Of a DNA stretch of 64,000 nucleotides, positions 1-64,000 are shown piece by piece (position 1 is the first letter of the stretch; every line of letters begins with the position of its first letter). The DNA is from Hymenobacter sp. PAMC 26628 (GTDB lineage: Bacteria > Bacteroidota > Bacteroidia > Cytophagales > Hymenobacteraceae). The DNA lies in contig NZ_CP014303.1 of assembly GCF_001562275.1 (NCBI RefSeq), positions 1-64,000 on the forward strand, written 5' to 3'. The notes under the pieces were generated by a model, which was given only the letters and a program-made list of their open reading frames with translations, ran no database searches and was not told the DNA's origin. A program made the position numbers and the translations under genes.

Positions 1-1
1 C

Positions 2-119
2 GTTATTGAAAAAATAACCGTGACAGCAATCCACCCGCTACACAAAGCGGTACTGGAAGAATGCTGTGAAAATGCGCTTGCTAATAAGCAAGGCGTTACC
101 GACGAGGCGACGCTATTAT
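2..119 (+). pseudogene. 5' part of an unidentified gene split by a 5-kb insertion
   Basis: The frame is open from the window edge, so the N-terminus lies outside. It runs in frame up to base 119, where the cassette at 120-5155 begins; read straight on, it stops inside the cassette end after a few foreign residues (WVLLNK). Joining base 119 to base 5162 restores one continuous frame that ends at 5316, giving a C-terminal portion of about 90 residues. The product has no motif I recognise. It is mixed helical with a short beta-like C-terminus (around YRGQTFTIPANS). The rejoined frame is direct sequence evidence of interruption; the function is unknown. Confidence 0.7.
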
Positions 120-320
120 GGGTGTTGTTAAACAAATAGTGCAAAACCTCCAACTCAGCTGGGCAACCGACTAAGTTTTATTGTTATCGTTTTAGTTGAT
201 AGGGTATTACCCGGTGAATTGGTCAAAATAATGGCCTTACCGTTTGTTTCGCCATTCCCTGCCGATGGACGCAAGGAGCGTGTAAAAGCAGCGTGTCTCG
301 CCACCCTTACCATGCATTTA

Positions 321-359
321 GGGGTGCTCTCAGAAAACGGAAAATATAGCACGTTAAGC
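321..359 (+). repeat. Inner terminal-like repeat, left copy
   Basis: Read inward it begins GGGGTGCTCTCAG and continues with AAAACGGAAAATATAGCACG. Its relatives at 4541-4577 and 4632-4669 lie in inverted orientation, so the cassette genes sit between a second, inner set of inverted ends. I see no matching short duplication next to it. The 140-500 interval otherwise holds no gene I can support. Confidence 0.55.
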
Positions 360-500
360 AGCACCCTACTTTACCAAAATCCACCCTTTTCTGACCTCTC
401 CAAGACATTGTAACCGAAAGGAGTGAACCAGCTGGTCCGCTCGTTTGCGGGCGGTATCACGTTGGTTCAATATCGTTTAGCACGAAAGCCTATTCCAGCG

Positions 501-920
501 CTAGGCCTGCTGGCGGAAGTGGGCTTGCAGCACGTCGTTCACCTTGTCCTTGTTCAGGGGCTTGCGCAGGAAGCCGGCCACGGGGAATTGCTGCAAGCGC
601 TCCATGTCCTGCGGGTGCATGGAGGTAGTCAGCATCACAATCACTATGGCCCCACGCTGGGATAAGGGCAGCTGCTGGTAGGCGCTCAAAAACTCGAACC
701 CATTCATCTGGGGCATGTTGATGTCGAGAAAGACGAGCGCGGGGCAGCTGCGGCTGGCTTCGGTGCACTGCGTTCGTAGCACTCGCAAGGCTTCTTCCCC
801 GTTGAGGGCCACCACCACCTGGTCGGTGACGTCAAGCTTTTCGAGTAGCTTGCGGTTGAGGTAGTTGGTGGTGTCGTCGTCGTCGACGAGGAGGGTGCAG
901 CGGAGCTTAGGAACGGACAT
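501..920 (-). CDS. Single-domain response regulator
   Basis: A 139-residue stand-alone receiver domain with no output domain. The acidic pocket is DDDD at residues 13-16, the phospho-acceptor is Asp66 in LDINMP, and the conserved Lys is K120 in RKPLNK. Its start lies 9 bp after the stop of the large PAS kinase at 930-4222, so the two form a kinase-regulator operon and this protein probably takes the phosphate from that kinase. Such stand-alone receivers pass the signal on by protein contact. The gene is cargo of the 120-5155 cassette. Confidence 0.9.
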   Translation of the reverse strand: MSVPKLRCTLLVDDDDTTNYLNRKLLEKLDVTDQVVVALNGEEALRVLRTQCTEASRSCPALVFLDINMPQMNGFEFLSAYQQLPLSQRGAIVIVMLTTSMHPQDMERLQQFPVAGFLRKPLNKDKVNDVLQAHFRQQA

Positions 921-929
921 GGTAGGGGA

Positions 930-3900
930 TTAGGGTCGGGGGAAATACACGGTGAAGGTGGAGCCTTCCCCGAGCGTGCTGTGTACTTCAATTCGGCCGC
1001 CGGTGTTTTCCACCATGCGCTTGACCATGTAGAGGCCGATGCCCGAGCCTTCCACGTGGGTGTGGTAGCGGCGGAACATGCCGAACAGCTCCGGCTCGCG
1101 CGTCAGGTCCAGTCCCAGGCCGTTGTCCTGCACCTCCAGCACGTGGTAGGCGCCTTCGTCCCGGCCCCGCACCTGCGCGAGGGGCACCCGGTCGGGGTGG
1201 CGGTACTTGAGAGCGTTGCTGAGCAGGTTGTAGACCACCGAGCGCAGGTTTTCACCGAGAACTGCACGGTGGGCACGGCGCGCACGTCGATGTCGAGCCG
1301 GCCGCCGGTTTGTTGCAGCAGCGGGGCCAGGTCCAGGCGCACGTCCTCGATGATGCCGGCCAGCGGCACCGGCTCGTGGGGCTGGTCGTGCTCTTTCTGC
1401 AGCCGGCTCACGTCGGTCAGGTGCTCGATGGTGCGGGTGAAGCGGTTCACCGAGTCCTGCATCAACTCCAGAATATAGGCAACCTCGCCGCCCGCTTCTA
1501 GCGGCGGCAGCTCGTCGCGCAGGGTGTCGAGCAGGCCTTCAATGTTGCTGATGGGCGCCTTGAGGTCGTGGCTGGCCGTGTAGATGAAGTTGTCCAGGTC
1601 CACGTTGGTGCGCGTGAGCTGGGTATTGGCCATGCGGAGCTGCTCGGCCAGGGCGCTGGCCTGCGCGCCGTCTTCTTCCACTACACGGCGCGCCTGCACC
1701 TGGTCGGTGACGTCGTGGGCGAAGACGCGCACGCCGTCGATGCGGCCGTGGGCGTCGCGGCGGGCTTGGTAGGTAAAGGTCCAGTAGATGTCCTCCGGGG
1801 GACGCCCCTCGTGGCGGGGCATGCGCAAGGGCAGCTCGTGCAGCGTGACCGGCTCGCCAGTCTGGTACACGCCCTGGAACAAATCCGGAATGGGGGTGCC
1901 GACGAGTTCGGGCAGGGCCTCGAGCAACGGCTTGTTGAGCAGGTCGCGACCGGGGAAAATGCGCTGGTAGGCCGGGTTAATCAATTGGAACACCAACTCG
2001 GGGCCGTCGAGGATGACGATGGGAGCCGGGGCCTGCATGAACAGCTCGTGCAGCTGCTGCCGCTCGGCGTCGCGCTCCTGGCGGGCCAGTACCTGCTCGG
2101 TGACGTCGTAGGCAAAAATGCTGATACCGACGACCGGCCCGTGTTCCCGGTAGGCCTGGTAGGTGAAGGTAAAGTAGGCCTGGCGGGGCAGGCGCCCGTC
2201 GGGCTGCGTGATGGCCAGCGGCAGCTCGTTGCCGAAGAAGGTCTCGCCCGTGCGGTACACGCCGTCGAGCAGGGCCACAAAGCCCTGGTCGGCGGCGTCG
2301 GGCAGGGCCTGGGCCAGGGTGTGGCCCACCAGCTCGCGCCCCGGAAAGAGGTCCTGGTAGGCCCGGTTGACGAATTCGAAGCGGTGCTCGGGTCCGCGCA
2401 GCAGGGCAATGCAGGCGGGCGTATGCTCGAAGACCTCGTGGAACGCCGCACGCTCCTGCGCCTGGCGCTCGGCGGCGGCCAGCAGCTCGGCCTGCAGGCG
2501 CTCGGCTCCCTGGCGGGCGCGCACCCGCTCGGTTGCGTCCAGCACGAACGCCTGCACGCCGGTCGTTTGGCCGTGCGCGTCGCGCAGGGGCTGGTACGTG
2601 AAATCCAGGTAGTGGGTGGTGGGCACGCCGCCGGGGGCCTGCAGCTCAATCGGCGTTTCGTGGCCCAGGTAAGGCTCGCCGGTGCGGTACACCCGGTCGA
2701 GCAAGTCGATGAAGCCCTGCCCGACAACTTCGGGCAGGCACTCGGCCACGCTCCGGCCGGGCACAGCGCGGTGGCCTGCCAGGGCGTCGTAGCCGGGGTT
2801 GGTGAAGGCGAAGCGGTGCTCGGGCCCGGTGAGGGCGGCTATCATGGCCGGGCTTTGCAGCAGCAGCTCGCGCAGCCGCCGGTCCTGCTGCTCCAGCGTG
2901 TGCTGGGCCTGCTGCAGGTCGTCGATGTCGAGGTTGGAGCCGAACCACTGGCGGGGCCGGCCGGCGGCTTCGGCCTCTTCGAGCGGCTCGGGCACGCCCT
3001 GGCTGGCAAACCAGCGGTACTGGCCCGCGGCCCCGCGTAGGCGGAATTCGTAGCGCCAGGGGCGGCCCTCGGCCAGGGCGGCGCCGAACTCGTGGGCAAT
3101 GGCGGGCAGGTCGTCGGGGTGGATGAGCGTGGGCCAGACCTTGTTGATGGGCGCATCGAGGGCCATGCCGGTGTAGGCGTACCACTGCGGGCTGATGTAG
3201 CGCACCTTCCCGCTTTGGTCGACGGTGAAACTGGTGCTGGGCAGGCTGTCGGTGACGTGCCGCAGGCGCTGGGTGGCGGTCACCGCTTCGGTCTGGGCGT
3301 GGCGCTGGGCCTGGGTGCGCTCGAACACGCGGGCCTCCAGCTCCTGGTTGAGCTGCTCGACCTGCCGGCGGGCCCCCACCTGCTCGCTCACTTCCACGGC
3401 CACCACCGTCACGCCCTCTACCTGGCCCTCGGCCCCGCGCAGGGGCTGGTAGACGAAGTTCCAGTACACGGTGTCGCGGCGGCCTTCCCGGTCAATGAGG
3501 CCGGGCATCTCGTGGGCCACGTAGGGGGTGCCGGTGGCCAGCACGCCGGCCAGCAGCTCCTCGAAACCCTGCCCGCTGATTTCCGGCAGCAGCTCGAACA
3601 AGGGCGTATGGAGGGCCTGGGCCGGGGTGCGGCCCCACATGCGCAGCACCTCCGGGTTGGCCAGCTCCACCACGTGGCGCGGCCCCCGAAACACGGCCAG
3701 CGCCACCGGGGCCTGCTCGAAGAGGCGCTCCAGCTCCCCGCGCTGGTGCTCGGCCTCGGCGCGAGCGGCGCGCTCGCGGGTCTGGCTTTCGCGTAGGGCG
3801 ACTTCTACGGCGGTGCGGGGCTGGTCGGCGGTGTCGGTGAAGCTGACGACGAGCAGGGCCTGGTGGCGCTGGGCGGCCAGGCGGAAGAAGTTGTCGAGGC

Positions 3901-4222
3901 CGTCAGCCTGATAGTTGACCTCGAAGGTTTCGGGCGTGCCGGCGGCGTAGGCGCGGCGGTAGAAGTCGAAGACGCCGGTGGCCACCATCTCCGGAAAGCG
4001 GGTCAGGGCCGTGGTGCCCGGCTGCTCGGGCAGGCCCGCCATGCGCTGGGCGGCGGGGTTGAGGTAGTCGAGGGTGAAGTCGACAATGTCGGAGCCATCG
4101 GGGCCGTACACCGGGCTGAGCAGGTTGACGGCCGAGAGCGAAACGGCCAGCAGCGTGGGCAGCAGGGCGTCGGGGAAGGCATATGGAGACGCGGGTGGGG
4201 CGGGTGGGGCGCCGGGAGCCAT
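930..4222 (-). CDS. Six-PAS hybrid-type sensor histidine kinase, one frameshift
   Basis: About 1,097 residues if repaired. The N-terminal three quarters hold six PAS-like sensor domains in a row, several with the repeating pattern 'gP.h.fe..N..y....G'. The dimerisation/phospho-acceptor motif follows (SHDLKAPISN, His near residue 885), then a HATPase domain (NLLSNALKY, DNGLGLD, GSGIGLYMVKRM). No membrane segment is evident, so it is probably cytosolic. The reading frame breaks at the A4/T4 run at 1249-1252: one extra base rejoins the phospho-acceptor half (ends at 1103 unrepaired) to the ATPase half. The length fits exactly one lost base. As printed, the protein would lack its ATPase and be dead; a sequencing error is equally possible. 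Confidence 0.85.
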
Positions 4223-4540
4223 AGGCGGGGATGGGGGGAAAGCCAGGAAGGGACAAGGTAAAGAAAGCGAGGCGCTTTAATTACCTAGAGAAAGGAGATA
4301 CGAAGGTTGAGCCTGCGTGGCGGTGCGCTCCAGAAAAAGCAGCGAGCAGGCCAGATGGTCCGCTCGCTGCGGTAAGAAAAGCGCTCGATTTTACCGGCTG
4401 CATGGTCAAATAAAATCAACTACAGCCTTACTAAGCCAATTTTTGTAGACTTGCCCGAATCAAGTTGGGATTCGTGGAGCCTCCTTTACCTCCCCCTTGC
4501 CTATGAGAAGCGGCGTGTAGGGAAGGCGCGATGTAGGACT

Positions 4541-4577
4541 GCTTAACGTGCTATATTTCCGTTTTGTGAGAGGGCCC
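4541..4577 (-). repeat. Inner terminal-like repeat, right copy A
   Basis: The minus strand reads GGGCCCTCTCACAAAACGG inward, matching the left copy at 321-359. The flanking interval 4223-4766 has no gene I can support; it holds this copy, copy B and probably the upstream region of both neighbouring genes. Confidence 0.55.
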
Positions 4578-4631
4578 AATAAAGGCCGTTTTGCTTCGCA
4601 CTAGTTTACCCGTGAGGAGCTGCCAAATATA

Positions 4632-4669
4632 GCTTAACATGCTATATTTCTGTTTGTTGAGAGGTTCCC
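4632..4669 (-). repeat. Inner terminal-like repeat, right copy B
   Basis: A third, more diverged copy in the same orientation as copy A and 91 bp away (minus strand GGGAACCTCTCAACAAACAG). Two tandem right ends suggest repeated insertion or deletion events inside the cassette. Confidence 0.5.
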
Positions 4670-4766
4670 TTGTTGAAGTTCGATTGCGCCTTCGGAGCAT
4701 CGAAAATCAGTCGCATTATCTCTTCTTTGATGTAATTGACTCTCTACCACCAGCCACTTATTAAGG

Positions 4767-5105
4767 ATGCTACCCGACGTTAAAAGCATTGCCAAACAAT
4801 ATGTCGCCCTGTCGAACGCGGTGAATTATAACGGCATGGCGGACCTTTTTGCGGAAGCGGCGGAGTGGATACCCATCTCCCCGATGGAACCGCGTACCGG
4901 CCGGGAAGCCATTCGTGCGGGCTATCTGGACCACGTGAAGAGTAAAAATCGGCCCATTGTTAATGCCCGCTATTATGCGGATGGTTTGACCTGTGTAGTC
5001 GAATTTGACGTGCAACTCGAAGCAGGGCAAATCGCGGCCATCGTGGACATTTTTACTTTCAACGAGCGGGGAGAAATTGTCCGGCTAGCTATCTATAAGC
5101 GATAA
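4767..5105 (+). CDS. SnoaL-like / NTF2-fold small protein
   Basis: 112 residues with the pattern of the SnoaL-like NTF2 fold: an N-terminal helix (VKSIAKQYVALSN), 'F.E.AEW', a middle segment GREAIRAGYLDHV, and a C-terminal sheet ending IFTFNERGEIVRLAIYKR. Family members bind or isomerise small molecules or act as stress-linked accessory proteins; the substrate cannot be read from sequence. It is the only plus-strand gene of the insertion cassette and ends 50 bp before the right terminus. It has its own upstream space and is transcribed divergently from the kinase operon. Confidence 0.75.
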   Translation: MLPDVKSIAKQYVALSNAVNYNGMADLFAEAAEWIPISPMEPRTGREAIRAGYLDHVKSKNRPIVNARYYADGLTCVVEFDVQLEAGQIAAIVDIFTFNERGEIVRLAIYKR

Positions 5106-5161
5106 GCATTCCGTTCCGAACCCGGCGGTTTTCCCTCATTTGTTTAACAACACCCTATTAT

Positions 5162-5316
5162 ACGCTGTTCAGGTAGCTTTCCTGTCGGCTTTACAAGTTA
5201 TGCAAGGTGTCCTGCGGGGGTCACTTGAAGCTGCGCAAGCAGACCATGTTACGCTGGAATATCGTGGGCAAACATTCACCATTCCAGCAAACTCAACTCT
5301 GTTGAGCCAAAACTGA
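5162..5316 (+). pseudogene. 3' part of the gene split by the cassette
   Basis: Continues the frame that breaks at base 119 without any indel once the cassette and one TATTAT copy are removed, and ends at a TGA at 5314-5316. The encoded end runs AVQVAFLSALQVMQGVLRGS and then YRGQTFTIPANS. There is no start codon of its own in a good position. The family is unknown. Confidence 0.7.
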
Positions 5317-5509
5317 TACTACAGCGTAAAGCCGTTGGCTAGATTCGGCGTTGCCTAGCGGTCATCGTAGCTGAAATAAGAGGCCATAGGTAGCTCGCCA
5401 CTCAAGACCACCACGCTCGCAGAGCGTTGAATTGGTGGGCTTCCAGCAAGCCTACGCCGGTGCGATTCCTGGGAAGCTTACCAGTTGCTCAGCCTATTGT
5501 TAGCGAAGC

Positions 5510-5623
5510 TCAGCGCTTAAACCGAAAGCCCAATTCCTTTAATAGCGCGCAGCCCAGGTAGCCCAACACGAAGGAGCTGCCGGTTATTTCCAGCAGGGTG
5601 ACAAAGCTGAACGTAGCGAACAT
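5510..5623 (-). CDS. Small membrane protein, 37 residues
   Basis: ATG at 5621-5623, stop at 5510-5512. The product is one hydrophobic helix (FATFSFVTLLEITGSSFV and onward) with a basic tail KELGFRFKR. It lies 7 bp after another tiny membrane protein on the same strand and downstream of the transfer operon terminator. No homologue is recognised; it may be an accessory of the transfer apparatus or a small toxin. Support rests on hydrophobic pattern and position only. Confidence 0.35.
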   Translation of the reverse strand: MFATFSFVTLLEITGSSFVLGYLGCALLKELGFRFKR

Positions 5624-5630
5624 AATCGGC

Positions 5631-5780
5631 TTAGCGGTAGCGGCGCTTGGGCACCGCCTTGATGAAAAAGTTGAACACTACCAGTACGATACTCATGTTC
5701 ACTACGTCGCGGCCCCAACTGGGAGCGAGGGGGCTGTAGAGGAAGAGCGCCGTGACCAAGAAAAACAGGAAGGCACGCAT
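5631..5780 (-). CDS. Small two-helix membrane protein, 49 residues
   Basis: Chosen start ATG 5778-5780 (MRAFLFFLVTALFLY); a longer in-frame start at 5825 exists but adds a less typical leader. Two hydrophobic segments (residues about 2-17 and 24-38) end in the basic tail KAVPKRRYR. It follows the traN terminator on the same strand. Function unknown. Confidence 0.4.
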   Translation of the reverse strand: MRAFLFFLVTALFLYSPLAPSWGRDVVNMSIVLVVFNFFIKAVPKRRYR

Positions 5781-5855
5781 AGCTAGATGAAGTGAAATAG
5801 CCGTCAGGGTAGCTAAGCTACGCAAGACTGCCGGATTAGGGCTACCTGTAAAACA

Positions 5856-5888
5856 GCAAGGGGCGCCGCAACGTGCGACGCCCCTTGC
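5856..5888 (-). terminator. Terminator of the transfer operon
   Basis: Perfect 10-bp arms GCAAGGGGCG and CGCCCCTTGC with a 13-nt loop, 19 bp past the traN stop. On the minus strand it is followed by TGTTTTAC. Confidence 0.65.
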
Positions 5889-5906
5889 GGCGGCTGGCAG
5901 GGGCAG

Positions 5907-6902
5907 CTATTTCTTCAGCTTGCGCGCCTTCAGGATATCGGAATTAGTCACGACGAAGGAGAGCTGCCGGCCCCCACCCTTCTCGAACATTTCGACTACC
6001 AGGTTCTTATCGTCGGGAATGGTGAATTTGTGCAGCGCGTATACCTGGTCTACCTGGCCCGGACCGGGGATAGTGGTTTGCTTGGCATTGTAGACGAATA
6101 CCGGCGTCAGCTCCGATTCCTGCAAGGCCGTGCGCTTGGCCACCTTCTTGTCGCGGATATAGAATTTAATGAAATCCACGTCGTAGCCGATGTTCGAGCT
6201 GTTGGCTAGGTGCAGTGGGAAGAAAAACATATCATCTTGTGTGTAAAGCCCCTGCATGGCTAAGGTGATGTTATCCTTGACCTCGTGCACGTGGGGCCCT
6301 TTGCGCTTTTCCAGCACCTCTTTTGAGTAGTCCTCCAGGTCGCTCTGCGTCACGCTGGAGTTGGAGAGGTGGGCTAGCGGCACCACGGCCGAGGAAGTCG
6401 AAACGTCGGTGGCCGCCAGGTTGTAGTTCAGCACCCGGGGGTTGGCATCGTAGTCCACAATGAAGGAATACAGGCGGCCATCGGTCGTTACCACCGTCAT
6501 GTTGGTTTGGGGAAAGCCCTGTTGGCTGGCTTTCACCTTCACGATGTTTTCCGCGCCCTGGGCCTTGTCGGCAATGATGCCACCATTGCCCAGGTCCACA
6601 TACGACACGGCGTAAGGGAAAATCAGGTGGGTAGTCTTCTGGAAACCAACCGTCATGCGGTAGGAACCGATGTAGTTCTGTTCTTGGAGGGCCAGGATTT
6701 TTTGCGTCGAGACGGGCGCAGCTGCCGTGAGGTAGGTCGCGTTGGCCACATGCAGCGGGCCAGCGCCCAGGAAGCCGTTGGCGTTGCTAGCGGCTACCTG
6801 GCTAGCGGCGGTACGATGCCGGCGGTGGGTATACTTTTGAGCAGCGGCGGGCAGCGTGAGCGTGGCCAGGCCGAGGCAAGCGAGGACGAGGGACGTTTTC
6901 AT
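5907..6902 (-). CDS. traN: Conjugative transfer protein TraN (VirB9-like)
   Basis: 331 residues with a clear signal peptide (MKTSLVLACLGLATLTLPAAAQ), matching the outer-membrane TraN proteins of Bacteroidota conjugative elements, which with TraM form the outer part of the type IV secretion channel. Beta-rich segments follow, such as YRMTVGFQKTTHLIFPYAV and VDFIKFYIRDKKVAKRTA, typical of VirB9/CagX-like domains. The start codon overlaps the traM stop (ATGA), showing translational coupling. It is the last gene of the operon before the terminator. Confidence 0.88.
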   Translation of the reverse strand: MKTSLVLACLGLATLTLPAAAQKYTHRRHRTAASQVAASNANGFLGAGPLHVANATYLTAAAPVSTQKILALQEQNYIGSYRMTVGFQKTTHLIFPYAVSYVDLGNGGIIADKAQGAENIVKVKASQQGFPQTNMTVVTTDGRLYSFIVDYDANPRVLNYNLAATDVSTSSAVVPLAHLSNSSVTQSDLEDYSKEVLEKRKGPHVHEVKDNITLAMQGLYTQDDMFFFPLHLANSSNIGYDVDFIKFYIRDKKVAKRTALQESELTPVFVYNAKQTTIPGPGQVDQVYALHKFTIPDDKNLVVEMFEKGGGRQLSFVVTNSDILKARKLKK

Positions 6903-8185
6903 GATTTGAGCAGAAGCTGATAATTGGCTTTGAGGTGAATTTTCACCGTCTTAATCTTGCGGCCGGTCAGGGCCTTACCGGTTTGAATGGCGATGCCGGC
7001 CGCCTGCGCGCCCAGGCTGGGCGACATGGTGAGCATATCGGCCCCGCTTACCCCCTGCGCGGCCCCTTGCTTGATGGCGTCGCGGTCGATGGAGCCTGGA
7101 ATGTTGAGCCCCTCTCCCCCATCGATATCAAATGCCTTGAGGCTAACGGGGAGCAGGTTGCCCTGATACTGCACCGACGTAGCCGCGATGCTTAGGCGGT
7201 TGCCGCTCATACTGCATACCCCGTAGAGAAAGCTGTTGCGCGGAATCAGGTGCCCCTCCAGCTGCACATCTTGCAGCAGGCGCAGCTTCACCGTCGAGCC
7301 GGCCTCTACTACCTGGTCGTTGTGCACCACGGCCGGCACCGAGTTGACGTTGCTGCTGGGGCTCGACTCCCCGACCGTGTGAAAACCGTTAGCCGGGGGC
7401 GCGGGCTGGGTGCGCAGGCTGCTCACAACCGTGGGGCGCACCTGGGTGATAACCGTCATGCCCTTTTTGGGCGCGCTGCTGGCGGGTGGGGCCACCGCAG
7501 CGGCAGCCGTGGCCGGCGCGTTCATGCCCAGCAGGCGCTGCTGGTACTGATTCTTGAGCTGGTCGAGTTCCTTTAGCGACTCATCCATGCGCGTATCACG
7601 GGGCGAGCTGGCTACCGCGGCCGGGCGTGCGCTGCTGGCGGCCGGCGTCGAGGCGAGGGCAGCGTAGGTAGGCTGAGCGCAGGCGGGCTGGGTGCTGGTT
7701 TGCTCCTGAAGGCGCTGCATCCGGGTTTGCATAGCTACCACGTTCGGGTCGGCGTTGGGGTCGTAGCGCCCAGCCGTTTGGCCCGGTTGCACGGCGTAGT
7801 TGAGGCCGGCCGGCTGGCCACCGGCCGGGGCGGCCCCGGCGGCCGTTGCTGGCGACGTGGCCCCTAGCGCACCTGGTGCAGCGCCGGCCGCTGGGGCCGA
7901 CGTGCTCGGGGGTGGCGCGAAGGCCAGGCCGTTGCGGTGGCTGCTGTCCTGCGGCGCGTTGGCGGCTTCCATCTTATCGGCAAACAGGGCCGACTTGCCG
8001 GCGGAGGGTAGCGTGTGGTTGATGCCACTGGCGGGGGCGTTGGGGCCCGCAGTGGCCGCCGTGACGCCTTTCCCGCCGCCGCCCAGGTAGAAGAGAACGG
8101 TCAGGCAGATTACCCCAGGAACGGGGATGAACAGCATCATTCGACGCTTATTCAGGTACTCTTGCGTGTGCTTGGGCTTGTTCAT
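6899..8185 (-). CDS. traM: Conjugative transfer protein TraM (VirB10-like)
   Basis: 428 residues starting MNKPKHTQEYLNKRRMMLF; a longer frame upstream (to 8389) overlaps traK and lacks a sensible start. One membrane helix follows at about residues 18-35, then a long Ala/Pro-rich periplasm-spanning stretch, then a C-terminal beta domain (TVKLRLLQDVQLEGHLIPRN; YQGNLLPVSLKAFDIDGGEG) characteristic of Bacteroidota TraM, the VirB10-like core channel protein bridging both membranes. It lies 35 bp after traK and overlaps traN by 4 bp. Confidence 0.9.
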   Translation of the reverse strand: MNKPKHTQEYLNKRRMMLFIPVPGVICLTVLFYLGGGGKGVTAATAGPNAPASGINHTLPSAGKSALFADKMEAANAPQDSSHRNGLAFAPPPSTSAPAAGAAPGALGATSPATAAGAAPAGGQPAGLNYAVQPGQTAGRYDPNADPNVVAMQTRMQRLQEQTSTQPACAQPTYAALASTPAASSARPAAVASSPRDTRMDESLKELDQLKNQYQQRLLGMNAPATAAAAVAPPASSAPKKGMTVITQVRPTVVSSLRTQPAPPANGFHTVGESSPSSNVNSVPAVVHNDQVVEAGSTVKLRLLQDVQLEGHLIPRNSFLYGVCSMSGNRLSIAATSVQYQGNLLPVSLKAFDIDGGEGLNIPGSIDRDAIKQGAAQGVSGADMLTMSPSLGAQAAGIAIQTGKALTGRKIKTVKIHLKANYQLLLKS

Positions 8186-8220
8186 AGGGGGATAGGATAA
8201 GGCGGGTGGTCGGCGAGGGG

Positions 8221-8838
8221 CTAGCGGGGCTGGGTGCTGAGGTCGAGGTTTTGCAGCACGCGCCAGCGCTCCATCAGAAAGCCGTGCGGGTTGTTGCTCG
8301 ACCGCGAAACGTCGCGCAGGTAGCACTCGGAAACCAGGTTGCGGGTCGTCACGCTGGAGGAGCGGATAATCTGCTCCGTAGCATAGCACTTTGCGTAGTA
8401 GGGGTAGGTCGCGGGGTTGAGCGTGACGCTGTCCACCGTGATGTGCTGGCTGATGTTGGCCTGAATCAGGTTGTTGTAGTAGCCGCTTTCCTTGAAGTTG
8501 TCGTACTCGCGCTTGGCGCTTTCATCGGCCAGAAACAGGGCCTGCGTGACGTTGTGCTCGATGGCCTTGGCGTCGGGGTCGAGGGTGAAAAAGAACTCGT
8601 GGAAACGCTTCACGTGGTCCTGCGCCTCCACCGGGCGATTATCCTTCACGTTGTGAGAAACGGCTTCGAGCAGGTTGCCCTGGTCGAGCACGTAGATGCG
8701 GCCCTGGGCATCGCGAATCGAGCGCTGGGAGGCGTACACCGCGTAGCCCGTCACGAAGGCGCACAGTACCATAAAAAGCAGGGCCAGCGTTTTTGTCTGC
8801 TGGTAGGCGGAATCGATGTTTTTGAGGGAGCGAAACAT
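8221..8838 (-). CDS. traK: Conjugative transfer protein TraK (VirB8-like)
   Basis: 205 residues: short cytosolic N-terminus (MFRSLKNIDSAYQQTKTLA), a membrane helix at about 18-36, then a soluble periplasmic domain of NTF2-like VirB8 type (HVKRFHEFFFTLDPDAKAIE is diagnostic of Bacteroidota TraK). It links inner-membrane parts to the TraM/TraN channel. It sits between traJ (26 bp upstream) and traM. No TraL-like gene is present in the 35-bp gap where some relatives have one. Confidence 0.9.
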   Translation of the reverse strand: MFRSLKNIDSAYQQTKTLALLFMVLCAFVTGYAVYASQRSIRDAQGRIYVLDQGNLLEAVSHNVKDNRPVEAQDHVKRFHEFFFTLDPDAKAIEHNVTQALFLADESAKREYDNFKESGYYNNLIQANISQHITVDSVTLNPATYPYYAKCYATEQIIRSSSVTTRNLVSECYLRDVSRSSNNPHGFLMERWRVLQNLDLSTQPR

Positions 8839-8864
8839 GGAATAGAGCGTTTGGGATGAGAAGC

Positions 8865-9959
8865 TTAGGCCGCTTTATTGGTGTTCTGGTAGCCATTGCC
8901 ACCCTGACCACTGCCCGACTGCTGGTTGTTCTGGCCGCCGCCGAACACGGTCCGCCCGGCTGCCATGGCCCGCCCGGCGATTTGGCCCGCCCCGGCGCCG
9001 GCCGCGCCAGCCGCCATGCTGCCGGCCGCGCCCCCGGCATTGCTGGCAAAGCGGGTGATGTTGGTCAGGCCGCTAGCCGAGACAATCCAGCTCGACACCG
9101 AAGGCACCGTGAAGTAGCCGGCAATGGCAATCACGAGGAAAATCATGTAGCCGTAATCAGCCTTTTCCAGGTCACCATTGGCCTGAATCTGGGCGATGTC
9201 GAGGTTGAGCATCATCACCTGAATTTTGGCAATGATGGCCCCGAAGATGTTGGCCACCGGCAGCCACAAGAACACGTTGACGTAGCGCGAAAACCAGTTG
9301 GTCAGCGTGCTCTCGAAGCCAGGCCAGATGGCAAAGCCGAAGCTGATGGGGCCGATGATGCTCAGGATGATGAGGAAGAAGGTGCGGATGGTGTTTATCA
9401 CCAGCGCAGCCGAGTCGTGGGCCAGCTCCAGCACGTTGCGAATCCACTCCCGGAAATTCTTCTGCACGTTGTAGCTCATGCGGTCAAAGTAGAGCGAGGC
9501 CTTGCCGCCAAAGTCGAGGACATCCTTGCTCTCCAGTTCCTTGTCGAATGCGTCGTTATCTTCATAAGGGGCATTTTCGGGCCGGGCCGCGAGCAGGGCC
9601 GCCTTGCGGGCCTGCAACTGAATAATGTCCTGATTTTGCGTCAGAACGATGGACGAGGTCGCGCTTGAAATACCTCCCAGCACGCCGTTCAGGATGCCCA
9701 GCATCGAGGGGAAAAGGGTAATCGCCAGGCCGATGGCGAAGGGGCGCAGCAGCGGAAAAAACTCGATGGGCTCGGCCGCGGCCTGGTGGCGCCACACCTT
9801 GCTGGCGATGTAAATCAGCGCGCCCAGCCCGCCCAAGGCGCGGCCCACGTTCACGAGGTCGGCGCACAGGGGCAGCATCTCGTTGTAGAGGTTGTCGAGC
9901 AATTCTTGCAGCGACTTGACCGGAATGGAAACTTGGAGGAGGAAAGTAAGGAGCGTCAT
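8865..9959 (-). CDS. traJ: Conjugative transfer protein TraJ (VirB6/TrbL-like)
   Basis: 364 residues with several membrane helices (about 40-55, 68-90, 185-215, 225-250, 268-290) and a Gly/Ala/Gln-rich C-terminal tail. The segment SFGFAIWPGFESTLTNWFSR is typical of Bacteroidota TraJ, the inner-membrane channel component. It follows three TraI-like genes at a 5-bp spacing and precedes traK, the expected order. The low-complexity tail (about residues 305-364) is probably cytosolic. Confidence 0.9.
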   Translation of the reverse strand: MTLLTFLLQVSIPVKSLQELLDNLYNEMLPLCADLVNVGRALGGLGALIYIASKVWRHQAAAEPIEFFPLLRPFAIGLAITLFPSMLGILNGVLGGISSATSSIVLTQNQDIIQLQARKAALLAARPENAPYEDNDAFDKELESKDVLDFGGKASLYFDRMSYNVQKNFREWIRNVLELAHDSAALVINTIRTFFLIILSIIGPISFGFAIWPGFESTLTNWFSRYVNVFLWLPVANIFGAIIAKIQVMMLNLDIAQIQANGDLEKADYGYMIFLVIAIAGYFTVPSVSSWIVSASGLTNITRFASNAGGAAGSMAAGAAGAGAGQIAGRAMAAGRTVFGGGQNNQQSGSGQGGNGYQNTNKAA

Positions 9960-9964
9960 AGCGA

Positions 9965-10612
9965 TTAGAGCCCGTAGAGCTTTTTGAGCGTTTGCGTGTC
10001 CAGGGCGTTTTGGGTCTGCTGGGTGGCCAGGGCCTGGTTGCGCTTGGTGAAGTAGGCAACGAGCTGATACTGATGGGTTACCTTGTCGGAAATCTTGTTA
10101 ATGAACTTGAGCCGCTGGGCATCCGTCATCTTCGCGGCCGCCGGCGTGAGGATGGTGGTCAGGTCATCGAGCAGCCCCACGTTTTCCGACAGCAGCACCG
10201 TGTAGCCCTTCACCATGCCCTGAATCTGGGTGGGCGTCAGGTAGGGGTTGCTGCGCAGCTGGGTGATGTTCTGCGTGTAGAGGCTCAGCGTGCGGTTCTG
10301 GTAGCTCCAGATGGTTTTGACCTGCTGGTAATTGCTCACCACCGAGTTGATTTTGAGCAGGCTGCTGTACCACTCGTCGTGCATCTGCACGGTCTGGTCT
10401 TCCAGCGATTTGATGATGGCCTGCGTGTCGTTGCCCTTCTTCACAATGGTATTGCCCAGGTCTTTGAGCACGGTCAGAATGCCCTGGTGGCCGGCCTGCT
10501 TGGTGGCCTGGCCCTCGGCAATGGGAGCCGATATCACGAACTGGGCGTGGGCGGGGCGGGCCAGCAGGCCTACCCCACCCAGAACGGCGATGGTGAGAAG
10601 CTTTCTCATCAT
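9965..10612 (-). CDS. TraI/TrbJ-like transfer protein, copy 3
   Basis: 215 residues with signal peptide (LLTIAVLGGVGLLARPAHAQ) and a helical body of the TraI (DUF4141)/TrbJ type, VirB5-like periplasmic or surface proteins of transfer systems. It shares with the next gene upstream the run KVTHQYQLVAYFTKRNQ near the C-terminus and the 'LTPTQIQGMVKGYT' region. The start overlaps the upstream copy's stop by 4 bp. Last of three tandem paralogues. Confidence 0.8.
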   Translation of the reverse strand: MMRKLLTIAVLGGVGLLARPAHAQFVISAPIAEGQATKQAGHQGILTVLKDLGNTIVKKGNDTQAIIKSLEDQTVQMHDEWYSSLLKINSVVSNYQQVKTIWSYQNRTLSLYTQNITQLRSNPYLTPTQIQGMVKGYTVLLSENVGLLDDLTTILTPAAAKMTDAQRLKFINKISDKVTHQYQLVAYFTKRNQALATQQTQNALDTQTLKKLYGL

Positions 10613-11262
10613 TTGATGCCGTAGAGGGCCTTCAGCTTCGCCGCATCTTTGGCCGCCTGGCCCTGCTGCGTCGAGATGGCCATGTTGCGCCGGGTGAAGT
10701 AGCTCACCAGCTCGTACTGGTGCGTCACCTTGTCGTCGAGCGTATCAATCAGCTCCATCCGTTCGGCATCGGTCATTTTCGACTGCGCCGGCGAGACGAT
10801 GGCCGATAAGTCATCGAGGTAGGTGGCACTCTCCTGAATCAGGGTCGTGTAGCCCTTTACCATGCCCACGACCTGGCCCGGCGTCAGATTCGGGTCGGCC
10901 TTGAACTGCCCGATGTAGTTCGAATAGATGGTGATAATGGCCGTTTGGCGCTCGAAAATGTGCTGCACGCGCCGGTACTTCTTGATGGTATTGCTGATGG
11001 CCAGCAGCCCATCGTACCAGTCCTTGGCTAGGAGCATGTTCTTTTCGGTAAAGCCCTTGGTCAGCACCTGCTCAACCACGCCGTCATCGGCCAAGGTGTT
11101 GGCCTTGGCGTTCAAGGCCTTCAAAGTGGCCTGCAAGCCGGTCTGAATGAAGTTGGTGCCTTCCAGCACGGGGGCCGAAACGACCGCCTGCGCGTGGGCG
11201 GCGGGCTTGCCCAACAGGCACAGCGCGGCCAGGCACAGCGTAAACTGTGTTTTTTTCATCAC
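10609..11262 (-). CDS. TraI/TrbJ-like transfer protein, copy 2
   Basis: 217 residues, signal peptide ending near AAHAQA, closely related to copy 3: 'DKVTHQYELVSYFTRRN', 'LTPGQVVGMVKGYTTLI' and 'SKMTDAERMELID' align directly. Divergence is high between signal peptide and residue 90. Tandem duplication with coupled translation into copy 3. Its likely role is a minor pilus or adhesion component of the transfer channel. Confidence 0.8.
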   Translation of the reverse strand: MMKKTQFTLCLAALCLLGKPAAHAQAVVSAPVLEGTNFIQTGLQATLKALNAKANTLADDGVVEQVLTKGFTEKNMLLAKDWYDGLLAISNTIKKYRRVQHIFERQTAIITIYSNYIGQFKADPNLTPGQVVGMVKGYTTLIQESATYLDDLSAIVSPAQSKMTDAERMELIDTLDDKVTHQYELVSYFTRRNMAISTQQGQAAKDAAKLKALYGIK

Positions 11263-11293
11263 CTAAAAGGGGGTTAGTGGGGCTCGGGTAAGG

Positions 11294-11872
11294 CTATTCG
11301 TGGCCCCACACCTGCTGATTGTACGCGCGCGACTTTTTCTGCCGCGTCTTCAGGTCGATGGTGGCCGCCGTGCGCTTGCTGAAGTACTGCACCAACTGAA
11401 GCTGATGATTCTCCTTAGTTGCCAGGCCGGCCACGAATTGCCGCTGCTCGGCCTCGCTCATGGTGGTTTTGCTGCTGGCCAGGTTGGTCAGCTGCTGCAC
11501 ATTGGTAGTGCTCTCATCGACCAGCTTTTGGTAGGTGGCTCGCACCCCCTGGCCCTGCTCGGGCGTCAGGATGGGGTCGCTGGCTAGCTTCGTCTCGTTG
11601 GTGGCCACCTCCTTCAAAATGGTCGCGTGATTCTCGTACACGGCCGCGGCGCTCGGGTCGAGCTTGATGATGTTGGGCACCTCACTCTGATACCAAGTGT
11701 GCACTTGGCTTGTAAAGTCGCCCTGGCTGGGGCCCTGCACCAGCACTTGCTTGATGCTGGCCACTACCCGGGCCTCGGTATCGTCGGCCAGCTTTTTCGA
11801 GGCGGCATCCTGCCCGCAGCTGGTGGCCAGCGTGGCTAGGCCGGCGAGGAGGAAGAGAGGGCACGTTTTCAT
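11294..11872 (-). CDS. TraI/TrbJ-like lipoprotein, copy 1
   Basis: 192 residues. The signal peptide ends in a lipobox-like ATSCG, so this copy is probably a lipoprotein, unlike copies 2 and 3. The body keeps the family pattern (ILTPEQGQGVRATYQKLV; TMSEAEQRQFVAGL; HQLQLVQYFSKRT) but is shorter and most diverged. It lies 20 bp downstream of traG. Lipidation would anchor it in a membrane, suggesting the three paralogues have different jobs. Confidence 0.75.
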   Translation of the reverse strand: MKTCPLFLLAGLATLATSCGQDAASKKLADDTEARVVASIKQVLVQGPSQGDFTSQVHTWYQSEVPNIIKLDPSAAAVYENHATILKEVATNETKLASDPILTPEQGQGVRATYQKLVDESTTNVQQLTNLASSKTTMSEAEQRQFVAGLATKENHQLQLVQYFSKRTAATIDLKTRQKKSRAYNQQVWGHE

Positions 11873-11892
11873 GGGGAGGTGGGGAAAAGAAA

Positions 11893-14358
11893 TTAGGCGG
11901 CGCGCAGCTCGTCAGCGTAGGCCTGGATGGCCGAAGAAATGTCCATGCCGTCGTTCACTTTCTGGAACAGCTGCATCTTCTCGGTCTGCTCGGTGGTGTA
12001 GGTTACATACTCTTCTTTCGATACTTCGACGCCGTACACCTTCGATACGCGCCCGCCGAGGGTAATGAACACTTCGTTGTACTTGGCACCGGGGCGGTTG
12101 TTGCGGTTGATGGAAAGCACGAGGTCTTTCTCCTTATCGGAGAGGCTCATCATCCGCTGAATGTCATCGAAGCGGCTCAGGAAGTCATTCATATCCAGCA
12201 TGATTTTGCAATGCGAGTTATTGATGATGGTATCCTTCACAATCGGGTTGCCGATGATGTCTTCTATTTCCTGGGTCACGACGATGGCTTCCCCGAAGAA
12301 CTTGCGGACGGTTTTGAACAGGTACTTGATGTACTCGGCCATGTTGGCCGTGGCCAGCGCCTTCCACGCCTCCTCAATCAGAATCATCTTGCGCACCCCG
12401 TCGAGCTGGCGCATCTTCTGCAAGAAGGTATCCATGATGATGAGGGTCACCACCGGGAATAGAATCGGGTGGTCTTTGATGTTATCCAGCTCAAATACAA
12501 TGAACGACTCCTTGGTAAGGTTGAGCTGCTTTTCCGAGTTGAGCAGGTAGTCGTACTCCCCGCCCCGGTAGTAGGGCGCGAGCACGTACAGGAAATTGTG
12601 AATGTCAAAGTCCTTCTCCCGCACCTTCTCGGTATCGAGGTGGGCGCGGTAGGGGCCGCTCAGGAACTCGTAGAACGTGTTGAAGCTGGCCGGGAGGCCT
12701 GGCTCCTTTTCCAGCAACTGGTAGTACTGGGCTATGGCGTTCGAGATGGACACCGATTCCGACTGCGTAACCTTCTCATCGGCCAGCTTCCAGAGCGTCA
12801 AAATCAGGGTGTGTAGGCTTTTGCGCTTCTCCACGTCGGGCCGGCCCTCCACGTAGAACGGGTTGAAGCTGATGGGCTTGGCTTCTTCGTAGGTGAAGTA
12901 TACCCCGCCTTTCAACTCGCACAGCCCCTTGTAGCTGTTGCCGGTATCAACGAGCAGCACGTGCGCCCCTTGCTCGTGGTACTGGCGCACCATGCCGTTG
13001 GTAAAGAACGACTTGCCCGAGCCGGAGGGCCCTAGCACGAATTTATTGCGATTTTTAATGATGCCCTGCTTCATGGGTTCGTCCGACAAGTCCACGTGCA
13101 CGGGCTTGCCGCTGATGCGGTCGCTGAGCTTGATACCAAACGGGCTAGAGGAGTCGCGGTAGTTGGTTTCTACATTCCACAGGCAGGTAGCGGCATCCTC
13201 GAACGTGTAGAAACTCTCCTCGCCGGGAAAGTCGCCGGCGTTGCCCGGAATGCCCGCCCAGTACAGGGCCCCGATATCGACTGTGTTCTGCCGGGCGGCG
13301 CAGTTGAGCGAGTTGATGGCCGAGCCCACCGCTTCGCGCAGGGCCTTTTCCTCGTTGGGATTTTCGGTCCAGGCCAGCACGTTGGCGTGCGCCCGCACGA
13401 TTAGCTTTTCATCGGAGATGGCTTCGTTCAGGTAGCGGTCGTAGAACTCTTTGTTGATGGCATTCTCGCGGGAGGTGCCCGCGAGCGAGTTCATGTTGTC
13501 GCGCTTCTTCTCGAATTTCTTGATAGCCTTCTTGTGGTCATCGACAAACACGTACTGGTTATAGATGTGGTTGACGGGCAGCAGCAGGGCCAGCGGGGCC
13601 GCAAACCCCACGTAGAATGGGGAATTATCCTTGCTCAGCGGCCCGTACTTGCCTTCGGTTTGCAGCGCGGAGGGCAGGTCGTCGAGCCGGCCCAGCGAGA
13701 AGCAGCTGCACGCCCTAGGGCCTACTTTCAGGCCGTTGGTGAAGTCGATATCCACCGCCGGCGACTTGTCGCGCAGGTCGAGCGACAGGTACTTTTCCAG
13801 AATGCCCGTTTTGGTTTCGGTACCGCAAATCTCATCGTCCGTCAGCTGGGTGAGGGTAATACCGGCATCGGAAAGTACCCGCACAAACTGGCCTACGGCG
13901 GTAAAGAACTCGTTCAACACTTCGTCCTTCATCATGTCCTTGGGCACAATGCTGGACCGGGAAAGCATGGTGCTCATACTATTCCACGAGTCGCGTGCCG
14001 AGGACGTTTTGGTGAGGTAGAGGTAGCAGTGGTGGTTGAGGAACGGCCGCTCGTAAAAGTGGAGGTTGTAGGCGTGCAAGAGCATGGTATCGTCCTCCCC
14101 AAACTCGGGCGTGTACTGGTCTTCCACAAACCAATCCTGCTTGTGCACCACCGTGTGATTGGGCAGGATGCGGACGCCCTTGCTGAAAGCGGAATGCAGC
14201 GACTCGTAGTTGCCGGCCGATAGCGTGAAGATTTCGGGCAGCTCCAGGCGGTAGGCCACCGTGACGTCGGCGTTCTTGCTGATAAGGCAGTTGCTTTCCA
14301 CCCGGTAGATGGGCTGCTTGCTTTCGAGCGTGGCCGAGTTGAGGAGTAGATTGCTCAT
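11893..14358 (-). CDS. traG: Conjugation ATPase TraG (VirB4-like)
   Basis: 821 residues, the usual TraG length. It has an N-terminal VirB4/TraG-type domain, Walker A LGPSGSGKSFF near residues 437-447, Walker B with MILIEEAWKALA near 655-665, and the downstream VVTQEIEDIIGNPIVKD motif typical of the family. It powers assembly and substrate transfer at the inner membrane. Its start overlaps the traF stop by 4 bp, so the two are coupled. Confidence 0.93.
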   Translation of the reverse strand: MSNLLLNSATLESKQPIYRVESNCLISKNADVTVAYRLELPEIFTLSAGNYESLHSAFSKGVRILPNHTVVHKQDWFVEDQYTPEFGEDDTMLLHAYNLHFYERPFLNHHCYLYLTKTSSARDSWNSMSTMLSRSSIVPKDMMKDEVLNEFFTAVGQFVRVLSDAGITLTQLTDDEICGTETKTGILEKYLSLDLRDKSPAVDIDFTNGLKVGPRACSCFSLGRLDDLPSALQTEGKYGPLSKDNSPFYVGFAAPLALLLPVNHIYNQYVFVDDHKKAIKKFEKKRDNMNSLAGTSRENAINKEFYDRYLNEAISDEKLIVRAHANVLAWTENPNEEKALREAVGSAINSLNCAARQNTVDIGALYWAGIPGNAGDFPGEESFYTFEDAATCLWNVETNYRDSSSPFGIKLSDRISGKPVHVDLSDEPMKQGIIKNRNKFVLGPSGSGKSFFTNGMVRQYHEQGAHVLLVDTGNSYKGLCELKGGVYFTYEEAKPISFNPFYVEGRPDVEKRKSLHTLILTLWKLADEKVTQSESVSISNAIAQYYQLLEKEPGLPASFNTFYEFLSGPYRAHLDTEKVREKDFDIHNFLYVLAPYYRGGEYDYLLNSEKQLNLTKESFIVFELDNIKDHPILFPVVTLIIMDTFLQKMRQLDGVRKMILIEEAWKALATANMAEYIKYLFKTVRKFFGEAIVVTQEIEDIIGNPIVKDTIINNSHCKIMLDMNDFLSRFDDIQRMMSLSDKEKDLVLSINRNNRPGAKYNEVFITLGGRVSKVYGVEVSKEEYVTYTTEQTEKMQLFQKVNDGMDISSAIQAYADELRAA

Positions 14359-14675
14359 GACTGCTTTAAATCTTTGAAAAGGCGAGCGTTACGGCTAACA
14401 ATTCGTTGGGGCTGGCGGCTCTTGGCGCGCAGCTTCATGGCACCGTGCTCGCCGTACTTGGCGCTGAGGGCGAATACCCGCGTCACCCAGGCGAAGCCGC
14501 CGCCCAGCGCCAGCGCTACCGAGAGGTAGGCGTTAGCCTCGACGATGCGCAGGACGATGAAGCCCAGAAACACCCCGCCGAGGCCGGCCACTAACATGAA
14601 AATGTAGCGCGAGCCCACTAGCCCCTTGAGTTCGATGGGCTTGTTGATGCCCTTGTTCAGTGGGTAGTGGCCCAT
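14355..14675 (-). CDS. traF: Conjugative transfer protein TraF (DUF4133, VirB3-like)
   Basis: 106 residues with the DUF4133 signature: N-terminal YPLNKGINKPIELKGLVGSR, two membrane helices (about 27-46 and 50-68), then a basic C-terminus. VirB3-like proteins work next to the VirB4 ATPase, and here the gene overlaps traG by 4 bp. It follows traE at a 4-bp gap. Confidence 0.92.
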   Translation of the reverse strand: MGHYPLNKGINKPIELKGLVGSRYIFMLVAGLGGVFLGFIVLRIVEANAYLSVALALGGGFAWVTRVFALSAKYGEHGAMKLRAKSRQPQRIVSRNARLFKDLKQS

Positions 14676-14679
14676 CGGC

Positions 14680-15021
14680 TTACAGGAAGAAGGCGCGCAG
14701 TACCGTGGCCACGACCACCAAGAAGATGCAGCTGCCGAACCAGCTCATGGCCGACTTCTGGGTATCCTGGTCGCCCGAGTTCCACTTGCTGAACACTTTC
14801 ACGGCCCCCACCAGGCCCACGATGGCCGCGATGGCGTAGATGAGCAGGGTAGCGGGGTCGAAGTAGCCGGCAATGGCAGTGGTAGCATCTTGAATGCCCT
14901 GCTTGCCGGCGTTGAGGCCACCCTGGGCCAGGGCGGCGCTGGTGGTGCCCAGCACGAGCAGGCCGGTGCTGAGGGCTTTGTTCATGCGCTTGGCAGCGCG
15001 GCGAGTGAGGTTGGTTGACAT
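14680..15021 (-). CDS. traE: Conjugative transfer protein TraE (DUF4134, VirB2-like)
   Basis: 113 residues: basic leader, membrane segment or signal (LSTGLLVLGTTSAALAQGG), then two helices (IYAIAAIVGLVGAVKVF; FLVVVATVLRAFF). The motif KVFSKWNSGDQDTQKSAMSW is characteristic of DUF4134/TraE, the probable pilin-like subunit. First of the tight traE-traF-traG cluster. Confidence 0.92.
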   Translation of the reverse strand: MSTNLTRRAAKRMNKALSTGLLVLGTTSAALAQGGLNAGKQGIQDATTAIAGYFDPATLLIYAIAAIVGLVGAVKVFSKWNSGDQDTQKSAMSWFGSCIFLVVVATVLRAFFL

Positions 15022-15086
15022 GGCTTTGGAGAAAAGATGGGGAATGGAATAGGTGAAAAAGGAAGAAAAAAATACTGCTAAATCAT

Positions 15087-15836
15087 TTAGTCAAGAGTCG
15101 GTTCCGTCACTCCGGCGTACAAGTGCGAGGTGGCTTGCTGGGCGCTCTTAGAGCTGGATTGAAAGAAGGCCACCAGTAGGTCGGTGTTTTCCAGTGCTGG
15201 CTCTTGCTCGACTAGTTCATCCTGAGTAAGCTGACCCTCAGCGGCGCGCTCGAAGTAGTTGCCGAGCTGGGCAACGCCGATGGTAAAGCTGGGGTCGTAG
15301 TCCTCAGTCGCGGTTTCCACCCCGCTTTCGGTGCCTTGGAACGAATCGGCACCGTTTCGGTCAGTAAAATTAATCGCTTTTGCATCAAATGAAACATTAT
15401 CGATTGTATTTCCATCATTAAAGTTATTTGAAACCTCGACAATAGGTAAATCAAAAACCGATAAATCACCTAGCTCCTGGTTTTCTTCAGCCAACTCCTC
15501 CCCTACCCCATCGGCGGCCATTTCCGCATCTTCCTCGGTGCTTTCCGGCCCCTCCCCTACCCCACCTGGTTTCTTGGCCGGGGCCGCATCTGGCCCGGCC
15601 ACTTCGGGCGGTGCAGCTGGTGGGATGATGGCTGGCCTGGCAATAAGTGGCCCCCTGCCGATGAGCGAGGCCAAGGGGCGTGCCGGGGCCGGGGCGTCGT
15701 TCGCGGCTTTGCCTTTACCCCTGGCCAAGCCGAGCAGCTCAGCGCGGTAGTAGGTTAGCCCGACGTAGGCATAGTAGAGTGCCAGGCCCAGAAGTACGAA
15801 ACCGGTGAACTGGCCCCACGAGATAGCTTTGAACAT
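15087..15836 (-). CDS. TraD-position protein, one membrane helix plus acidic domain
   Basis: 249 residues: an N-terminal membrane helix (FTGFVLLGLALYYAYVGLTY) followed by a Pro/Ala-rich linker, an acidic stretch (GPESTEEDAEMAADGVGEEL) and a C-terminal domain ending LYAGVTEPTLD. It occupies the place of TraD, between the DUF3408-like gene and traE. I recognise the position and architecture but no diagnostic motif. Bases 15360-15480 are notably AT-rich (Ile/Asn/Asp codons) compared with neighbours, a local composition shift. Confidence 0.65.
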   Translation of the reverse strand: MFKAISWGQFTGFVLLGLALYYAYVGLTYYRAELLGLARGKGKAANDAPAPARPLASLIGRGPLIARPAIIPPAAPPEVAGPDAAPAKKPGGVGEGPESTEEDAEMAADGVGEELAEENQELGDLSVFDLPIVEVSNNFNDGNTIDNVSFDAKAINFTDRNGADSFQGTESGVETATEDYDPSFTIGVAQLGNYFERAAEGQLTQDELVEQEPALENTDLLVAFFQSSSKSAQQATSHLYAGVTEPTLD

Positions 15837-15931
15837 ATTCGTTGCTGATTAAGTGGTGGGAAAAAGGCAAAGCAGTGGCTAGCACGCCTATTTTAAGGGC
15901 GTGATAATTAAATCCTTAGAGTGAGGGGGGA

Positions 15932-16407
15932 TTAGTAGGGTAGCTTCTTTTTCTTTAGCTTCTCCTGGTCATTCAGGAACTGGCGAATGGCCGGGCGGAA
16001 AGTATCGAAGTGGTGGTTGGCAATGTTGATGAGCAGGTCCGCCAGGCCGACGCCACCGGCCTGGGTAAGGGTAGATAGCGCCGTGTGCAGGTCCTCGTCC
16101 ACGTAAATAGCCTTGGTCTTGCGAGTGCGAACCGGCTTCAGAAACATGCTCGCGTAATCAACTGTCTCGGTCGGGGCCGCCTCTTTTTCCCTGTGGTTAA
16201 CTGATTATCGACAGCTTGCTCAGGTTCAGCAGGGGCAGCGGGGGCCGCCGCTGGGGCAGCCTGGGCTACTGGGGCCGGCTCAGCAACCAGGGCGGGAGCT
16301 GGCTCAGCTACCGGGGTAGGAACTGGCTCGGCAGTGCGGTTGGCTACGAAGCTCATCACGTTGGCGAGGTCGCTGGCGGGGGAGGCGGCGGGGTTATGTT
16401 TGGCCAT
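15932..16407 (-). CDS. DUF3408-like (TraB/TraC-position) protein, one frameshift
   Basis: As printed this is two overlapping frames (16138-16407 and 15932-16147). One extra base in the GGG/AAAAA run near 16185-16192 joins them: an Ala/Pro/Glu-rich N-terminus, then TETVDYASMFLKPVRTRK, YVDEDLHTALSTL and a C-terminal helical domain ending in a Lys-rich tail. This is the layout of DUF3408 proteins that sit near the start of Bacteroidota tra operons; a DNA-binding or partition-linked role is inferred. The total length fits one missing base. Without repair the second frame could start at ATG 16145-16147. Confidence 0.65.
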
Positions 16408-16419
16408 GATGCTAGCGGA

Positions 16420-17186
16420 TTAAAGGGCTTTGCTTTCTTTCGTTGCTGCCACTTTATCAGCGGCTTGGGCGGGGGCAGCACCGAATATAATCTCGGCTAT
16501 TTCCTTAATCAAGCTGCTAATTCCTAAGCGCTTAAATTCATTTCCCAGCGGAAACATTGTGGAGCGCATGGCGTCCTTTTTGTAGTTCACACTGTGCTCC
16601 AACCGGCTCTTGAGGAAGGGGATGCCTAGCTCGGCAAAGTACTCCTCAGTGCACTCGTAAAATCCTGCTTCTCGCTCTTGATGTGCTTGTTCCAGAAAGC
16701 ATAGTACTGCTTTAGCTGGCTGCCGGGCTGGCCTTTGATAAACTTCTCTAGTACCTGCGCATAGGGAATGGTGGCCTCTACGCTGAGGCGGTCCGACTCC
16801 AGGGGCATGAAGATGTAGTCCAGCTGTTTCCATAGCTCGATGATGCCCGGTACGTTGATGGTGCCCGGTGTATCGATGAACACAAGGTCGAACTGCCCCT
16901 GCATCTGCTTGGCAATGCTCAGGGCATCTTTTACCTCGCAGGCTACAATGGGGTAGGCCTGGCGACCTAGGGCTTGGAATTCAGCGTTTTTATCGGGACT
17001 ATTCTTGAGTAGCTCCAACTCCTTGTTCCGCAGTCCTTCAAGCGAGTGCTGGGGGTAGTCGCAGTCGATGACCGCCACCTTCTGGTTGGCCAGGAAGTGG
17101 AAAGCCGAAGCCGCCAGGATGTTGATGGTGGTCTTGCCCACGCCCCCCTTTTGGGAAGAGATGGAGATGTACTTGGTGGTGCTCAT
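16420..17186 (-). CDS. ParA-family ATPase (TraA-position), one frameshift
   Basis: 255 residues if repaired. N-terminal deviant Walker A KGGVGKTT (residues about 13-20), VIDCDYPQHS, and FIDTPG near 102. The frame breaks in the T4 run of GATTTTACG near 16657: one more T continues as DFYECTEEYFAELGIPFLKS to the stop at 16420; unrepaired, the protein ends early at 16626. ParA-like TraA proteins open Bacteroidota transfer operons and may act in partition or transfer regulation. It is the first gene of the minus-strand operon, divergent from the mobilisation genes. Confidence 0.85.
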
Positions 17187-17346
17187 GTGAACGAGTCTTG
17201 GGGGTTAGTAAAGGTGAGGGAAGCTGGACTGTTGGAACTGGCCAAAGAATTCCTTGCACTCTTTCACTGTTGGCAAAATTAGTTTGATTGATTCAAAAAG
17301 CAACAGTTATGAGAACAAAGATTTAAAAATGATTTTAATAGGTTGT

Positions 17347-17354
17347 TATATTTG
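17347..17354 (+). promoter_or_regulatory. Possible -7 box TATATTTG
   Basis: Matches the Bacteroidota TAnnTTTG -7 consensus in the AT-rich control region. No convincing -33 partner was found, so support is weak. Confidence 0.25.
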
Positions 17355-17515
17355 TTAACCGGAGACGAGTAAAACTACCTAGAAAAGAGCTTGAAAAACT
17401 ATCCTACTACAAGCCTAGAAAAAAACGAAGTATGTTTTTCACTAAACATACTACCAGACATAAAATCTACAAATCATATTTTTTATCAAAATACAAGCTT
17501 TCATACTTATCAAAC

Positions 17516-17577
17516 ATATTTTGTATCAATCTATTAGAACTGTTACGTAGCAGTTCTGATAGATTGATACAAAATAT
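17516..17577. repeat. 27-bp inverted repeat with 8-nt loop in the divergent control region
   Basis: Arms 17516-17542 and 17551-17577 pair at 26 of 27 positions (one G:T-type difference); the loop is TTACGTAG. It is the strongest hairpin I found in the window and lies between the divergent parA-like operon and the mobilisation operon. It could be part of oriT, an operator acting on both operons, or a bidirectional transcription block. Confidence 0.8.
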
Positions 17578-17671
17578 GGCTCAATCAGCTCACCTAGCAG
17601 GCCCGATTTTGGGTGCTCACGGAAGCGCTTTGCCAACTCGCTAAAATACCCCTAACGTATCCAGCAAGCCA

Positions 17672-17714
17672 TGACTTTGTAGCCACAAACCTTCGGTTTG
17701 CGCCTACAAAGTCA
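17672..17714. other. Candidate origin of transfer hairpin
   Basis: Outer arms TGACTTTGTAG (17672-17682) and CTACAAAGTCA (17704-17714) enclose an inner hairpin CAAACC-TTC-GGTTTG. It lies 64 bp before the MobC-like gene, where MOBP origins usually sit. The nick site cannot be fixed from sequence alone. Confidence 0.5.
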
Positions 17715-17777
17715 ACGGAGAAATTGACGCAAGCTATTTCTCCTTGTCTTGCTGAGAACATCGCAGACCATGTCAAT

Positions 17778-18098
17778 ATGGAAGAGCCAGAACCGCAGCC
17801 ACCGCGGGAAAAAGTGAACAAGGAAGTAGTAAAACGCTTCCGTGCTACCCCCGAAGAGGTAAAGAAAATGGAAGCTAAGGCCAGCCAAGCAGGCCTCAGC
17901 TTTTCGGAGTATTGCCGACGGGTAGCCCTGGACAAGCAGATAGTTGAGCGGGTGCCTGTCGAACTACGCCGACAGCTGGGCGGGGCCGGCAACAACCTGA
18001 ACCAACTCACGAAGCTGGCCAATGCCGGCAAGCTGCCAGGCGTCGGCATTGAGGCGCTGAATGAACTAGTGAACCGCTTACTGGAGACGTTGCGATGA
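17778..18098 (+). CDS. MobC-like relaxosome accessory protein
   Basis: 106 residues from ATG 17778 (MEEPEPQPPREKVNKEVV). An in-frame upstream start at 17613 would cross the hairpin region and is less likely. It has a ribbon-helix-helix-like segment (VVKRFRATPEEVKKMEAKA, then GLSFSEYCRRVALDKQIV) and the MobC-type C-terminus (GNNLNQLTKLANAGKLPGVG). Such proteins bind oriT and help the relaxase nick. Its stop overlaps the relaxase start by 4 bp. Confidence 0.85.
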   Translation: MEEPEPQPPREKVNKEVVKRFRATPEEVKKMEAKASQAGLSFSEYCRRVALDKQIVERVPVELRRQLGGAGNNLNQLTKLANAGKLPGVGIEALNELVNRLLETLR

Positions 18099-19042
18099 TA
18101 GCCAAGACTGTTACCGGGAATGATTTTACGGGGGCCTTGGAGTACGGCGCGGGCTTGCGTTCCGACCGTATCAACAAGCAATCGGAGCTGCTAAGCGTGG
18201 CTAACGTGGGTAGCCAGGATGCGCGCCAGATTGCGGCCGAGATGCAGGCAGTGGCCAGCATGAGCAGCCGGATTCAGCAGCCGGTTTGGCACACGGTTTT
18301 GTCGTGGGCCCCTGGGGAGAAAGTCACCCGCGAGCAGAAGCTGAAAGCTGCGGCCCTCTACTGCGAGCTGATGGGCGCCAGCCTGGAGCGGCACCAGGTG
18401 GCGGTTTACGAGCATAAGGATAAGGAGCACCCCCACGTACACATCTACATCAACCGCGTGCCGATGGACGGTGGGGCGGCGCTCGACACGAGCCAGAACT
18501 ACGCCCGCAATGTGAAGGCTACCCTAAAGATTCGGGAGCAGCTGGGCCTGCAAGCGCTGCCCGAGCGCCGGCACACCACCAAAGACCTCGACCCCGGCAA
18601 GGAGGCGACGCGGGGCCACGTGCGCGAAGTGCTCACTGCCGCCCTGGCTGACCCACGCATCAACTCGCTCGAAAAGCTGGTGGCGCACCTCCAGGAAAAA
18701 GAGATTGAGCCCACGCTGAAGCGCGACGCCAAGGGCGTGCTGGTGGGTACCAGCTTTCGGTACCAGAAAACCAGCGTGAAGGGTAGCGATGTCGGGATAA
18801 AGGCCAAGCAACTGCGCGACCACTTTAGCCCATTCGGCCGCGAGGCCCTGCGCACGGCCGACCAGGCGCGGCCCGGTGCAGGCGGCCCAGACCCAGGCCG
18901 TGGCCAGGGTACAACGCCGGCCGCTGGCCAGGCCGGGCCGCTACTCAGCTTCGAGGAGGAGGGTAGCGAGGGCGCTGGCGTCGATGATGCCGAGCGCAAC
19001 GAAAATACGGCGAAGAAGCGTCGCCGGCGACCGGGCTTATAG
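18095..19042 (+). CDS. MOBP-family relaxase
   Basis: 315 residues. It has an N-terminal motif with possible catalytic Tyr (GNDFTGALEYGAG) and the metal-binding HPHVHIYINRV near residues 110-120 (HxH plus upstream His), the hallmark of MOBP relaxases that nick oriT and lead DNA into the recipient. The last ~50 residues are Gly/Pro/Ala-rich and end in the basic tail KKRRRRPGL, shared in form with three other proteins here. Coupled to the MobC-like gene. Confidence 0.92.
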   Translation: MIAKTVTGNDFTGALEYGAGLRSDRINKQSELLSVANVGSQDARQIAAEMQAVASMSSRIQQPVWHTVLSWAPGEKVTREQKLKAAALYCELMGASLERHQVAVYEHKDKEHPHVHIYINRVPMDGGAALDTSQNYARNVKATLKIREQLGLQALPERRHTTKDLDPGKEATRGHVREVLTAALADPRINSLEKLVAHLQEKEIEPTLKRDAKGVLVGTSFRYQKTSVKGSDVGIKAKQLRDHFSPFGREALRTADQARPGAGGPDPGRGQGTTPAAGQAGPLLSFEEEGSEGAGVDDAERNENTAKKRRRRPGL

Positions 19043-19164
19043 GCCAAAATCACCTAGCCGTCACCTAACAAGACGGCCACCAGAGCGCCAGCAAGGCAGG
19101 TTCTAGGGCTTCCAATCACATACCCACTACCTAAGATTTCCTCTCACCCCTCACCCTAATCCTT

Positions 19165-21177
19165 ATGGAAGATGAACGCGCAATGCGTAAAATCATGGAC
19201 TTTATGCGCCTGATTAGCGTCGCCCTGGTGCTGCTGCACCTGTACTACTACTGCTACGGTTACTTTACTCAGCAGCATCTTACGGCCGCCTGGCTGGGCA
19301 ATATTCTGGCCCGATTCAGCACGAAAACGGCCCTGTTTTACGCGCCCTACGTGACCAAGGGGGCCGCCGCTGTGTTTTTGACGCTCTCCTGCCTGGGCAC
19401 GCGGGGCAAGCTCAGCGAAACGCAGACCTGGCCGCCCATCCTGGTGTACCTGGTGCTCGGGGCCGGGGTGTTTTTCGGCAACGGTTTCCTGCTCGCCTTG
19501 CCCGCCGCCCCGGCCCTGGTCACGGCGCTGTATGCCGGCACTACGGCGCTGGGATTTCTGCTGCTGCTGCGCGCCGGCAATCTGCTGAGTCGGATGCTGA
19601 AAGTGAACCTTATGGGCGACATTTTCAACCTGGAAAATGAGACGTTCCCGCAGGAGGAGCGCAAGATGGAAAACGAGTACTCGGTGAACCTGCCCACCAG
19701 CTACCAGCTCCAAAAGAAGCAGCGCAAGGGCTGGGTGAACATCGTCAACCCGTTCCGGGGTACGGTGGTGTATGGCACGCCGGGCTCGGGCAAGACCTTC
19801 GCGGTCATCAACCAATTCATCAAGCAGCACCTCAACAAGGGCTTTTCGATGTACGTGTACGACTTCAAGTTTCCCGACCTGAGCACCATCGTGTACAATG
19901 AGCTGCTGAAGAACCAGGACAAGTACGCCGAGCCGGTGCAATTCTACGTCATCAACTTCGACAATCCGACCAAGAGCCACCGCTGCAACCCGCTGCTGCC
20001 CTCGATGATGACCGATATTGTCGATGCCTACGAATCGGCGGCCACCATCATGCTGAACCTCAACAAGACGTGGATTCAGAAACAGGGCGATTTCTTCGTC
20101 GAATCGCCCATCAACTTCGTGGCCGCCATCATCTGGTTTCTGAAAATCTACGAGGGGGGTAGGTACTGCACCTTCCCCCACATGATTGAATTTCTGGGCC
20201 GCAAGTACGAGGAGATGTTCCCCATTCTGGGCTCCTATTCCGAGATTGAAAACTACGTGCGGCCCTTCATCGATGCGTTCGACGGCGACGCCCGCGAGCA
20301 GCTGGAAGGCCAGATTGCCTCGGCCCGCATTCCGCTCAGCCGCATGGCCAGCCCGCAGCTCTACTGGGTGATGAGTGGCAACGATTTCACGCTCGACATC
20401 AATAACCCCGACGAGCCGAAGGTGCTCTGCGTGGGCAACAACCCCGACCGGGAGGTGATATACGGGGCCGCCCTGGGTCTCTATAATGCCCGCCTCGTGA
20501 AGCTGGTCAACAAGAAGCACAAGCTCAAGTCGTCCATCATCATTGACGAGCTGCCGACGATTTACTTCAAAGGCTTGGATAAGCTCATTGCCACGGCCCG
20601 CAGCAACAAAGTGAGCACCTGCCTGGGTATTCAGGATAAATCTCAGCTGGACCGCGACTACGGCAAAGCAGAATCGACGGTAATCCAGAACACGCTCGGC
20701 AACGTAGTTTCCGGCCAGGTGACGGGCGAGAGTGCCGAGGCGCTATCCAAGCGGTTTGGGCGTATCTTGCAGAAACGCCAGTCGCTGAGTATCAATAGTA
20801 AGGACACGAGCAGCAGCATTTCAACGCAGCTCGATAGCATGATTCCGGCCAGTAAGATATCGGGCCTCACGCAGGGTACTTTCGTGGGGGCCGTGGCCGA
20901 CAATTTTGGGGAGGAAATAGAGCAAAAGGTATTTCACGCCAAGATTTTAGTGGACGTAGCCAAGATAAAACGTGAAGAGGAGGCTTACCAACCTATCCCC
21001 GACATCACTAGTTTTGCGAATTCCGCGACAGGGGAGGACGAGACAGAACAAATAATCCGCGCTAACTACAACACTATCAAGGCCGATATTGCCGCTATGG
21101 TTGTGAGCGAGCTAAGCCGGATTAAACGTGACCCTCTTCTGACGCATCTAGTGAAAAGTAAACCCGCGAAGGCATGA
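19165..21177 (+). CDS. Type IV coupling protein (VirD4/TraG family)
   Basis: 670 residues. An N-terminal membrane domain (about four helices within residues 10-150) is followed by Walker A YGTPGSGKTF near 205-214, Walker B SIIIDELPTIYFKG near 455-470 and the family motif SNKVSTCLGIQDKSQLDRDYG. It recruits the relaxosome and other substrates to the channel and pumps DNA. It lies 122 bp after the relaxase; that gap holds no gene. Its stop overlaps the next gene start (ATGATAA). Confidence 0.92.
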   Translation: MEDERAMRKIMDFMRLISVALVLLHLYYYCYGYFTQQHLTAAWLGNILARFSTKTALFYAPYVTKGAAAVFLTLSCLGTRGKLSETQTWPPILVYLVLGAGVFFGNGFLLALPAAPALVTALYAGTTALGFLLLLRAGNLLSRMLKVNLMGDIFNLENETFPQEERKMENEYSVNLPTSYQLQKKQRKGWVNIVNPFRGTVVYGTPGSGKTFAVINQFIKQHLNKGFSMYVYDFKFPDLSTIVYNELLKNQDKYAEPVQFYVINFDNPTKSHRCNPLLPSMMTDIVDAYESAATIMLNLNKTWIQKQGDFFVESPINFVAAIIWFLKIYEGGRYCTFPHMIEFLGRKYEEMFPILGSYSEIENYVRPFIDAFDGDAREQLEGQIASARIPLSRMASPQLYWVMSGNDFTLDINNPDEPKVLCVGNNPDREVIYGAALGLYNARLVKLVNKKHKLKSSIIIDELPTIYFKGLDKLIATARSNKVSTCLGIQDKSQLDRDYGKAESTVIQNTLGNVVSGQVTGESAEALSKRFGRILQKRQSLSINSKDTSSSISTQLDSMIPASKISGLTQGTFVGAVADNFGEEIEQKVFHAKILVDVAKIKREEEAYQPIPDITSFANSATGEDETEQIIRANYNTIKADIAAMVVSELSRIKRDPLLTHLVKSKPAKA

Positions 21178-21542
21178 TAAATAGAGAACAGATAGGTAAG
21201 AGACTCGCCCAGCTGCGCGACGAGTTGGCTTGCCCAGGGGAGGATGCCTGGTCGCAGGTGCGCCTGGCGGAGGAAACCGGCCTCACGCGCAACGTGGTGG
21301 CCCGCCTGGAGCAAACCTTCTCGGGTAGTATCGAGGTCTGCCTAACTATTCTCTTTTTTTATCACCAGCGGGGCTACAATATAAGCTGGATTATCCTCCC
21401 TGATAATACAACGGTTTCAAAGATGGCATTAAGTGATACTACGCGAGCCATTGATGCGCATCTGGTAGAATCAAAATTAGCAGAATTTAAGCAACTACTT
21501 GCTAAAGAAGTAGATAGTTTGTTAGAATGCTTAACAACGTAG
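21174..21542 (+). CDS. XRE-like helix-turn-helix protein
   Basis: 122 residues. The N-terminal part reads as a Cro/CI-type DNA-binding domain (IGKRLAQLRDEL, then VRLAEETGLTRNVVARLEQ), followed by a hydrophobic linker and a helical C-terminus. Coupled by a 4-bp overlap to the coupling protein, so it is co-transcribed with the mobilisation genes and may regulate them. A composition shift to AT-rich codons occurs in its last third. Confidence 0.7.
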   Translation: MINREQIGKRLAQLRDELACPGEDAWSQVRLAEETGLTRNVVARLEQTFSGSIEVCLTILFFYHQRGYNISWIILPDNTTVSKMALSDTTRAIDAHLVESKLAEFKQLLAKEVDSLLECLTT

Positions 21543-21615
21543 TTTATAAAATGATTCTCTAATGAGAAATAAAACGATTAACTATTGAAAAATGAGAATT
21601 CAGGTTTAGGCTTGG

Positions 21616-21623
21616 TATATTTG
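21616..21623 (+). promoter_or_regulatory. Candidate -7 box of the DUF3945 gene
   Basis: TATATTTG matches TAnnTTTG and lies 57 bp before the ATG at 21681 in an AT-rich 138-bp gap. No clear -33 element at the usual spacing. Confidence 0.35.
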
Positions 21624-21680
21624 TTTCTAGTAGCCCTTGGAAGGCCGGGGTGAGAATGCAACTAACTTACTAACAGCACT

Positions 21681-24209
21681 ATGTCTGAGCAGAATGAACA
21701 AAAGGTCGGGAGTGGGCAGCAGGTTACCCCACCTGCTGCTTCGCCCACCACTTTAGAAGAAACCCGCCGCCAGTTTGTAGAAGCTGCGGACTGGGCCAGA
21801 ATACCCCTGCTAGCGACTGATGGCACCGGCAAAGCCAATACGCAGATGCAGGATATAGCCGCTGCCGTAGAGCAGGGCGCGGCGCTGACCCCCAAGCAGG
21901 TGCAGCAGACCAAGGATGCTATTAAGTTGCTCGATAGCAACGAGATTGTTAACACACGCCCCATTCTGCAACAGCTAAAAAACAGCTTTGCGGTGCTGGT
22001 TAGTCCCGAAGAAAAGCAGCAGGTGCAACAGCAAGCCGCGCCGGCCGCTAAGGTGGCCAGCCGAGCCCCTGCGCCAACGCAGCCGCCAGTACAGGAGGCG
22101 GCCAAAGCAGCCCCGGCCCCCGCGCAGATAAAGCCCGCCACTAGGCCAGCGGCCAAGACGAAGGTGGCGGGTGATGACCGCGACGACTTTATCCGCAATG
22201 CCCTGCCGGTGGCCGCCGCCCTGCGCAAGAGTGGCAAGCCCGAGGAAGCGAAGCAACTGGAGCTGGTGGCCAACGCCATCCTGCAAACGAAGTCGATGGA
22301 GCAGGCCCCGGCGCCGGCCCAAGCCCAGGCCCCCGCCAAAGAAGAGTCGATAAAAGACCTGCTGGCCAACGTTTACAAAGCCATCGACCAGGACCCGGCT
22401 TTGAAAAACATGCCGGAGGCCAAAGACCTGCGGCGGGCCGGCAACAAGCTGGACAAGGACGGAATGCTCAATATCACCGTTCGCAACGGGGTAGTGGTGA
22501 GCTTCGTCAGCAACTTTACCGACAATTTCACCCGCACCCAGCAGCTGGGCACGGCGAAGCCCGCGCCGAAGCCTACCGTGACCCAGGACGCGCCCGCACC
22601 TAGTGCCGCTGCTCAGCCGGTGGAGGCCCCCGCCGCCCAGGTAGCCGCGCCCGCGCCACAGCCTGCCCCCGCGCAGCAAGAGTCCCCGAAGTTCCAGGCT
22701 TACCCCGCCTACGACAGCTATGCGCCTTCGACCGAAACGGGCATCATCGAAAGCCGCAAGGCGGTGGGCCAGGCAAGCCCACAGCTAAACGTGGCCATTA
22801 CCAGTCAGGGGGAGTTCGGTATCAACCCGCAGGTGAATCAGCAGCGGCTCATTGGCGACGGCATTGCCAGCCTGGGCAAGTTCTTTGATTACCAGCTGCC
22901 CACGTCGGGCCACAAGATTGCCCACGTCGGGCTAGCCGAGCCGGGCCAGATGAAGCAGACGGAGAAGGGCTGGGAGGTAGTGACTAAGGGCAAACTTGCC
23001 CTGACCGATACTCAGGGCAACGTATTCAAGCCGGAGGTAGGTCCCGCGCAACAAATAGCGCCCACGCCAGCCGCCGCGGTGGCCAAAGAGGCCCCGGCCG
23101 TTGCCCAGGCTGCGCCAGCGCCGGCGGCCCCGAGCCGTGGAGAAATTATCTACTCCGCTGCCCCGCCCATGTCGGATGGTGTTATTCGAAAGGATGTGCT
23201 GAGCCGCCAGCCCGCGCACTACTCCATATTTCAGATTCAGGTAAACCCCCAGGATAGCAACCGCGCCATTTTGCTGCCAGCTCCCGGTGCCGATGGGCGC
23301 CTGGTGAACTCGCTGCGGGATAGCATGGATAACGCTTACCACCTGAGTGGCCGGCCCGAGCCTGGTAAAACCTTCTTGGCCGTTGAGACGCCTACCCAGC
23401 TGGAACGCACGGCCGACGGCTGGCGCGTGACGGAAAAAGGCCTCGTAGGCTTCAGCGCGACCGAGACGGTGTACCAGGCGCAGCAGCCCGCTCCGGTGCA
23501 GCACCAGGCTCCGCAGGTCGCCTCGCAGCCCACGCCGGCGGCCCAGTTCACGCGGGCCGATATTTCGGCTGAGGAGCTAGCTAAGGTGGGTGTGCAGGTG
23601 GCTGATTTGGAAAAGTCGGGCCAGCTGCAAAAATTACTGGAAGGAAAAAAGACGGACCTGCTGCCATTTGTGCTACCAACCTCCGATGGGGTAGCCGTGC
23701 CCTTCGAGGCCAAGCTCGTGCTGCAACGCGACGCCCAGGGCGTGGCGAGCCTGCGGGTGGACTTGCCCAAGCATGAGCTGGAGATTCCCAAGCAGATTCT
23801 GGGCAAGGAAATCACGCCGGCCATGCAGGTGCAGTTGCAGGCCAACGGCGTGGTACCGCTGGCCGAGGGCTTCCAGGATGGCAAAGGCCAGTCATTTGCC
23901 GCCTACCTGGCCGTTGACAAAGAAATGAAGCGCGTGGTGGCCGTGCGCCGCGACGGCATCACGGTGCCCCAGGAGGTGCACGGCGTGAAGCTGAGCGCCG
24001 AGCAAGCCAAGCAGCTGCTTGAAGGCCGCCCGACGCGCATTGAGGGCATGACCAACAGCAAGCAGCAGCTGGTCGATGCCACGGTGCAGCTCGACCCTTT
24101 AGCCCGCAAGCTCACGTTCCGCGACTCGCAGCCCCGCGCCGCGCAGGAGCAAAACCAGAACCAGAACTACACCCAGGAGCCAGCACGCCGGCGCGGCGTG
24201 CGCTTGTAG
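21681..24209 (+). CDS. DUF4099/DUF3945-type conjugative element protein
   Basis: 842 residues, rich in Ala, Pro and Gln. It has an N-terminal helical part, repeated beta modules in the middle (for example LNVAITSQGEFGINPQ and FQIQVNPQDSNRAILLP), and a C-terminal region typical of DUF4099 plus DUF3945 (ELAKVGVQVADLEKSGQLQK; KEITPAMQVQLQANGVVPL; GVKLSAEQAKQLLEGRPT). These proteins are common on Bacteroidota conjugative elements, often beside Toprim primases and topoisomerases; the exact role is unproven. It ends PARRRGVRL, the basic tail shared with the relaxase, primase and Fic protein. Confidence 0.8.
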   Translation: MSEQNEQKVGSGQQVTPPAASPTTLEETRRQFVEAADWARIPLLATDGTGKANTQMQDIAAAVEQGAALTPKQVQQTKDAIKLLDSNEIVNTRPILQQLKNSFAVLVSPEEKQQVQQQAAPAAKVASRAPAPTQPPVQEAAKAAPAPAQIKPATRPAAKTKVAGDDRDDFIRNALPVAAALRKSGKPEEAKQLELVANAILQTKSMEQAPAPAQAQAPAKEESIKDLLANVYKAIDQDPALKNMPEAKDLRRAGNKLDKDGMLNITVRNGVVVSFVSNFTDNFTRTQQLGTAKPAPKPTVTQDAPAPSAAAQPVEAPAAQVAAPAPQPAPAQQESPKFQAYPAYDSYAPSTETGIIESRKAVGQASPQLNVAITSQGEFGINPQVNQQRLIGDGIASLGKFFDYQLPTSGHKIAHVGLAEPGQMKQTEKGWEVVTKGKLALTDTQGNVFKPEVGPAQQIAPTPAAAVAKEAPAVAQAAPAPAAPSRGEIIYSAAPPMSDGVIRKDVLSRQPAHYSIFQIQVNPQDSNRAILLPAPGADGRLVNSLRDSMDNAYHLSGRPEPGKTFLAVETPTQLERTADGWRVTEKGLVGFSATETVYQAQQPAPVQHQAPQVASQPTPAAQFTRADISAEELAKVGVQVADLEKSGQLQKLLEGKKTDLLPFVLPTSDGVAVPFEAKLVLQRDAQGVASLRVDLPKHELEIPKQILGKEITPAMQVQLQANGVVPLAEGFQDGKGQSFAAYLAVDKEMKRVVAVRRDGITVPQEVHGVKLSAEQAKQLLEGRPTRIEGMTNSKQQLVDATVQLDPLARKLTFRDSQPRAAQEQNQNQNYTQEPARRRGVRL

Positions 24210-24224
24210 CCTGCCCGACTAGAC

Positions 24225-24264
24225 CAGAAAATCAGCCCTTGCGGATGCAGGGGCTGATTTTCTG
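24225..24264 (+). terminator. Rho-independent-like terminator
   Basis: Perfect 14-bp stem (CAGAAAATCAGCCC with GGGCTGATTTTCTG), 12-nt loop, 15 bp past the stop of the DUF3945 gene. The T-run is part of the stem. Confidence 0.75.
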
Positions 24265-24287
24265 TTATTACCCTACTTCTCTTTCAC

Positions 24288-25691
24288 ATGCAACAGCCCC
24301 GCGAACCTGAACTCAATTTTAATCAAGTCAAGAAGGACATCAACTTGGTTGATTTAGTGCTCACCCTCGGCTACCAGCACAACCGGGCTAAAAGCGGCGC
24401 GGATATCGAAAAAGGCAAGTTTCACACCTTCGATTACAAGGGAAAGTCTGGGCTAGACCAGGTGATTATTTATAAGGCACCCTCGGGCGACTACCTCTAC
24501 TTCAACCGGGCCGATGACCGCGACAAAGGGAGCGTCATTGACTTCCTCAAGCACCGCATCGAGAATCCACGCATCGATGGGATTACTGCCGCCCCCGGCA
24601 AGAATATCTGGGCCAGCGTGATTGAAAACGCCAAGCGCTTCCTGAACCTGCCGGCTGCGGAGCGCCACACCAGCCACCAGTTGCAGCAGCGCACCGAGCC
24701 GGTGCAGCGCGGCGACAGCTACGTGCCCGATTTCCTGCGCCTGACAACACCCCTCACCGATACAGCCTATTTGAATGCGCGGGGTCTGAGCCCCGAGACG
24801 CTGGCCAGCCCCTTGTTTGCCGGGCGCATTCTGAACCACGTGCACACCGGGGTGAGCAAGGATGGCCGCGCGTACAAGTTCGTCAATACCGCGTTTCCGC
24901 AGCTGTATAAGGACAGTATTGTCGGGCTGGAAATCAAGGCCAACGGGTTTAAGGGCCAGGCCGCTGACTCCCTCAATTCGTCGGCTCTGTGGCTCTCCAA
25001 TACGAATTCCAGAACTACCACGCTGGTGGTCGCCGAGAGCGCCATCGACGCGCTTTCGCATTACCAGCTCAAGCAGCCCACCAACGCGCTGTACGCCTCC
25101 ACCTCGGGTCAGCTGACCGATAATAAGGTGACGGAAATCAAGCACCTGGTCGAGAACCACAACCTTAAAACGGTGAAGCTGGCGCTCGATAATAACCTGG
25201 AGGGGCATGTATTTGATACTCGCCTGATTGTGGGCCTGGCGCGCCCCGCCACCCCGATGGGCATTGTGCGCACCTTGCCCGGTTTGCTAACGGTGGCCAT
25301 CCACTCGGTGCAGGACGAGCCCATCAGCAAGCTGCACCGCGAGGCGAAGGCCTACAACCAGCGCGTGACAGACGAGTACCGCAAAGTAGCCGGCCCAGAG
25401 GGGCCCGCGTCGCCCACGCTGGAGGCCGAGCTAATCAAAGCCGGTAGGGTAGGGGACCACAGCTACCAGTTCCACGTGCCCAAGCGACTCGAAACGCTGG
25501 CTTTCTTCAACCAGGCGCTCATCAATGTTTTTCCGATGGTGGCCAAGCTGGAGCTGGATAAGTCACGGGCCAACGACTGGAACGACGAGTTGAAAAACAG
25601 CCTGAAGGCCCCCAAAAACGTGGTGGCCCCGGAGCCGGACCTAGGCAAAGAGCCCCCCGCGCCGACTGTGCGCCGTGGCCCTCGCCTGTAG
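24288..25691 (+). CDS. DUF3991/Toprim primase-like protein
   Basis: 467 residues. The N-terminal zinc-ribbon-like/DUF3991 region (IDGITAAPGKNIWASVIENA; YLNARGLSPETL) precedes a Toprim core (TLVVAESAIDALSHYQ, Glu of the catalytic pair; then VKLALDNNLEGHVFD). Plasmid primases of this class prime the transferred strand and can travel to the recipient. The C-terminus is VRRGPRL, the shared basic tail. It follows the DUF3945 gene after a terminator and so probably has its own promoter in 24265-24287 or partial readthrough. Confidence 0.82.
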   Translation: MQQPREPELNFNQVKKDINLVDLVLTLGYQHNRAKSGADIEKGKFHTFDYKGKSGLDQVIIYKAPSGDYLYFNRADDRDKGSVIDFLKHRIENPRIDGITAAPGKNIWASVIENAKRFLNLPAAERHTSHQLQQRTEPVQRGDSYVPDFLRLTTPLTDTAYLNARGLSPETLASPLFAGRILNHVHTGVSKDGRAYKFVNTAFPQLYKDSIVGLEIKANGFKGQAADSLNSSALWLSNTNSRTTTLVVAESAIDALSHYQLKQPTNALYASTSGQLTDNKVTEIKHLVENHNLKTVKLALDNNLEGHVFDTRLIVGLARPATPMGIVRTLPGLLTVAIHSVQDEPISKLHREAKAYNQRVTDEYRKVAGPEGPASPTLEAELIKAGRVGDHSYQFHVPKRLETLAFFNQALINVFPMVAKLELDKSRANDWNDELKNSLKAPKNVVAPEPDLGKEPPAPTVRRGPRL

Positions 25692-25802
25692 AAGTTCTTC
25701 TTATCAAAGGTCTAATTTACACGCTAAGCACCAAAGAGTAAGCAGGCGTAGCCCTAGGCTCTGAATCTGCCTCAGTGCCCCCTACAGCAATGCCCATCTC
25801 AG

Positions 25803-25834
25803 AAAGACCTTGCCGCTTCGGTAGGGTCTTTTTT
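25803..25834 (+). terminator. Rho-independent terminator
   Basis: AAAGACC pairs with GGTCTTT around a CCGCTTCGG apex, followed by a T-run (TCTTTTTT). It closes the mobilisation/primase block. Confidence 0.7.
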
Positions 25835-25853
25835 ATGAAACGTGGACCAGGAA

Positions 25854-25869
25854 TTTTGCAATTGTAAAA
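25854..25869. repeat. Dispersed 16-bp palindrome, copy 1
   Basis: TTTTGCAATTGTAAAA. First of nine intergenic copies (consensus TTTT-R-CAATTG-Y-AAAA). This one lies between the terminator and the ardC promoter region. Confidence 0.85.
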
Positions 25870-25900
25870 AGGAGGCAACTTATAAAATCTATCCTTTGGG

Positions 25901-25996
25901 CGGGTGGCCGGGCTGTCCAGGGCTCCGCTTCGCTGCGGTGCTGCGCACAGCTCCCGCTGGTCGCTCCCTTCCCATCCCTACCGCGAACAAAGGAAG
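25901..25996. repeat. About 95-bp GC-rich direct repeat, copy 1
   Basis: Nearly identical to 41902-42002 (same orientation, only a few changes), including GTCCAGGGCTCCGCTTCGCT and CGCTCCCTTCCCATCCCTAC. It lies upstream of the ardC promoter module at the same relative place as copy 2 before the gene at 42217. No reading frame explains it. Confidence 0.85.
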
Positions 25997-26047
25997 GTTC
26001 AGATAGCAGGTGTTAGTGACTACAACAATCCGCATTGACTGGAAAAG

Positions 26048-26190
26048 AGAACAAAAGGGGAAAAAATCACTAACCATGCCATAAAAAGATGTAGAAAATA
26101 CCTAAATAAAGATGTAATTTATGCAACATTAAAAAGGTGTTTTGCGTTTGATAAGTATAAGTAGCAAGCACAAAACCAACACTTTAAACC
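26048..26190 (+). promoter_or_regulatory. Shared promoter module, copy 1 (ardC)
   Basis: Contains ACAAAAGGGGAAAAAA, two AAAGATGTA boxes (26086-26094 and 26108-26116), TATGCAACATT, and GCGTTTGATAAGTATAA before the ATG. The same order and near-same sequence precede the genes at 27326, 42217 and 43549. Confidence 0.75.
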
Positions 26191-27102
26191 ATGAAAAGCG
26201 CCGCACCCTTTGCCCCCCGCACCGACGTTTACGAAGTGATTACTAACCGCATTATTCTTGCGCTAGAGAACGGCGTAACGCCGTGGAAGCAGGGCTGGAA
26301 CGCGGCCCACGGTGCCCCCCGGAACTACCGGAGCAAGCGCGTTTACCAGGGCATCAACGCCTTTTTGCTGGGGATGCTGAAATACGAGCAGGCGTATTTT
26401 TTGACCTTTAATCAAGCCCGCGAGTTGGGCGGCTGCGTGCGTAAAGGAGAGAAGGGGATGCCGGTCGTTTTCTACAAGGTAGGTAAGAAGGAGGACGCGA
26501 AAGGCCAGGAGAAGAAGGTAGCCATCTTGCAGTATTCCACCGTCTTTAACATTGCGCAGATTGACGGGGTAGCGTGGAGGTTGCCCGAGCTGCCCAGCCG
26601 GGAGCACACGCCCCAGGAGGCAGCCGAGCAGATACTAACCGGCTACGTGGGCGGCCCCCGCATCAACCACGGCGGCAGCGAAGCCTTTTACCGCACGAGT
26701 ACCGACCTAGTGACTATGCCTGAGGCAAGCAACTTTCACACGGCCGAGGACTATTATTTGACTTTCTTTCACGAGTTGGCCCACAGCACTGGCAACAGCA
26801 AGCGCCTTGACCGCGCCACGCTCACTGAGAAGGCCGATTTTGGGAGCGAGACCTACGCCAAGGAAGAATTAGTAGCCGAGCTGAGCGCCGCCTTTTTGGG
26901 CAATGCGGCCGGCATCGATATGAGCCTGACCCTGCCCAGCAGCGCCAGCTATATAGCTAACTGGTTGCAGGCCCTTCGCAACGATAAGCGCCTGGTTATT
27001 TCCGCCGCCAGCCAGGCACAGAAGGCCGCAAACCACATTCTAGGAGTAGTGCCCAGCTACGAAGCCGGCGAGGCAGCCGAGCCTACCGAAGCCCCAGAGT
27101 AG
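26191..27102 (+). CDS. ardC: ArdC-like antirestriction protein
   Basis: 303 residues. The N-terminal ArdC single-strand DNA-binding domain (DVYEVITNRIILALENGVTP, WKQGW, GINAFLLGM) is followed by a zinc-metallopeptidase-like domain with HELAH at about 194-198 and a downstream Glu (KEELVAELSAAFLG). ArdC proteins protect incoming plasmid DNA from restriction. It is the first gene after the primase block, under the shared promoter module, consistent with early expression in the recipient. Confidence 0.9.
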   Translation: MKSAAPFAPRTDVYEVITNRIILALENGVTPWKQGWNAAHGAPRNYRSKRVYQGINAFLLGMLKYEQAYFLTFNQARELGGCVRKGEKGMPVVFYKVGKKEDAKGQEKKVAILQYSTVFNIAQIDGVAWRLPELPSREHTPQEAAEQILTGYVGGPRINHGGSEAFYRTSTDLVTMPEASNFHTAEDYYLTFFHELAHSTGNSKRLDRATLTEKADFGSETYAKEELVAELSAAFLGNAAGIDMSLTLPSSASYIANWLQALRNDKRLVISAASQAQKAANHILGVVPSYEAGEAAEPTEAPE

Positions 27103-27115
27103 CCCAAGGGCAGCA

Positions 27116-27141
27116 GTCCGGCCGGAGTCATCCGGCCGGAC
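27116..27141 (+). terminator. Hairpin after ardC
   Basis: Perfect arms GTCCGGCCGG and CCGGCCGGAC with a 6-nt loop, 13 bp past the ardC stop. There is no T-run, so termination is only likely. Confidence 0.5.
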
Positions 27142-27166
27142 CCAGGGCAGGCAAACAAGAGGAAGA

Positions 27167-27182
27167 TTTTGCAATTGTAAAA
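27167..27182. repeat. Dispersed 16-bp palindrome, copy 2
   Basis: TTTTGCAATTGTAAAA just before the second promoter module. Confidence 0.85.
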
Positions 27183-27184
27183 AA

Positions 27185-27325
27185 GGAACAAGAGGGAGAA
27201 AAGCCACTTTTCGTGCCAAAAAAGATGTAAAAACTACGTAAATAAAGATGTATTTTGTGCAACTTTATAGGAGCATTATTCGTTTAGTATATATAAGCAA
27301 CCTGCAAATAAACAGTCTTTTAACT
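27185..27325 (+). promoter_or_regulatory. Shared promoter module, copy 2
   Basis: AAAGATGTA boxes at 27221-27229 and 27244-27252 (23-bp pitch), then TGCAACTTTATAGG and CGTTTAGTATATATAAGC, ending at the ATG at 27326. It lacks the 95-bp GC-rich repeat seen upstream of copies 1 and 3. Confidence 0.75.
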
Positions 27326-27463
27326 ATGGCTTTTGATTTTTGCGACTTCGCTCCCGGTGAAGTGTCAGCCGACCGTTACGACCCCGCCGACGAAGCCGAC
27401 CACACCCCGCCCCAGGTAAGCGCCGCCGACATGGCCGCATGGGAAGCTAACCCTTGGTTTTAG
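27326..27463 (+). CDS. Small acidic protein, 45 residues
   Basis: ATG 27326 directly after the promoter module. Acidic and Pro/Ala-rich (PADEADHTPPQVSAADMAAW) ending AWEANPWF. The end resembles the 'W.ANP' segments at the C-terminus of the protein at 42217-43242. Unknown function. The strong shared promoter makes a real gene likely despite the length. Confidence 0.6.
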   Translation: MAFDFCDFAPGEVSADRYDPADEADHTPPQVSAADMAAWEANPWF

Positions 27464-27497
27464 TCTCTTTTTTTCTACTCCTAGTCAATCCTACATC

Positions 27498-27911
27498 ATG
27501 AAAGCCACCACCACCACCCGCCCCGCCCGTCGTATTCCCGCCGTCCGTTTGGAGCGCATGAGGACTACCGCTGCCGCCAAGAAGGCCACCGCCGCTGCCG
27601 CGTGGGAAGCCCGCGAGGATGCCCGCCAGCAGCTGCTGGCCCCCTTGCCCGAGTTCGAGGCCGCGCCCCGGCTTACGATGTTGCCCGGTGGGCTCCATTG
27701 GTCGGGCCAGGGCCAGGTGCCGCCGGTAGGGGCCACGGTAACGGTAAGCCGCGAGGGCCACGCCGAGCTGGCCCAGGTGAAGGCGTATTGCCACGCAGCG
27801 GGCTTTTTGGGATTGGTCGTCGAGGTGCAGCAGCCAGTGAAACGCGCCCGCCGCCAGCCCAGCCCCCGCGCCGGGTGCGTGTTCGGCAGTCAGTTGGCCC
27901 TAGCGGCTTAG
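27498..27911 (+). CDS. Hypothetical protein with a domain shared with 28301-28999
   Basis: 137 residues: a basic, Thr/Ala-rich N-terminus, then a compact beta-type domain (LHWSGQGQVPPVGATVTV; QVKAYCHAAGFLGLVVEV). The same pattern recurs in the gene at 28301 (LIWSGRGEVPAIGARVYI; EVKAYFHADGYLGVICQP), so these are paralogues. The pattern suggests a small SH3-like barrel; that is inference. It sits in the plus-strand string led by the promoter at 27185. Confidence 0.7.
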   Translation: MKATTTTRPARRIPAVRLERMRTTAAAKKATAAAAWEAREDARQQLLAPLPEFEAAPRLTMLPGGLHWSGQGQVPPVGATVTVSREGHAELAQVKAYCHAAGFLGLVVEVQQPVKRARRQPSPRAGCVFGSQLALAA

Positions 27912-27943
27912 TTCTTTTCCTACTCCCTTTTTACCCCGCCGCC

Positions 27944-28246
27944 ATGCCGCCCCAAGCCCGCACCCTGACCCCTGACCAGGCTATTAAGTTGGCCCAGGAG
28001 AATATCCAGAACAGCCATTTTATTACCATTACCACCTGCTTGGGCCAGGTCGATGTACCGGCCAGCTTTGCCCAGGTGGGCGGGGGCGGCATTACCAGCC
28101 CGGACGGGCTCCACTACTCGCAGTGGAGCAACGAGAAGGGCGACTTGCTCATACTGTTCGCTGGGTTGGGCCTCTTTACCTACGTGCTGGCCTATGAGCG
28201 GATGTCCGAAGGGTTGCGCCAATACCACTTACAGCCGGACGACTAG
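27944..28246 (+). CDS. Hypothetical protein, 100 residues
   Basis: ATG 27944 (MPPQARTLTPDQAIKLAQEN). A helical N-terminus is followed by alternating hydrophobic segments (FITITTCLGQVDVPASF; DLLILFAGLGLFTYVLAYER). The pattern suggests a small alpha/beta protein. No motif recognised. It lies 32 bp after the previous gene. Confidence 0.65.
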   Translation: MPPQARTLTPDQAIKLAQENIQNSHFITITTCLGQVDVPASFAQVGGGGITSPDGLHYSQWSNEKGDLLILFAGLGLFTYVLAYERMSEGLRQYHLQPDD

Positions 28247-28277
28247 GGCCAGGACGACTAGCCGGCCATACTCCAAT

Positions 28278-28293
28278 TTTTACAATTGCAAAA
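28278..28293. repeat. Dispersed 16-bp palindrome, copy 3
   Basis: TTTTACAATTGCAAAA, 7 bp before the ATG at 28301, so it would lie in the leader or cover the ribosome-binding region. Confidence 0.85.
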
Positions 28294-28300
28294 ACAGGCT

Positions 28301-28999
28301 ATGATAACTCCCGCTCCCGCTCCGCAGCAGCCCCAAATTAGCCCCCTTGATTGGGTAGGCGACCCCGGCCAGTGCCCCAGGTTTGTAGGTTTTTCCACTC
28401 GCGCCGGGTTACCGGCCGACCTCATTTGGTCGGGTAGGGGCGAGGTACCGGCCATCGGTGCCCGCGTGTATATCCACCTGAACAGCTTCGGCCCGGCCGA
28501 GGTGAAAGCCTACTTTCACGCCGATGGGTATTTGGGCGTAATCTGCCAGCCGGACAAGATGCCCGTTCGTTTAGAGGCCCACGGCGTAACGCAAGGGCAC
28601 TTTTTTGGCATTGAGCTAGCGCCCCGGAAGGTCGCGCCGCAGCCCCTTTCGGTTTGCGAGGCCTGCGAGCAGCTAGACCGCCAGCACTACCGCAGCCAGC
28701 AGCGCCAGGCCCGCAAGCTGTTCCCGAAAGCCAGCGATAAAGCCCTGCGCGAATCTTATTGCGCCCCGGCATTGCAGGTGCTCGAATGGGCTATGGAGGC
28801 CACGGCCACCGCCAGGCGGGCCGCCGAACTGGCCGAGGCTGAGCAGGCACTAAGTCAGGCCGAGGAAGCCAACGGCAACGACCCCGGCATTAATCGGTCG
28901 GACGACTTGATACCCGAATACCCGCCCCAGGAGGGCGGCGAGTTGACCGACGACAACCAGGATAGCGAAGAACACCCGCAGGACGAGCAGCGCGACTAA
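28301..28999 (+). CDS. Hypothetical protein with paralogous N-domain and acidic tail
   Basis: 232 residues from ATG 28301; an in-frame TTG start further upstream would fall inside the palindrome and is rejected. Residues about 25-110 carry the domain shared with 27498-27911. Next comes a CEAC motif (VCEACEQLDRQHY), a helical stretch rich in Ala/Glu, and an Asp/Glu-rich tail (about the last 45 residues). Function unknown; acidic tails on small plasmid proteins sometimes mimic DNA, which would fit an antidefence role but is not shown. Confidence 0.7.
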   Translation: MITPAPAPQQPQISPLDWVGDPGQCPRFVGFSTRAGLPADLIWSGRGEVPAIGARVYIHLNSFGPAEVKAYFHADGYLGVICQPDKMPVRLEAHGVTQGHFFGIELAPRKVAPQPLSVCEACEQLDRQHYRSQQRQARKLFPKASDKALRESYCAPALQVLEWAMEATATARRAAELAEAEQALSQAEEANGNDPGINRSDDLIPEYPPQEGGELTDDNQDSEEHPQDEQRD

Positions 29000-29002
29000 C
29001 CG

Positions 29003-29203
29003 ATGCTGCCATTCCGTGCCCACGTTCGCCGGCAGGGTAGCCGGTGGGCGTGGGAAGTGCGCCAGGGGCGCGGGGCCACCAACAGCCGCCGCGCCGGCAC
29101 CGCTGCTACGCGCAGCGAAGCCATCCGGGCCGCCTTCCGACCAACCCCCGCCCGCGCCGGCCAGGAGCCGCCCGCGCATCAGGCCCGCCAGCAGGCCGCT
29201 TAA
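29003..29203 (+). CDS. Small basic protein, 66 residues
   Basis: Starts 3 bp after the previous stop. Arg-rich with the pattern GSRWAWEVRQGRGATNSRRA and TRSEAIRAAFR, resembling small single-domain beta-beta-alpha proteins ('W.WEV...g....tr.eAi.a'). Probably co-translated with the previous gene. Confidence 0.5.
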   Translation: MLPFRAHVRRQGSRWAWEVRQGRGATNSRRAGTAATRSEAIRAAFRPTPARAGQEPPAHQARQQAA

Positions 29204-29210
29204 CCCTATT

Positions 29211-29226
29211 TTTTACAATTGCAAAA
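29211..29226. repeat. Dispersed 16-bp palindrome, copy 4
   Basis: TTTTACAATTGCAAAA, ending 4 bp before the ATG at 29231. Confidence 0.85.
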
Positions 29227-29230
29227 CCGT

Positions 29231-29908
29231 ATGTTACCGAACCTTCTCGCCATCGAAACCCGCGCCGGCCGCATTGCCATTGGGGCCACCGTGCGCAGCA
29301 CCCGTTACCGCGACGTGCAGGGCAGTGTGACCGCCATTTATTGGAATGGCTACGCCTACACTATCGAGGTAAATAACCGCCACAGCGACGACGCGGGCCA
29401 GTACGAGCTACTTTCCCCGCCCACGCACCAGGGCTTTAACTACATCAACCCGAACACCCAGCAACTGCTAAGCGGCAAGTTCGAGGTGCTGCTGCCAGGG
29501 GAGGGCGACCGGATATATTTTGCCGACACCGCCGAGCAGGCCATTGCCCTACTCGCGGCCACCATCGGCCTACGCGACCAGGCGCGGGAAGTCGAGTATC
29601 TGAAGCAGCGGGCCGAGGCTGGCCCCGTGGACGAGCTGCGTTGGCGCGGGCAGGCCGTGGGCAGCATCGTTGGCCAACTCGCTTACGTGAGCACCGGCAA
29701 GCAACACCCCGCGCCCAAGTTTCTAGTGGGCCACCAGGTGCATTTTTTCAGCCCGCACACAACCCACACAATTAGCGGGTTGGCTCTTTACAAAGACCGT
29801 CTGAACTACGGCAAAACGCAGTGGCACTACTTCTACGAAGGGGCCAAGGGCAGCCACCACCCCATGAGCGAGGCCCACACTACAGCCGCGCCGGCAGTCG
29901 CCGCCTAG
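29231..29908 (+). CDS. Hypothetical protein, 225 residues
   Basis: ATG 29231; an upstream TTG in the palindrome is rejected. Beta-rich opening (AGRIAIGATVRSTRYRDVQG; VTAIYWNGYAYTIEVNN), a helical middle (AEQAIALLAATIGLRDQARE), and a second beta part (FLVGHQVHFFSPHTTHTISG). Repeated 'vG..V' turns suggest two small barrels. No known family recognised. Confidence 0.65.
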   Translation: MLPNLLAIETRAGRIAIGATVRSTRYRDVQGSVTAIYWNGYAYTIEVNNRHSDDAGQYELLSPPTHQGFNYINPNTQQLLSGKFEVLLPGEGDRIYFADTAEQAIALLAATIGLRDQAREVEYLKQRAEAGPVDELRWRGQAVGSIVGQLAYVSTGKQHPAPKFLVGHQVHFFSPHTTHTISGLALYKDRLNYGKTQWHYFYEGAKGSHHPMSEAHTTAAPAVAA

Positions 29909-29956
29909 CCCTAGCGGCCCGTTCCCCCATCTTTTTTCCCCTTTTGTTCTTTCGTT

Positions 29957-30340
29957 ATGGATTACCCTACCCCCCAGGAAATAGAGGCCAAGGCGGCTGA
30001 ACACGGTTTTCGCGTTGGTGCCTACGTCCACATGAGCACCGGCACCACGGACACGGCCGCGCCCATCCGGGAGTTTTCCAGCCTTAACGGCCAAGTGCAG
30101 GCGGTTTGGATGGGCGGCGCTTGCCGCAACTTGTTGGGTGAGTTGCGCCTGAGCAGCCAGCACCGTTTGCGGTACCAGTTCCCGGCCGGCTACGAGTCCT
30201 TTGTCAGCCCGCAACTCGTAGCCAAGGCCTGCCGCCAGGCCGGCAGCAGCGCGGCCACTGAGGGCTACACCGCCGCCAGGGTGCAGGGCTACAGCAGCGC
30301 CGGCACTAAATGGTGGTGGAATTTTTATTGCTTCGCTTGA
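29957..30340 (+). CDS. Hypothetical protein, 127 residues
   Basis: Begins MDYPTPQEIEAKAAEHGF, then beta segments (RVGAYVHMSTGTTDTAAPIR; GQVQAVWMGGACRNLLGELR) and an aromatic C-terminus KWWWNFYCFA. It is the last intact gene of the ardC-led string. The T-rich stretch CTTTTGTTCTTTCGTT precedes the start, as for several genes of this island. Confidence 0.6.
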   Translation: MDYPTPQEIEAKAAEHGFRVGAYVHMSTGTTDTAAPIREFSSLNGQVQAVWMGGACRNLLGELRLSSQHRLRYQFPAGYESFVSPQLVAKACRQAGSSAATEGYTAARVQGYSSAGTKWWWNFYCFA

Positions 30341-30345
30341 CAAGA

Positions 30346-30384
30346 GTCAGGCGACCGACTGACGATTGTCAGGTAACCGACTGA
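30346..30384. repeat. Two 17-bp direct repeats, 22-bp pitch
   Basis: GTCAGGCGACCGACTGA (30346-30362) and GTCAGGTAACCGACTGA (30368-30384). They mark the end of the accessory string and the start of a decayed stretch. Confidence 0.6.
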
Positions 30385-30516
30385 AGCAGGCTGGTAATTT
30401 TAGGTCCCTGTCCGGGCCGTTACCCCGGCACCACCGGCGAAGGAGCGGCGGGAACTGCCCCGTGGGCCCCGCGTGCCGTTGCCCCTTGGATAGGCCTGCT
30501 TTTAGCCCTAGTTCTC

Positions 30517-30880
30517 ATGCCAGTACCTTCGACTTTTTCCACGCAGCCGGGTTGCTCAACGGTGCTCTTGGTGCTATTGCCGGTGGCTACGTCGGCCGCG
30601 GCGCGAGCGAGCGGCGACCCGCGTGGCTCTCGACGGGTTACAGCGGCAATTGGGAACGGCCATCAAGGTGCTGCCCGTCGACGCGGCCGACCACCCGGCC
30701 GTCGTCCATAGCTTCGACGTCCAGGACCTGCCCACTTGCGTGCTGCTCCGCCACGGCGTGGAGTTGTGGCGGCAGCCGGGGTTGCCCGATGGCGCAGGCC
30801 TCGCGGCACTGCTGTTGCAGTTGGACCCGAGAGCGGCCACCAGCCCGCTTTTCTCGGGCAGCCCACCGCTAAAATCATGA
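30517..30880 (+). pseudogene. Degenerate thioredoxin-like gene
   Basis: The 3' part reads as the second half of a thioredoxin fold: LQRQLGTAIKVLPVDAADHP, then FDVQDLPTCVLLRHGVELWR with the cis-Pro loop (DLPT). The 5' part, in another frame from ATG 30517, has FSTQPGCSTVLLVLL in the place of the first strand but no CxxC. At least one frameshift separates them near 30600-30625. The missing redox motif and broken frame point to decay. Confidence 0.5.
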
Positions 30881-30944
30881 ATAAGCCCGCAAACAACGCC
30901 AAAAAACGACATATGCACGGACGTGCCGGTGCCTGTGGGGCGCT

Positions 30945-31257
30945 TTGCTGGCACATTTGTGCGGTGTACGATGGGCCATGCGGGCGCAATTACCCGCCGC
31001 GCTACTGTCGCGGGAAAGCCTTACCATAGTAAGGGCGGGCCTGCTAGCCGCCGGTACTGGCGTGCAAGTGTTGAACACGCTGGGCCGGGTACTGGCCGCG
31101 GCCGACGCTTCAGCACGGCCGCGCTACCGGGCGGACTGGCTCCGGCGTGTACGTGGTGCGGGGCGCGGGCCACGTTCAGGTCAGCTCTGTCTTGAAACAA
31201 AGTTTTGCGCACCCTAATGGAATCTTAGTGCAACCCCGGGCTGCCCTTTTTAGCTAG
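30945..31257 (+). pseudogene. Decayed type IX secretion C-terminal domain fragment
   Basis: Pieces of a T9SS sorting domain appear in different frames: VQVLNTLGRVLAAADAS (around 31062), ALPGGLAP (around 31120), and GVYVVRGAGHVQVSSVLKQS (from about 31147), ending at a stop at 31257. At least two frameshifts. The parent secreted protein is gone; upstream 30881-30944 shows nothing clear. Bases 31258-31336 hold no gene. Confidence 0.45.
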
Positions 31258-31336
31258 ACTACCTCAAGCGGTTACCTTCGCTCAACAACAGCACTAGTTG
31301 ATTCAGTAAGCAGGGAAGCTGACAGGCACAATCGGC

Positions 31337-32401
31337 CTACGCCAGCTTTTTGCGCTCAAACTGCAAGTCGCCGCTCAGGGCCTCGTGCTTGAGGATGGAG
31401 TCGTGCACCACGCGGGCCTGCTGGCCGGTTTCGTCGGCTTTGCGAAAAAACAGCGCGGCCACGGGGTCCTGGTGGTCGTCGGCGAAGTGACGGCCCAGGT
31501 TTTGCAGCAGCATCTTGGTTTCTTCCAGGCCGCGCATCGACTGGTAGAGCAGGCCCTCGACCGACTGGGTGACTTCGCTGAGCAGGGCGCTCACGGTGTA
31601 GGCGTGCCCGGTGTGGCAGCGGTAGCGAATCAGCTTTCCCTCAATCAATTGAGTCAATGCCCCGTGGCAATCGGGGCAGGTGAAGGGCGTGAGCTTGCCC
31701 TTGTCGATGATGCCCAGCTCGAAGCCCCCGCCCTGCTTGGCGATGGTCAACTCAATCTTGAGCAGGTCCAGCGCGGCGGCGGGCAAGCGGGTTTTGGCGG
31801 GGGCGCGCTCCCGGGTGAGGCGCCCCAGCAGCGGCCCCAGCTGGGCCAGGGGCACCACGTAGTCGGCCGCTACAAATTCGAGGGCGTTAGTGGGCATGGA
31901 CGGCTGCTCGGCATCGTCGGGCTCCTGCACGATGGTCAGCCCGCCCATGCGCTGCACGCTCCACAGGCCGGAGGTGCCATCGTCGAGGTAGCCGGTGAGC
32001 ACCACGCCAATGACCCGGGGCCCGTAGGTGTAGGCCGCCGAGCGAAACAGGGCGTCGATAGAGGGGCGAAACCGGTTTTCCTTGGGTCCCCGCGTCACCA
32101 GCACCCGGTCGCCTTCGAGCAGCAAGTGGTGGTCGGGCGGGGCCACGTAGATGACGCCGGCCCGGACGGTTTCGCCGTCGTGCGGGTGCCGGGCTTCCAG
32201 GGCCGACGCCGAATTGAGCAGGTGCGGCAGCAGGCTCGGCGAGTCGGCCGCCACGTGTATGACTACGAAAATGGGCGCCGGAAAATCGGCCGGCAGGGTT
32301 TTCACCAGGGCCAGCAGGGCCGCTACCCCGCCGGCCGACGCGCCGATGACGACAATGTCCCGGTGGGAGGGCTGTTTTTTGGTGGGGCGCGGCGTGGTCA
32401 T
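31337..32401 (-). CDS. CheB-type methylesterase without receiver domain
   Basis: 354 residues. The catalytic domain starts at the N-terminus: GASAGG with Ser22, His49 in VIHVAADSP and Asp140/141 in LTGYLDDGTSG form the expected triad, acting on glutamyl methyl esters of chemoreceptors or similar. No receiver domain. The C-terminal extension carries CPDCHG and CHTGH pairs (a possible zinc site) and a helical end. Such CheB variants are common in this lineage near PAS kinases; here kinase and regulator genes lie just upstream on the same strand. Confidence 0.88.
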   Translation of the reverse strand: MTTPRPTKKQPSHRDIVVIGASAGGVAALLALVKTLPADFPAPIFVVIHVAADSPSLLPHLLNSASALEARHPHDGETVRAGVIYVAPPDHHLLLEGDRVLVTRGPKENRFRPSIDALFRSAAYTYGPRVIGVVLTGYLDDGTSGLWSVQRMGGLTIVQEPDDAEQPSMPTNALEFVAADYVVPLAQLGPLLGRLTRERAPAKTRLPAAALDLLKIELTIAKQGGGFELGIIDKGKLTPFTCPDCHGALTQLIEGKLIRYRCHTGHAYTVSALLSEVTQSVEGLLYQSMRGLEETKMLLQNLGRHFADDHQDPVAALFFRKADETGQQARVVHDSILKHEALSGDLQFERKKLA

Positions 32402-32510
32402 GGCGTTTGCTTATTAGTTGGGTGGGCGGTGGGTAAAAAGGGCGTCGGGCAACGCACAACAGGATGCCCTAACTAGGGAATAAGGCGGCTATTTAGGGCA
32501 CCCATCCAGG

Positions 32511-32605
32511 CCGTCATGCTGAGCCTCTACCGCGTCGTCTAGGCCGTTCAACGAAGCGGTAGAAGGCTTCGACAAGCGGACGCCAGATGAGCGTGAGGGT
32601 TTAGT
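32511..32605. repeat. REP-like intergenic palindromic element
   Basis: Contains GTCATGCTGAGC, the arms TCTACCGC and GCGGTAGA, and GGCTTCGACAAGC. This resembles an intergenic repeat I associate with Hymenobacter-type genomes; copy number cannot be checked here. The rest of 32402-32674 shows nothing else. Confidence 0.4.
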
Positions 32606-32674
32606 AGAAAATTTGAAAATCCTACTATCACAGACTCAGGTAAACGAGGTCCGTGAAACCGCCCCTAGTAGCCA

Positions 32675-33328
32675 TTATTTCTGAAGTAAGCCTTGCTCCA
32701 TGGCGTACTTTACGAGGGCCGGGGTATTATTGGCCCCGGTTTTCTCCAGCAGATGCTGGCGGTGCGTCTCGACCGTGCGCCGGCTGGTGAAGAGCTGGTC
32801 GGCGATTTGCTGGTTAGTGAGCCCGGCGGCCACTAGTTGCAGTATTTCCCGCTCCCGGTGCGTCAGGGGGATACCGGGAGCCGCATCGGCGCTCGGGCGG
32901 TTGGGCTCCAGGAGGAGCATTTTCTCTAACAGGCCCAGCCCGATTTCGGAGCATAAGAACCGCTTGCCCGCGGCCACGCCTTGCAGGGCGGCCACTACCT
33001 CGTACTTGTCGGCGTTTTTGAGCACGTAGCCGTGGGCCCCCGCCGCCAGGGCCTCGCCGATGGTGTGCTCGTGGGTCATCATGGAGAGCAGCAGGATGCG
33101 CAGGTGCGGGTGCTCGACGTGGAGGCGGTGGGTGGTGGCCAGCCCGTCGAGCACGGGCATGTTCAGGTCGAGCAGCACCACGTCGGTGGCCACGGTGGGC
33201 AACTGGTCGAGCAGCGCCTGGCCGTTGCTGGCTTCGCCCACCACCTCGAACAGCGGGTCGGCGGCGAGCAGCGTGCGCAGGCCGTCGCGGATGAGGGGGT
33301 GGTCGTCGACGATAAAAACGCGAATCAT
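32675..33328 (-). CDS. NarL/LuxR-type response regulator
   Basis: 217 residues from ATG 33326-33328; a longer upstream frame overlaps the kinase and is rejected. Receiver domain with DD at 8-9, phospho-acceptor Asp54 (LLDLNMP) and Lys in YVLKNAD near 105. LuxR-type helix-turn-helix at about 150-210 (LTHREREILQLVAAGLTNQQ). It starts 2 bp after the kinase stop, so it is the cognate transcription regulator of the 33331-36027 kinase. Confidence 0.93.
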   Translation of the reverse strand: MIRVFIVDDHPLIRDGLRTLLAADPLFEVVGEASNGQALLDQLPTVATDVVLLDLNMPVLDGLATTHRLHVEHPHLRILLLSMMTHEHTIGEALAAGAHGYVLKNADKYEVVAALQGVAAGKRFLCSEIGLGLLEKMLLLEPNRPSADAAPGIPLTHREREILQLVAAGLTNQQIADQLFTSRRTVETHRQHLLEKTGANNTPALVKYAMEQGLLQK

Positions 33329-33330
33329 AG

Positions 33331-36027
33331 CTAGGAAAAGAGGGGTAGGGGGATGCGCAGACGCACGTGGGTGCCGAATTCGGGGGTGGAGTCGACGGCG
33401 ACGGTGCCGCCCAGCAGGGCCACGGCGTCGCGCACGGTGCGCAGGCCCAGGCCTTCCGCCACGGCCCGCGGGTCGAAGCCCCGGCCGTTGTCTTCGGCCC
33501 GCAGGCTGACCCAGTCGGGCAGGGTTTCCAGCTCTAACAGGGCCTGGGTGGCCCCGGCGTGCCGCACGATGTTGTGGGCCAGCTCCTGGGCCAGGCGAAA
33601 CAGGGTAACCTGCACGGGCGGCGGCAGCGCGTGCGCGTCGCCCCAGACCTGGCACTCGATGCGCAGCGGCGGCGTCGACAAATCGCGGCACACGTCGCGT
33701 ACAGCCACGGCCAGGCCAAATTTGGCGAGCGAGGTCGGCACCAGCTCGTGGGCCAGGGTGCGGGTCTGCTGCATGGCTTCGGCCAGCAGGCGGTTAGTGT
33801 GGTGATGCAGGGCCGAGAGGTCGGGCAGCGTGTGCAGGGCGGGCGTGTCGAGCTGGTCGAGGTGCAGCTTGGTGGCGTAGAGCACCTGGCCCAGGCCGTT
33901 GTGCAGCACTTCGCCCAGGCGCTGGCGCTCGTCTTCCTGGGCTTGCAGGATGGCCAGCAGCAGCTCCTTGTGGCGGTCGAGCTTCAGGGCCAGGTTTTCG
34001 GCTTCCAGGCGCTGCACGTCGCTGATGTCGAGGCACACGCCCAGCACCCGCACCGGGGGCCCCGGCGCGTGCGGCAGCGCCACTCCCTTGCAGCGCACAG
34101 TCTTCACCACCTCGCCCACCCGCAGGCGCAGGGTCGCGTCGAAGGCGCGCGTGCCGGCGGCCAGGGTGCGCAGCAGGCGCGCGGCGGCGGGCCGGTCGTC
34201 GTCGAGCACGGCGTCGAGGAAAAGCTGGGGCCCCACGGCGCTGCCCACCGGCCGCCCCAGCAGGTGGTACAGGCCGTCGGACCAGATGAGTTCGCGGGTG
34301 GCCCGGTCGTAGTCCCAGCTGCCCATCTGGGCCACGGCTTCCGACTGCTGGAGCAGGGCCAGGCCCTGGGCCTTCGCCTGCTCCAGCAGCTTGCGGGCCG
34401 TGATGACCTCGGACGTCAGCACCAGCAAGCCGTCTTGCCGCACGGCAAGGTGGCGAAACCAGTGCTGCATGCCTTCGCCCTCGTACCACCCCTCGAAATC
34501 GGCCGGCTCCCCGGTGGTGGCGACTTGCAGCAGCCGGGCCAGGACGCCGGCGGGTACCGTTTGCGGAAACATGGCCGTGAAGCGTTGCCCCGCCAGGTCG
34601 TCGCGGCCCACCACTTGCTGGTTGAACGCGTTGAAAAGCAAGATTTCAAAATCCTCGGCCCGGTCCGCCGCGTCGAGCAGGATGCGCATGACGACAATGG
34701 CGGTGGGCGAGGCGTCGAACACGGTTTGCAGCAGGTGGCGGCTTTCGTGCAGCTCCTGGGTGCGCGCGGCCACCTGTTGTTCCAGGCCTGCCGTCAGTTT
34801 CAGGAGCTGCGCCTCGGCCTGCTTGCGGGCGGTGATGTCGTTGAAGAGCACGGCCACGTGCCGGTCGGGGGGCGGGCCGATGGGAAAAGCATTTATGTCG
34901 AACCAGCGACTCATCGACTCCACGTTCGCCTCGAAGCGCGTCGGCTCGCCGGTACGGGCCACCCGGCCGTACACGTCTGCCCAGAGGGGTTCAATGGCGG
35001 GCACCAGCTCGCGAATGGTTTTGCCCAAGGCTCTGTACAAGCCGGTTTGCTTTTCAAACGCTGGGTTGACGTCCAGGAAGCGGTAATCGGTGGGCTGCTG
35101 CGCCGCGTCGTAGAGGACCTCCACCACGCAGAAGCCTTCGTCCATCGAGCGGTAGAGCGCGGTGTAGTTGTCGGTGGCCTGCTGGGCCAGCGCGTCCTTC
35201 AGGCGCAGCAGCTCCTGGGCCGCCTGCTCGCGCGCGGTCACGTCCTGGAGCAGGCCCAGCAGCCGCACGGGCCGGCCCGCCGCGTCGCACTCCACCCGGC
35301 CGTGGGCTTCCAGCGTGCGCAGCTGCCCATCGGGGTAATAGATGCGGCGCTGGTAGTAATAAGGCTGGTGGTCGGCCACGGCCTGCGCCACCGCTTGCTC
35401 CACCGCCGCCAAATCGTCGGGGTGGGAGCGGGCGTTGATGCTCGCCAGGTCGGGCGCGAACTCGCCGGGCTCCTCCCCAAACAGCCGAAACAAGCCATCC
35501 GAAAAATGAAACTGCCCGGTGGCCAGCGCCATTTCGTAGCTGCCGGTGTGGGCCACTGCTTCGGTACGCCGCAGCAGCGCGTCGGTGGCGGCCTGTCGGG
35601 CCTGGCGCTGGATTTCCACCTGCTGCTGCGCCGTGATGTCCTGCCAGTACACCACCCAGGTATCGGCCTCGCGGGCGCTGGTCATGGCAATCCACTGCTG
35701 CTGCCGGGGCAGAAAAAACGTGCCCGGCGGCGGCGGCAGCTCGCTCGGCACCAGTTGCAGCGCCTGCTGCAAGTCGGGGGGTAGGGTGCCAGCGGTGGCG
35801 GGTCCCAACCGCTGCCCTTGCAGCGCCTCGGGCGAGGCCCCCCACCAGTGGGCGGCCTGCTGGTTCACGCGCAACACCGTGCCGTGCGCGTCGAGCACCA
35901 CCACGCCCCAGGGCAGGGCCTGGAGCAAGGATTCCGCGTCGGTGCCCGCCTTGGCGGCATCGCCGGCAAGGGTAGGCGGAATGGGCAGGTCTACGGGCGC
36001 AGCGTTGGGGGGAAGGTTTTCGCGCAT
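33331..36027 (-). CDS. Multi-PAS histidine kinase (HisKA_3 type)
   Basis: 898 residues. About five PAS-like domains (starting near 30, 150, 285, 430 and 560), including a PAS_3 type with PDGQLRTLEAHGRV. Then a HisKA_3 region DERQRLGEVLHNGLGQVLYA with the phospho-His near 707, and a HATPase ending VRLRIPLPLFS with DNGRGFDPRAV and GLGLRTVRDAV. No membrane span, so probably a cytosolic sensor. It pairs with the NarL-type regulator 2 bp downstream, the standard partner class of HisKA_3 kinases. Confidence 0.93.
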   Translation of the reverse strand: MRENLPPNAAPVDLPIPPTLAGDAAKAGTDAESLLQALPWGVVVLDAHGTVLRVNQQAAHWWGASPEALQGQRLGPATAGTLPPDLQQALQLVPSELPPPPGTFFLPRQQQWIAMTSAREADTWVVYWQDITAQQQVEIQRQARQAATDALLRRTEAVAHTGSYEMALATGQFHFSDGLFRLFGEEPGEFAPDLASINARSHPDDLAAVEQAVAQAVADHQPYYYQRRIYYPDGQLRTLEAHGRVECDAAGRPVRLLGLLQDVTAREQAAQELLRLKDALAQQATDNYTALYRSMDEGFCVVEVLYDAAQQPTDYRFLDVNPAFEKQTGLYRALGKTIRELVPAIEPLWADVYGRVARTGEPTRFEANVESMSRWFDINAFPIGPPPDRHVAVLFNDITARKQAEAQLLKLTAGLEQQVAARTQELHESRHLLQTVFDASPTAIVVMRILLDAADRAEDFEILLFNAFNQQVVGRDDLAGQRFTAMFPQTVPAGVLARLLQVATTGEPADFEGWYEGEGMQHWFRHLAVRQDGLLVLTSEVITARKLLEQAKAQGLALLQQSEAVAQMGSWDYDRATRELIWSDGLYHLLGRPVGSAVGPQLFLDAVLDDDRPAAARLLRTLAAGTRAFDATLRLRVGEVVKTVRCKGVALPHAPGPPVRVLGVCLDISDVQRLEAENLALKLDRHKELLLAILQAQEDERQRLGEVLHNGLGQVLYATKLHLDQLDTPALHTLPDLSALHHHTNRLLAEAMQQTRTLAHELVPTSLAKFGLAVAVRDVCRDLSTPPLRIECQVWGDAHALPPPVQVTLFRLAQELAHNIVRHAGATQALLELETLPDWVSLRAEDNGRGFDPRAVAEGLGLRTVRDAVALLGGTVAVDSTPEFGTHVRLRIPLPLFS

Positions 36028-36148
36028 GTGCGAAGGTCGGCACTAAGGCGCAGCTATTTGCTTATCCCAAAAAGGTTTGTGTTAAATCCCTATCGCAGGT
36101 AAAACAGCCCCGCGATGGGGCAGGCGGGTCATGCGCCATTAGTCAGGC

Positions 36149-36343
36149 TCAGGTAGTAGCCTGGAGGGCCTCATGCACATCCAGCCAGCTCAGCTCGCCG
36201 GCCACGTAGCGGGCGTACAGCTGCCGGGCCACGGCCGTGGCCTTGGTTTTCAGGCGGGGCACAGCGGCCTGCATCTGCACCAATACCCGCGCCCGCTGCT
36301 CCGGGGTTTGGGCGCTGGGGCCAAAGCGCGTATCGTAGGCCAT
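36149..36343 (-). CDS. Small VbhA-like helical protein
   Basis: 64 residues from ATG 36341-36343 (MAYDTRFGPSAQTPEQRARV). The C-terminus LYARYVAGELSWLDVHEAL resembles the helical signature of VbhA-family Fic antitoxins and recurs in the proteins at 52586 and 54004. No Fic gene is adjacent, and the inhibitory (S/T)xxxE(G/N) motif is not evident, so function is uncertain. It lies upstream of the kinase gene on the same strand. Confidence 0.5.
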   Translation of the reverse strand: MAYDTRFGPSAQTPEQRARVLVQMQAAVPRLKTKATAVARQLYARYVAGELSWLDVHEALQATT

Positions 36344-36800
36344 CGTAAAAAACCAAAAGGAGCGCACCGGTGCACTGGCTCAAAGGTCCGGCCGCGAAAA
36401 CCGCAACGCGCTACGGCCAATACGAGAACGACGCTTCGGATTATACGTGGTTTTGCCCTAAAAAATCACGGATTTTCCATGCCGGGCCTTGCAAGGCGGC
36501 CAGCGCGAATCCGCGCGGCCGGGGCAGCAGGTCTTCCCGACGGGTGCTGCGGCCGATACGGTCCGGGCTGCGAATAAATACGCGTTGAAAAACAGGTATT
36601 TACCCCGCCAAAAACCGTAATCCAGCGGAGGCGCCCAGGGTGGCGGTCCCGTTCCTTTGTGGAGGCTGAAAGGCGGGCTGGGCCACCTGAGCCGGCGGCC
36701 ACTCCCAGCATTACAGGCTCCGCCGGGTTTTTCGGCCGCCGGGCGCTTTAGCGGTACCCGGCTACGTGGCCTTGGTGCGCTACTCCCTACCCCCGTTGCT
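36344..36800. other. 457-bp gap, nothing recognised
   Basis: No convincing frame on either strand. It separates minus-strand kinase genes from a plus-strand group, so promoters for 36149-36343 (minus) and 36801 (plus) should lie here. Confidence 0.5.
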
Positions 36801-37100
36801 ATGCGTTCCCCTCCTCGCCCGCCGCTGTCTGAGCCGACAGCTACCGTGCTCCTCTCCGTGAACCTAGCCGCCGTGGATGCCGCGCTGCTGGCCCGCATCC
36901 TGCTCCAGCCCCAGCCGCAACTGCTCATCGACTGTGGAGCGCAGCCCTGCCGGCGAGGACTGGGCGTGTGCTACTTCCTCTCGCAACTGCTGTTGCTGCG
37001 CCAACGCGGGGCCAGTGTCTGGCTCTGTAACGTCGACCCGCTGCTGCGTCGCCACCTCCGGCAACTGGGCCTCGAAGCCCTCTTCTTCCTAGCCGAGTAG
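36801..37100 (+). CDS. STAS-like domain protein
   Basis: 99 residues from ATG 36801. The pattern is that of an anti-anti-sigma (STAS) fold: TVLLSVNLAAVDAALLARIL, QLLIDCGAQPC, a central helix YFLSQLLLLRQRGASVWLCN, and a last helix LRRHLRQLGLEALFFL. The phosphorylatable Ser is replaced by Cys/Gln-containing text (DCGAQPC), so switching may differ from classical STAS proteins. It precedes a PAS-only protein, suggesting a signalling module. Confidence 0.55.
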   Translation: MRSPPRPPLSEPTATVLLSVNLAAVDAALLARILLQPQPQLLIDCGAQPCRRGLGVCYFLSQLLLLRQRGASVWLCNVDPLLRRHLRQLGLEALFFLAE

Positions 37101-37224
37101 CGCATGCGCACACTGGCCATCCTGACCAAACGCCGCCGCCGACTACCGGGCGGCCAGGTCAGGGGCCGGTAGCTGGCTACGGCTCCAGTTTGGTTTGTCT
37201 GCTAACCTGTTCTGCGCTCCCCCG

Positions 37225-38193
37225 ATGAAGTCAACTTATCCAGCTTTTTCTTTTTCTACGGCCCAGCCCCGTGCCCTCCCCCTTGCTACCGGGCTAGCCA
37301 GCCCGTGCCGGCCCGGTGCGCTGGTGTCGGAAACTACGGATGCGGCTGTTTACCAGCACTTACGGGAGTTGCTGGCGCAAATGCCGGTGGCCATGTACCT
37401 GCTGCGGGGGCCGGCGCAGGTCATCGGCCTAGTAAACCGGCCGGCCGCCGCCGGCTGGGGCCGCGCGGTAGACCAGGTGCGGGGGCAGCCTTTTTTCGAG
37501 GCCCTGCCCGCCCTGCGCGGCCAGGGCTACGAGGCCGCCTACGCCACCGTGTGGCAAACCCAGCAGGCCGTGACGTGGCGGGAGGCCCGCATCACCCGAG
37601 TGCGGGAGGCCGGCGGGCCGGCGGTGCCGGGCTATTTCGATGTCACGTTTCAGCCGTTTTACGAGGGGCCGGGCGGCCTGGCGGGCATTCTGGTGACGAG
37701 CCACGACGTGAGCGAGCAGGTGCTCGCCCGCCAGCACCTGCACCACGCCACCGCCGAACTGGCGGCCACCAATGCCGGCCTGGCCGACTACGTGCGGGAG
37801 CTGACTCAGGCCGCCCACGCCGCCCAGGCCCACGCCGAAGGCCGGGCGGCCCTCCTGGCCCAATTGCTGGAGCAGGCACCGCTGGCCATCGGCCTGCTGG
37901 TGGGGGCCGACTACGTAGTGGAGGCGTGCAGCCCCGGCCTGCTGGCGCACTGGGGGTACCCCCGGGCGCAGGTGCTGCACCAGCCGCTGGCCGAGGTGCT
38001 GCCCGCTTTGTCAGACCAGTTGCATGCGGTGCTCAAAGAGGTGGCCCGCACGGGCGTGCCCGCCGTGGCCCAGCAGCCAGGGCCGGGCGGAGCCGGGGCA
38101 GTACCCATGTCCTTCACGTACTCCCCCTTGCGTGGCGCGCAAGGCGGTATCATTGCCATTGCCGCCGTGCAGCTAAGCGGGTCGAACACCTGA
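37225..38193 (+). CDS. PAS-domain protein without kinase
   Basis: 322 residues from ATG 37225 (MKSTYPAFSFS). Two PAS-like domains (about residues 45-165 and 215-315): 'AQMPVAMYLLRGPAQVIGLV' with 'GILVTSHDVSEQVLA', then 'LLEQAPLAIGLLVGADYVVE'. They are separated by an Ala/His-rich coiled segment. No kinase or output domain. It may be a sensor partner of a neighbouring kinase or a truncated kinase; the clean stop and following close gene favour a real short protein. Confidence 0.75.
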   Translation: MKSTYPAFSFSTAQPRALPLATGLASPCRPGALVSETTDAAVYQHLRELLAQMPVAMYLLRGPAQVIGLVNRPAAAGWGRAVDQVRGQPFFEALPALRGQGYEAAYATVWQTQQAVTWREARITRVREAGGPAVPGYFDVTFQPFYEGPGGLAGILVTSHDVSEQVLARQHLHHATAELAATNAGLADYVRELTQAAHAAQAHAEGRAALLAQLLEQAPLAIGLLVGADYVVEACSPGLLAHWGYPRAQVLHQPLAEVLPALSDQLHAVLKEVARTGVPAVAQQPGPGGAGAVPMSFTYSPLRGAQGGIIAIAAVQLSGSNT

Positions 38194-38202
38194 CCGGGAC
38201 CC

Positions 38203-38496
38203 ATGGACGAGCCCTCGCTTCTCACCGTGGCCGAGCAGGTAGTGGCCGCCGAGCTGGCTTACTACCACCAGCAGGCAGCGTGCACCCCGACCGCCGCCGA
38301 CCAGGCCACGTGGCAGCACCGGCAAGCGGCGGATGAGCTGCTGCCGCCGCCACTGCCGTTGCCCGCGCCGGTCACGTTTGGGCGGCACGTGCTGGAGCGG
38401 CACGGGTATTCGCTGCACCGCTTCATGGCCACGCACCTGAGCCCCGGGGCCTGGCGCTACTGGCTGGGCCAGCGGGGGTTGCTCATTCCTTTTTGA
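38203..38496 (+). CDS. Small conserved protein, LERHGYSLHRFM family
   Basis: 97 residues, starting 10 bp after the PAS protein. N-terminal helices (EQVVAAELAYYHQQAAC), then the core FGRHVLERHGYSLHRFMATH and the end WRYWLGQRGLLIPF. Closely related to the gene at 52133-52477 and more distantly to that at 46701-47132. Function unknown; three members in one window suggest a plasmid-associated family. Confidence 0.7.
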   Translation: MDEPSLLTVAEQVVAAELAYYHQQAACTPTAADQATWQHRQAADELLPPPLPLPAPVTFGRHVLERHGYSLHRFMATHLSPGAWRYWLGQRGLLIPF

Positions 38497-38899
38497 GGGG
38501 AGAAGAGCGCTGCCCTATTGCTGACCCTGGTTGAAAATCCGGTTCAAACGCCGCCTTTGGAGTTGAACCCGTTTGTTGGGCAGCTTCGCTATTCCAGGAC
38601 CGTGCGCAACTGCCCGCGCTAAGCGGCCGTGCACATGGAGCAAGCGACTGGTTGCTTGCTAAAAAGCCGGCCGTCCGCGCTTCTCGCGGTACTTTCCCGC
38701 TTGGGTCGCGGCGCTATACCCATGGCCTTGTTAAAAGCTTATTCCTAAAGTCGACTTTGCTACTAATGACGGGCTAGGGGAGCAAGAACTGTAAGAGAGC
38801 CCTGATTAGCGGGCCGTTGGGGAAGGACGACGCCAGGAATTTAGTAAGCCCCTCGGCCATGAAGCACTTATCTTGCTAGCTCATCCGTGGCCTGCTGTT
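38497..38899. other. 403-bp gap, nothing recognised
   Basis: Short direct or inverted similarity (GGTTCAAACGCC and GAGTTGAACCCG) is seen, but no gene or clear promoter. Confidence 0.4.
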
Positions 38900-40090
38900 A
38901 TGTCGCCCAACCCGTCGTCCTCCCCAACGCTCGATTCGCTCCAAGCCGAAAACGACGCCCTACGCGCGCAAATTCAGCAGTTGCATGCCAACCGGACGGC
39001 CGTAGCCGCGCAAAAGGAAAAAGACGACACCTACGAGCAGAGCCAGGTGCGCTTCCGCACCGTGTTCGAGAATTCGCCGCTGGGCCAGAAAATCATCAGC
39101 CCCGACCTGCTCATCCGCCAAGCCAACCCGGCGCTGGTGGCCATGCTCGGCCTTACCCGCCCCGACGAGGTCGTGGGCCGGCGCATCATTGACTTTGCTC
39201 ACCCGCACTTTCGCAACGACTGGGACCACTTGCAGGAGCGCCTCTGGCACCACCACATTCCCACCTTTACCTTCGACACCTGCCTGGTCCGCGCCGACGG
39301 GTCCTCGTTCTGGTGCCAGGTCCACTCCATCCTGTTCCCGGACGAAGGCCAGGAGCTGGGCTACACCACCCTCATCGACATCACGGCGCACAAGGAGCTG
39401 GAAGCCGCCCTCAAACGCCTCTACGACACGCAGGAAACCGTCCTGCACCTGGTGGCCCACGACGTGAAAACCCCCATTGCGCACATCCAAATGCTGACGG
39501 AACTGCTGCGCCGCGACGGGGCCGGCCAAGAATCGGACGCGCCCAAGTTTCTGGGGCTCATTGAGCACGCCTGCGACGAGGCCAGCGCCCTGCTTCAGGA
39601 CGTGCTCTACATCGGCGAAATGGACGCCACCCGGCTGAAAAAAGAGCCCACCGACCTCAACGCTTTCCTGGACACGCAGCTCACCCTGCACCGGGTCGCC
39701 GCGCAGCAAAAAGGCGTGGCCCTGACCTTGGAGCTGCCGCCGCACGTCGTCACCGCGCCCCTGAACCCCAACAAGTTCAACCGGGTGGTGGTCAACCTGC
39801 TCACCAATGCCCTGAAGTTCACCCCGGCCGGGGGCCGGGTCGTCGTGCGCCTCGAAGAGCCCGCCGGCCGGCCGCGCCTCTCGGTGCAGGACACCGGCGT
39901 CGGCATTGCCCCGGCCTTGCAGGCCCGTATTTTCGATAAGTTCAGCACCGCCGCCCGGGCGGGCCTCTACGGGGAAGGAACGACGGGGCTGGGCCTGTTC
40001 ATCACCCAACAGATTGTGCGCCTGCACGGCGGCAAAATCCGGGTTGAAAGCCGTGAAAATGCGGGTACTACCTTTTTTATCGACTTATAA
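38900..40090 (+). CDS. PAS-domain sensor histidine kinase
   Basis: 396 residues from ATG 38900 (MSPNPSSSPTLDSLQAENDA); an upstream TTG at 38873 is less likely. A short coiled coil, one PAS (FENSPLGQKIISPDLLIRQA; DGSSFWCQVHSILFPDEG), HisKA with VAHDVKTPIAHIQ (His near 186), and a complete HATPase (NLLTNALKF, DTGVGIAP, GTTGLGLFITQQIV). Soluble. No response regulator is adjacent, so it may signal to the regulators at 32675 or 501 or to chromosomal partners. Confidence 0.92.
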   Translation: MSPNPSSSPTLDSLQAENDALRAQIQQLHANRTAVAAQKEKDDTYEQSQVRFRTVFENSPLGQKIISPDLLIRQANPALVAMLGLTRPDEVVGRRIIDFAHPHFRNDWDHLQERLWHHHIPTFTFDTCLVRADGSSFWCQVHSILFPDEGQELGYTTLIDITAHKELEAALKRLYDTQETVLHLVAHDVKTPIAHIQMLTELLRRDGAGQESDAPKFLGLIEHACDEASALLQDVLYIGEMDATRLKKEPTDLNAFLDTQLTLHRVAAQQKGVALTLELPPHVVTAPLNPNKFNRVVVNLLTNALKFTPAGGRVVVRLEEPAGRPRLSVQDTGVGIAPALQARIFDKFSTAARAGLYGEGTTGLGLFITQQIVRLHGGKIRVESRENAGTTFFIDL

Positions 40091-40125
40091 ACGGAATAGA
40101 TACCGCTAGTTGGTGTTTGTCAATT

Positions 40126-40162
40126 GGGTGTTGTTCAACAAAGAGGGGGAAACCTCCGACTC
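40126..40162 (+). repeat. Solitary copy of the cassette terminus
   Basis: GGGTGTTGTTCAACAAAGAG followed by a match to GAAACCTCCGACTC, close to the cassette ends at 120 and 5155. No inverted partner was found in the window. Immediately to the right, a short open stretch to 40281 (YMQDFDVEVLRSESTR) may be the tail of an interrupted gene. Confidence 0.65.
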
Positions 40163-40298
40163 ACGCCTCCGACCAATTGAATCACTGAACAAACTGCCCT
40201 GTTGACCGCTATATGCAGGATTTTGACGTGGAAGTGCTGCGCTCGGAATCAACTCGTTTAACCTTTGAACCAAACTTTTAACCAAGGCCGAAAGTCCG

Positions 40299-41423
40299 CT
40301 ACTCGTTATCAGCCTCTCCGAATAGGCCCAGCTGCAATTCTTGCCGCACCTCCAGGGCTTCGGCTTTCTGCTGGTCTAGAACCTGCTTTGCGGCCCGCGT
40401 GAGGGCCGTATTGCAGTATTTTTCCTTGCTGTTGATGCGGTCGGTCGGGTGAGTCGCCTTCAAATCCCATTCGTGCAGGATTTTCAGCACGCCCTCGCGG
40501 CCCAGGGTAGGGGCACAGCGGGCAATGTTTTTATCCGTCACCTTCCAGGACCGTAGGCGTTCGATGATGCTTTTGGTGGTGGGATTGTTGAGCCAGGAAT
40601 CCGGGATGCTATTCTGCTGCTTATGTACCAGCTCGAAGCGCAGGCGCACGATTTTTGGCCGGCCGCGTAGCGTCCGGCCGGTTTCGGAAATGGCTTTCAT
40701 CGTAAAAGCCACGTCAGTATCGGCCAGCTCTTCGAGTGGCTCGGTGGTCGTGCGCAGAATTAAATCTTTCGCCAGCGGGTACTTCACAATCACTTGCCCG
40801 TCCTTGTCTTTCTTAGGTTGCCGGCGCTTGTCAAGCACCGGGCCGCAGTCCATGAGCAAGCGGTAGTCTTCAATATCCACTTCCCAAAACCCCGTGTCTT
40901 TAAAGGCCGACAGTATCTCAAAGAAACGCATCGAGTACCAGCTTTTGAGGCGCATATATTGCGCCAACTCGTAGGAGGTATAATGCGCGACGTTGATGAA
41001 GTAATCAGCCAGTGCCGGGTTTAGGGGTATCGTAATTACCGAATCCTTGTACCCCGCCGTTTCCTCCTTGGTCGTGTCCAGCAGGTGCCGGCCCCGCCAT
41101 TCCTTCTTGTCGGGACTCTCGAAGTACCAAACCGTCGTGAGCAGTTCCACGATGGCCCCCTGCACCTCGTTGTAAACTGCCCGCCGCGTGATGCCGGTAT
41201 GCTCTACCACGTCTTCTATCCGCATTTGGTAGAAGGGCCGCAGGGCGTAATCATCATCCCTAATCTGGTCGAGCACCCGCGCCATAATCCGCTTGGCCGC
41301 GACGCTCATTTTACTCTGCCGCGAGAACGTAACGTTCCAGTGCTGCTTGACCAGATGCTTATGCACCGGCTCATAAACTAGGCCCAGGGGGAGGGTAGCG
41401 AGGGAGCTGTTTTTGTTGCTCAT
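40299..41423 (-). CDS. Plasmid replication initiator (Rep_3/RepB-like)
   Basis: 374 residues. Winged-helix initiator layout: LVKQHWNVTFSRQSKMSVAA near the start, a first DNA-binding domain (IEDVVEHTGITRRAVYNEVQ), and the middle motif YELAQYMRLKSWYSMRFFEI characteristic of Rep_3-type proteins; the C-terminal domain follows. The gene lies directly beside iterons at 41531-41653, its expected binding sites, and is transcribed away from them. Intact; it shows the window is a plasmid or contains an integrated plasmid. Confidence 0.9.
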   Translation of the reverse strand: MSNKNSSLATLPLGLVYEPVHKHLVKQHWNVTFSRQSKMSVAAKRIMARVLDQIRDDDYALRPFYQMRIEDVVEHTGITRRAVYNEVQGAIVELLTTVWYFESPDKKEWRGRHLLDTTKEETAGYKDSVITIPLNPALADYFINVAHYTSYELAQYMRLKSWYSMRFFEILSAFKDTGFWEVDIEDYRLLMDCGPVLDKRRQPKKDKDGQVIVKYPLAKDLILRTTTEPLEELADTDVAFTMKAISETGRTLRGRPKIVRLRFELVHKQQNSIPDSWLNNPTTKSIIERLRSWKVTDKNIARCAPTLGREGVLKILHEWDLKATHPTDRINSKEKYCNTALTRAAKQVLDQQKAEALEVRQELQLGLFGEADNE

Positions 41424-41530
41424 GGCGGATTGAATCTGGGTGGGATAGATAGAAACCAGAGAGGCGGGAGCTTCTGAGATGTAGCGAAGTTAGCAGTAAA
41501 AAAGGACAAGGTAAATTCCTTGCCCTAAAT

Positions 41531-41653
41531 AGTGACTGCATTTGCCCTTTTAATCGGGATAAAGTGACTGCATTTGTCCTTTTAATACCTACACCAAGTG
41601 ACTGCATTTGTCCTTTTAATACCCCCCGGCATGACTGCATTTGTCCTTTTAAT
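41531..41653 (+). other. Replication origin iterons (4 copies)
   Basis: Four direct copies of TGACTGCATTTGTCCTTTT (one with GCCC) with TAAT after each, at 41531-41554, 41563-41586, 41597-41620 and 41630-41653. The 32-34 bp pitch is three helical turns. A partial inverted copy TTAAAAGGACAA lies at 41691-41702. Confidence 0.92.
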
Positions 41654-41752
41654 ACCATTTACTCCTTATAGTAAAACTATTTGGTCGTTTTTAAAAGGAC
41701 AATCAGTTTTTTTCTAACTATTTAGTCTGAAAAAAAAGAAAGCATTTAGAAC

Positions 41753-41761
41753 TGTGGATAA
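41753..41761 (-). other. DnaA box in the AT-rich part of oriV
   Basis: TGTGGATAA, the exact complement of TTATCCACA, next to an AT-rich stretch (41654-41750) suited to opening. Confidence 0.75.
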
Positions 41762-41901
41762 CCCCAGAAAAGGGACAAACAAAGCAGTCAAAAAAGGTAT
41801 AAAACGCAAAAATTGGGATTGCACTTTTCTACTATTTTGTACTATTATTCTTATATTGGCTCTCGGACTTCCCCTCTGATATTTACTACTCCAATTCGAG
41901 C

Positions 41902-42002
41902 GCGGGTGGTGGCCGAGCTGTCCAGGGCTCCGCTTCGCTGCGGTGCTGCGCGCAGCTCCCGCTTGGTCGCTCCCTTCCCATCCCTACCGCGAACCAAAGG
42001 AA
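41902..42002. repeat. About 95-bp GC-rich direct repeat, copy 2
   Basis: Partner of 25901-25996, again upstream of a shared promoter module. Copy 2 has two extra bases near its end. Confidence 0.85.
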
Positions 42003-42077
42003 GCCGACCAAGGGCCCAAAACACCCAGCTGCTAGCAGAAATTAGTGAATACAACGCCTTGAATTGGCCAGAAGAAA

Positions 42078-42216
42078 GAACAAAAGGGGAAAAAACACCA
42101 ACCATGCCACAAAAGATGTATAAATTACTTAAATAAAGATGTATTTTATGCAATATTAATGGGCCGTTTTACGTTTAAATAGTATAAGGAAGCAGCACAA
42201 AAACAACGCTTTAGCT
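42078..42216 (+). promoter_or_regulatory. Shared promoter module, copy 3
   Basis: GAACAAAAGGGGAAAAAA, AAAGATGTA boxes at 42112-42120 and 42135-42143, TATGCAATATTAA, then ACGTTTAAATAGTATAAGG before ATG 42217. Confidence 0.75.
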
Positions 42217-43242
42217 ATGAAAACGACCGGCCAAGACCTCGCCCAACTTCGCAAGCATTTTACCGAGAACGCCCGGCAGGTGCGGGTGGAAGGAGTAGCC
42301 GACACGGTAATCGTGGGCTACGTGCGCCACTACGGCAGCCAGTTTTCTTACGCCGTGTTTTTTGGCAAGCAGGCCAAGCCCGCCAAACATTTCAGCGCCA
42401 AGGACGAGGACCAAGCGGAACAGCGCGTCATCGAGGCACTGACCCAGGCCGGCAAAGTGGCCGCCCTGAAGGCGCAGGACCGCCAGAAGGGCCGCGCCCC
42501 GTTTCACGACCGCCAGGAGGGCGACGTTACTTGCCGCAGCTACACTGTAGCCGGCACCGCGCAGCTTATCCGGGAGGCCCTCAAAGTAGCCTTCCCAGAG
42601 GTGAAGTTCAGCGTAACATCGGATAGCTTCGCCAACGGTACCAGCGTTCGCATTGCCTACACCGACGGGCCGACCCGCAAACAGGTAGAGCAGGTGTACG
42701 CCGCTTTCGAGAGTGGCCAGTACAACAGCCAAGAGGAAATTTACGAGTATCGCCGGGAGCCCATGACCATAGACAACAGCGGCCAGCTGTTTCGTATGAG
42801 CTACGGAGCCAAGTACATTAGCGAAAGCCGCAGCTACTCACCGGCTTACGGCTTTTTTCTGAACTTGCTGGACTTGCGCCAGGCCCCGACGCTGGCCGAA
42901 CAGTTCGCCGCGTTCGAAAACTGGCACAGCGCCCAGCGGTACGGGATGCAGACGAGTTGGGGCGAGCACGCCGGCACCTGCACCGTGAGCAGCAACAGCA
43001 GCCACGGCGACCTAGAGCGATTTGCCGAGGCCCTGACCGTGCAGGGCTACGCCGTGCGCCTCACAGAACTTGGCGACGAGTTGACCCTGAGCGCCAGCAG
43101 CAGCCCCCAGCCCGCCCCAGTGTCCGAGCCCGACGAAACCGACCGCGAATATTACGCCACCGAAATGCAATGGCTAGCCAACCCCGGCCAGGATAGCACC
43201 GACCGCGAATTTGAGGCGGCAGAACGTAGCTGGCTGGCTTAG
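42217..43242 (+). CDS. LPD29-domain protein
   Basis: 341 residues. Residues about 110-185 match the large polyvalent protein associated domain 29 pattern (LIREALKVAFPEVKFSVTSD; GTSVRIAYTDGPTRKQVEQV). An N-terminal domain (ENARQVRVEGVADTVIVGYV) precedes it and an acidic C-terminus with two 'DREf.a.e..WLA' repeats follows. LPD domains occur on large phage and plasmid proteins injected or expressed early; the biochemical role is unknown. It heads the second gene string under the promoter shared with ardC. Confidence 0.75.
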   Translation: MKTTGQDLAQLRKHFTENARQVRVEGVADTVIVGYVRHYGSQFSYAVFFGKQAKPAKHFSAKDEDQAEQRVIEALTQAGKVAALKAQDRQKGRAPFHDRQEGDVTCRSYTVAGTAQLIREALKVAFPEVKFSVTSDSFANGTSVRIAYTDGPTRKQVEQVYAAFESGQYNSQEEIYEYRREPMTIDNSGQLFRMSYGAKYISESRSYSPAYGFFLNLLDLRQAPTLAEQFAAFENWHSAQRYGMQTSWGEHAGTCTVSSNSSHGDLERFAEALTVQGYAVRLTELGDELTLSASSSPQPAPVSEPDETDREYYATEMQWLANPGQDSTDREFEAAERSWLA

Positions 43243-43349
43243 GGGAGCGCCCCCCCTACGGGGGGGGAGGGACCGGGGCCTGACGGGGCCGGGAACAAGA
43301 GGAAATTGCCATTGCAAAATGCCAGTAGGCAGGCCAGCCGAGCCGGAGT

Positions 43350-43365
43350 TTCTGCAATTGTAAAA
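43350..43365. repeat. Dispersed palindrome, variant copy 5
   Basis: TTCTGCAATTGTAAAA, one base off in the left arm; paired with copy 6 only 47 bp away. Confidence 0.75.
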
Positions 43366-43396
43366 AGTAAATAGGTGGACTAAAGGGGGCAGCACG

Positions 43397-43412
43397 TTTT
43401 GCAATTGTAAAA
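43397..43412. repeat. Dispersed 16-bp palindrome, copy 6
   Basis: TTTTGCAATTGTAAAA, immediately left of promoter module copy 4. The 43243-43548 gap contains copies 5 and 6, a C-run/G-run hairpin near 43248-43268 and the promoter; no gene. Confidence 0.85.
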
Positions 43413-43548
43413 ACTACAAGAGGGAAAAATACACCAGCCATACCAGGAAAATATGTAAAAAATGCTTAAATAAATTTGTATTTTTTGCAACATTATAGGG
43501 CCATTTTGCGTTTAATATGTATCAGCAACACATCCAAAAGCCCTTTTT
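43411..43548 (+). promoter_or_regulatory. Shared promoter module, copy 4
   Basis: The boxes are diverged here (AAATATGTA and AAATTTGTA, second at 43472-43480) but keep the 23-bp pitch, followed by TTGCAACATTATAGGGCC and GCGTTTAATATGTATCAGC before ATG 43549. Confidence 0.7.
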
Positions 43549-43905
43549 ATGAGCAACACGCCCAGCCCCAAGCCCGCAGTAGTCGAAGAAGCTTATACCA
43601 TCCTGATGCAGTTAGGCGGCAACAAGTTTCTGGTGGTAACCGGAGCCGATAAGCTGCTGGCAGCCGGCCGGACAGACAGCAACCCGAACCCTTGGCTGCG
43701 CATGGACTTGCGCAAGAACAAGGCCCAGGTAAACCGGCTGAAAATTACGCTCATGCCCACGGACACCTACAAAGTGGAATTTTACCGTCAGGTGCTCGTC
43801 GATTGGGAGCCGGTGATTAGCCACGAGCAGACATTTGAAATGGTGTACGGCGAGGACTTGCCCGCTCTCTTTACGTCGGTTACCGGCTACGATACTCATC
43901 TCTAA
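43549..43905 (+). CDS. Hypothetical protein, 118 residues
   Basis: MSNTPSPKPAVVEEAYTIL, then alternating beta segments (GNKFLVVTGADKLLAAGR; QVNRLKITLMPTDTYKVEFY) ending LFTSVTGYDTHL. A small mostly-beta protein with no family recognised. First gene after promoter copy 4, so probably expressed with ardC and the LPD29 gene. Confidence 0.7.
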   Translation: MSNTPSPKPAVVEEAYTILMQLGGNKFLVVTGADKLLAAGRTDSNPNPWLRMDLRKNKAQVNRLKITLMPTDTYKVEFYRQVLVDWEPVISHEQTFEMVYGEDLPALFTSVTGYDTHL

Positions 43906-43915
43906 GCGCCGAGCC

Positions 43916-44305
43916 ATGCCCGCCCCCCGAGCCCTGGCCATCGACCTGGAAGGCCAACAGGTAAAAGTGTATCGCAACTTGAAAAACGGCCTTTTTTCGG
44001 TCCAGTTCGGGGGGCTGGTCGTGGCCCACCTGGCCACGGTGCAGCTGCGCGGCGTGCACTTTAAAGTGAGCGAGCCCGCCCGCCAGCGGGTGCTCGCCCA
44101 GCGTCAGCGCAACGTTCACGCCTACGCCATCGGCACGTTCACCCGCGCCGCGCAGCCCACGGCCACCGAGCCAATCTCTTACAACCCCTACCAGGCCGGC
44201 CATTTTTTTGCCTGGAGGACCAGGCCCCGATTCACAGCGCCACGGCCCTGGTGCTCACCCAGGGCCGTGGCTTATGCCAGCGCCCTGGCCAGTCTTTTCT
44301 TCTAA
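43916..44305 (+). CDS. Hypothetical protein, possible C-terminal frameshift
   Basis: 129 residues from ATG 43916. Well-formed N-terminal part (ALAIDLEGQQVKVYRNLKNG; VAHLATVQLRGVHFKVSEPA; RQRNVHAYAIGTFTRAA). After ISYNPYQAGHFF the text turns Arg/Pro-rich. One extra T in the T7 run near 44205 would give CLEDQAPIHSATALVLTQGR, which looks more like real protein, so a homopolymer loss is suspected. Unknown function. Confidence 0.65.
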   Translation: MPAPRALAIDLEGQQVKVYRNLKNGLFSVQFGGLVVAHLATVQLRGVHFKVSEPARQRVLAQRQRNVHAYAIGTFTRAAQPTATEPISYNPYQAGHFFAWRTRPRFTAPRPWCSPRAVAYASALASLFF

Positions 44306-44397
44306 TCAGCCTTTCAGCGCCGCATCGAGCACCTTCGGTTAGGTGCATCTTTTAACGGGGCCAACGGGCTAATCCGGTGATAGTCTGACTAGAGTCA

Positions 44398-44420
44398 ATG
44401 ACTGCATTTGTCCTATTAAT
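44398..44420 (+). other. Isolated fifth iteron-like site
   Basis: ATGACTGCATTTGTCC then TATTAAT, one change from the oriV iterons, 2.7 kb away and 16 bp before the ATG at 44437. Confidence 0.75.
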
Positions 44421-44436
44421 TCCCAGCCCGCCCCCG

Positions 44437-44652
44437 ATGGATGCCGACCTGAAAGCCCTGCACAGCGCCGTAAACGCATTTTCGAAGGCCCGCCGCGAGG
44501 CCAGGAGTACCGCGAAAGCGCTTAGCCGGGCCGGGCGCCACCAGTGGGGGATGGGTTGGGACCGCCGGCACTACTTGGACCAGTTGGAGCAGTGCGCGGA
44601 CAGGGCCAGCAGCGAGCTGGCACAAGCAGAATCCGACTGTGGGAGGCGCTAG
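44437..44652 (+). CDS. Small basic helical protein, 71 residues
   Basis: From ATG 44437 (MDADLKALHSAVNAFSKARR); an in-frame ATG at 44398 lies inside the iteron-like site and is less likely. Entirely helical, Arg/Ala-rich (DQLEQCADRASSELAQAESD). The upstream iteron could let the initiator regulate it. A copy-control or coupling role is speculative. Confidence 0.5.
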   Translation: MDADLKALHSAVNAFSKARREARSTAKALSRAGRHQWGMGWDRRHYLDQLEQCADRASSELAQAESDCGRR

Positions 44653-44679
44653 CGCAGGCCCCGCCGAAGAGTAAGCAGC

Positions 44680-44967
44680 ATGAAAGCCAGCGAAGCCCCT
44701 ACCATTCAAAGCCCGACGTGGAACGCCTACCGGGGCCGGATAATCGCCGCGATTGCCGACGTGGAGGTGCTGATGCACCAGCGGGATAAAGGCATCAATT
44801 CTGAGGTGCTGACCGAGGAGGTAGCCGAGCGGCTAGGGGTAGAAATTGATACCCCCGAGGGGTACGAGACTCTGCTTAAGCTTGTGCGGGCTACCCGCGC
44901 CATTGCCCGCGAGGGCTTGCGCATGACCCGCGAGGAGCAGGGTGGCCAGTATTCCTTGCTGCTCTAA
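44680..44967 (+). CDS. Small helical protein, 95 residues
   Basis: MKASEAPTIQSPTWNAYRGR, a central winged-helix-like stretch (RIIAAIADVEVLMHQRDKGI; LTEEVAERLGVEIDTPEG), and EQGGQYSLLL at the end. Could bind DNA; no family recognised. It follows the previous gene after 27 bp. Confidence 0.6.
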   Translation: MKASEAPTIQSPTWNAYRGRIIAAIADVEVLMHQRDKGINSEVLTEEVAERLGVEIDTPEGYETLLKLVRATRAIAREGLRMTREEQGGQYSLLL

Positions 44968-45020
44968 TTTTCGTCTTTTCCGTCGCAGCCCATCTTTCCT
45001 ATAAAATCAGCTTTTATCCA

Positions 45021-45362
45021 ATGGAAACGCCCCACAATCTAGCCGTAGGCGAAGCCGTTTTTTATGCCCGGGAACAGGCCGTCGGCATCATTTACGAAAC
45101 ATACACCTACGTTGACGGGCCGAAGGCCCGCCCCGGCGTGGGCTTGCTGCTGAGCGACGGGCGCAACGTCGGCGGCTTCAATGCCCGCGAGGCTGACCAG
45201 TTTCTGCTGCCGCTCGGTGCTACTGGCCTCGACTACCAATTTGCCAGCGTGGGCCAACTCGCCGCTGACTACGGGCGCGGGCTGTTCGGGGAAGCATTCC
45301 ACAACGCCCAGGTCATGCACCTGGCTAAAACGTTGGCCAGCGCCCCGCCCCAGGGTGAGTAG
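45021..45362 (+). CDS. Hypothetical protein, 113 residues
   Basis: Begins METPHNLAVGEAVFYAREQA. A beta-barrel-like first half (VGEAVFYAREQAVGIIYETY; RPGVGLLLSDGRNVGGFN) and helical second half (YGRGLFGEAFHNAQVMHLAK). The 'vGe.V' opening is like other small proteins of the two strings. Unknown. Confidence 0.65.
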   Translation: METPHNLAVGEAVFYAREQAVGIIYETYTYVDGPKARPGVGLLLSDGRNVGGFNAREADQFLLPLGATGLDYQFASVGQLAADYGRGLFGEAFHNAQVMHLAKTLASAPPQGE

Positions 45363-45369
45363 CTTTTTT

Positions 45370-45396
45370 CCTTTTGTTCCTTTTGTTCCTTTTGTC
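45370..45396 (+). repeat. Three tandem 9-bp repeats before a start codon
   Basis: CCTTTTGTT three times (last with C), ending right at the ATG 45397. Copy-number change would shift the leader length. Confidence 0.7.
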
Positions 45397-45738
45397 ATGA
45401 GCCTCACCCGCCAGAATGCCCCGATTACCCCCGTTTTTGCCTCGCAGTCGGCTTATTTAGCCGTAGAGCAACAACCGGCCGACGAAGCCGAAGCCGAGCG
45501 CCTGGCGCAGCTTCGGCAGCTTATTTAGGCCACGCCCGAGGTAGCAGACCTACGGGGCTTTGCCAGCCAGGCCCGCGAGGTGATGGGGGAGGGCTACACC
45601 ATCCACTGCGGCAGCAACCACGTCTGGCTAAAGCATGACGACCAGACCGAGCGACTAGCCATCATCGCCGACCGCTACACCACCGCTTACCAGGAGTGGG
45701 CCATTTTGCCCGCCGGCCCGAAGAGCACTGACTTATAA
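45397..45738 (+). pseudogene. Hypothetical gene with in-frame amber stop
   Basis: Starts ATG 45397 (MSLTRQNAPITPVFASQSAY), hits TAG at 45526-45528 (codon 44), then continues open in the same frame (VADLRGFASQAREVMGEGYT; HCGSNHVWLKHDDQTERLAI) to TAA at 45736. A single C-to-T change of a Gln codon would explain it. Full product about 112 residues; unknown family. Confidence 0.65.
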
Positions 45739-45799
45739 AAAGTGGTTTTGCGCTACCATATTCGCGGTACTTTTCCCCAGCTTCTGACTGACCGCCCGC

Positions 45800-46294
45800 A
45801 TGTATAATTTCCAGAGCATCACCAGAAAGGATTGGGTGACTGACTATGGCTTTCGCAAAGCCCTCGCAGCTAACCCCGGCACGATGAAGTTTGGCGGGCA
45901 GACCGTGGGAGCAGGGCGCAAGGATGTCGTGGAATACTGGCAGCGGGAAAAAAGCTCCTACCCCCTCTGGGAATTGCTGCTGTCTATGGGCAGCCACACC
46001 GCGCCCCAGACCCTGGCCTATTTTGACCTGCCGGCTGATACCGTGGAGTTTGTGCGCTGGGTCTACAACGAGGTTTCCCACGAAGAGCGGGAGCGGGTAG
46101 CGGAAATGGTGCAGGGATTTGCCAGCGGTTTCGACCAGATGAATTTCTTCCCCTACGCCGCCCTGTATGCCATTTGGCAGCGGGCTGACGAGCGCCAGGC
46201 CCGCGATGGCAACGTATTGGTGTACCTCGACCGCATTACCGAGCCGGACGGGCAGGAACTGGTGAGGCTAACGGCCCCCACATTTTTTGAATAG
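45800..46294 (+). CDS. Hypothetical protein, 164 residues
   Basis: MYNFQSITRKDWVTDYGFRK opens a helical protein (VEFVRWVYNEVSHEERERVA; FFPYAALYAIWQRADERQAR). It ends VRLTAPTFFE. No signal peptide or membrane span, no recognised motif. Confidence 0.65.
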   Translation: MYNFQSITRKDWVTDYGFRKALAANPGTMKFGGQTVGAGRKDVVEYWQREKSSYPLWELLLSMGSHTAPQTLAYFDLPADTVEFVRWVYNEVSHEERERVAEMVQGFASGFDQMNFFPYAALYAIWQRADERQARDGNVLVYLDRITEPDGQELVRLTAPTFFE

Positions 46295-46374
46295 GCGGAA
46301 CCGTGGAGCAGGCAGGCCGTAATGTTGCTAAAAATACATAGATTTTCAGCGTCATTGGCCCCCATGACCTCCGC

Positions 46375-46650
46375 ATGATACCTATTAAAAAATTTCCTTT
46401 CGACACCCTGGCCGAGCTAATCCATTCGCTAGGGGAGCGCGGTAAAACGGCCAAAGCCCTCGAAATTAACCCGCGCACACTGCTTACCCGGATGCAAGAC
46501 CCGGCCACGTTCACCGTGGGCGAATTGCTGAAAGTTGCAAAACTGGCCCGTATTAACCTGTCCGTGGTGGTTGCCTTGGCTGAGCACCAAATCAAGAACC
46601 CTATTGAGCCGCCTGCGCCCATTTTGGGCCGCCCTGCCCGTTTGTATTAA
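46375..46650 (+). CDS. Small helix-turn-helix-like protein
   Basis: 91 residues. 'LAELIHSLGERGKTAKALEI' and 'NPRTLLTRMQDPATFTVGEL' followed by a third helix suggest a Cro/XRE-like fold without the usual signature. A regulator of the small-gene string is plausible. Confidence 0.55.
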   Translation: MIPIKKFPFDTLAELIHSLGERGKTAKALEINPRTLLTRMQDPATFTVGELLKVAKLARINLSVVVALAEHQIKNPIEPPAPILGRPARLY

Positions 46651-46700
46651 CTCCCCGATGAGTACTACCCGAGTATGCGGCCCCTACCGGCATCCGGTCG

Positions 46701-47132
46701 ATGCGCTATCATTTTGCTCTGCTTTTAGCAAATGTTTACATGGAACTTGAGCACCTTTTAGAGCCAAGCCATCCCAAGGCAGCTATTCACCAGCAGCAGC
46801 TGGCGCGACTGGCGGGCCTGCCGGAGCAGGAGCGCGAGGACGAGGCCCAGCTGCTGCGCGTGGGCAACGCCGCCTACCGCTACCACGAGCTGGCCGATGG
46901 CCACCAGACCCCGGCCGACTTCGAGCACTGGCTGGCCGGGCTACCGCTCCGCATGAAGGAGCAAATGGAGCAAGCCGGCTTCGAGGCCGTAACGGGCAGT
47001 TGGGCATTCCGCCGCCACATCCTGGAGCGGCGCAGCATCGGCTACGGCGAGTTCATGCAGCTGATGTTAGCCCGCGAGGATTGGGAGTTTATGCAGCAGC
47101 AGTTGAAGGACCCCGTTCCGGATGCACAGTGA
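46701..47132 (+). CDS. Conserved small protein, distant LERxxxSxxxFM family member
   Basis: 143 residues from ATG 46701; an ATG at 46740 (MELEHLLEPSHPK) is an equally possible start. The C-terminal core FRRHILERRSIGYGEFMQLM aligns with FGRHVLERHGYSLHRFMATH of the gene at 38203 and with that at 52133. The N-terminus is helical (QQLARLAGLPEQEREDEAQL). Function unknown. Confidence 0.65.
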   Translation: MRYHFALLLANVYMELEHLLEPSHPKAAIHQQQLARLAGLPEQEREDEAQLLRVGNAAYRYHELADGHQTPADFEHWLAGLPLRMKEQMEQAGFEAVTGSWAFRRHILERRSIGYGEFMQLMLAREDWEFMQQQLKDPVPDAQ

Positions 47133-47136
47133 ATAA

Positions 47137-47152
47137 TTTTGCAATTGCAAAA
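47137..47152. repeat. Dispersed palindrome, copy 7 (perfect)
   Basis: TTTTGCAATTGCAAAA, fully self-complementary, between the convergent stops at 47132 and 47159. Confidence 0.85.
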
Positions 47153-47158
47153 ACCAGA

Positions 47159-48244
47159 CTAGGCGGACCCTCCTCCATACCAGCGGCGGCGGAACCAGAA
47201 GGCGACATTTACCAGGGCAATCAGGGCCGGTACCTCAATCAGCGGCCCAATGACGCCGGCAAAGGCTTGCCCCGAGTTGAGCCCGAACACGCCGATGGCC
47301 ACGGCAATGGCCAGTTCGAAATTGTTGCCGGTGGCCGTGAAGGCGATGCTGGCATTTTCGGCGTAGTCGGCCCCGAGCCACTTGCCGGCCGCGAAACTGA
47401 GCACGAACATGATGCCGAAGTAGAAGGCCAGCGGCAGGGCGATGCGCAGCACGTCGAGGGGAATCCGCACGATGGTTTCCCCTTTCAAGCTGAACATGAC
47501 CACGATGGTTAACAGTAAAGCAATCAGCGTAATCGGGCTAATGGCCGGGATGAACACCCGCTCGTACCACTCATTGCCTTTGAGGCGGCGCAGCACCAGG
47601 CGCGAGAGAAACCCGGCCGCGAAGGGGATGCCCAGGTAAATCAGCACGCTGGGGGCAATGTCGCCCATGCTGATGTTCACGGCGTAGCCTTTCAGGCCGA
47701 AGTGCGGGGGGAGGACGGTGATAAAGAGCCAGGCCAGCACCGCGTAAAAGAGCACCTGAAAGATGGAATTGAGGGCCACCAGGCCGGCCGCGTACTCGCG
47801 GCTGCCATCGGCCAAGTCGTTCCAGACCAGCACCATCGCAATGCAGCGGGCAATGCCAATGAGAATCAGGCCCATCATGTATTCGGGCTTGTCGGGCAGC
47901 AGCCAGATGGCCAGGAAAAACATGAGCAGCGGCCCCACGACCCAATTCAGCACCAGCGACAAGCCGATGATGCGCGTGTTTTTAAAGACCGTGGGCAGCT
48001 GCTCGTACTTGACCTTGGCCAGCGGCGGGTACATCATTAGAATGAGCCCCAGGGCTAGCGGCACGTTCACCGTGCCCACCGAGAAGTAGTTCACGGCCCG
48101 GTTGATGCCCGGCACGAAGTAGCCCAGGCCCACGCCCAGGGCCATGGCCAGAAATATCCAGAGCGTCAGCCCCCGGTCGAGGCCCGAGAGTTTCTTTTGG
48201 GCGAGGGCCGCCGGGAGCGGCGCGGAAAGAGATTGAGGAAGCAT
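47159..48244 (-). CDS. acr3: Arsenite efflux permease Acr3
   Basis: 361 residues, about ten membrane helices. Diagnostic Acr3 features: the conserved Cys near 134 in [19 protein letters not shown] and Glu near 309 in [18 protein letters not shown]. It exports As(III) using the proton motive force. Last gene of the minus-strand arsenic operon, 18 bp after the arsN-type gene. Intact. Confidence 0.93.
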
Positions 48245-48262
48245 AGTGCTGAGAAATAAAAG

Positions 48263-48757
48263 TTAAGCGACGCCCACGGTCGGGCTACGCCGCTCCATTT
48301 GCACCGTGTTGCGCCACACGCCGTGGTGCTGGCCAATTCGTTCGCGGTGCCCGATGACGCGGAACCCCGCTTGGGTGTGCAGGCCAATGCTGGCCACGTT
48401 TTCCTCAAAGGTGCCGGCTTGCAGCGTCCAGATGCCCTGCGCTTCGGATTCTTGAATCAGCGCCTGGAGCAGCTGCCGGCCCACGCCTTGCCCACGGGCT
48501 TCCGCCGCGATGTAGATGCTGATTTCGGCCACGCCGCCGTACACGCAGCGGCCCGAGACGGGCGAGAGGGCCGCCCAGCCCCGCACGGTCCCGTTGGCGG
48601 CCAGGGCCACCAGGCGGCTATGCGCCAGGTGCCCCTTGTCCCAGGCTTCCCACGTGGGGGCCTGCGTTTCAAAGGTGGCGTTGCCGGTCGCCATGCCGGC
48701 CTCGTAAATGGCCCGCACGGCGGGCCAGTGGGCGGGGGTTAGAGGAGCTATTTTCAT
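48263..48757 (-). CDS. ArsN-type GNAT acetyltransferase
   Basis: 164 residues. GNAT fold with acetyl-CoA site ARGQGVGRQLLQALI, and the PAT-family pattern YEAGMATGNATFETQAPTWE, VAEISIYIA, AGTFEENVASIGLH. This subfamily acetylates phosphinothricin and the arsenical antibiotic arsinothricin. Location between acr3 and other ars genes supports an arsinothricin role; the substrate is inference. Confidence 0.85.
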   Translation of the reverse strand: MKIAPLTPAHWPAVRAIYEAGMATGNATFETQAPTWEAWDKGHLAHSRLVALAANGTVRGWAALSPVSGRCVYGGVAEISIYIAAEARGQGVGRQLLQALIQESEAQGIWTLQAGTFEENVASIGLHTQAGFRVIGHRERIGQHHGVWRNTVQMERRSPTVGVA

Positions 48758-48785
48758 GGCAAATGGCGGCGTGAGGGGTAGCTAA

Positions 48786-49229
48786 TCATTTGCGATTGAG
48801 TAAGTAGGCTCCGGCCGCCAGTAGAACGACGCCTAGTAGCTTCGTCAGCGAGAAGCTGGTGCGGAACAGGCCCAGGAGGCCCAATTGGTCGTAGCAGAGG
48901 GCCGTGAGCAGCTGCCCGGTCACGACCAGAGCAAACAGGCTGGCCGCGCTGACCCGTTGCAGCGAAAAGGTGATGGCCGCCAGGTAGACCATGCCCAGCG
49001 CGCCCCCGGTCCACTGGTACCACTTCAACGCGCCGAAGGTGGCCATGCTGGGCACGGGCGCCTGGCCCGCCACCAGCACGCCCGCCGCCGCCAGGCTCCC
49101 CACCAGGTAGGAGATGAGCACGGCCCACGTCACGCCGTGCAGGGCCCCGCGCAACTGGCTGTTTACCAAGGATTGCGTGGTCAGGGCCGCCCCCGCGAGC
49201 ACGAGCACGAGCAACGAGAGGACTTTCAT
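48786..49229 (-). CDS. DMT-family half-length transporter (DUF606/YdcZ type)
   Basis: 147 residues from ATG 49227-49229, five hydrophobic segments typical of DUF606/YdcZ proteins (LSLLVLVLAGAALTTQSLVN; GQLLTALCYDQLGLLG near the C-terminus). These usually work as dimers. The substrate is unknown; the operon context makes an arsenical or its derivative possible. Confidence 0.8.
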   Translation of the reverse strand: MKVLSLLVLVLAGAALTTQSLVNSQLRGALHGVTWAVLISYLVGSLAAAGVLVAGQAPVPSMATFGALKWYQWTGGALGMVYLAAITFSLQRVSAASLFALVVTGQLLTALCYDQLGLLGLFRTSFSLTKLLGVVLLAAGAYLLNRK

Positions 49230-49246
49230 GGGGCAGCGCGAGCCGG

Positions 49247-50020
49247 TTAGTAGGCCTTGCGCAGCATGTCGGCGTACTCGCTGGGCAGCGGCGAGGCTTC
49301 GACCGCCAGCGCGGCTTGCTCCACGTCGTAGGCCACCCGAATGAACTCGGCGCGCACGCTGCCGGCGTCGGTGAGCGAGGTGTTTTGGTCGAGGTGCAGC
49401 AGCAGGTAGGCGGCGCGGGCGTCGCCGTCCTTGGGCTTGCCCACCGAGCCGATGTTGAGCGCGTGCCGGTAGCGGGTTTCCCCCTCCACCTGGTAGGGAA
49501 TGGACCGGTGATAGGGCTTGTGGGTATGGCCAAACAGCAGGATATCGGCCCCAGCTCCTTCCAGCAGGCGCGAAAAGCTGCCTTCCGGAAAGTCCTCGAA
49601 CAAGTACTGGTTGATGCGGCGCGGCGAGCCGTGAACCATGAGCAGGCTGAGCGTGCAGGGCTCGTCCTGAAAATCCAGGCGCATGTGCTTGGGCAGCAGG
49701 CGCAGGTACCGCCGCTCGTCGTCGCCCACGATGGAATTCGTGTAGGCGATGCTTTGCGCGCCCAGGCCCTTGTCCACGTCCGTTTGGTAGGCACAGCCGC
49801 AATCGGAGCTGGCCAGGCCAATGCCCTGGTCGTAGTTGCCGGCCAGCGTGGGGATGCCCCGCCGCCGCACCTCATTCACCACCTCGTTGGGCCAGGGGGC
49901 GTAGCCCACCAGGTCGCCCAGGCAAAAGACCATGTCCGGCCGGCGCTGGTCCAGGTCGGCCAGCACGGCGTGCAGGGCCGGCAGGTTGCCGTGCACGTCA
50001 GAAAAGAAGGCAATCGTCAT
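49247..50020 (-). CDS. Metallophosphoesterase
   Basis: 257 residues from ATG 50018-50020 (MTIAFFSDVHGNLPALHAVL). All metal-binding motifs are present: SDVHGN, GDLVGYAP, GNYD, VHGSPR and FGHTHKP. Calcineurin-like phosphatases recur in Bacteroidota arsenic operons; the substrate is unknown. It lies 17 bp before the transporter gene. Confidence 0.88.
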   Translation of the reverse strand: MTIAFFSDVHGNLPALHAVLADLDQRRPDMVFCLGDLVGYAPWPNEVVNEVRRRGIPTLAGNYDQGIGLASSDCGCAYQTDVDKGLGAQSIAYTNSIVGDDERRYLRLLPKHMRLDFQDEPCTLSLLMVHGSPRRINQYLFEDFPEGSFSRLLEGAGADILLFGHTHKPYHRSIPYQVEGETRYRHALNIGSVGKPKDGDARAAYLLLHLDQNTSLTDAGSVRAEFIRVAYDVEQAALAVEASPLPSEYADMLRKAY

Positions 50021-50089
50021 CGGAAGGAAGGGAAAATGGGGGATGGCAAGCAAAACGGCGCAACCGGCGGGGCTGCGCCGTGGGAGGCC

Positions 50090-50548
50090 TTAGCAGCACC
50101 CGCCGCCCGGCGTGCAGCACGCCGTTTGCAGCTGGGGCAGGGCAAAGGCGGCGTCGGGGATGCCACAGGCGTCTTGGGCCAGGCAAGCGGTCTGTTTGGG
50201 CGTCAGCACGAAGTCGTTGCCCTCGCGGACCAGGCCAAACTTGCCGATGGTGGCCTGCTGGTATTCCACCTCGATAGCCAGGTCTTCAGCGCCCAGGATG
50301 CGTTGCGACAAATCCAGGATGTGCAGGAATTTTAGGGGTGCCAGCCGGTGGTCGTAGTCGCCGGCTTCCCAGAGCTGGAAGTTGGCCACGGTTTCCTTGC
50401 GCTCGACGCCGCCGCAGTCGATGAAGTGCTTGCTGACGAGGCCGACTTCCGTGACGTGGAAGTGCGCGGGCAGGTACTCGCCCGTGGGCAGGCGGAAATT
50501 GACGGCTTCCAGTTCGGTCAGGGCCTGCTTTATTTCAGAAATTTTCAT
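50090..50548 (-). CDS. DUF6428 family protein with Cys-rich tail
   Basis: 152 residues: FRLPTGEYLPAHFHVTEVGL and LWEAGDYDHRLAPLKFLHIL are the recognisable family segments. The C-terminus ACCTPGGGCC and Cys in KQTACLAQDACG could bind As(III). Such proteins accompany arsR in this phylum; the role is unproven. It follows arsR by 30 bp. Confidence 0.75.
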   Translation of the reverse strand: MKISEIKQALTELEAVNFRLPTGEYLPAHFHVTEVGLVSKHFIDCGGVERKETVANFQLWEAGDYDHRLAPLKFLHILDLSQRILGAEDLAIEVEYQQATIGKFGLVREGNDFVLTPKQTACLAQDACGIPDAAFALPQLQTACCTPGGGCC

Positions 50549-50578
50549 AAGAAAATGCTTTTAATGAGGTAGTTAGGA

Positions 50579-50932
50579 TTAGCAAGGGCAGGCGTCGTCC
50601 GGCCCGCAGACCGGCCCCGTCGCGGTGGCCTCGATGAAAAAGGCCGTGAACTGCTGGTGTACCTGGTGCAGCAATTGGGTATTGAGGCAGTAGCAGACGG
50701 TTACCCCGTCGATTTCGCCGCGAATCAGGTCCAGGGCCTTCAGCTCCTGAAGGTGCTGCGTGACGGTGGTGCGCGAGAGGGGCAGTTCGGCGGCGATGTC
50801 GCCCGAGATGCAGGTGGTCTTGCTGGCCAGCAGCTGAATGATGGCCACCCGCGCCGGATGGGCCAAGGCTTTGGCGATGCGGGCGAGCTGCTGCTGGTCG
50901 GTGGTAAAGGCGGCGGTCTTAGCGTAGGTCAT
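50579..50932 (-). CDS. arsR: ArsR-family repressor
   Basis: 117 residues. Winged helix: AHPARVAIIQLLASK, then the recognition helix region LSRTTVTQHLQELKALDLIR. Cys residues that could sense As(III) sit at C42 (TTCISG), in VCYCLN near 79-81 and in the tail VCGPDDACPC. It represses the operon and is released by arsenite. Its start overlaps the upstream small gene by 14 bp. Confidence 0.9.
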   Translation of the reverse strand: MTYAKTAAFTTDQQQLARIAKALAHPARVAIIQLLASKTTCISGDIAAELPLSRTTVTQHLQELKALDLIRGEIDGVTVCYCLNTQLLHQVHQQFTAFFIEATATGPVCGPDDACPC

Positions 50933-51167
50933 CGGGAGAGGTTGAAGGGACAGGAGTCGCCAGTAATTGCCCTAATAGGGCCTCAGCTCGTTGGTAGGCA
51001 CGTTTCTCAGCAGCTTGAACCAGTTCTTCCACGTCACCGCCCAGCAGGCCATTATGCACCTGCGCTTGTAAGCGCAGTCCCTCCAGGGCGAGGCATTCCG
51101 AGCGAAGAACCCGCGCTAGAATGACGTGCAGCACGGGGTTTGGGAGGGAAGCAGCAGGAGGTGACAT
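50919..51167 (-). CDS. Small helical protein leading the ars operon
   Basis: 82 residues from ATG 51165-51167 (MSPPAASLPNPVLHVILARV). Helical (LEGLRLQAQVHNGLLGGDVE; AEKRAYQRAEALLGQLL). First gene downstream of the operator, coupled to arsR by overlap. Longer upstream starts would read into the operator and are rejected. Unknown function. Confidence 0.55.
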   Translation of the reverse strand: MSPPAASLPNPVLHVILARVLRSECLALEGLRLQAQVHNGLLGGDVEELVQAAEKRAYQRAEALLGQLLATPVPSTSPDDLR

Positions 51168-51190
51168 GCACGAGGAAGGGGGAGCTCTAA

Positions 51191-51235
51191 TATGTCGCAA
51201 ACATACGACATAGTAGGACGTATGTTTGCGACATA
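51191..51235. promoter_or_regulatory. Palindromic operator-promoter of the ars operon
   Basis: 17-bp perfect inverted arms (51191-51207 and 51219-51235; left arm TATGTCGCAAACATACG) around an 11-nt spacer. The left arm contains TATGTTTG on the minus strand, a TAnnTTTG -7 box, so a bound repressor would block the polymerase. It lies 24 bp before the small gene. Confidence 0.8.
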
Positions 51236-51337
51236 ACGTGTTAAATAATTGGTCAGCGCGAAAAAATGATGTTTTGGGGTGGCAGTAGCAGACCACCAAA
51301 ATCTACCCTTATTTCAAGAGTGGGGATATAACTTCCC

Positions 51338-51353
51338 TTTTGCAATTGCAAAA
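51338..51353. repeat. Dispersed palindrome, copy 8 (perfect)
   Basis: TTTTGCAATTGCAAAA, between the ars operator and the stop of the lipoprotein gene. Confidence 0.85.
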
Positions 51354-51389
51354 TATCCGTATAAATTCGCGTAGTACCTTGTAAGCTAA

Positions 51390-51803
51390 TTACTTAGACG
51401 TGTCGGTAAGCGTAATTTCTGGCAACGCCGTAGCCCCAGGCGGCATTGCCGGGACAGCGAGCCATTCATATTGGGTTTTCCACGGCGTTTGCTGGGCGTA
51501 GGGCACGAGCTGATAATGAAACGTGATGGTCTGGCCCACCTGATAATCGGCGGTGGCGGGCAGCGAGAACGTTTTCACCTGCTGGTAAAGGGTGCCCTGG
51601 TAGCCCGCAAGAGACAGCGGAGTTACGTCAATGCGCCAGCGCGGGCGCGGGTTTTGTCCCGTCCCGTCAAGGGTGGTTTCCAATTTGACCAGCCGCCCGC
51701 TCGTTAAATCGGACGCGGGGGAAACATCCTCCTTTTTGTGGCAACTGCTGCTTACAGTAAGCAGGCTCACGGTGGCCAGGGCGAGTAGCGGAATAGCTTT
51801 CAT
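51390..51803 (-). CDS. Small secreted lipoprotein
   Basis: 137 residues from ATG 51801-51803. Signal peptide MKAIPLLALATVSLLTVSSS ends at a lipobox Cys (C21). The mature part is beta-rich (RLVKLETTLDGTGQ; GQTITFHYQLVPYAQQTPW). No known domain. Monocistronic. Confidence 0.75.
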   Translation of the reverse strand: MKAIPLLALATVSLLTVSSSCHKKEDVSPASDLTSGRLVKLETTLDGTGQNPRPRWRIDVTPLSLAGYQGTLYQQVKTFSLPATADYQVGQTITFHYQLVPYAQQTPWKTQYEWLAVPAMPPGATALPEITLTDTSK

Positions 51804-52132
51804 AATAGGCACCAGGTGGGAAAGAAGACCTACTGGCCACAAAAAGGCCTGATAGCTAACAAGATGATGCCAGTACGATACAGAACGTTGCAGGAGCGAA
51901 AGCGATAAATAAAAAAGCTAATTATCCAGCGGCTTAACCCAATAAAGTACCACGCCGGCCACGTCCAGGAAGGAAGCCCAAACCCGCACTGATTCCAAGA
52001 GCGGGTGTAGAACGTGGATTATTTTAAGGGACAAAACCCAAAAACCAAAGGAAAAGATTGTACTTCCCCACTGCCCCTAAAATTCTGTTTTGCTAGGCCA
52101 GCGAGGCAATCCACTAGACGAGGCATTGGGTA
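51804..52132. other. 329-bp gap, nothing recognised
   Basis: AT-leaning near the lipoprotein start, presumably its promoter; no gene or repeat identified. Confidence 0.4.
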
Positions 52133-52477
52133 TTAAAACGGCGTAAGGATGCCGCGTTGCCCAAACCAATAGGCCCAGGCCCGCGGGTTTAGGTGATGGG
52201 CCATGTAGCGGTGCAGGGAGTAGCCGTGGCGTTCAAGCACGAACCGCGTAAACGACGGGCGCGGCCTGGGCCGCTCGCTGGCCAGCGGGTGCAACAGGTC
52301 GTATACCGCTAAGCTTTGCTGCCAGGCCGTTTCATCGGCGGCCGTTACGGCCAGCAGGTCGAGTTGGCGATAATAGGCCAGTTCTACGTTTACGGCATGT
52401 TCCAACGGCGTACAATCAGTGGGCGGCTGACTGGCCAGGGAAGTAGGTGGGGAAGGTTGTGGTGGGACGACGAGCAT
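52133..52477 (-). CDS. Small conserved protein, LERHGYSLHRFM family
   Basis: 114 residues. TRFVLERHGYSLHRYMAHHL and YWFGQRGILTPF match the gene at 38203 almost residue for residue, including the very C-terminal 'GQRG.L.PF'. The Pro/Thr-rich N-terminus is unrelated. Function unknown. Confidence 0.7.
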   Translation of the reverse strand: MLVVPPQPSPPTSLASQPPTDCTPLEHAVNVELAYYRQLDLLAVTAADETAWQQSLAVYDLLHPLASERPRPRPSFTRFVLERHGYSLHRYMAHHLNPRAWAYWFGQRGILTPF

Positions 52478-52585
52478 ACAGGGCGGCTGACCTACGTGTT
52501 TTTACAGCGGAACTACGTGTTTTTAACAAAGACAAAGTCTTTTGTTCAGCTTGCTACGTTCGTGTGGGCCTTGGACCTTTGCGGG

Positions 52586-52774
52586 ATGATAGACAGCGAA
52601 GCCGAACGGCGACGGGTCGTGTGCGCGTGCCTAAACGTCACCAAAGGCACCGCCATTGCTGCCGACTTCTACGAGCGGCGCTTGTTGGTGCAGTATGTTA
52701 AAGGAGCACTGACCATTGAGCAGGTCTGTTCCCTGCTCGACAGGCGGCCTTTGCCGACCATTGTCTTTGTCTAG
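52586..52774 (+). CDS. Small VbhA-like helical protein
   Basis: 62 residues from ATG 52586 (MIDSEAERRRVVCACLNVTK). The end LVQYVKGALTIEQVCSLLDR resembles the VbhA-type helix also seen at 36149 and 54004. It lies 75 bp before higB on the same strand. A role as antitoxin is only suggested by shape. Confidence 0.45.
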   Translation: MIDSEAERRRVVCACLNVTKGTAIAADFYERRLLVQYVKGALTIEQVCSLLDRRPLPTIVFV

Positions 52775-52806
52775 TGGACCCTATTGGGCGCAAGTTGGGT
52801 ACTTTC

Positions 52807-52839
52807 TACGCAATACGGAATTTTATTCTGCATTGCGTA
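52807..52839. promoter_or_regulatory. Inverted repeat before higB
   Basis: TACGCAAT (52807-52814) and ATTGCGTA (52832-52839), followed by TATGTTTG (TAnnTTTG type). A likely operator for autoregulation by the HigA antitoxin. Confidence 0.6.
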
Positions 52840-52849
52840 TGTTTGGGGC

Positions 52850-53158
52850 ATGGCGATGATTGTCATTGAGGAGAAGATTATCACCAGCTACGGCCGCAAG
52901 AACGCGCAGGCGCGGGAGGCGCTGAAGGTCTGGTTTGCTCAGGTGCAGCTTTGCACCTGGTCGAGTCACAACGACCTGCTGGCGGACTTCGCCACGGCGG
53001 ATTACATCGGCCAGGGCCGTTACGTCTTCGATATCAAAGGCAACCATTACCGACTCGTCGCCCAGGTGCTCTTTTCGCTACGGACCGTCGATATCCGGCG
53101 TATTATGACGCACGCCGATTACAGTAAGCTCAGCAAAAAGCAGTTGCAAGACCTCTGA
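52850..53158 (+). CDS. higB: HigB-family toxin (mRNA interferase)
   Basis: 102 residues from ATG 52850; a second ATG at 52856 is also possible. RelE/HigB fold: KVWFAQVQLCTWSSHNDLLA, GQGRYVFDIKGNHYRLVAQV, VDIRRIMTHADYSKL. HigB cleaves ribosome-bound mRNA. The toxin-first order with higA downstream is usual. Intact catalytic-type residues (His, Arg, Tyr) are visible. Confidence 0.88.
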   Translation: MAMIVIEEKIITSYGRKNAQAREALKVWFAQVQLCTWSSHNDLLADFATADYIGQGRYVFDIKGNHYRLVAQVLFSLRTVDIRRIMTHADYSKLSKKQLQDL

Positions 53159-53196
53159 GGTCGTATTTCTTCCCTTTTGTTCTAATCCCCAAGCCC

Positions 53197-53550
53197 GTGA
53201 CCCTGACCACCGAAGCCGAGCACAAAGCCGCCGTGAAGGAATTCCGGACGCTGGCCACCGACGAAGAGGCCCACCGCGACCGCCTGTTGGTGCTGCGCGA
53301 TGCCATCTACGCCTTTGAAGAGGCCAACGGCCACAACCCCGGCCCCCCCACCACCGTCGCGGGCCGGCTCCAAGTCGAAATGTTCAAGCGCCACCTGAAA
53401 CAGAAGCAGCTCGCGCAGCTGCTGGAGGTGGGCGAGTCGCGCCTGAGCGAGGTGCTGCGCGGGCGGCGGCCGGCCAACGGCGACTTTCTGCGCCGCATGT
53501 ACCAGAAGCTGGGCATTCCAGCCGAAGAGGTGTTAGAACTAACTGCTTAA
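53197..53550 (+). CDS. higA: HigA-family antitoxin
   Basis: 117 residues starting at GTG 53197 (read as MTLTTEAEHKAAVKEF). N-terminal toxin-binding part, then an XRE helix-turn-helix (MFKRHLKQKQLAQLLEVGES; RLSEVLRGRRPANGDFLRRM). Neutralises HigB and represses the operon through the upstream inverted repeat. It follows higB by 38 bp. Confidence 0.85.
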   Translation: MTLTTEAEHKAAVKEFRTLATDEEAHRDRLLVLRDAIYAFEEANGHNPGPPTTVAGRLQVEMFKRHLKQKQLAQLLEVGESRLSEVLRGRRPANGDFLRRMYQKLGIPAEEVLELTA

Positions 53551-53564
53551 CAAGGGGGTAGGTG

Positions 53565-53577
53565 CTTTGCAATTGGT
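53565..53577. repeat. Degenerate relative of the dispersed palindrome
   Basis: CTTTGCAATTGGT keeps the GCAATTG core only. It lies between higA and its decayed copy. Confidence 0.4.
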
Positions 53578-53600
53578 AGAAGCGAAAAGACCTCTTTACG

Positions 53601-53759
53601 ATGACTATTCAGAACGAGGCAGCCTACTAAGCGGGTAGGAGCTGTTTGGAAGCCCTCGACAGCAACAACTCCAATAATCTAGCGGAAATGGAAGCGCTGG
53701 GCAACGCCCTCGAAGCGTTTGAAGACAGCCACGGCCACACGCCGGTACGGAATGACTAG
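53601..53759 (+). pseudogene. Decayed second higA copy
   Basis: ATG 53601 reads MTIQNEAAY then a stop; the same frame continues CLEALDSNNSNNLAEMEALG and NALEAFEDSHGHTP to a TAG. This parallels the intact HigA opening (MTLTTEAEHKAAV and AIYAFEEANGHNP). Further HigA-like bits (GAEIRALAEANRQ) appear to about 53880 with stops. No matching second higB remains. Confidence 0.6.
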
Positions 53760-54003
53760 ATAAGTGTAAAATAGTCAACGTCCTTATTGCGATGGTCAAG
53801 GAACTGCAACGGAGCACGCTGCCGCAGCGCTGGGTGTGAGGTGCCGAGATAAGAGCACTAGCCGAGGCCAATAGACAGGGGAAGAGAAACAACATCGTTT
53901 TGGCTTCGGGAGCTAAATTGCCTTCTGTTATCTCCGTCGTAAAACCGGGCCCTATCCCGACGCCTAGGCACCGCAGAAACCCCTAATTTTAATTCCTATC
54001 CCC

Positions 54004-54321
54004 ATGCGCTATATTCCCCAATTCTCCGAAGACGAACGCACCCCGCAGCAGCGGCGCGAGGGTGTGAAGTGGGCCGTGGGCGTGGCTATGAGCCAGGGTG
54101 GCGGCGCGTCGCCCGAACTGGCCGCCTTATACCAACGCTACATTGCCGGCGAAATCGACCTGGCTTTCATTCGGGCCGAGCTTACCCAGCTCTATCCTCA
54201 GCAGCCTACCACCGACCCCCGGTACCAGGCTGGCCAGCCCGACCGCTACTATCCAATACTGGTAGAAGCCGCCCCGCAGCAGTACGAGCCGCTAGACATG
54301 GACCAACCTTGGATTGGCTAG
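54004..54321 (+). CDS. VbhA-like candidate Fic antitoxin
   Basis: 105 residues. Helical middle GVKWAVGVAMSQGGGASPEL and LYQRYIAGEIDLAFIRAELT, the latter resembling the VbhA antitoxin helix; the C-terminus is Pro/Tyr-rich. The inhibitory Glu of the (S/T)xxxE(G/N) motif is not evident, so inhibition may be lost or work differently. The next gene on the strand encodes a Fic enzyme, the expected partner. Confidence 0.6.
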   Translation: MRYIPQFSEDERTPQQRREGVKWAVGVAMSQGGGASPELAALYQRYIAGEIDLAFIRAELTQLYPQQPTTDPRYQAGQPDRYYPILVEAAPQQYEPLDMDQPWIG

Positions 54322-54389
54322 CCTAGCTGGCTGACATCCCCACCAGCCGCCCTGCACGACGAATGGAAGAAGGCTTAGATGAACTACCC

Positions 54390-54414
54390 AGCCCGGCCCC
54401 GGCCGGGCTTTTTC
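54390..54414 (+). terminator. Terminator between the antitoxin-like gene and fic
   Basis: Arms AGCCCGGCC and GGCCGGGCT with a 2-nt loop, followed by TTTTC. It argues for the fic start at 54421, because a start at 54379 would read through it, and suggests reduced toxin expression. Confidence 0.75.
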
Positions 54415-54420
54415 TTACCG

Positions 54421-55572
54421 ATGAATAGCCCTGAGCAGCCGCTAGACTTCACTAACCCCACCGACGGACTGCTTTACAACACCGTCGGGGCCACCAGCCA
54501 GAGCCACCTTGACCGCCGGGAGCACGACCTTTCGATTGGTCGGTTCACCGAACTGCGCTTTCCCAGGAGCAACGTGCCGGCCCCCGCCGTGCCCGCCCCG
54601 CCCACCCCGGCCGTATTCAACGAGCAGTACGCTCGGCACATACACAGCTACTTATTTCAGGATGTGTACCCGTGGGCTGGTGAAACCCGCGCCGACCGCA
54701 ATTTTCAGGGTCAGAAGAAGGGCGACCGCGAGGGCTACCTGATGAGCTACGCGCACTACCGGCAAATTAGCCCCGACCTGGCGGCCGTATCGGCGCAGCT
54801 GAGCCAGGAAAACAATCTGAAGGGATTGGGCCAAGACCAATTCGTGAAGCGGGCCGCGTACTACCTGGACCACTTCAACCACATTCACGCTTTCCGAGAG
54901 GGCAACGGCCGCACCGTGCAGGCGATGTTTTTTGAGTTGGGCAAGCAGGCGGGCTATAAGTTGGACCTTACCCCCGAGTTCCGCGAGTTCAACCCGGCCC
55001 GCGATACCGCCTTGATTGCGGAATCCAGCAACCCGCGCAACAACATGGGTCGATTGGAGGGCCTGCTAGCCCGCCTCGTGCAGCCGCGTGCCGGAAGAGA
55101 GGCGGAGCTTGCCCGGCACCCGAGCCAGGCGCGGCCCTTGGTGGAGCCCACGCCGGCAGTGGCCCGCATTGAGGCGCTGCGCGAACTGAAGGCGAGCAGT
55201 CAGGCCGTGAACATTCGGCTGAATGAGCTGCGCCAGACCAAAGAGGGCGACCCGATGCACAACGCCCTTTTTATGAACCTTCAGCGGCACATCACGCCCA
55301 AGCCGGGAGCCATTGAGCAGCTAGCCCCCGCGCTCCACCGGCAGGTCGAGGCTGCCGCGCAGGCCCCCGCCAAGGTAGGGAATGGCCAGGCCCAGCTTGA
55401 CCGATTCACCCGTGCCATCTACCAGGCCGCGCTATTGTATGCTGGCCAGGACCAGCAGCTCATCGTGACACCCCCCCTGCCGGATGGAGGACCAAAGGGA
55501 AAAATTGCGCCGACCCCGGAGCCGACGCAGCAAAAAGCCCCCGAGCCGAAGCGTCGAGGGCCAAAGCTGTAG
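54421..55572 (+). CDS. Fic-domain enzyme with basic C-terminal tail
   Basis: 383 residues from ATG 54421 (MNSPEQPLDFTNPTDGLLYN). Fic core with HAFREGNGRT (catalytic His, phosphate-binding loop) near residues 156-165 and the flap region YPWAGETRADRN. It predicts transfer of AMP to a target protein. A helical C-terminal region follows, ending in KRRGPKL, the tail shared with relaxase, DUF3945 and primase proteins. A canonical Pro in HPF is Ala here. Possible conjugation-delivered effector, as known for VbhT; that is inference. Confidence 0.85.
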   Translation: MNSPEQPLDFTNPTDGLLYNTVGATSQSHLDRREHDLSIGRFTELRFPRSNVPAPAVPAPPTPAVFNEQYARHIHSYLFQDVYPWAGETRADRNFQGQKKGDREGYLMSYAHYRQISPDLAAVSAQLSQENNLKGLGQDQFVKRAAYYLDHFNHIHAFREGNGRTVQAMFFELGKQAGYKLDLTPEFREFNPARDTALIAESSNPRNNMGRLEGLLARLVQPRAGREAELARHPSQARPLVEPTPAVARIEALRELKASSQAVNIRLNELRQTKEGDPMHNALFMNLQRHITPKPGAIEQLAPALHRQVEAAAQAPAKVGNGQAQLDRFTRAIYQAALLYAGQDQQLIVTPPLPDGGPKGKIAPTPEPTQQKAPEPKRRGPKL

Positions 55573-55603
55573 GTTAGGCATTGCTGCTATTTTGAAGAGG
55601 ATG

Positions 55604-55619
55604 TTTTGCAATTGTAAAA
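55604..55619. repeat. Dispersed palindrome, copy 9
   Basis: TTTTGCAATTGTAAAA, 31 bp past the fic stop. Confidence 0.85.
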
Positions 55620-55751
55620 TGCAGGCCCCAATTGCTGTAAGGGTAGGTGCTGAATAGCACCTGCCTGGGTGCAGACTTGCAGGAGTGTGAAATAATAGCA
55701 CACTTTCGGTGGTGCGCGGCATGACGACGTGCTTTGCTCAAAATCCCCATT

Positions 55752-56519
55752 ATGAGCCTTCACACCACCATCAAGCAGTTGCGGAAGCAGCAGAATATTA
55801 CCCACGAGCACATGGCTGAGCAGTTGTGCATGGCCCGCTCTACCTACAGTAAGCTGGAATCGGGTACTACGGAAATGCCGGTAGCTACCCTCGTTCGTAT
55901 CGCTGGCCTGTTGCAGGTAGCGGTCCACGACCTTATGCAGGAGGACGGCCAGCCCTACGTAACAAAGCTGGAAGATAAATTCTCTATGATGCTGTATCAG
56001 ACCGAGAACGTACTCTCCTACGAGCGACTCAGCGCTGTACCCTACGATGAGTTGAGCCTTCCCCAACTCATGCTCCTCGCTGAAAAGGGGTTGGCTGGTC
56101 AGGAGGCCTATGAAAACACGCCCCTCGGGGGACGCTTCTATGCATTTGGCCCTCAGCAGGTGTTTGGCCACATGATGCAGAACTTTGGAATGAGCATTCT
56201 CTTCGAGGAGAAGCTAGTTCGGGACCCGTACTGGCAAGCAAAGTGGAAGCTCTATAAAGCCATGCAGAAGGGAAAAAAGCCCGAGCTAGCTGACTCGCTG
56301 GATGAGTACGACTATTTTAGGGTTTACCTCATTGACTTGACCATGCCCGACGGTTCCACCCGAGGCGTGCAGATGGCCGAGCGGGATTTCCCCGAAGAGT
56401 TAGATGAGGAAAGCGTATTGCAGCGGATAATTACGCGCTTAGGAGCTGTTTCGGGCGATATTCTGGCCTATACAGAGGAGGGGTATGACCCGGTTTCGGA
56501 GATTATCAGGTCCATCTGA
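55752..56519 (+). CDS. XRE-family transcription regulator with long C-terminal domain
   Basis: 255 residues from ATG 55752 (MSLHTTIKQLRKQQNITHEH). A clear Cro/CI helix-turn-helix (HMAEQLCMARSTYSKLESGT), then about 190 residues of alpha/beta sequence (FGPQQVFGHMMQNFGMSILF; FRVYLIDLTMPDGSTRGVQM) without a known motif. A candidate regulator of the fic locus or of the shared promoter modules. Confidence 0.8.
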   Translation: MSLHTTIKQLRKQQNITHEHMAEQLCMARSTYSKLESGTTEMPVATLVRIAGLLQVAVHDLMQEDGQPYVTKLEDKFSMMLYQTENVLSYERLSAVPYDELSLPQLMLLAEKGLAGQEAYENTPLGGRFYAFGPQQVFGHMMQNFGMSILFEEKLVRDPYWQAKWKLYKAMQKGKKPELADSLDEYDYFRVYLIDLTMPDGSTRGVQMAERDFPEELDEESVLQRIITRLGAVSGDILAYTEEGYDPVSEIIRSI

Positions 56520-57448
56520 TATCGTTTAGAGAGCAGTTAAGCGGGCCTTTATTGGAGTATTAAAATTTTGATAGTCAAATTTTTGTAATTATTGCTTTTT
56601 GAATTGATTCCCTGCAAACGAAAGTGCAGCCAGGGGACTTTTCTAGCCGCAACGCGGCCGCCACAAAGCTGGGTTGGCCTTCGCTTCACAAAGCTTACGA
56701 CGCGGCCGCCTCATCGTATTTCCCGTTCCGGGCCCTTTTCGGTGAGCCCTGCCCCAGCTGCGTCACGGTCCCCTACCAGTGGCCTGACGGCGGGGCCCAT
56801 GACCAGCTAGTGGCGCATAAGGCAGCCTTGGCCGTAAGCGCGGGCATGGCAAACAGCGTCCGCCGCACGGGGCTGGTGGGATCCCACCGGTCCCGGCGGC
56901 AAAAAACCTTCCCATCCTTGGGGCCTGTCCAATGTCACGAATGGGTGGCTTGGTGTCGCGGGAGTTTTTATTATAAAGAGGAAAAGCTATGTTCTCCTTA
57001 GAAGACGGCATTTGCAGCATCATTTTACCCATTTTTATTTGATCACAAATAAGTTGTTATTCATTATTAATCAATAGGATACATGTCACAAACATGCGTA
57101 AAGTGTCCTTTAAAAAAACTTGATCGAGCAGTCCCTTTGTGGGGCCCAAAAAACTGTGAGCGCTGCCCGCGCAGTCCGGTTTATGGGCTGGATACTTGAC
57201 GGAATCTTTTGGCATGTTCTCTACTTTTTTGCGCCCAGCGGCGGTCGCTGAGCAGTCACTTGGCCGCCCCGGCCCAACTCAACTCTTCTGGCCCGACGTT
57301 GCGGTTCCTTCCCATGCGGCCCATGGCAACGGGGTGGACCCGTTCGGAGCGCGGCCAACAGCCCCCTGCGTTCCGCCCCAGGGCTTGCGCAGAGCGGGGT
57401 GCCAGCGGCCCCGCTCCATTCCTTTCGCTTGTCCAGTCCTCCTTGGTA
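56520..57448. other. 929-bp gap, no gene I can support
   Basis: A plus-strand open stretch 56624-57001 has a Cys pair (GEPCPSCV) but unusual composition; I do not call it. From 57003 to 57110 the DNA is AT-rich and could hold the promoter of the RHS gene. Confidence 0.4.
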
Positions 57449-60400
57449 ATGACTAAGCGACTACCGATGCGCTCTTTGTTGCGCCCTTTGTTGCGCCTGG
57501 TATTTTTCAGCACCGCCGGTTGCTTGACCCTCGCCCCGTGGCAAGTGTGTTTTGGGCAAGAATTTGAACCCAACACCGCGCCCATCCGGCAGGTGACTCA
57601 TCCCCCCGCGCCCAATGCCGCGAGCCTAGGCCGTTTCGGCGCCATCCCCGTCAACAATTACACGGGGCTGCCCAAGGAGGACATTCCCCTGTATACCATC
57701 CGACAGGGAAGCCTGCAAGTGCCAATCACCCTCTCGTACCACGCGGCCGTTAAAGTGAACGACGTTGCGTCCTGGGTCGGCCTTGGCTGGGCCCTGAGCG
57801 CGGGCGGCGTGATTACGCGCACGATCAAGGGGTTGGACGACCGTTCGGGCCGTGGGTATTGGCGCCTAAAGGCGGCCATTGACGCCTCTAAGGCCAACTT
57901 TAGCGACGATTCGCTCCGGTTGATGAACGACGGAGTACTCGATACGCAGCCGGACGCCTACTTTTACAGCATCGGCAATTCCGCGGGTTCCCTGGTATTT
58001 TCGGACTCCACCCACGCGTTCGCCGTCACCGAGCGCGGGCTGGCCATCACCTACGACCACGGGTACGTGGTCGTGGACAAAGAAGGAACCACCTACTTGC
58101 TGGGTTCGACGGCCGCCAGCCGAGACGACACGTTCGCCCAGACGGACGGGGATGGCGACCAGCCGCCGGCCCAGCACTACGCCTCTTCCTTTCACCTAAA
58201 CACGATCATTAGCGCGAACAAGCAGGACACCGTGCGTTTTTTTTACGCCCCGGAAGTTATCGCCCACACCGGGCCTTTGAACGAAACGGACTTTATTGCC
58301 AACTTGGTGAGCCCGAACACGCCGCGGCTGAGCAAGAGCAGTAGTTTTTCTTCGGAGCAAACCACCCAGCAGCGGCTGCAGCGGATTGAGTGGCGCAACG
58401 GGGTGATCCAATTCGGCGCGGCCACGGCGCGGAGAGACTTGCCCAACGGGGCCGCGCTGGACTACATTGAAGTGCGCGACGGGCAGGGAACCGTTGTCAA
58501 GCGGTACGACTTTGCGCACGACTACTTTTATACCAACAGTTCGCTTGCGGACACGCAACCCATCGCTGGCCAGGCGTACCAAGAGGAGCTTTTGCGCCTC
58601 AAGCTAACGCACATCGGGGAAAGCGGCGGCGATGTCCACTCGCCGGGCTACGATTTTCACTATTATGAACACCGGGGCATTCCAGCCCGCAACAGCTTTG
58701 CCCAGGACCACTGGGGCTTTGCCAACCTAAACAACGTTAACACGTTGTTGCCCGCTACCTCCTTGACCAGTGGTGGAGTTGTTGCTTACCCCGATGGTGG
58801 GAACCGGGACCCAGACTTCCCTAGTGCGTTGGCGGGCCTGCTGCGGGAAGTGCGCTACCCCACCGGGGGGCGCACTCGGCTCTACTACGAAGCGCACGAC
58901 ATCGCGGCGGCGGGCTTTGCCACCACCACCCGCCGCGAAAGCCTGCGCCTTACCCAAGCCGACCTGGTGGAAGGAATGGTGGCGAAGGAATATACTTTTT
59001 CGGTGCCCCGCACGGCACAGGTGCAGTTCACGTTGGGGGCATCGGTTACCACCGTCCAGGGCGAAGGCAACCTTATTATCGGCGTGAGCGGCAACGTCCC
59101 CTTAATGGAGTGCACGACGGCACCGCAGCCTTCCAGAGCGGGTACGGCACCATCGCCAATTGCCACTTGTTACTCTAGCCTCACGACAACTTTGTATCCG
59201 GGGCAGTACACCATGTATGCCCTGGGAAACATTGTGCCGGAAAGCGGGCCGTTTAGCGGCTCGGTTACGGCCGTGCTGACCGAAATTGTGCCCACCGTCG
59301 CACGGGTCGTAGTTGGGGGGGCGCGCTTAAAACGCCTGGTGGACATCGCCGGCACCGCGGGGGACAGCTTGGTGACGGAGTACGGGTACACCACGGGGAC
59401 GGACAGCAGCGCCGCTTCGAGCGGGGTGCTGGTCACCAAGCCCATCTATGACTTTGGGTACAGCGTCGTTACGGCGCAGTCCACGGGAGAGTTAACGTTT
59501 ACCGTCACTCCCTACACGTACCTCGGCCTAGCCTCGGCTCCCCACTCCGGCCTGGGCAGCACCCAGGGCTCGCACCTTGGTTACCAACAGGTCACGGTTA
59601 CGCAATCAAAAGCGGGGGTTGCCAACGGCGCCACCGTCTATACGTACACAACCGCGCACGACTTTCCGGACTACGGGTCCGGTGTGCTGCCGCAGGGATC
59701 GGTGGGCAGCAACGACTATCAGCGGGGGCTGCTGACGCAGCAGCGCACATTTGACGCGGCCGGCCACTTATTACAAAAGACGACCAATCAATACACCGCG
59801 GACGGGCGCGCCGCCAACCGCCTCAAAGCGTTTGCCGTCCGGGCCGTTCGAAGCGTTGACCCCCACGTCACCTTCGATGCACGGCTCAAGAAGCTCTACC
59901 CGGTGTACGCTAGCGGCTTCTATTATCTTCATGACCAGTGGCAATATTTAAAGCGTAGCACCACTATTAAATACGCGCCGGCTGACACCACGCAGCAGTA
60001 CACGCAGCAGCAAACCTATTTTTATGGCAACCCCGGCCACGGCTTGGTGACCCAGACGACCACCCGCGACCCGGCCACCGGGGAGCAGTACATCCACTGC
60101 CTGCGCTACCCCTTGGATTACGCAATCAACGGCACGGACCAGCCCAGCCTGGGGTTGCTGCGGCTGCAGCAAACGCACCAGCTCACGCCCGTCGTCGAGG
60201 AAACGCAATGGGTAAAGCACCCGGGTGCGGCGGATTCGCTTTTGCTGCAATCACAGCTCCATACCTACCGCCTGCTGGGCAGTAGCCGAAGCGTCGAACA
60301 CCAGGTCCACCGCCTCGCCCTTGCGGGTCCGGTCGCTAGTTACGCTGCACCGGCGAGTACGGCTGGGGGGTGGCAGGCGGACGCCCGTTACCAGGTTCTG

Positions 60401-61123
60401 CAAACGTATGACAGCTACGGCCCGAGCGACAACCCCTTGCAGATCACCCGCCAGGGTGATCGGGCCACCAGCTTCCTGTGGGGGTACGGACACGAGAAAC
60501 TAATAGCGGCTTCCCAAAACGCCTCCTTCAACCAAATCGCGGCCACGAGCTTTGAGCCGGACGCGACGGGGCGTTGGCGCTACGACTCGACTGCTGCCGG
60601 CCACCGGGTGCCCGGTGGCCGCACGGGCCGCTGGGCGTACCGGCTCAACGGCGCGGGCGGGGTGAGCCGGAACAGCTTGCCTGCGGGGGACTACGAGCTC
60701 ACCTGTTGGTTGCAGGGAGAAGCCCCGCTGGCCTTCGATGGGCCCAGCAACAACCCCGCTGGGGCGGGCCTGGTAATCTATTTGAGCCAAGGCAGCGGCT
60801 TCGCTCCCCCCCAGTTGATTGCTTCGGCTCCGGGCAATTGGCACCAGTACCGGGCCCGTTTTCGCTTGGCTGGCCTGGGAGCAGTTACGTTGGATTCCCC
60901 CCAGGGGGGCGCGACCCCACTGCTGGATGAGTTGCGGCTGTACCCGGTGGGCGCGCAGCTCACCAGTTATACCCACGACCCCTTGGGGGGTATGACCAGC
61001 CAGACGGACCCAACAGGCCGCATTCTTACCTACGAATACGACGGCCTGAGCCGGCTTATCCGCGTGCGCGATGAGCAGGGACACCTCCTCTCGCAGCAGC
61101 AGTACCACTACGCCGGCCAGTAG
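57449..61123 (+). CDS. RHS/YD-repeat family secreted protein
   Basis: 1,224 residues from ATG 57449; longer in-frame starts lack a signal peptide. Signal peptide around LRLVFFSTAGCLTLAPWQVC. The Bacteroidota RHS-type N-domain follows (VPITLSYHAAVKVNDVASWV; GLGWALSAGGVITR), then beta modules, a carbohydrate-binding-like segment near 1040-1160, and YD repeats at the end (LTYEYDGLSRLIRVRDEQGH). It stops at QQQYHYAGQ without a polymorphic toxin tail, so it may be a truncated or anchor version, or one whose toxin is encoded elsewhere. Confidence 0.88.
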   Translation: MTKRLPMRSLLRPLLRLVFFSTAGCLTLAPWQVCFGQEFEPNTAPIRQVTHPPAPNAASLGRFGAIPVNNYTGLPKEDIPLYTIRQGSLQVPITLSYHAAVKVNDVASWVGLGWALSAGGVITRTIKGLDDRSGRGYWRLKAAIDASKANFSDDSLRLMNDGVLDTQPDAYFYSIGNSAGSLVFSDSTHAFAVTERGLAITYDHGYVVVDKEGTTYLLGSTAASRDDTFAQTDGDGDQPPAQHYASSFHLNTIISANKQDTVRFFYAPEVIAHTGPLNETDFIANLVSPNTPRLSKSSSFSSEQTTQQRLQRIEWRNGVIQFGAATARRDLPNGAALDYIEVRDGQGTVVKRYDFAHDYFYTNSSLADTQPIAGQAYQEELLRLKLTHIGESGGDVHSPGYDFHYYEHRGIPARNSFAQDHWGFANLNNVNTLLPATSLTSGGVVAYPDGGNRDPDFPSALAGLLREVRYPTGGRTRLYYEAHDIAAAGFATTTRRESLRLTQADLVEGMVAKEYTFSVPRTAQVQFTLGASVTTVQGEGNLIIGVSGNVPLMECTTAPQPSRAGTAPSPIATCYSSLTTTLYPGQYTMYALGNIVPESGPFSGSVTAVLTEIVPTVARVVVGGARLKRLVDIAGTAGDSLVTEYGYTTGTDSSAASSGVLVTKPIYDFGYSVVTAQSTGELTFTVTPYTYLGLASAPHSGLGSTQGSHLGYQQVTVTQSKAGVANGATVYTYTTAHDFPDYGSGVLPQGSVGSNDYQRGLLTQQRTFDAAGHLLQKTTNQYTADGRAANRLKAFAVRAVRSVDPHVTFDARLKKLYPVYASGFYYLHDQWQYLKRSTTIKYAPADTTQQYTQQQTYFYGNPGHGLVTQTTTRDPATGEQYIHCLRYPLDYAINGTDQPSLGLLRLQQTHQLTPVVEETQWVKHPGAADSLLLQSQLHTYRLLGSSRSVEHQVHRLALAGPVASYAAPASTAGGWQADARYQVLQTYDSYGPSDNPLQITRQGDRATSFLWGYGHEKLIAASQNASFNQIAATSFEPDATGRWRYDSTAAGHRVPGGRTGRWAYRLNGAGGVSRNSLPAGDYELTCWLQGEAPLAFDGPSNNPAGAGLVIYLSQGSGFAPPQLIASAPGNWHQYRARFRLAGLGAVTLDSPQGGATPLLDELRLYPVGAQLTSYTHDPLGGMTSQTDPTGRILTYEYDGLSRLIRVRDEQGHLLSQQQYHYAGQ

Positions 61124-61176
61124 CGCCGGGCCTTTTCCTTTTTCTTTTCGGGTTTTCTTTTCTTAACGCCCCTGCT

Positions 61177-64000
61177 ATGCGCTGGACGTCTATTGTTGCT
61201 CACGCGCGGTTTTACGGCGCGCTGCTACTGGCTTTGCTGTTGCTCCTCGTGGCGGAGGGGGCCCGGGCCCAGGCCGTGCCGGCGGGGCAGGGCCTGGTGG
61301 CCGACTCGACGGAGCTGCGCGTGCTGCGCCAGCTCTACGCCGCCACGGGCGGCGACGGCTGGACCCACCGCGACAACTGGCTCCAGGGCACCACCCTGGC
61401 GGACGCGGCCAGCTGGTGGGGCGTCACCGTCGGCGGCGGGGACGTGGTGGGGTTTTACAGCGACAACAACAACTTGCAGGGCACGCTGCCCGCCGCCCTC
61501 GGGCAGCTGGCCGGCCTCACCCAGCTGCAGTTTTCGACCTGCATCGGCCTGACCGGTACCATGCCCCGCGAGATTGGCCAGCTCACCCGGCTGCAGCGCC
61601 TGATTTTTCACTTCACCGGGCTCAGCGGGCCCCTGCCGGCGGAGTTGGGCAACCTAGTCAACCTGACCTACCTCTCGCTCTACACCAACCGCTTCTCGGG
61701 GGCCCTGCCGCCCGAGCTGGGCCGCCTGGCCCAGCTCCAGGTCCTGTACCTGGGCACCGACGTCAGCATTCCCCCCGGCGGCGGGCCCCAGGACCGGGGC
61801 AACCGCTTCACCGGCGGCGTGCCCAAGGAATGGGGCCAGCTGACGAACCTGCGCGTGCTGGAGCTGGACACCGCCCCGCTGGGCGGGGCCGTCCCCCCCG
61901 AGCTGGGGCAGCTCGTCCACCTCGCCGAGCTGACGTTCGACACCAACGGCTTCACCGGGCCGGTGCCGGCCGAACTGCTGAACCTGCCGGCCTTGACGTA
62001 CCTCACGCTCGGCTACAACGTCACCAAGCCCCCGGCGGGCTACGGGGTACTCAACGGGCTGACCGGCCTGCCCGCCGCCGCCGCCGTGCGCAACCCGGGC
62101 CAGCTGCGGCTGAGCGTGCAGAAAAATTACCTGGACTTCGGGGCCCTGGAGCCCTACTTCACCGGCCCGGGCGCGCACGTGTTCGCGGCGCTGGATTACC
62201 GGGCCCAGCGCCCGCCGGCCGGGGCGGACACGGTGCGCTTCGTGCCGGGGCAGGCGCTGACGCTGCGCCGCCCGCTGGGCGGGGCGCGCACGCACTACCA
62301 GTGGCAGCGCCTGGTGGGCGGGGCCTGGCAGGACGTGCCCGGGGCCCAAGCCGACGCCTTGACCCTGGTCGCGCCCAGCGCCGCCGACGCGGGGGCCTAC
62401 CGCGTGACGGGCACCAACGACTTTGTCACGAACCTGACGCTGACCTCCAAGCTACTCTACGTGCAGGTGGACCGCGCCCCGGCGCTGACCAACCCGCCGC
62501 TAACGGCCGCCTGCCCGGTGCCGGCGCCGCCCGCCGCCCCGGCGGACCGGGCCGGCGCGCAAGACCTGGTCAACTACGTGCGCACCTGGGCGCCGCGCGT
62601 GCCGCTCACGGCCCCGGACGCCACCCCGCCCCCGGCCCCGGCCGGCACGCTGCTGCGCGAGCAGTGGGACGGCGTGGCCGGCACCGGGGTGGTCGACGTG
62701 CCGGTGAACGCGCCGCCCACGCGCACGGCGGTGCTCAGCGCGTTCGAGGCCGCCCCGGCCGACAGCTACGACTACGGGGCGCGCTTCCGCGGCTACGTGA
62801 CGGCCCCGCAGGCGGGCGACTACACCTTCTGGGTGGCGGCCGACGACACGGGCCAGCTCTGGCTGAGCCCCGACGAAGACCCGGCCCACAAGGCGCTGGT
62901 GGCCGCGGCCCCGGGCTACACCGCCCCGCGCGAGTGGGACAAGTTCCCCGCGCAGCAGTCGGACCCCATCCGCCTGGAGGCGGGCCAGCGCTACTATATC
63001 GAAGCCCTGCACAAGCAGGCCGGCGGCGGCGGGCACCTTTCGGTGCGCTGGCAGCGGCCCGACGGCACGTTCGAGGAGCCGCTGGGGGGCAACCGCCTCA
63101 CGGCCTTCGACCCGGCGGCCCCGGCCCCGGCGGCGGCCCCCACCCCGGTGGCCAACGGCGGCTTCGAGGCGGCGGGCGCGGGCAGCAACGCGCTGGTGGG
63201 CTGGCAGACGGCCTACGGGGCGGGCTCGCCCACGGACGCGGCCTACCGCGACGATTTCCCCGACGCGCACACCGGGGACTTCCACGCCACGCACTACCAG
63301 AACCAGGCCTACGAAGCCGACACCTACCAGGTGGTCACGGGCCTGGCCAACGGGCTGTACACGCTCCGCGCCTGGGTGCAGACCGTGGGCGGGCAGGATG
63401 CGGCCTTCCTGCAGGCCCAGGGCTACGGCGGGCCGCTCGTGCAAGCGGCTATAACGGCTACGCCCGGCGGGGTGGGCGGGGACTGGGTGCGGGTCGAAGT
63501 GCCCAACATCGCCGTCACCAACGGCCAGTGCCGCGTCGGCGTTTTCTCGCGCGGGCCGGGCGGCGCGGCCCTCTACTTCGACGACGTGGCCCTGGTGGCC
63601 CAGCCCAACGCGCTGGCCAACGCCAGCTTCGAAACCGGCGAGGGCAACGCCCTGGCGGGCTGGCAGACCGCCTACGGGGCCGGCTCCCCGACCGACGCGG
63701 CCTACCGCGAAACGTACCCCGACGGGCGCACGGGCGATTACCACGCCACCCATTACCAAAGCCAGCCCTACCAGGCCTACACCTACCAGGTGGTGACGGG
63801 CCTGCCCGCCGGCACCTACCGGCTGCGGGCCTGGGTGAAAACGGCCGGCGGCCAGGACGCGGCCTACCTGCAGGCGCGGGACTACGGCGGCCCACCGCGG
63901 CAGACGCCGATTGCGGCCACCCCGGGCGGGGCGGACGGGCGCTGGCAGCCGGTGGAGGTGGCCGGCATCGCCGTCACCGGCGGCCGCTGCGAAGTGGGCG
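61177..64000 (+). CDS. Large exported LRR/Ig/PA14/carbohydrate-binding-like protein, 3' end outside window
   Basis: At least 941 residues, open to the window end. Signal peptide FYGALLLALLLLLVAEGARA. Leucine-rich repeats of plant-like type at about 95-280 (LSGPLPAELGNLVNLTYLSL). Ig-like domain near 350-430 (ADALTLVAPSAADAGAYRVT). PA14-like domain near 485-640 (FWVAADDTGQLWLSPDEDP). Then two tandem carbohydrate-binding-like modules (GWQTAYGAGSPTDAAYR in both). Probable adhesin or glycan-binding surface protein; a T9SS tail would be expected beyond the window. No partner gene is visible except the RHS gene 53 bp upstream. Confidence 0.85.
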   Translation, partial: MRWTSIVAHARFYGALLLALLLLLVAEGARAQAVPAGQGLVADSTELRVLRQLYAATGGDGWTHRDNWLQGTTLADAASWWGVTVGGGDVVGFYSDNNNLQGTLPAALGQLAGLTQLQFSTCIGLTGTMPREIGQLTRLQRLIFHFTGLSGPLPAELGNLVNLTYLSLYTNRFSGALPPELGRLAQLQVLYLGTDVSIPPGGGPQDRGNRFTGGVPKEWGQLTNLRVLELDTAPLGGAVPPELGQLVHLAELTFDTNGFTGPVPAELLNLPALTYLTLGYNVTKPPAGYGVLNGLTGLPAAAAVRNPGQLRLSVQKNYLDFGALEPYFTGPGAHVFAALDYRAQRPPAGADTVRFVPGQALTLRRPLGGARTHYQWQRLVGGAWQDVPGAQADALTLVAPSAADAGAYRVTGTNDFVTNLTLTSKLLYVQVDRAPALTNPPLTAACPVPAPPAAPADRAGAQDLVNYVRTWAPRVPLTAPDATPPPAPAGTLLREQWDGVAGTGVVDVPVNAPPTRTAVLSAFEAAPADSYDYGARFRGYVTAPQAGDYTFWVAADDTGQLWLSPDEDPAHKALVAAAPGYTAPREWDKFPAQQSDPIRLEAGQRYYIEALHKQAGGGGHLSVRWQRPDGTFEEPLGGNRLTAFDPAAPAPAAAPTPVANGGFEAAGAGSNALVGWQTAYGAGSPTDAAYRDDFPDAHTGDFHATHYQNQAYEADTYQVVTGLANGLYTLRAWVQTVGGQDAAFLQAQGYGGPLVQAAITATPGGVGGDWVRVEVPNIAVTNGQCRVGVFSRGPGGAALYFDDVALVAQPNALANASFETGEGNALAGWQTAYGAGSPTDAAYRETYPDGRTGDYHATHYQSQPYQAYTYQVVTGLPAGTYRLRAWVKTAGGQDAAYLQARDYGGPPRQTPIAATPGGADGRWQPVEVAGIAVTGGRCEVG
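63154..64000 (+). repeat. Tandem duplication of a module of about 150 codons
   Basis: Two copies (63154-63610 and 63613 to the edge) share long stretches such as GGCTGGCAGACCGCCTACGG and encode nearly the same domain. The array may continue past the window. Confidence 0.8.

Follow-up and report, generated by a model that had tools for sequence, protein, structure and literature searches.

A transposase-less cassette with Tn3-family ends and sensory cargo in a Hymenobacter plasmid gene

Introduction

The term mobile insertion cassette (MIC) had an early use in MIC231 of Bacillus cereus, a transposase-less gene cassette with mobile-element ends. Those ends are of IS231 (IS4 family) and not of Tn3, unlike those of the Hymenobacter cassette described here. 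Tn1546, with VanRS, places a two-component system on a Tn3-family element, as in the Hymenobacter cassette, but Tn1546 encodes its own transposase and resolvase, which the latter does not.

In the consulted parts of the papers on TIMEs and TIME-COMPs (Szuplewska 2014, PMC4133298; Gomi and Yano 2026, PMC13367494), these elements resemble the present one in their Tn3-type ends, the absence of a transposase, a miniature-element size of about 250 bp and AT-rich duplications of 5 or 6 bp. Some TIMEs hold a putative resolution site within the miniature element, and the TIME-COMP composites move DNA between two miniature copies (PMC4133298, PMC13367494, same parts). The same parts deal with Pseudomonas and Enterobacteriaceae, whereas the present element belongs to Hymenobacter and has other ends. 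Unlike the composites described there, it comes with an exact 6-bp duplication in 16 pairings of its end family, encloses the nested ends of a second Tn3 family, has a second miniature copy that is only a weak remnant, and carries a sensor system. The MICs of the TnXax1 group in Xanthomonas, as outlined in part of PMC6304161 (citing Ferreira 2015), likewise carry passengers between long Tn3 repeats, encode no enzyme and need a related transposon; their cargo consists of effector genes, whereas here the cargo is signalling and metabolic genes and two end families are interleaved.

The window, the whole stretch of DNA analysed, is 64,000 nucleotides long, and the element lies close to its start (Table 1). 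It is very probably a non-autonomous Tn3-family MIC, built like a TIME-COMP. The initial annotation had already read it as a mobile insertion cassette with sensory cargo, a reading now supported by an empty homologue, a parent transposon and sibling cassettes. It had also called a mobilised system of this size unusual while noting that MICs are known; the latter stands, but the ends are of the Tn3 family, in which transposase-less cassettes are an established class (PMC4133298, PMC13367494, PMC6304161, in the parts consulted).

Table 1. Features of the element and its target gene (positions in the window).
Feature	Position	Strand	Remarks
Interrupted gene, 5' part	1-119	+	start 26 nt earlier at the end of contig C1, if circular
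Left target-duplication copy TATTAT, 6 bp	114-119	no strand	
Mobile element (5036 bp)	120-5155		host is a Hymenobacter plasmid gene
Left terminal repeat, family A (Tn3 type)	120-156	+	18-bp perfect; 35/37 to family consensus
Left arm: truncated ~274-bp miniature A element (TIME), resolution-site-like region inside	120-320	+	
Inner left terminal repeat, family B (Tn3 type, 38 bp)	321-358	+	
Single-domain response regulator	501-920	-	Pfam Response_reg E=3.9e-16
Kinase HATPase domain, frame differs from rest	930-1238	-	HATPase_c E=6e-21; frames, homologues
Multi-PAS histidine kinase, frameshift before ATPase domain	1103-4222	-	Pfam PAS_4 x4, PAS x2, HisKA
Inner right terminal repeat R1, family B	4542-4577	-	
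Second B-type end R2, orientation as R1	4632-4669	-	
Possible remnant of a second inverted miniature A element	4674-4718	-	weak alone, profile E=2
SnoaL-like protein, 112 aa	4767-5105	+	Pfam SnoaL_2 E=6e-9; 83% DNA relative in G083
Right terminal repeat, family A	5119-5155	-	31/37 to family consensus
Right target-duplication copy TATTAT, 6 bp	5156-5161	no strand	
Interrupted gene, 3' part	5162-5316	+	frame joins 5' part; G053 homologue

Boundaries and Target Gene

The element begins at 120-137 with the terminal repeat GGGTGTTGTTAAACAAAT, whose complement closes it at 5138-5155; the two agree at 18 of 18 positions, and the arms of the element are 84% complementary over 32 nt. Both ends carry Tn3-family terminal repeats, between which lie the passenger genes (a response regulator, a frameshifted kinase and a SnoaL-like gene), and the direct repeat outside the outermost ends, TATTAT, is of the 5- or 6-bp kind found around TIME-COMPs. 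The arms have a GC content of 45% and 49%, against 68.5% in the kinase/regulator block. When 120-5161 is removed and one TATTAT is kept, a single open frame of 99 codons results, which with the insert in place meets a stop within a few codons. The boundaries first drawn from the inverted ends, the TATTAT duplication and the frame restored over the junction are exact to the base. The window begins at C1:1, the first base of an 89,596-bp contig taken as circular, a topology suggested by the continuous frame across the contig end.

A homologue of the interrupted gene in another species (G053) is 61% identical over residues 1-97 and runs stop-free and gapless through the junction, so the gene has no natural end at base 139. 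The initial annotation had proposed a search for such an uninterrupted homologue and had named relatives ending naturally at base 139 as the contrary outcome; the former was found, the latter did not occur, and a natural gene end is refuted. A further relative (G116) is decayed, with 34% identity and three stops, and the rejoined 99-aa gene gave no match against plasmids by tblastn. Its match to DUF2642 lies under the Pfam cut-off and is not claimed.

The gene is rare: 3 of 120 genomes, its own among them, have a match. Such rarity would suit a coincidence, with a natural end of the flanking gene and a block of plain plasmid DNA. The probability of this is practically negligible in view of the homologue that runs through the junction, the 6-bp duplication and the recurrence of the same ends across the genus. 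No near-identical copy of 359-4541 or 4223-5155 was found in the 120 genus genomes searched, so the evidence for movement of this unit consists of its ends, its duplication and the empty site.

The Parent Transposon and the Miniature Element

The outer ends belong to a Tn3-family transposon of Hymenobacter (family A); the genes for its transposase and resolvase are located outside the element. In Hymenobacter elements the A ends flank a resolvase and a Tn3 transposase (PF01526 and PF13700, as identified by Pfam on one element). Parent elements sharing the termini, which the initial annotation had proposed to seek among IS elements, do exist, but the parent is a Tn3-family transposon. Its ends occur in 63 of the 120 genus genomes, and the full-length, stop-free transposase is present in 14 copies with 92-100% identity in 12 genomes, a count that includes the genome of the transposase used as query. 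The cognate enzyme therefore exists in the genus; the host has only a broken copy of it, in four pieces, two of them with a stop. A 6-bp duplication accompanies 16 of 73 pairings of inward-facing A ends, compared with 10 of 5206 mispairings. None is seen at three A-ended palindromes of 69 bp (C2:5053598, 5055918 and 5058297).

Inside the element, tblastn with one A-type and one B-type Tn3 transposase gave no match at E<=10, and the ORF list and Pfam on the main ORFs were equally empty. The element has no tnpA of its own, as had been claimed from the outset, and the transposase gene within 120-5155 that would have spoken against a cassette did not appear.

A held-out profile of the miniature A element matches 162-319 of the window (E=1.1e-20), and the alignment of the left arm to the miniature element scores 155, against 40 +/- 7 in 200 shuffles, with an identity to single miniature elements of only 45-70%. 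Transposase-bearing elements have a match to the interior of the miniature element between tnpR and tnpA (E 5e-10 to 1e-18), and by this resemblance the left arm appears to keep, besides the terminal repeat, a stretch like the resolution-site region. Of the two TIME copies that bound a TIME-COMP, the left one is clear though truncated, whereas the right one would be a possible, weak inverted remnant (E=2; alignment score 38, against at most 33 in 20 shuffles). A fragment resembling this remnant precedes the SnoaL relative in G083 (E=4e-6), which lends the right copy indirect support.

These matches bear on whether the element is instead a decayed autonomous A transposon, in which the kinase, regulator and SnoaL genes have replaced tnpR and tnpA. 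Its outer ends are identical in type to those of autonomous copies, and transposase-bearing copies with cargo are known (such as one of 13.5 kb in G043 and another of 17.3 kb in G003, each with a 6-bp duplication). Such an origin is nevertheless very improbable, since tblastn traces neither transposase and the left arm, read inwards from the terminus, aligns in register with the miniature element. A deletion derivative of the autonomous transposon is likewise rejected because of the left-arm match.

The Inner Ends

In the cassette, ends of two Tn3 families are combined into a mosaic. The kinase/regulator block is flanked by the ends of the second family (B), and the inner left end matches next to a gene annotated as Tn3 family transposase on a Providencia plasmid. 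The initial annotation did not include the inner inverted repeats (321-358, 4542-4577 and 4632-4669).

The B ends at 321-4577 are paired and face inward, and elsewhere B-ended, transposase-less elements with genes occur, with 5-bp duplications in 4 of 10 pairs against 1 of 110 mispairings. Both observations would suit a simple nesting, in which a B-type MIC entered a ready-made A-type SnoaL cassette without later rearrangement. This is unlikely here: the B ends of the window lack a 5-bp duplication (ATTTA on the left, AATAA on the right), the remainder of the miniature element, which should follow ATTTA, was not detected on that side, and the second end R2 stands 91 bp beyond R1. Since no matching 5-bp duplication is present, we infer the order of nesting. 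The inner flanks (361-700, 4227-4537 and 4578-4631) align to B-element interiors no better than shuffles do.

Cargo Genes

The kinase and the regulator of the initial annotation are both present, but the pair is not intact: the kinase frame is broken as sequenced, split by a frameshift. The kinase is indeed multi-PAS, with four PAS_4 and two PAS stretches in Pfam, though six as an exact domain count is provisional. Of the cargo, SnoaL and the regulator might yet be expressed.

The DNA search of the genus gave a single relative of the SnoaL gene (83%), in another species (G083), where it adjoins the miniature-element fragment; the A ends around it are poor (22/37 right, 18/37 left), and the left one does not exceed what chance sites in that stretch reach. 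The protein search of the genome contigs gave 44 stretches matched by pattern, 0 of which were confirmed. For the kinase/regulator block, the best matches by E-value in the 120 genus genomes are of 75% and 79% (G095) and 78% (G097), and one of 83% extends over 445 bases (G089); no B ends were found at five kinase/regulator loci (L148-L152). The plasmid DNA search returned 43 records. Those covering at least 4% of the query are kinase or regulator relatives at 64-73%, while five records at 80-95% are short matches, two to the A end and three to the inner B end.

Proposed Assembly and Movement

The mosaic may have arisen by capture of the SnoaL gene between A-type ends, after which a B-type element with the kinase and the regulator would have entered this A carrier. 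A rearrangement between B-type ends would then have produced the mismatched B flanks, and the mosaic would have transposed as a single unit on its A ends. Replicative transposition by an A-type transposase acting in trans would have brought the unit, all 5036 bp of it, into the plasmid gene, and either the A resolvase, at the putative left-arm site, or RecA would have resolved the cointegrate. In its present host the element is expected to be immobile unless a related plasmid supplies an intact A transposase.

Sibling Cassettes and Wider Meaning

The initial annotation had suggested looking for cassettes in which the same ends enclose other cargo. Such cassettes exist, and one of 1141 bp lies in the same genome. 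The target of this sibling is uninterrupted, with one 6-bp copy, in 26 of 31 orthologous places, and one further place is off by a base. Other A-ended transposase-less cassettes carry NmrA-like, ADH, YdcZ exporter or aldo/keto reductase genes, AraC plus a flavodoxin-like gene, and others; the 6-bp duplication accompanies only 2 of the 10 gene-bearing transposase-less A elements examined. A 921-bp cassette is 95.6% identical between two species and an 850-bp one 100%, the match stopping at the repeats in each case. Both copies of the latter are on small contigs (4.4 and 5.0 kb), one of which (G028) ends in a fold-back, and they may represent contamination or misassembly.

The borrowed-end strategy, known from resistance and virulence genes of Proteobacteria, is indicated here in an environmental genus of Bacteroidota too, with signalling, metabolic and DNA-modification genes as its loads. 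Such cassettes tend to escape standard annotation because they carry no transposase; the end and miniature-element sequences would allow their detection. Tentatively, two Tn3 families may form an interlocking gene-capture network in Hymenobacter, in which carriers have both kinds of ends, nested either way, and the sensor module of the window is one load. If this possibility holds, one cargo would be movable by either transposase and swappable inside a conserved shell, as in an integron-like but integrase-free cassette economy; nesting one Tn3 family within another could be a concrete route to one cargo movable by two enzymes.

At a single site on the chromosome, which lies upstream of an NtrC-type gene, 7 of 31 places contain composites with B ends outside and A ends facing the cargo, and both flanking units are found in four of the 7. 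Nesting is seen both ways, with A outside B in the window and B outside A at this site.

Insertion and Cargo of the Element

The cassette finding is real, and the reading of the initial annotation, a transposase-less cassette with exact boundaries inserted in a gene, is right in essence. Besides the inverted ends and the flanking repeat (see table), the interrupted frame itself defines the junction. When the end of the carrier contig (C1, 89,596 bp, taken as circular, its first base being the window start) is joined to bases 1-119 and then to 5162 onward, a single open frame of 99 codons is restored; with the insert present, this frame ends after a few codons. The 99-aa protein is matched in 3 of 120 genus genomes searched. 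Besides its own genome these are G053, where the homologue is open (61% across residues 1-97), and G116, where it is decayed. Aligned with the 99-aa protein, the G053 homologue crosses the insertion junction without a gap; it is an uninterrupted homologue of the kind that the annotation had thought would support its reading. Conjugation genes adjoin the cassette, so the contig carrying it may be self-transmissible.

Pfam identifies a receiver-domain protein, a multi-PAS histidine kinase and a SnoaL-like protein in the element, and no transposase is recognized within it by ORF list, Pfam or tblastn with transposases of the two Tn3 families described below (A and B). The sensory cargo proposed earlier is present, but the kinase is frameshifted as sequenced, since its HATPase domain and its PAS/HisKA part occupy different frames and DNA homologues align across the frame-change stretch with small gaps. 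This frameshift, within window 930-4222, lies directly before the ATPase domain; it may reflect true decay or an error in the sequencing. The GC content is 68.5% in the kinase/regulator block and 45% and 49% in the arms.

Parent Transposon and Target Duplications

The end sequence of the element is found repeatedly within its own genome (G000) and belongs to a Hymenobacter Tn3-family transposon, here family A, whose parent form is present there as a relic. With at most one mismatch, the 22-nt A end is present in 63 of 120 genus genomes (reversed control, 0 in all 120) and in 25 of 390 in an order-wide draw (reversed control, 1 hit), two of these 25 lying outside the genus (G209 and G410, one hit each). 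Larger A elements have a core of 3951-3960 bp and encode a transposase of 1029-1034 aa (PF01526 and PF13700 in the one analyzed with Pfam) and a resolvase (PF00239). One such transposase, used as query, has matches at any similarity in 78 of the 120 genus genomes; full-length, stop-free copies, 92-100% identical, number 14 in 12 genomes, the query's own genome counted. In the host genome it is in four pieces, two with a stop, and this broken gene is also the sole site matched there by a B-type transposase.

Location of the element, its relatives and neighboring features
Feature	Location	Description
Window element	window 120-5155	inverted ends identical over 18 bp, 84% over 32 nt; TATTAT at 114-119 and 5156-5161
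Conjugation genes	window 5907-9959	Bacteroidota conjugative-transposon type: TraM, TraJ, DUF4138 protein
Solitary A-type end	window 40126-40162	34/37 matches; no recognizable partner within the window
Parent Tn3 transposon, relic	G000 C2:4998793-5002738 (L032:5793-9738)	A end pair around broken Tn3-type transposase and resolvase; no target duplication (flanks compared)
Sibling, 1141 bp	G000 C2:4261775-4262915 (L030:11775-12915)	transposase-less; NmrA-like gene; 6-bp duplication ACTTTT
69-bp palindromes	G000 C2:5053598-5053666, 5055918-5055986, 5058297-5058365 (L035)	each two facing A ends; ~2.3 kb spacing; no target duplication at any of the three
A element, 13.5 kb	L053:982-14522 (G043)	transposase; peptidase-C39 ABC exporter and neighboring genes; 6-bp duplication; third A end internally
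A element, 7.98 kb	L050:993-8974 (G027)	transposase; 391-aa protein and outer-membrane beta-barrel gene; no target duplication at its flanks
A/B composites	L158, L159, L165, L180, L182, L183, L184	orthologous site upstream of NtrC-type regulator gene

Inward-facing A ends, sought in 64 loci, give 73 pairings, some overlapping or nested. An exact 6-bp duplication flanks 16 of them, 5 bp two (both one repeated unit in G092), 3 bp one, and none 54; among 5206 mispaired flanks serving as control, 6 bp occurs in 10 and 5 bp in 14. Eight of the 16 are miniature elements of 272-449 bp. The others are the window element (5036 bp), its 1141-bp sibling, three ~3960-bp transposase-bearing copies, all in G083 and one of them with a transposase gene split in two, and larger transposons measuring 6.9, 13.5 and 17.3 kb. 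Among the ten gene-bearing A elements that lack a transposase (5036, 1141, 2189, 850 twice, 921 twice, 1890, 2336 and 2102 bp), only those of 5036 and 1141 bp have the 6-bp duplication.

Mosaic Structure

The left arm (120-320) is a truncated miniature A element. Miniature A elements (n = 31, 225-286 bp) can be aligned end to end, and the arm matches their first ~200 bp, the alignment ending where a B end starts. Compared with miniature elements one by one, the arm is 45-70% identical (34-65% once the terminal repeat is excluded), and its interior scores 155 against 40 ± 7 (maximum 58) over 200 shuffles. A profile built from the interiors of 30 miniature elements, with the window left out, matches 162-319 at E=1.1e-20 (best in a reversed database, E=3.4). 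In elements that bear a transposase, the same profile matches the region between tnpR and tnpA (E 5e-10 to 1e-18), and the miniature elements and the left arm therefore look as if they hold a putative resolution site.

The B end at 321, GGGGTGCTCTCAGAAAACGGAAAATATAGCACGTTAAG, resembles that of Tn21. It matches three plasmids over 44-49 bases at 88-93%, and in one of them, from Providencia, a gene annotated as Tn3 family transposase lies under the match; in G058 a B end adjoins a Tn3 transposase gene. Outside the window, a 5-bp duplication flanks 4 of 10 B pairs and, as control, 1 of 110 mispairings. The cargo of these four elements is a 214-aa protein, an erythromycin-esterase-like protein, a pair of TonB receptor and MFS genes, and a zinc dehydrogenase. 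The B pair of the window has no duplication at its flanks, and on the right a second B end follows 91 bp after the first. To the right of this second end, 4674-4718 shows a weak likeness to an inverted miniature element (profile E=2; alignment score 38, the maximum of 20 shuffles being 33). In G083, a similar miniature fragment (E=4e-6) lies before a relative (83%) of the SnoaL gene, and the A-like ends around this relative are poor (right 22/37; left 18/37, no better than nearby chance sites). From this mosaic anatomy, the G083 relative and its fragment included, we infer that A ends carried SnoaL first and that the kinase/regulator block arrived with the B ends.

Possible Mobilization and Known Systems

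TIME-COMPs are mobilized by a Tn3 transposase in trans and leave 5-bp, sometimes 6-bp, repeats (PMC13367494, PMC4133298). By analogy, the window element would move through joining of its outer ends to an AT-rich target by the A transposase; resolution of the cointegrate would then take place at the left-arm site or through recombination. Xanthomonas has Tn3 cassettes with passenger genes and no transposase, termed mobile insertion cassettes (PMC6304161), and the window element shares these features. Our literature search, with most subscription journals outside it, found no paper on Tn3 family transposons or miniature inverted-repeat elements of Hymenobacter. The cassette type is already known; new here are the genus, the two interleaved Tn3 families and the sensor cargo.

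Sibling Cassettes and Recurrent Composites

Transposase-less elements with the same ends and different cargo, which the initial annotation had proposed looking for, are found, carrying an NmrA-like dehydrogenase, a zinc ADH, a YdcZ exporter, an aldo/keto reductase, a Por-tailed secreted protein, an AraC regulator with a flavodoxin-like reductase, or a protein that Pfam does not recognize. Two of these cassettes occur in two genomes each: that with YdcZ (850 bp) in G028 and G044, at 100% identity, and that of 921 bp in G044 and G119, at 95.6%. Both matches stop at the repeats (at most one base off), and the flanks are unlike. The 850-bp pair needs care, because the contigs that hold it measure 4.4 and 5.0 kb and the final 70 bases of the G028 contig (C19, 4440 bp; L051) are the reverse complement of the stretch adjoining the cassette. 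This fold-back is likely an assembly artefact, and the true right flank may be hidden.

The target of the 1141-bp sibling was compared at 31 other places in 28 genomes, whose sequence matches its downstream flank at 85% identity or better across 379 or more of 401 bases, leaving out a partial match in G106 (87%, 226 bases) and all places at 78% or less. Of the 31 places, 26 have this target uninterrupted, with the 6 bp present once, as does one more that is off by one base; three of these positions are extrapolated from alignments ending up to 36 nt short. A different composite lies ~34 bp upstream in 3 of the 27, and the other 24 have no A or B end within the ~3 kb fetched.

Such composites occupy this intergenic site in 7 of the 31 places, three at one position and four ~40 bp upstream. 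In L159, L182, L183 and L184, two inverted ~120-bp units flank the cargo, with the B end outside and the A end toward the cargo, which differs (a DNA methylase with an unnamed partner, a GNAT acetyltransferase, two proteins without Pfam hits). In L158, L165 and L180 the left unit alone is found, shortened and without A end in L165, beside an S41-peptidase gene (Pfam on L158, the other two judged alike by eye). The site is possibly a hot spot with cargo exchange. These composites suggest that the combination of A and B ends is not limited to the window element.
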